Below, piece after piece: positions 1 through 14,143 of a stretch of DNA of 14,143 bases; position 1 is the first letter of the stretch; the number at the start of each line of letters is the position of its first letter. Below the pieces are notes generated by a model. That model had not been told where the DNA came from. It did not search any database and saw nothing but the letters and a program-made list of their open reading frames with translations. The stretch is from Bacillota bacterium (GTDB lineage Bacteria > Bacillota_A > Clostridia > DSM-8532), in the NCBI GenBank assembly GCA_023424865.1, contig JAFADM010000152.1, forward strand, positions 1 to 14,143, given 5' to 3'. The translations under genes were made by a program, and so were the position numbers.

Positions 1-2
1 AA

Positions 3-1154
3 TCAAATCCTCCTCAATTCGGCAAGGGCTTTCTCTCTTGCTGTACGGTCAGTATCTATTATATCGTCGAGAACAGGCTTGCTATTCACTGAATGTGAAA
101 GCATTACCTTTTCAATTAATTCTGGAATTTGGTGGAAAGCCAGCTCTTTTTTCAGAAAACCGGCTACCGCAATTTCGTTGGCCGCATTCATGGCGGCAGG
201 CATGGTTCCCCTAATTCCGGCGGCTTCATAGGCCAGAGCCAGGCAGCGGAAGGCAGTGAGATCCGGCTCCTCGAAGGTGAGGCTCCGGGTATCCTTAAAG
301 GACAGCCTTTTAAAAGGATTGGACTGTCTTTCAGGCCAGGTGAGGGCAAGCTGGATGGGTACACGCATGTCGGGTGCTCCCAGCTGGGCCAGTACTGAAC
401 CGTCCCTGTAAGACACCATGGAGTGGATAACGCTTTCTTTATGTATCACTACCTCTATATCGGCTGCCGCCACATCAAACAGCCACATGGCCTCAATGAC
501 CTCCAGGCCCTTATTCATTAAGGTCGCCGAATCAATGGTAATTTTACTTCCCATGCTCCAGTTTGGGTGCTTGAGGGCCTGCTCCAGAGTAACGGTCTTA
601 AGCTGTTCGGGGGTATATCCCCTGAACGGGCCTCCCGAAGCAGTAAGAAGAATTCGCTCCACATCCTTTGCCCTGTTTCCCGTAAGGCACTGAAAAATTG
701 CGGCATGCTCACTGTCTACCGGCAGAATTTCCGTCCCGGATTCACGGGCCGCATCCATTACCAGAGACCCGGCTGTTACAAGGGTTTCCTTGTTGGCAAG
801 CGCAAGCTGCTTACCCGCTTTTATGGCCTTCATCGTAGGAAGAAGGCCGGCAATTCCTACCAGGGCGGAAAGTACCGTATCTGCTTCATCCATTTGAGCC
901 GCTTTAAAAAGGCCTGCCTGTCCGCCTACAATTTCAACAGGCAGATCGGCAACCCTTTCCTTTAAAGTTTTTGCTCCGTTTTCATCAAAGACTGCGGCTA
1001 ATGCCGGTTTAAACCGGCGAATCTGTTTTTCAAGAAGATCGATATTGGACCCGGCGGCCAGAGCCACCACTTTTATATTAAGGTTTTCACATACCTCCAG
1101 GGCTTGTACACCGATGGAACCGGTGGAACCCAAAACTGCTAAAGCTTTTGTCAT
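3..1154 (-). CDS. dxr: 1-deoxy-D-xylulose 5-phosphate reductoisomerase
   Basis: Dxr (IspC) converts 1-deoxy-D-xylulose 5-phosphate to 2-C-methyl-D-erythritol 4-phosphate with NADPH, the committed step of the MEP isoprenoid pathway, in the cytoplasm. The 383 residues are a normal full length. The NADPH loop GSTGSIG is at residues 9-15, NKE at 121-123, and the metal ligands by family alignment are D147 and E149 (in PVDSEH) and E218 (in NKGLEVIEA). The family strings TASGGPFRG, HPNWSMGSKITIDSATLMNK and HKESVIHSMVSYRDGSV are intact. The ATG is preceded by GGAAAGG nine bases upstream. It starts 45 bases after the cdsA stop on the same strand, so it is very probably cotranscribed with uppS and cdsA and supplies precursor for undecaprenyl diphosphate. 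Nothing is missing. Confidence 0.97.
   Translation of the reverse strand: MTKALAVLGSTGSIGVQALEVCENLNIKVVALAAGSNIDLLEKQIRRFKPALAAVFDENGAKTLKERVADLPVEIVGGQAGLFKAAQMDEADTVLSALVGIAGLLPTMKAIKAGKQLALANKETLVTAGSLVMDAARESGTEILPVDSEHAAIFQCLTGNRAKDVERILLTASGGPFRGYTPEQLKTVTLEQALKHPNWSMGSKITIDSATLMNKGLEVIEAMWLFDVAAADIEVVIHKESVIHSMVSYRDGSVLAQLGAPDMRVPIQLALTWPERQSNPFKRLSFKDTRSLTFEEPDLTAFRCLALAYEAAGIRGTMPAAMNAANEIAVAGFLKKELAFHQIPELIEKVMLSHSVNSKPVLDDIIDTDRTAREKALAELRRI
9..14 (-). promoter_or_regulatory. Ribosome binding site for a gene just beyond the left edge (probably rseP)
   Basis: A perfect AGGAGG lies inside the last codons of dxr, followed by eight bases up to the window edge. That spacing fits a start codon immediately outside the window. 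In Firmicutes the gene after dxr is usually rseP, a site-2 intramembrane zinc protease. The identity of the next gene is inferred from that convention and not seen. Confidence 0.45.
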
Positions 1155-1199
1155 ATAATATAACCTTTCCGGACTCTGTCATTATAAGTCAATCTCTTG

Positions 1200-2060
1200 C
1201 TATCTTAAAAATAACTCAATATAAATATACACGGTAGGTGCAACAAACAAAAAGCTGTCTACCCTGTCCATTATACCTCCGTGACCTGGAATTAGTCTGC
1301 CAAAATCCTTGATGCCCGTTATGCGCTTAAAAGCGGAGGCCGTCCAGTCCCCAAGCTGGGAAACGATGCCGCACAACAGGCCGATGGCCGCAAAATGGAG
1401 CCAGTGAATGGGTTCTCCCGGCATCCTGTTGACAAAAAGGATACCGTAAGCCACCATAACGAGCATACAGCCCAGCATACCGCCAATAGAGCCCTCCACG
1501 GTTTTTTTAGGGCTGATATCAGGAACAATTTTATGCTTTCCGAATTTTACTCCCACAAAGTAAGCAAAGACATCGGTGACAGAAGAGCCGATGATAATAA
1601 ACCAGGTGTATTCCAGGCCCCTGTCCAATACCCGGGTTAATACGGCGAAGCTTAAGAGAAGCGGAATATAGGCTATGCTGAGAAGAGTATGGGAAATATC
1701 CTCCATACGCGTTCCCGGCTTGCCCTTACCAAATATAAATTTGGTAAATAAATACAACAGGCCTGCAATGAGAAAGGTCTTGGAAAAGTATGAAATAAAA
1801 ACCCAGGCCTTGTCCGACAAATTTTGCAAAAGAGGATCCGAAGCGCCGGAGGAATAAGCTCCTAACACAAGCAGCAAAGCCCCGACATAGGCCAGATACA
1901 AATCAATATGAATATCCTTTTGCCGAAGAGCCCGCCCAAATTCATACAACCCGGTTATGGTCGCAAACAAAACCAGAATCGCCATGGCGAAGGGCGGCGA
2001 AAAAACCACTACTGCAAATATAAGTGCCACAACGAAACCGCTCAGGATACGTACCCTCAT
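1200..2060 (-). CDS. cdsA: Phosphatidate cytidylyltransferase
   Basis: CdsA makes CDP-diacylglycerol from phosphatidic acid and CTP at the cytoplasmic membrane, the branch point for phosphatidylglycerol, cardiolipin and related lipids. The protein is polytopic, with hydrophobic segments through most of its length. The C-terminal CDP-diglyceride synthetase signature occupies residues 242-268: SAFKR, then KD, then PGHGGIMDRVD, all matching the family pattern. I chose the ATG at 2060 (MRVRILSG, 286 residues). It sits just after the uppS stop in the string ATATGAAATG, with a run of G bases as ribosome binding site inside the uppS end. The reading frame continues 17 codons further upstream into uppS, but no hydrophobic or family-like residues lie there. 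The near-overlap implies translational coupling to uppS. Confidence 0.95.
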   Translation of the reverse strand: MRVRILSGFVVALIFAVVVFSPPFAMAILVLFATITGLYEFGRALRQKDIHIDLYLAYVGALLLVLGAYSSGASDPLLQNLSDKAWVFISYFSKTFLIAGLLYLFTKFIFGKGKPGTRMEDISHTLLSIAYIPLLLSFAVLTRVLDRGLEYTWFIIIGSSVTDVFAYFVGVKFGKHKIVPDISPKKTVEGSIGGMLGCMLVMVAYGILFVNRMPGEPIHWLHFAAIGLLCGIVSQLGDWTASAFKRITGIKDFGRLIPGHGGIMDRVDSFLFVAPTVYIYIELFLR

Positions 2061-2061
2061 T

Positions 2062-2787
2062 TCATATCCCCCCAAATCGCCTCTGTCTTTTTTGATAGGC
2101 CAAAATGGCATCCTTTAAATGCTTTTCGCTAAAGTCCGGCCACAACACATCCGTAAAGTAAAACTCCGAGTAGGAACACTGCCAGATTAAAAAATTGCTC
2201 AGACGCATTTCACCGCTGGTACGAATGAGAAGATCCGGATCGGGAATGTCATGGGTATATAAATGCTGGGAAACGGTTTTTTCATCAATCTCCGAAAGCT
2301 CCCCTGCCGCTTTTTTCTCGCTAATGCTTCGAATAGCGCTTACCAGCTCCTGGCGGCCGCCGTAGTTCAATGCGATTACAAATTCCAACCCCTCCACATG
2401 GGCGGTATTTTTCTCCGTTTGCCGGATCTGCTCCTGCATCTCCGCTGAAAGGCGGTTCCTGTCTCCGATGACCCGAATGCGGACCTTTTTATCCCTAAGC
2501 TCTTCCTCTGCGTTTTTTAAATACTCAAGAAGAAGCTTCATGAGCTGATCCACTTCCTCAGAAGGCCTGGACCAGTTTTCGGTGGAAAAGCAATAGGCAG
2601 TCAGATATTTTACGCCCAAATGGTAACAAGCCTCGACCACCTTCCGGAGCGTACGGGAGCCCTCCCGGTGCCCCATGCTCCGGGACAGGCCTCTTTGCTT
2701 GGCCCACCGGCCGTTTCCATCCATAATAATAGCAATATGGGCAGGTATCCTATCCCTGTCCAGCTCGATCTTTTTCTTGAAAAACAT
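2062..2787 (-). CDS. uppS: Undecaprenyl diphosphate synthase (cis-isoprenyl transferase)
   Basis: UppS adds isopentenyl units in cis to farnesyl diphosphate, giving the C55 carrier for peptidoglycan, teichoic acid and other surface glycans. The chosen ATG gives 241 residues, normal for the family. The signature MDGNGRWAKQRG starts at residue 22, with the catalytic Asp at 23. FSTENW, NYGGRQEL and the C-terminal block around RTSGE, RLSNFLIWQ and Y.E complete the family motifs. The start at 2787 has AGGAG six bases upstream. A TTG two codons earlier touches the Shine-Dalgarno and is unlikely. The stop precedes the cdsA ATG by one base. Upstream neighbours are a GT-C glycosyltransferase and an SDR enzyme, not the frr that often precedes uppS. 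Confidence 0.97.
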   Translation of the reverse strand: MFFKKKIELDRDRIPAHIAIIMDGNGRWAKQRGLSRSMGHREGSRTLRKVVEACYHLGVKYLTAYCFSTENWSRPSEEVDQLMKLLLEYLKNAEEELRDKKVRIRVIGDRNRLSAEMQEQIRQTEKNTAHVEGLEFVIALNYGGRQELVSAIRSISEKKAAGELSEIDEKTVSQHLYTHDIPDPDLLIRTSGEMRLSNFLIWQCSYSEFYFTDVLWPDFSEKHLKDAILAYQKRQRRFGGI

Positions 2788-2855
2788 GCACAACTCCTAG
2801 GTTTGTATTTAAACCAAACGCCTGTACGGGCTATTCTTATAACCTTCAATCGATC

Positions 2856-4358
2856 CTAATGATACCAAAAAAAAGATGGGATGACCACACCCTGTTTCCA
2901 TTTCTTCAAAAGGATCCAGGCCTTCATATAGCCATAAACGGAAAGCATGGTGAGGGTACTGTAAAAAGCACCCTTGTACCTTCCGGCAAATTCCAGAATC
3001 ATAAAGGCCACCATAGCCCCCAGCATATAAACGGACATAGCTCTCAGTGTTCCTTCTGTTTTACCAGTAATAGAAAGTCCTGCCATTGCCAGAAGAGCCC
3101 CGAAAAGAACAAGCCCATTAAAACGGGTAATCAAATCGGTATAGGCTTCATACAGATCTGACGATTGAAAGCGGGTATACACCGACTGCCATCCCGTGAT
3201 GACACCTGCTGTAAACGCTTCATTATTCCAAAGCGCAAGCTTGTTTTTAAAATGCTCAGGAATGCGAAGACCCATCTCCCAGTAGCGTTCCAAGCCAAGC
3301 TCAGCAAAATGGGACTGGAACAGGGAGGGTGCGGCATACTGTGTCTTTGCCTCTTCAAAAGCTTGGGCATCTTCACTGCTCCATGCGCCTCCGCTTTCAT
3401 AATTGCCTCCCACATACAAATTCCAGCCGTAGCTTGAGGAGGGCTTTTCGTAACCGCTGACAGAAGTAGTAACAAGCCCCAGTGCCGTGCTGCCGATGAG
3501 AAAGATCGCCATAAGCACCGCCGCGCTTCCCAGCCTTTGCTTTAAACGGGCCTTAGAAAAGAGGAAATAATAAAGAAGAACGGCCAGCACGAAAAGTATG
3601 CCGGTAGGTCTGAAATAATTGCCTGCCGCACAGAAGACACCTGCCGCGCCCAGGTAAAGATACCGTTTAGAGCCTTGCTCACGCAGGCTTAATGTAAAGA
3701 AGAAAAAGGCTCCTGTGAGCAGAGCCGAATAAAGATATTCTCCTCCGGGAAGAAGGGTGAAAACCAGAATAGAGGGGTTTAGGGCCACGAATATGCCGGC
3801 AGCCGCACCGGCCTTTCTGCCTGCGCACATTTCCATAATTCCAGCAGCAAAGCCTGCTTCCATCGATCCCAGTACCAGGTTGACAGCTCTGGGCACCCAG
3901 GTATGTTCACCCAGAAGTTGATACAAAAAAGTCAGGAAGGCGGGAAAATTGATGGAATGGGGAAAGATTCCGAAATAGAACATATCCATCTCCTGCCCGG
4001 TATACAGCTTATGGGCAATGGATAAAAATCCGCCATAATCGCCTTGGGGCGTCAGGTTTAAAAACACGCAGACCGGCAGCCTTACAAGAAGGGTCAGTGT
4101 AGTGAAATAAACAATTCTGATTAAAAGGCTGCCTTTCTCGAAAAGCACTTTTCGTAAACCATAGGTTAAAAGAAAGCATCCGGCCAGCACCGTAAAATAC
4201 CCGGCTATGAGAGCCAAAGAACGGGTAATCAGATTAAGAAAAAGGGAAAGGATAATAAAAAGAAGGCATACTGCCTCTATTAGCGTAAACAGCTTAAACA
4301 GCCTGCTCCTGCTGTTTTTTCCACTTGTATTATCTCTTTTTTCAGATATAGGCTTCAA
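2856..4358 (-). CDS. Polytopic membrane glycosyltransferase, GT-C / GT39-like
   Basis: This 500-residue protein has roughly ten or more hydrophobic segments, and a short basic N terminus (residues 1-20) that is probably cytoplasmic. After the second or third helix comes a loop with TPQGDYGGFL (Asp107). An acidic residue at that place is typical of GT-C enzymes such as the protein O-mannosyltransferase and ArnT families, which take sugars from polyprenyl-phosphate donors. A later PGGEYLYSALL segment near residue 205 also resembles these families. The start is a TTG, supported by AGGAGGA five bases upstream and by the lack of any nearby ATG. It follows the SDR gene by 38 bases and precedes uppS by 68. 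Placement next to the carrier-lipid synthase fits a lipid-linked donor, but sugar and acceptor are unknown. Confidence 0.7.
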   Translation of the reverse strand: MKPISEKRDNTSGKNSRSRLFKLFTLIEAVCLLFIILSLFLNLITRSLALIAGYFTVLAGCFLLTYGLRKVLFEKGSLLIRIVYFTTLTLLVRLPVCVFLNLTPQGDYGGFLSIAHKLYTGQEMDMFYFGIFPHSINFPAFLTFLYQLLGEHTWVPRAVNLVLGSMEAGFAAGIMEMCAGRKAGAAAGIFVALNPSILVFTLLPGGEYLYSALLTGAFFFFTLSLREQGSKRYLYLGAAGVFCAAGNYFRPTGILFVLAVLLYYFLFSKARLKQRLGSAAVLMAIFLIGSTALGLVTTSVSGYEKPSSSYGWNLYVGGNYESGGAWSSEDAQAFEEAKTQYAAPSLFQSHFAELGLERYWEMGLRIPEHFKNKLALWNNEAFTAGVITGWQSVYTRFQSSDLYEAYTDLITRFNGLVLFGALLAMAGLSITGKTEGTLRAMSVYMLGAMVAFMILEFAGRYKGAFYSTLTMLSVYGYMKAWILLKKWKQGVVIPSFFWYH

Positions 4359-4396
4359 AAAAGTCCTCCTTAGTACTTAAATCCCTCAGGACTTTG

Positions 4397-5131
4397 TTAA
4401 ATGCAAAAGCCTCCGTTGGGGCTCAGAACCTGGCCCGTAATAAAATCCGCCCCGGACGAAGCGAGAAAAAGAACACTTTCAGCTACGTCTCTCACGGTTC
4501 CCAGGCGCATCAGGGGAGTTTCCTCCGACAGGGTTTTTTTATCCTCCGAAGACAGCTGGCCCAGCATATCCGTCTCAATGACACCGGGAGCCACACAATT
4601 AACCTTGATCCCGGAAGGGCCCAGCTCTTTGGCAAGAGCTTTTGTAAAACCGATAACCGCAGCCTTGGCCGTCGAATAGTGCACCTCACAGGAAGCGCCG
4701 GTAATTCCCCATATAGAGGATATATTAACCACTTTTCCGTTTTTTTTTCGGATCATTCCCGGAATTACAGCCTGACAGCAATTAAAAAGGCTTTTTACAT
4801 TAACGGCCATCATTCTGTCCCAATCCTCTTCCAAAATATCCGTAAAGAGCTTTTGAGCTGCTATTCCCGCATTATTGACAAGAATATCCGTCGCTCCGTT
4901 CTCTGCTTCAAACAAACGAACAAAGGCATTTACTTCTTTTCTTACGGACACATCGGCCTTATAGGCAGTAACGGTCAAGCCCCTGTTGCGCAGGCTTTCC
5001 TCCAGACCGCGGGCTTCCTTCTCGGAATTAAGATAGGTAAACCCTACTTTGTAGCCTTTATCTGCAAAAAGGCGTACAAGTTCACTTCCTATCCCCCGTG
5101 ATCCGCCTGTTATCAATACCGTTTCTCCCAT
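4397..5131 (-). CDS. SDR-family oxidoreductase, FabG / YmfI-like
   Basis: A classical short-chain dehydrogenase/reductase of 244 residues, the usual FabG length. The cofactor motif TGGSRGIG is at 8-15, NNAG at 86-89, Asn111, and the catalytic Ser139 (NISS), Tyr152 and Lys156 (YSTAK) are all present. The TGGSRGIG type with a basic residue suggests NADPH. The start at 5131 (MGETVLITGG) has GGAGG four bases upstream. The frame extends 15 codons further but without a family match there. The ending GQVLSPNGGFCI differs from the GQ-x-L-x-V-D-GG of typical FabG. FabG-like proteins in Firmicutes also include the EF-P 5-aminopentanone reductase YmfI, so the substrate cannot be settled from this sequence. 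No fatty-acid synthesis genes are adjacent. Confidence 0.85.
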   Translation of the reverse strand: MGETVLITGGSRGIGSELVRLFADKGYKVGFTYLNSEKEARGLEESLRNRGLTVTAYKADVSVRKEVNAFVRLFEAENGATDILVNNAGIAAQKLFTDILEEDWDRMMAVNVKSLFNCCQAVIPGMIRKKNGKVVNISSIWGITGASCEVHYSTAKAAVIGFTKALAKELGPSGIKVNCVAPGVIETDMLGQLSSEDKKTLSEETPLMRLGTVRDVAESVLFLASSGADFITGQVLSPNGGFCI

Positions 5132-5216
5132 TTGTCCTCCATGCCTCTGCATGCATCCTAAGTACCTATTTTTCATTTTTTACGGCCTATTGAGCCATCT
5201 TTTGCAATCATAGCAC

Positions 5217-5339
5217 TTATAAGAAGCTTACTTCAATAAATATACCCACTTTACCGTCTTTGAGCCCAAGAGTAAAAGCAACATAAGCCTGACTCCTGTC
5301 TGCCTGTCCCTTTAAAAGTACCTTTTTAATCAAAGCCAT
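5217..5339 (-). CDS. Possible small protein of 40 residues
   Basis: A short frame of 40 codons starts with ATG 22 bases after the stop of the diguanylate cyclase gene. It begins MALIKKVLLKG and ends GKVGIFIEVSFL. The composition looks protein-like, with alternating hydrophobic residues suggesting beta strands. There is no Shine-Dalgarno in front of the ATG, so translation would need coupling to the upstream gene. The frame is open upstream into the cyclase gene. It could be chance or a decayed tail of a longer gene. I do not recognise it. Confidence 0.2.
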   Translation of the reverse strand: MALIKKVLLKGQADRSQAYVAFTLGLKDGKVGIFIEVSFL

Positions 5340-5361
5340 GTCTGCTGCTTTTATGCTAAAT

Positions 5362-6486
5362 TCATTCCGACTGGAAAACACGAATGGTATTTTTAACCGT
5401 TTTGGCCTCGTAAAGGGCTTTATCCGTGTTGACGATGAGCTTTGCCGAATCCATCCCCCTGGTATATGTAGAAACACCAAAGCTGGCAGTAAGGGCTATG
5501 CCTGATATTTTTCCAACGGAAACCTGATGAAAGGCCCTTTGAATCTTTTCACAGACGCCGACAGCCTCGTCTACCGTCCTGTTTTTAAACAATATGCAAA
5601 ACTCATCCCCGCCGTAACGGAAAGGAATTGCCTCAAGGCAATGGGCTTTCATAATTTTCCCCAGCTCAATGAGGCAGCGATCTCCAAAAATATGCCCTAG
5701 ATTATCGTTAAGCATTTTAAAATTATCGATATCCAGCATGACAAAAATATAGCTTGACTCCGACTCGTCCTCCTCCATATCCTTAACGGCGTTGTGAAGG
5801 GCTTTTCTGTTATAAATGCCGGTTAATTCATCAATATAAAGCTTTTCCTGCAACTGATGCCTCTCCATTTCCTTCTGAATACTTGCTGCGTTTTTTTCCT
5901 TCTCAAAGCGGATGACAACCATGCAAACAGCGGAAAAGGCTGCGAGTATAAACAAAGCAATAAAGAAATCCACGCGTCTCAGGGTGTTATCAAAAATACT
6001 GACCTTATCGATATCCCACTTAATAAAAACTTCTGAAAGAATAACAGCGGCGGTGCTCATAGCGGAGGTAATGATGGTCAGCCTGTAATTGGCGTAAATG
6101 GTGGTCAGGATAATGGGAATGGCAAAGATGAAATACAGGTTCGTGAAATAAATATGTACGGTAAATAGAACAAAGCATATAACAACAAAGAGCAGCGATA
6201 CAACATAGATTTTCTTTTCCTGAAGCAATTTCTCTGATCCCATAACCCGATAATCAATGTAGACACATGTCAGATTCAGAAAAGCAGGGACAATAATGAA
6301 CTTGATTGTAAAGATAACGGGTGTTGTATTGAGTTCGTCGGAGTGTACAATAAACCAGCCTAGAAAGCATTCTACAAAAACAGACAGCAATACCAGCGCA
6401 ACGGTGGTTTTATAATGCAGATTCAGCCAGTTTTTATCAATACGCGCATATTCATTCTGTATTTCAACAATATGTGTTTTTTCCAT
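5362..6486 (-). CDS. Membrane-bound diguanylate cyclase (six-helix N terminus plus GGDEF)
   Basis: This 374-residue protein probably makes cyclic di-GMP from two GTP at the membrane. Hydrophobic segments lie near residues 26-48, 57-77, 92-113, 115-132, 136-152 and 172-192, followed by a short linker with coiled-coil character (194-215). The GGDEF domain begins with DELTGIYNR at 219, contains the metal-site DIDNFK at 252-257 and an intact GGDEF at 292-296 (RYGGDEF). The inhibitory-site RxxD expected at seven residues before RYGG is absent and reads CLEA, so product feedback inhibition at that site is unlikely. There is no EAL domain. The ATG has GGAG four bases upstream. The gene is transcribed away from the TIR-PDZ gene across a 295-base divergent region. 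The N-terminal sensor does not match a domain I can name. Confidence 0.92.
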   Translation of the reverse strand: MEKTHIVEIQNEYARIDKNWLNLHYKTTVALVLLSVFVECFLGWFIVHSDELNTTPVIFTIKFIIVPAFLNLTCVYIDYRVMGSEKLLQEKKIYVVSLLFVVICFVLFTVHIYFTNLYFIFAIPIILTTIYANYRLTIITSAMSTAAVILSEVFIKWDIDKVSIFDNTLRRVDFFIALFILAAFSAVCMVVIRFEKEKNAASIQKEMERHQLQEKLYIDELTGIYNRKALHNAVKDMEEDESESSYIFVMLDIDNFKMLNDNLGHIFGDRCLIELGKIMKAHCLEAIPFRYGGDEFCILFKNRTVDEAVGVCEKIQRAFHQVSVGKISGIALTASFGVSTYTRGMDSAKLIVNTDKALYEAKTVKNTIRVFQSE

Positions 6487-6522
6487 AATACTCCACGTTG
6501 TATTGGCATTCTCTTTTTCTTA

Positions 6523-6552
6523 ATATTAGGCATCTTCACAAGATAATCTCAA
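6523..6552 (-). promoter_or_regulatory. Candidate sigma-A promoter of the diguanylate cyclase gene
   Basis: Minus-strand TTGAGA (6547-6552) and TAATAT (6523-6528) are separated by 18 bases. This gives five of six and four of six matches to the consensus and predicts transcription starting near 6516, about 30 bases before the ATG. The assignment rests on sequence resemblance only. Confidence 0.4.
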
Positions 6553-6688
6553 GATATCAGAAATTATTCCTATTTGACACAATCATATCAGACCAAACTT
6601 AATTAATCAATTCTGTCGGATTTAAAGTAAAAATAAAACTTTTAGCTCCATAAAATTCACTTGCAAATGACTAAATACACAAAAATTC

Positions 6689-6718
6689 TTGTAGTGGAAT
6701 ATAAGTTTGTAGTATCAT
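6689..6718 (+). promoter_or_regulatory. Candidate promoter of the TIR-PDZ gene
   Basis: TATCAT (6713-6718, five of six) lies 18 bases after TTGTAG (6689-6694, only three of six). Transcription would begin near 6725, some 57 bases before the chosen ATG. The weak -35 suggests low or activated expression. A TTGACA at 6755-6760 lies downstream of it but has no suitable -10 before the start codon. Confidence 0.3.
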
Positions 6719-6781
6719 AGACTAGAGTATGTACTAAAATACATGATTAACTTATTGACAGATTGCCTAGGAGAATCATGC

Positions 6782-8731
6782 ATGATTATGGAAATACAAA
6801 ACGCTTCTCCCTATCGCTACAAAGCCTATATTTGCAGCAGCAGGGGCAGTGTGGACGTAAAAACAGCTCATAGCCTCTATTATGAACTTAGTCGCTTCAT
6901 TATCCCGCAGGCTTTTCGAAGCACGGGACAAAACAAGCGTCCAGGTGAGTTTTATCTCAGGCGAGAGGATTCCCGTGAGGGAACGGGGCTTTCAGAAAAG
7001 CTGTGTGAAGCCCTCCATCAATCAGAATACTTAATTGTTGTTTATTCGGGACAATCAGAGGATTCAGCCCGAATGGCTCTTGAAATAACCTATTTTCAGT
7101 CACTGGGAAGAGAAGACCACATTATTTTCGCACTAACCGGCAACAGTCCCGAGGAGCTTTTACCTCAGCCTGTATTCAATCTCAAGTTTGCTTCAATGTC
7201 TTCAGCCCATGCGATGCCCGGCGCAAATGACAGCGATGCCATTCCCGGTCTTATCGATTTGAGAGCCCCCCATTTTTCAGGCAATCTTAAAAAAATGAGG
7301 AAGGAAAAATTCAAGATATTGGCCATCCTATTAAATTGCAGTCATGAAGATCTTCAGCAAAAGCAAGGCAGAAAAAAGACGGGCAGAATTGCACTGGTTG
7401 TTGCAGCCATGCTTCTGTTCACTGTTTCAGCGCTTGCCGGGAATGCTTTTTATCGAAATAAAGCAGAAACTAATCGCCGTGATCAGGTACAAACTGAAAT
7501 TGTCGAAAACATGTCCCACATGGCCCAGCGCTATGACCACATTAATAAGCTGCTTAACCGTACTTTGAGCGAAATAGAAACAGCCAAAACCCAGGCTTCC
7601 CAGGAGGATCCCACCCTTAATCTGGATAAGCTTAAGGATGCCTTTGTGGGAATGTCCGGTGATCTTGTAAACCTTCAAAGCATTTATCCCATTACCGATA
7701 CCCATCTGGATCTTCTCACTGCTCTTTTGGAAGAAAAGAGTGATGAGGCTGTTCAGGAGAATTTGGAAAACTATATTAATCTTATACGTGCCTCGGATGA
7801 AAAGCTTAATGTTCTGGCAAATAAATTCCTTTCCACCTCCGGAAAAATAGATGATCCTGCTTCCGCAGCTTTTGAACTGTCAATGCTTTCACTGGATATT
7901 CAGGGCATACTGGATTTCTACGGAATTATATATTGTGACGCCACACTGCTTCTCCAGGCATTGGACTACAAGGTTGTGCTCGTGGCCGAAGCTAATAATG
8001 ATGCGACTACCCGAAAGCTTCCAGAGGTAAAATCCGGGGACAATTTGGATGATCAGGCTGTTAAAGCCAATGGAACGCTTATTAAAACCATTTTGGGCGC
8101 GTATATTCTTCTGGAAAAAGATCGCCTGACCGAGATGGAAAAGCTGGTAAAGCAGAGGGTTGAAGCCTTATCGCCTCCAACGGGCAATCTTGTTTCACCC
8201 GTAAACACGCCCTTAACCCCTGATGAAACAGACCCGGAATTGTCCGGCTGGTCCATGAACAATACGTATCTTTCCCTCATTACCCTCCTCCCTGACGAAA
8301 CTCCGGATGCCTTGCTTGCCAAAGCCCGTGCCTTGAGGGATTTATTTAAATTTGACGATGCCGTCAAGCTTTACACCCTTTACGGTGAGCGTTTCAAATC
8401 GGTGGATCCTTATGCCTCCGCCTTTTCAAAGGCTGCCGTTATGTTCACCCTCTATCAAAAGGAGTTCGGATCTGCCACCGGTTTATATGTGCTGGAGGTC
8501 ACACCGGACAGTAAAGGGGATAAGGCAGGATTGCTTCCAGGGGATATACTCTTAAGCTATGGCGGAACCAAAAATCTGACGGTTGAAGGCCTTTTATTGG
8601 AAATTGAAAAAAATAAAAGTCAAAGCGCTATTGAAATTGAAGTTTTGCGCTTTGACTCTACCGGGGTTGTTTCCAACACCACATTAATCATAAAGGGAGG
8701 AGCTATGGGGCTGGAGTTAATGCCTCTTTAG
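6782..8731 (+). CDS. TIR domain - transmembrane - helical ectodomain - PDZ protein
   Basis: The chosen ATG has AGGAG eight bases upstream and gives 649 residues; an ATG at 6743 has no ribosome binding site. Residues about 11-150 match the bacterial TIR group that precedes a membrane helix: YKAYICSS (13-20), YLRREDSREGTGLSEKL (58-74), SEYLIVVYS (81-89), SLGREDHIIF (107-116). Glu101 aligns with the TIR NADase catalytic Glu, but the Trp usually nearby is Arg, so activity is uncertain. A basic linker (about 158-202) leads to one helix at 203-223, which places the C-terminal 425 residues outside. The outer part is helical with coiled-coil stretches (about 238-290) and a TPR-like helical pair (about 507-557). 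It ends in an HtrA-like PDZ fold (567-645: GLYVLEV, KAGLLPGDILLSYGG). Probably a transmembrane sensor with TIR output. Ligand and partner are unknown. Its 3' end meets rsgA head-on. Confidence 0.75.
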   Translation: MIMEIQNASPYRYKAYICSSRGSVDVKTAHSLYYELSRFIIPQAFRSTGQNKRPGEFYLRREDSREGTGLSEKLCEALHQSEYLIVVYSGQSEDSARMALEITYFQSLGREDHIIFALTGNSPEELLPQPVFNLKFASMSSAHAMPGANDSDAIPGLIDLRAPHFSGNLKKMRKEKFKILAILLNCSHEDLQQKQGRKKTGRIALVVAAMLLFTVSALAGNAFYRNKAETNRRDQVQTEIVENMSHMAQRYDHINKLLNRTLSEIETAKTQASQEDPTLNLDKLKDAFVGMSGDLVNLQSIYPITDTHLDLLTALLEEKSDEAVQENLENYINLIRASDEKLNVLANKFLSTSGKIDDPASAAFELSMLSLDIQGILDFYGIIYCDATLLLQALDYKVVLVAEANNDATTRKLPEVKSGDNLDDQAVKANGTLIKTILGAYILLEKDRLTEMEKLVKQRVEALSPPTGNLVSPVNTPLTPDETDPELSGWSMNNTYLSLITLLPDETPDALLAKARALRDLFKFDDAVKLYTLYGERFKSVDPYASAFSKAAVMFTLYQKEFGSATGLYVLEVTPDSKGDKAGLLPGDILLSYGGTKNLTVEGLLLEIEKNKSQSAIEIEVLRFDSTGVVSNTTLIIKGGAMGLELMPL

Positions 8732-8740
8732 CCTTAACTC
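8714..8740 (+). terminator. Weak stem-loop between convergent genes
   Basis: GAGTTAA (8714-8720) and TTAACTC (8734-8740) can pair around a 13-base loop that contains the TIR-PDZ stop. A T-rich run (CTTTTT) follows about seven bases later on the plus strand. The stem is AT-rich, so termination would be weak. Only two bases separate the two convergent stop codons, so any terminator here must lie within coding sequence. Confidence 0.3.
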
Positions 8741-9756
8741 TTAACCTTTTTCCCCATTTTCTTAATTTTATCATTCTTTCTTTTTTCAAAGGAAAGCCGT
8801 TCCCGTTCCAGCTTGAGCCAATGCTCCCATCTTTTTTCCGAAAGCCGCCCGCTTCTTAAGGCTGCCTTCACGGCACAGCCGGGTTCCCTCTGATGACGAC
8901 AGTCCCGGAAGCGGCATTGAGCGAAAATTTCCTCCAAATCCTCAAATACCTCCGTCATTCCCTCTCCGCCCTGCCAGAGCTTCAGCTCTCTCATACCGGG
9001 AGTATCCAGGATTAGTCCTCCCCGGTCTAAAACAAAAAGCTGGCGGTTGGTTGTCGTATGCCGTCCCCTGGCATCATCCTCCCGGATTTCCTTTGTCAGC
9101 TGTATTTCCATACCGGCAAGACAGTTTACCAGCGTGGATTTTCCCACACCCGAGGAACCAACAAGCGCTATGGTTTTACCTGGTGAAAAATAGGCTGCCA
9201 GCGCGTCCATATTCTCCTGAGTCACACCGCTTACCCCATGTATATCTACGCCTTTTACAGCATTTCTAAGCTCAAGCAGGCGTTCCTCACTGTCCGGGCA
9301 GAGGTCAATTTTAGTAAAGACAGCTACAGGAACAGCTCCGCTTTCCCACGCTGCAATGAGATAACGCTCCAGCCGCCTGAGATTAAAATCGGCGTTGAGA
9401 GATTGAATGAGAAAAACATAATCCATATTCGAAGCCACTATCTGTTCTTTCGTAACAGTACCGGCTGCCGCTCTTGAAAATTTAGTTTTCCTTGGCAGCA
9501 GACTGGTAATAACCCCATCGGAATAGGTATCGGACCGTTTATAAAGCACCCAGTCACCCACCACCGGCAAGTCATTGCCCTCTGCTAAAGCTGGGGCAGG
9601 GCTTGCAAGGAAGCTGCCCTCCTCGGAAGCCAGACGAAGGCGGTGTCCGAAATCCGTCATCACTCTGGCAGGCCTGCCCTGCTGTTCGACCTGCGCCTTT
9701 AGTGCTTCCTCCAAAAAAGAGTTCCATCCCAAATCGTTTAAATTTATATTATTCAC
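8734..9756 (-). CDS. rsgA: Ribosome small-subunit-dependent GTPase A
   Basis: RsgA (YjeQ/YloQ) is a circularly permuted GTPase that checks late maturation of the 30S subunit. With the GTG at 9756 it has 340 residues. An N-terminal OB-fold region is followed by the permuted G motifs: TKID (G4) at 148-151, GSSGVGKS (G1) at 200-207, RGRHTTT (switch) at 230-236 and DTPG (G3) at 251-254. A zinc site, C281, C286, H288 and C294, closes the protein and is complete. The GTG has AAGGA six bases upstream and gives the family-like start VNNINLNDLGW. An ATG 21 codons earlier (9819) sits directly in the T-run of a terminator and has no ribosome binding site. No clear promoter is seen between that terminator and the gene, so expression may depend on readthrough from upstream. 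Confidence 0.96.
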   Translation of the reverse strand: MNNINLNDLGWNSFLEEALKAQVEQQGRPARVMTDFGHRLRLASEEGSFLASPAPALAEGNDLPVVGDWVLYKRSDTYSDGVITSLLPRKTKFSRAAAGTVTKEQIVASNMDYVFLIQSLNADFNLRRLERYLIAAWESGAVPVAVFTKIDLCPDSEERLLELRNAVKGVDIHGVSGVTQENMDALAAYFSPGKTIALVGSSGVGKSTLVNCLAGMEIQLTKEIREDDARGRHTTTNRQLFVLDRGGLILDTPGMRELKLWQGGEGMTEVFEDLEEIFAQCRFRDCRHQREPGCAVKAALRSGRLSEKRWEHWLKLERERLSFEKRKNDKIKKMGKKVKS

Positions 9757-9820
9757 GCTTAATCCTTCTCCTTTTTCATTCTGACTGCTGAGCCTTACAT
9801 CATTTCTTAAAAACGGCATA

Positions 9821-9842
9821 AAAAAACACGCCCAATCGCGTG
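9821..9842 (-). terminator. Intrinsic terminator between the small amber-interrupted gene and rsgA
   Basis: On the minus strand CACGC, a six-base loop and GCGTG form a GC-rich stem (9827-9831 with 9838-9842). It can be extended by G-U pairs and is followed by seven T bases. This is a good Rho-independent terminator. It closes the small upstream unit, but it also lies in front of rsgA, so partial readthrough or attenuation is possible. Confidence 0.65.
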
Positions 9843-9848
9843 CCCCAG

Positions 9849-9871
9849 TGCCGGTTCTTATTTTTCCGGCA
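9849..9871 (-). other. Hairpin covering the TAA stop of the small gene
   Basis: TGCCGG and CCGGCA (9849-9854 and 9866-9871) pair perfectly around an 11-base loop that contains the TAA at the end of the small frame. It sits immediately upstream of the intrinsic terminator. It could protect the 3' end or take part in an attenuator. No U-tract follows it. Confidence 0.35.
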
Positions 9872-9998
9872 GCTTTAACTTCTGCTCTTGTTCCTTTTTT
9901 GTGCGCAAAACAGGCGTATGTCCTTTTAAGACGACACGCTTCGTTTCCGCACCGTTATGAAGCTATCTATAAAACACCTCAATCAATTTTTTTGCCAT
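9858..9998 (-). pseudogene. 47-codon small gene broken by an in-frame TAG
   Basis: From an ATG with a strong ribosome binding site (AGGAG nine bases, GAGGTG four bases upstream) the frame reads MAKKLIEVFYR. It then meets TAG at codon 12 (9963-9965), and continues for 34 codons (LHNGAETKRVVLKGHTPVLR, then TKKEQEQKLKLPEK) to TAA. The part after TAG is clearly protein-like, basic and hydrophilic, and has no ATG or GTG for re-initiation. A CAG-to-TAG change would give an uninterrupted 46-residue protein. The unit has its own promoter candidate, upstream palindrome and terminator. Options are a recent nonsense mutation, suppression or recoding of TAG, or an 11-residue leader peptide for rsgA. I do not recognise the protein family. 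Confidence 0.5.
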
Positions 9999-10007
9999 AA
10001 TACACCT

Positions 10008-10020
10008 CTCCTTTCAGGAG
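10008..10020 (-). promoter_or_regulatory. Small hairpin holding the Shine-Dalgarno of the small gene
   Basis: CTCCT, three bases and AGGAG form a five-base stem that includes the AGGAG ribosome binding site in front of the small gene ATG. Pairing would hide the site from the ribosome. The stem is short, and whether it folds in the transcript is inference. Confidence 0.3.
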
Positions 10021-10064
10021 TATTCCGTACTTTTAGATAAGGGGTTATTATCCACCCACTTCTC

Positions 10065-10094
10065 ATCTTACGTTGGCAGCCCAAACACCGTCAA
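10065..10094 (-). promoter_or_regulatory. Candidate sigma-A promoter of the small gene
   Basis: TTGACG (10089-10094, five of six) and TAAGAT (10065-10070, four of six) are separated by 18 bases on the minus strand. Transcription would start near 10058, giving a leader of about 60 bases before the ATG at 9998. Confidence 0.45.
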
Positions 10095-10104
10095 GTGGAT
10101 AAAA

Positions 10105-10116
10105 TGGTTATAACCA
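10105..10116. promoter_or_regulatory. Perfect 12-base palindrome upstream of the small-gene promoter
   Basis: TGGTTATAACCA is a perfect 12-base palindrome ending ten bases upstream of the -35 box. Its position fits a dimeric activator or repressor site. The flanks do not extend the symmetry, and the binding protein is unknown. Confidence 0.3.
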
Positions 10117-10151
10117 AATGCTCGGTACTCATGCCCCTTTTCACATTAAAT

Positions 10152-10180
10152 AAGCTGTCCTCCCGCTCGGAGGACAGCTT
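10152..10180 (-). terminator. tagO: Strong stem-loop downstream of tagO
   Basis: AAGCTGTCCTCC and GGAGGACAGCTT form a perfect 12-base stem around a five-base loop, 62 bases after the tagO stop. On the minus strand the stem is followed by TTATTTAATG after the paired bases, a poor but T-containing tail. Its position between tagO and the small-gene promoter fits a terminator. It is symmetrical enough to act in both directions. Confidence 0.6.
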
Positions 10181-10242
10181 TGACATTCTTTAGATGATAC
10201 AACCCAATGCCATAAAGAAGGATTAACTCTGCTACAGCCCTA

Positions 10243-11196
10243 TTAAACCTTAAGCAGCAGCAAAATAATAGAAACCAGGCTCAGACAAACGCTCACAAGG
10301 CTTATAAAGGCAACGACCTGCTTGGGATGAAGCCCGGAGGATAAAAGGCGATGGTGAATTTGCCCCGCATCGGCCTTATAAATAGGCTGGCCTTGTAAAA
10401 AGCGCCGCAGAATTACAAAGAGATTGTCAAAAATGGGAACTCCCAGTGCCAGTACAGGTATGAACAGGGAAATAAGTGTGGCCTGCTTAAAGGCACCGTC
10501 CAATGCAATAATACCTAATACAAAGCCCAGGAAATTGGCTCCCGAATCCCCCATAAAAACCCTGGCAGGATGCTTATTGTAGCGCAGGAAGCCCAAAACC
10601 GCTCCGATAACCAGGACGCACAGCACGGCAGACTCTCCCCTGTCCTTGGCCAAAGCCACCACAAAAAGCGTTGCTCCGGCTATGGCTGTTAAACTGCCGG
10701 CAAGGCCGTCTATGCCGTCAGACCAGTTTATAACCGTTGTTACACCCAGAAGCCACAAAATGGTCAGGGTAAACTGTAAAAAACCAGGAAGCACAATATA
10801 GGCATCGTTAAAAGGGTTTGTAAAGCCGTAGAAAACAATATCCGAATAATAAACGATGATGGCTGCGCCGATTTGTACCATCAGCCTTGGCCAGACAGGA
10901 AATTCCTTCCCTCTGGTTTTAAACCAGTCGTCCACAAGACCGATTGCCAAAATAAGAAAGGCCGCGAAAAGCACAGTATAGGTTTGCATTCCCTCGGGCT
11001 TGGCAAAAAGCAGATAACCCACCGCAAAGCCAATAAATATAACAACACCGCCGACGAGGGGCACCGGCTCCTTATGTTTTTTCCGTTCAGTTGGCTTGTC
11101 CACAAATCCCTTTTTAACGGAAATGCGGATGAAAACCGGCATAAGCAGAAAAACCAGAATAAATACCGTAATTAGGGCAAATACGTAATCGTACAT
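10243..11196 (-). CDS. tagO: Undecaprenyl-phosphate N-acetylhexosamine 1-phosphate transferase (TagO/WecA family)
   Basis: The enzyme moves GlcNAc-1-phosphate (or a related sugar phosphate) from the UDP sugar to undecaprenyl phosphate and starts wall teichoic acid or another surface polysaccharide. The protein is polytopic, 317 residues from the chosen ATG. Family motifs are complete: LVDDWFK with the paired Asp 89-90, NWSDGIDGLAG (157-167), MGDSGAN (215-221) and DAGQIHHRLL (276-285), the HHR variant of the TagO/WecA branch rather than MraY. The ATG at 11196 has AGAGGTG nine bases upstream. A GTG four codons earlier overlaps that site and is less likely. No teichoic acid genes are next to it. 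It would use the carrier made by UppS from the first region. Confidence 0.92.
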   Translation of the reverse strand: MYDYVFALITVFILVFLLMPVFIRISVKKGFVDKPTERKKHKEPVPLVGGVVIFIGFAVGYLLFAKPEGMQTYTVLFAAFLILAIGLVDDWFKTRGKEFPVWPRLMVQIGAAIIVYYSDIVFYGFTNPFNDAYIVLPGFLQFTLTILWLLGVTTVINWSDGIDGLAGSLTAIAGATLFVVALAKDRGESAVLCVLVIGAVLGFLRYNKHPARVFMGDSGANFLGFVLGIIALDGAFKQATLISLFIPVLALGVPIFDNLFVILRRFLQGQPIYKADAGQIHHRLLSSGLHPKQVVAFISLVSVCLSLVSIILLLLKV

Positions 11197-11312
11197 TATT
11201 TGTGACACCTCTTACAGCCCGTTTTCTTATCTCCGCCGCGTACGGTGCCAGTTACCGTATATGGAAGCTCATCTTCGGGCTCTTTAGTAAAACAAACTTT
11301 AGACGGAACATA
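11196..11312 (-). pseudogene. Start-less reading frame ending in the tagO start codon (possible gene remnant)
   Basis: A 38-codon open stretch without any ATG, GTG or TTG runs from an in-frame TGA to a TAA that overlaps the tagO ATG as TAATG. The deduced peptide has protein-like segments: KVCFTKEPEDELPYTVTGTV and GGDKKTGCKRCHK, ending in a CxxCH group. The TAATG overlap is typical of coupled genes, which hints that a gene in this frame once preceded tagO. It may equally be chance. No family is recognised. Confidence 0.2.
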
Positions 11313-11326
11313 TCAGGACAACGCAA

Positions 11327-11357
11327 GGGATCGCGTACTTATTATAAACGCGATCCC
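11327..11357. repeat. 10-base inverted repeat upstream of tagO
   Basis: GGGATCGCGT and ACGCGATCCC are perfect arms around an 11-base AT-rich centre (ACTTATTATAA). No T-run follows on either strand, so it is not a standard terminator. It lies between the GyrI-like gene and tagO and could be an end-of-unit hairpin or a protein-binding site. Confidence 0.5.
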
Positions 11358-11436
11358 CAGATGTGCCGCCCTATTTATTATGCCATGGGGCAAGCTGTTT
11401 TAGCATTACATTTTCTTATCATTTTTGAGGCGGTGT

Positions 11437-11937
11437 TCAAAAACCGATATTCAGGCCTGTTACAGGCTCTGTGCCCGAAGCAATCGGGAAATAGAGCTCA
11501 ATTTTTTCAGGATTCCCAGGCTCGGGATAGCGCTCGTGAACAGTACCGACAATCGTTAATTCTTTATTGGACGTCATTTTTTCAAATACTTCGCCGTACC
11601 CGGTCAAAGTGCAGTCTACCACCAGGTAGGTTTGTGCAGGGGTAACCCATTTTGACCAACCCTCGGGAGCCTCGGCGTGAGGCTCGGCCTCACATCCGGC
11701 CATGTATTTGCCGTATTCACCCCAGCGCTTATTCTGCTCGTCGACATCATTCATCGCTCCCCAAAGTCCCGCAGGATTTCCTTTTTCGTCGTACCGGATA
11801 AGGGAGGCGATTTCCTTGAAACCCGCATTCGCCGAATCCCATAAGGGAAGAATCCATTTACCCGGTTCACCGGCCGGTCCCATGCCCATTTTTCCAATGA
11901 CACTAAACGCTTCCTTGTAAACAATTCGTGTATTCAT
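11437..11937 (-). CDS. GyrI-like / AraC effector-binding domain protein
   Basis: A 166-residue soluble protein made only of a GyrI-like small-molecule binding fold. The characteristic C-terminal part reads TIVGTVHERYPEP followed by KIELYFPI, and WVTPAQTYLVVDC lies in the middle, matching the arrangement in GyrI, Rob C-terminal and YdeE-like domains. There is no DNA-binding domain. The ATG has AGGAG seven bases upstream. It lies 99 bases after the clpP-type gene, with a small terminator between them. In Rob-type regulators this domain follows an AraC DNA-binding domain in one chain; here such a DNA-binding domain is a separate gene two positions upstream. It may act as a partner of that protein, or bind a ligand or drug on its own. 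Confidence 0.75.
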   Translation of the reverse strand: MNTRIVYKEAFSVIGKMGMGPAGEPGKWILPLWDSANAGFKEIASLIRYDEKGNPAGLWGAMNDVDEQNKRWGEYGKYMAGCEAEPHAEAPEGWSKWVTPAQTYLVVDCTLTGYGEVFEKMTSNKELTIVGTVHERYPEPGNPEKIELYFPIASGTEPVTGLNIGF

Positions 11938-11984
11938 AATACTTCTCCTAAATACAAAGATGCGTTCATTTTATATCAAAAACC

Positions 11985-12000
11985 TGACAGCCTTCTGTCA
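11985..12000 (-). terminator. Short terminator or attenuator between clpP and the GyrI-like gene
   Basis: On the minus strand TGACAG, a four-base loop AAGG and CTGTCA form a six-base stem, followed by GGTTTTTGAT. This resembles a weak intrinsic terminator. It may reduce transcription from the clpP-type gene into the GyrI-like gene. A TATAAA lies just after it, but no convincing -35 was found. Confidence 0.45.
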
Positions 12001-12036
12001 TATTGAAATAACTTTTATAGAAGCTGTGCCCTGTTT

Positions 12037-12636
12037 TTAAAGGGCTGGACGGTTTCTTGTAAGTATGGCGTCCACCAGGCCATAGCCTCGTGCATCCTCA
12101 GCCGTCATGTAAAAATCCCTTTCCACGTCCTTTTCAATGCGTTCCAGCGGCTGTCCCGTCATTTCGCTCAGCATGCGGTTTGTTTTGTCCTTTATTTTTA
12201 AAAGCCAATCCGTGTGTATTTTTATATCGGTCGCCTGGCCCTTTAACCCCCCGGACAATAAGGGCTGGTGAATAAGAACCTCACTGTTTGGAAGTGCATA
12301 GCGCTTTCCCTTTGCGCCTGCCGCCAGTAAAAAGGAACCCATGCTGGCTGCCATACCGATGCAGATGGTGGAAATATCGGGCTTAACATACTGCATGGTG
12401 TCGTATATGGCAAAGCCCGCGGTCATAGAGCCGCCCGGACTGTTGATATAAAGCTGAATGTCCTTGTCGGGATCCGCCGATTCAAGAAAAAGCATCTGGG
12501 CAATCACAAGACTTGCGCTTACATCGGTAACTTCCTCACCCAAAACAATAATTCTGTCGTTTAAAAGCCTGGAATAAATATCATAGGAGCGTTCGCCCCT
12601 GCTGGTCTGTTCAACAACTACGGGAACAAGACTCAT
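12037..12636 (-). CDS. clpP: ClpP-family serine peptidase
   Basis: ClpP forms a 14-subunit barrel that degrades proteins delivered by ClpX, ClpA or ClpC ATPases. This copy has 199 residues from the ATG at 12636, near normal length. The catalytic Ser98 (GMAASMGS), His123 (LIHQPL) and Asp174 ([11 protein letters not shown]) are in place, as are INSPGGS and the C-terminal GLVDAIL. There is no obvious propeptide. AAAGGA lies ten bases before the ATG; a GTG three codons earlier almost touches that site and is unlikely. Neither tig nor clpX is adjacent; instead the gene follows an AraC-type regulator by 26 bases. That location suggests a second, regulated ClpP paralogue, but I cannot see whether another copy exists. 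GMAAS in place of the common GQAAS is a small difference. Confidence 0.93.
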
Positions 12637-12662
12637 AAAAAGCACATCCTTTCAGAAAAACG

Positions 12663-13049
12663 CTATGCACACATTTTAACTCCGCCCACTGTATTCCTTC
12701 TGACAGGGTTCAGCTTCATACTTTTCCTGTACTCGCCGGGCGATATGCCGTAAGCTTTCTTAAAGGCCCGTGAAAAGGCTTCAAGGGAACCGAACTGATA
12801 GGAAAAGGCAATATCGGTAATGGTACTGTGGGTATCCTTAAGCTCTCTTGCCCCTTCTGCCAGCCGTCTTTTCTGAATGTATTCCCTTACCTTCATTCCC
12901 GTTGTACGGGTAAAAAGCCGATGAAAATGAAAATCCGAATAATAGGCGTTTTTGGCCAGATCCTTCAGCCGGATTTTATTCTTTAAATTGTTCTCAATAT
13001 AATTCAGGGATTCATCTATCCGCTGCTTTACAGAATTCAACTCCAACAC
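12663..13049 (-). CDS. AraC-family DNA-binding protein, single-domain
   Basis: About 125-128 residues made almost entirely of the AraC double helix-turn-helix domain. Helix-turn-helix one covers IRLKDLAKNAYYSDFHFHRLF and the second covers TITDIAFSYQFGSLEAFSRAFKKAYGISPGEYR, with the FSRAFKKAYGISP signature. There is no ligand-binding domain, only a short tail. The start is uncertain: GTG at 13049, or TTG at 13040, which has AGGAAGG eight bases upstream. A domain at the N terminus, as here, is the arrangement of Rob and related proteins, which carry a GyrI-like domain after it. A GyrI-like protein is encoded 0.7 kb downstream beyond clpP. The gene is probably cotranscribed with clpP (26-base gap). 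Confidence 0.88.
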   Translation of the reverse strand: MLELNSVKQRIDESLNYIENNLKNKIRLKDLAKNAYYSDFHFHRLFTRTTGMKVREYIQKRRLAEGARELKDTHSTITDIAFSYQFGSLEAFSRAFKKAYGISPGEYRKSMKLNPVRRNTVGGVKMCA

Positions 13050-13061
13050 CTTCCTGTCATC

Positions 13062-13093
13062 CCTATAAAATAGGCTTCGTTTATTTTATTATA
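13062..13093 (-). promoter_or_regulatory. -10 element and inverted repeat ahead of the AraC-type gene
   Basis: A perfect TATAAT lies at 13088-13093 on the minus strand; no good -35 box is seen at 16-18 bases, so an activator may be needed. Between it and the start, CCTAT and ATAGG form a perfect inverted repeat around three bases (13062-13074). Its place just after the predicted transcription start suits an operator for autoregulation, which is inference. Confidence 0.4.
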
Positions 13094-13165
13094 GCCCCAT
13101 TGCCGCGGATTTGCCTGATATTTCTTGCGCTATCGCAAAAGCTGTCCTATTGGGATCCAACCGGA

Positions 13166-14122
13166 TTATCTGGTTGCTGAGCATCCGGAGCAGCCTGCAC
13201 AGCTGGAGCAATCGCCGCAGCTTTGAGCGGGTAAACGGAAGGGTTCTATGTAGAATTTACAATCCTTGACGGAATACTCCCTGTGTCCTCCGATTCTTAC
13301 CTTCTCCCCTTCAAAATCCAATTTCAATGCTTCCAGAAAGAAGCTGCCGTCATCCAAAAGATTGGCTTTCACTTCGGGCTCATAAATATGAACCATTTCC
13401 GACTCATCCATAACCGTAACCTTGTCACTGGTTGTCAAAACGCTTTTTAAGCTGCCATTTTCGTGAAAGACCACCGAATGGGTGTCCTTGTAAAAAGAGA
13501 AGGAATAGAGATCGTAGGCTTGAAGCTGCCCGATGGGCGAAAGGATTTTCACAGGACTGGAAGGCTCAAAGGATCTGAGCGTACCGTCAGGATAATAAGA
13601 AATGCCTGTTCGTGCTCTGAATCGGCCCAAAGGCGTATCAATCGTCAGCCTGTCCTTAGGCCACAAGGTTATGCCTTTTATTTCACCGTTTTCATAAAAA
13701 TAGATTCCTATTATTTTCGTTTTTATGGTGCCTTGCGGTAGCTTGAGCTCCAGCTCCCGTGCCAGCCCATATTCTTCATCTTCTTCCCAGTATCCTGAAA
13801 TTTGACCATTAAGAGGAAAAAGCCGATTAATTCCACCATTTTCATGAAAGGTAATAAGCTCAGCAGGAAGAATTCCCGCCGGTGTGGGAACCATGGTCGT
13901 ATCATTGAGTGATATGCTCTTAAGAGCGCCGTCCGGATAAAAGGTCACCGAATGGATGTACTTTCTTCGAACGGAGGCATATTCATACTGGGGAACCAGA
14001 ATACCATAGGAGGTTTTAAGCTCCGAAGGCTCTTCGAGCATACATTCCTTCAATGTACCGTCCGGGTAGTGCTGGCTTGAGGTAATGCCCTTGAGAGGGC
14101 CATAGCGCGTTTCATAGTTCAT
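13166..14122 (-). CDS. Protein of six MORN/YwqK-like repeats with a cysteine-rich tail
   Basis: A 318-residue soluble protein with no signal peptide. Six copies of a short motif, aromatic-x-[DE]-[N/D]-G-x-[LI]-[KR], occur at residues 18-26 (HYPDGTLKE), 61-70, 92-101, 142-151, 176-185 and 219-228. Each is preceded by a P-x-G-type turn, giving irregular units of roughly 30-45 residues and an expected beta-rich fold. Similar motifs occur in MORN-type proteins and the YwqK antitoxin family. The C terminus carries Cys302, 305, 308, 311 and 314, spaced exactly three apart (CGDCSSCAGCSGC), which suggests metal binding. The ATG has GGGAGAGG seven bases upstream. Function is unknown. No adjacent toxin gene can be seen inside the window. 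It precedes the AraC-type gene by about 115 bases. Confidence 0.75.
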   Translation of the reverse strand: MNYETRYGPLKGITSSQHYPDGTLKECMLEEPSELKTSYGILVPQYEYASVRRKYIHSVTFYPDGALKSISLNDTTMVPTPAGILPAELITFHENGGINRLFPLNGQISGYWEEDEEYGLARELELKLPQGTIKTKIIGIYFYENGEIKGITLWPKDRLTIDTPLGRFRARTGISYYPDGTLRSFEPSSPVKILSPIGQLQAYDLYSFSFYKDTHSVVFHENGSLKSVLTTSDKVTVMDESEMVHIYEPEVKANLLDDGSFFLEALKLDFEGEKVRIGGHREYSVKDCKFYIEPFRLPAQSCGDCSSCAGCSGCSATR

Positions 14123-14143
14123 TCCTTTGCCTCTCCCTTACTT

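Follow-up and report, generated by a model that had tools for sequence, protein, structure and literature searches.

A degenerate TIR protein with a membrane helix and a predicted outer PDZ domain in a clostridial genome, and its probable relatives encoded beside proteins with intact TIR motifs

The stretch of DNA analysed here (the window) comprises the 14,143 nucleotides of contig JAFADM010000152.1 from a Bacillota bacterium. At 6782..8731 on the + strand, in a reading frame open from 6743, an ATG at 6782 starts a gene for a 649-residue TIR-membrane helix-PDZ protein of which homologues are known. A likely ribosome binding site, AGGAGA (6769..6774, +), read directly from the sequence, lies 7 bases 5′ of this start. 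The divergent neighbour (5362..6486, −), identified from the list of open reading frames and a domain scan, encodes a GGDEF (diguanylate cyclase) protein and shares no operon with the TIR-PDZ gene. On the other side, the convergent rsgA gene (8734..9819, −) has its last base 3 bases from the TIR-PDZ stop, so that no partner gene would fit there; the TIR-PDZ gene stands alone, with no TIR-helix-TPR gene directly downstream. Promoter and terminator scans gave results at the level of shuffled sequence. Among the matches listed for the dxr protein of the window, the closest came from clostridial genomes (68% for a Clostridiaceae MAG, 67% for Thermoclostridium caenicola). A match to rsgA at E 1e-40 or better was found in 10 of the 33 genomes of the clostridial order-level group, the best being G019 (56%); reading the frames by eye, we saw no TIR gene within 4 kb around rsgA of that genome.

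The N-terminal TIR region (approximately residues 10-160; 6809..7261, +) was delimited by Pfam, tblastn and alignment. In tblastn, an annotated TIR protein of Sinorhizobium matched residues 11-220 (31% identity, E 6e-13) and one of Butyrivibrio residues 11-217 (E 2e-6); homology to TIR proteins follows from these matches together with the alignment and the tree. The Pfam TIR_2 match (residues 58-120, E 9.3e-4) stayed below its cutoff, at 20.1 versus 28 bits. The tblastn-matching part extends past the TIR region through a basic stretch and the membrane helix. The layout of TIR segment, basic linker and single helix proposed in a first-pass annotation of this DNA was confirmed. Its reading of the motifs was likewise correct: Glu101 (codon GAA; 7082..7084, +) is kept, and aligns with the Glu of all 25 non-PDZ rows of our alignment, which we take to be the catalytic one of NADase-type TIR domains. 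Four residues before it, Arg97 (codon CGA; 7070..7072, +) stands in place of the aromatic residue, and the FISYR-type strand reads YICSS.

The membrane helix (residues 203-221; 7388..7444, +) has a Kyte-Doolittle mean of 2.14, the highest 19-residue mean elsewhere in the protein being 1.43, and is aligned in the relatives. A hydropathy scan and K/R counts place a basic stretch at residues 192-202 (7355..7387, +), with GRKKTGR lying just N-terminal of the helix. K/R residues are more numerous N-terminal of the helix than C-terminal of it in 12/12 PDZ rows and 6/6 partner proteins, with a slight bias of 5 versus 4 in the window protein itself. This excess fits a TIR domain that probably resides in the cytosol and a PDZ domain that probably lies outside the cell. 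With TIR, basic stretch, one helix and an outer interaction module, the protein has all the parts of the TIR-membrane helix receptor family. Its outer part (residues 222-562; 7445..8467, +) was delimited by alignment with the relatives, in which it is approximately 200-220 residues shorter. A TPR-like stretch is placed at about residues 510-540 (8309..8401, +) by alignment with two relatives (L117 and L120) of the three scanned, which gave weak, sub-cutoff TPR matches at this point. This is the extent to which the helical outer part described in the first-pass annotation was recovered; the HtrA-like PDZ end described with it was supported by both domain models and the family profile. We found no internal repeat in the outer part; the sole row with E <0.2 consisted of 10 residues common to both query pieces. 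As a separate observation, PADLOC matched 7388-7831 (residues 203-350) to RTasRmuC, an RmuC-like DRT-associated model (E 3.7e-5), a match perhaps owed to the helix together with coiled sequence after it.

The last approximately 87 residues (about 563-649; 8468..8728, +) are predicted by Pfam, the HtrA/DegS models and the family profile to form a PDZ domain. For the single sequence, PDZ_6 (residues 570-597, E 5.4e-6) fell just short of its cutoff (26.5 versus 27 bits), as PDZ_2 did more clearly (21.9 versus 27), whereas HtrA and DegS models matched residues 559-627. Both domains thus scored below their Pfam cutoffs when checked individually, and the TIR region is supported by direct homology, the PDZ domain by the family profile. 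A profile built from the window protein and seven relatives matched solved PDZ chains at E ∼5e-8, Lin2157 being best, followed by a DegP-like protein and DegQ, and the PDZ core residues G587, D588 and I589 are invariant in the eight aligned rows. Among the relatives, L115 passes the cutoffs of PDZ_6 (32.7/27) and PDZ (26.2/23.2), L120 passes that of PDZ_2 (27.3/27) and L117 passes none. At the family level, profile match and conserved GD core mark the C-terminal part of the window protein as a predicted PDZ domain, of the bacterial envelope-protein kind seen in HtrA/DegS and in Lin2157/YlbL-type proteins. Membership of HtrA/DegS itself was set aside: no trypsin-like protease domain matched, the similarity to these models being confined to their PDZ part.

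The kinship with TIR-helix-WD40 and TIR-helix-TPR proteins that had been proposed was borne out by tblastn, alignment and tree. These proteins, several of which are annotated 'toll/interleukin-1 receptor domain-containing protein', share with the window protein an N-terminal TIR of the same family, a basic stretch, one helix at the same place and a C-terminal interaction module; the window protein differs in its PDZ outer module and its degenerate TIR motifs. Bacterial TIR-membrane receptors are known, and the new element is a PDZ domain as the outer module. Our literature search found no paper on TIR combined with PDZ; subscription papers lay largely outside its scope, and it is weak evidence of absence. 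The TIR-like ThsB of Thoeris gave weak matches to the window protein (E 0.005 and 0.014; sub-cutoff in a Pfam-type scan), but ThsB is not known to be a membrane receptor with a PDZ domain. A Thoeris assignment was set aside, as no ThsA-type domain occurred in the eight neighbouring proteins scanned (dxr, cdsA, uppS and clpP lying outside the scan).

The first-pass annotation had called for a search for further proteins in which TIR, helix and PDZ follow in this order, and such proteins exist. With the family profile we detected full-length relatives in 7 of the 33 genomes of the order-level group (G007, G013, G016, G017, G019, G034 and G035). These proteins (L114-L120) are 428-447 residues long and 21-25% identical to the window protein. 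In a class sample of 391 genomes, 35 matched at E 1e-20; six did so at full length, all inside the order-level group, and in the other 29 the match was confined to the TIR-helix part, most of the frames being 800 to 1,250 residues long. In a phylum sample of 398 genomes there were five matches, one of full length (G019). Samples around three further genomes held no full-length relative: 0/345 (three TIR-part matches), 0/345 and 0/348 (four genomes with TIR-part matches). The last of these overlaps the phylum sample, and the middle one cannot show absence because it held no match of any kind. With the top 4 or 5 candidates of each genome scored in these large samples, no full-length TIR-helix-PDZ relative appeared outside the order-level group.

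The protein-database searches each scored the best ∼8,000 candidates. The first, in a set of 5.8 billion proteins, returned only the window protein itself among the 7997 candidates sharing most words; its database cluster holds three member sequences from two contigs. Ten relatives of one group were found in the protein database, nine being 75-100% identical to L117 and one 43%; one of the ten, P0010, diverges inside the PDZ domain. A further protein, P0012, is 53% identical to L115. The first scan of genome contigs and a scan of viral sequences gave no matches, and a phage or plasmid origin was set aside for want of a full-length match in the searches made.

For alignment and trees we used 37 rows picked by hand from a larger set (those omitted include P0002-P0007, P0010, P0014, L081, L092, L093, L096, L098, L121, L122 and L124). 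In a tree of 270 columns, 12 PDZ rows including the window protein fell on one side of a branch with support 98/96. The end branch of the window protein is very long (2.47), and the row of the set to which the protein is most identical (27%) is P0013, which is not a PDZ form. By tree path, the nearest PDZ row is L115, carried by G019, the genome with the best rsgA match; its last residues, GISYLPL, resemble the GLELMPL of the window protein by eye. After removal of the motif and outer columns (156 columns left), the PDZ split persisted but was weak (85/64), and the rows nearest to the window protein by path were of the WD40 type. Because of the long branch and this weak split, the window protein is a probable, not a certain, member of what its sequence suggests is a small conserved TIR-helix-PDZ family, and its PDZ domain may have been gained independently.

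The relatives share the domain order of the window protein but differ from it in length, in having lost the Glu and in having an adjacent partner gene. In 7/7 loci, the start codon of a TIR-helix-TPR gene lies 9-19 bases past the stop of the PDZ gene. The partner gene is complete on the contig in four loci, those of G007, G034, G017 and G016, and two of the seven run off the contig end; the lengths of the four complete products are 880, 878, 603 and 610 residues. In G035 the partner gene (L116:1832-3754) is interrupted: the TIR start is in one frame and the TPR repeats are in another, through either an assembly error or real loss. TIR_2 and TPR_12 scored above their Pfam cutoffs in 3/3 partners scanned, and the full TIR motif is kept in 6/6 partner rows of the alignment. 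The alignment of the PDZ-form profile with the partner of L117 spans columns 8-341 and continues beyond the helix into the outer part (E 6e-22). Because the profiles align past the helix, PDZ form and partner look like the products of a duplication with diverged C-termini (PDZ versus TPR). A PDZ-ligand motif was not conserved at the C-terminus of the TPR partners (five examined).

The loci fall into three gene neighbourhoods, so the seven pairs are not seven independent cases. In L114, L116 and L117, a GH94 gene lies upstream and an M23 peptidase gene downstream; the neighbours in L118-L120 are a gene with a Mur_ligase_C domain, EngA-type GTPases, a tRNA methyltransferase-type gene and a PLP enzyme. 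The Mur_ligase_C gene (175-199 residues) sits just upstream of the PDZ gene (L119:7192-7719, L120:6608-7141, L118:3029-3628) and could form one transcription unit with it. In one of the seven loci, that of G019 (L115:1-8047), Wadjet jetC and jetD immediately precede the pair and are encoded on its strand.

Other TIR-helix genes were seen in company. Two adjacent TIR-helix proteins of 1028 and 1039 residues in G010 (L126:2020-8326) match the PDZ-family profile in the TIR-helix part only, so that tandem arrangements of TIR-helix receptors exist in the absence of PDZ as well. TIR-helix genes with long outer parts on a Butyrivibrio plasmid (L082:5944-10562), in Fusobacterium (L083:5001-9887) and in G383 (L171:1108-3384) each have an adjoining gene on the same strand, downstream in the first two and upstream in the third. 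The C-terminal parts of these adjoining genes are homologous (L171 to L082, E 9e-20; L171 to L083, E 1e-13), and the copy in L082 resembles a ryanodine-receptor chain very weakly (E 0.011); it is possible that signal maker and ADP-ribose-type signal binder are paired here.

The catalytic motif separates the PDZ relatives sharply from the other TIR frames. Among the 37 rows, Glu occupies the catalytic position in 25/25 non-PDZ rows and in 1/12 PDZ rows, namely the window protein. We also counted all fetched loci from L081 on, which gave 117 frames found with a profile from the 37 rows and 64 distinct TIR frames after removal of copies (near-copies remain; the window protein is outside the 64). 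Glu is kept in 57 of these, and the seven without it are exactly the seven PDZ relatives, which carry Leu (four) or Ala (three). In the genome-sample searches, the PDZ-family profile matched none of the 57 over its full length. Because Leu or Ala replaces the catalytic Glu, the TIR domains of the PDZ relatives are probably dead; by its motifs, the TIR domain of the window protein is less degenerate than theirs. The test set by the first-pass annotation, in which Glu101 should be conserved in homologues and the C-terminus should fold as PDZ, gave a divided result: the C-terminal part does match PDZ in the homologues, whereas the Glu is lost in 7/7 of them. Of the three roles it had offered, a working NADase has become less likely and a scaffold or sensor more likely, because the homologues with a PDZ domain lack the equivalent of Glu101.

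The degenerate TIR domains of the relatives are maintained. Their dN/dS (Nei-Gojobori; six pairs, in two groups of three) is 0.12-0.20, which indicates purifying selection, although synonymous differences of 0.51-0.63 put these pairs near saturation. The corresponding values are 0.12 and 0.10 for the partner TIR (two pairs), and 0.07-0.18 for the juxtamembrane part and 0.14-0.34 for the PDZ domain of the PDZ forms.

Domain order, membrane helix, motif loss, the gene pairing of the relatives and the selection on their TIR domains can be read from sequence. A predicted PDZ domain outside and a probably dead TIR inside, beside a protein with an intact TIR motif, would fit a subunit whose task is to recruit an active TIR or to hold it back, and the position of the PDZ gene in front of an intact-TIR partner in the relatives suggests a two-part sensing receptor. 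We consider it about evenly balanced whether the window protein is such a near-dead TIR receptor subunit, sensing through its outer PDZ domain and signalling by TIR-TIR contact to a catalytic TIR encoded elsewhere. It would be a single-pass membrane protein whose PDZ domain and stalk lie outside the cell and recognize an extracytoplasmic ligand, the likeliest being the C-terminus of a protein or an exposed peptide. Having lost most catalytic motifs, its TIR domain would not itself make a signal; we infer that it would instead control, through heteromeric TIR-TIR contact in the cytosol, the assembly of a catalytically intact TIR protein. In the relatives, the adjacent downstream gene would supply that protein, of TIR-helix-TPR type; in the window organism it would be encoded elsewhere in the genome, or may be absent. 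TIR domains that lack the Glu and act by TIR-TIR association exist, according to PMC9153377, and TIR output is described as NAD-derived signals or NAD loss in PMC13232231 and PMC13142454; an NAD-based output of the partner may be supposed. Against the receptor-subunit reading stand the isolation of the gene, the retained Glu101, the strong divergence of the TIR domain, its loose place among the PDZ forms in the reduced tree and the slight K/R margin in the window protein, as well as the derivation of the pairs from three neighbourhoods, with one of seven partners interrupted and two running off the contig. The fuller version, in which a dead TIR whose extracellular PDZ domain reads protein C-termini gates an active TIR-TPR protein in a two-subunit membrane receptor, the window protein being a single-gene branch, we regard as tentative and rather improbable.

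Alternatively, the window protein may itself be a working TIR enzyme: a PDZ ligand would cluster its TIR domains, Glu101 would support NAD cleavage or signal synthesis with no partner needed, and the relatives would have lost the Glu after gaining theirs. Glu101 aligns without gaps with the catalytic-position Glu of intact relatives, the region corresponding to the FRDxEEL loop is of full length in the window protein and two further PDZ rows (the other nine of those 11 rows being four residues shorter), and no partner gene lies beside the gene. However, the residue four before the Glu, Arg97 here, is Trp in 56 of the 57 Glu-bearing frames and Tyr in one, FISYR is replaced by YICSS, and the TIR_2 score is sub-cutoff, all of which makes this enzyme unlikely.

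We also doubt, to a similar degree, that the protein is an envelope sensor or adaptor without TIR-type signalling. PDZ is a usual sensor domain of envelope proteases, and here it would hold or sense envelope or cell-wall proteins while the TIR served as a cytosolic dimerization or anchoring module. The neighbouring genes scanned for six of the seven relatives have metabolic, cell-wall or housekeeping functions, and when 10 neighbours in L116-L120 were scanned against a defence library, only three EngA-type GTPases matched, via the GTPase models LeoA and LeoBC. The full TIR motif of the next gene in every partner row speaks against this proposal, as does the location of the G019 pair just downstream of jetC and jetD. 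A decaying orphan, i.e. a TIR-PDZ gene that has lost its partner and whose TIR drifts under relaxed constraint, would account for the lone gene, the long end branch, the partial motif loss and the protein search that returned only the query, but is very unlikely given the intact 649-codon frame with its good ribosome binding site, the three cluster members on two contigs, the invariant PDZ core and the retained membrane helix.

The role of the receptor subunit that we favour may be either phage defence or envelope sensing. The four complete gene pairs, and the sharp separation of dead from intact motifs, make the two-part idea readily testable. Bacterial TIR proteins are familiar chiefly as enzymes that act inside the cell. 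If the two-subunit reading is true, it would describe an outside-in, Toll-receptor-like arrangement of a pseudo-TIR and an active TIR, and the pair of a dead TIR with an outer PDZ domain and an intact TIR would be a bacterial counterpart of receptor signalling by TIR-TIR contact.
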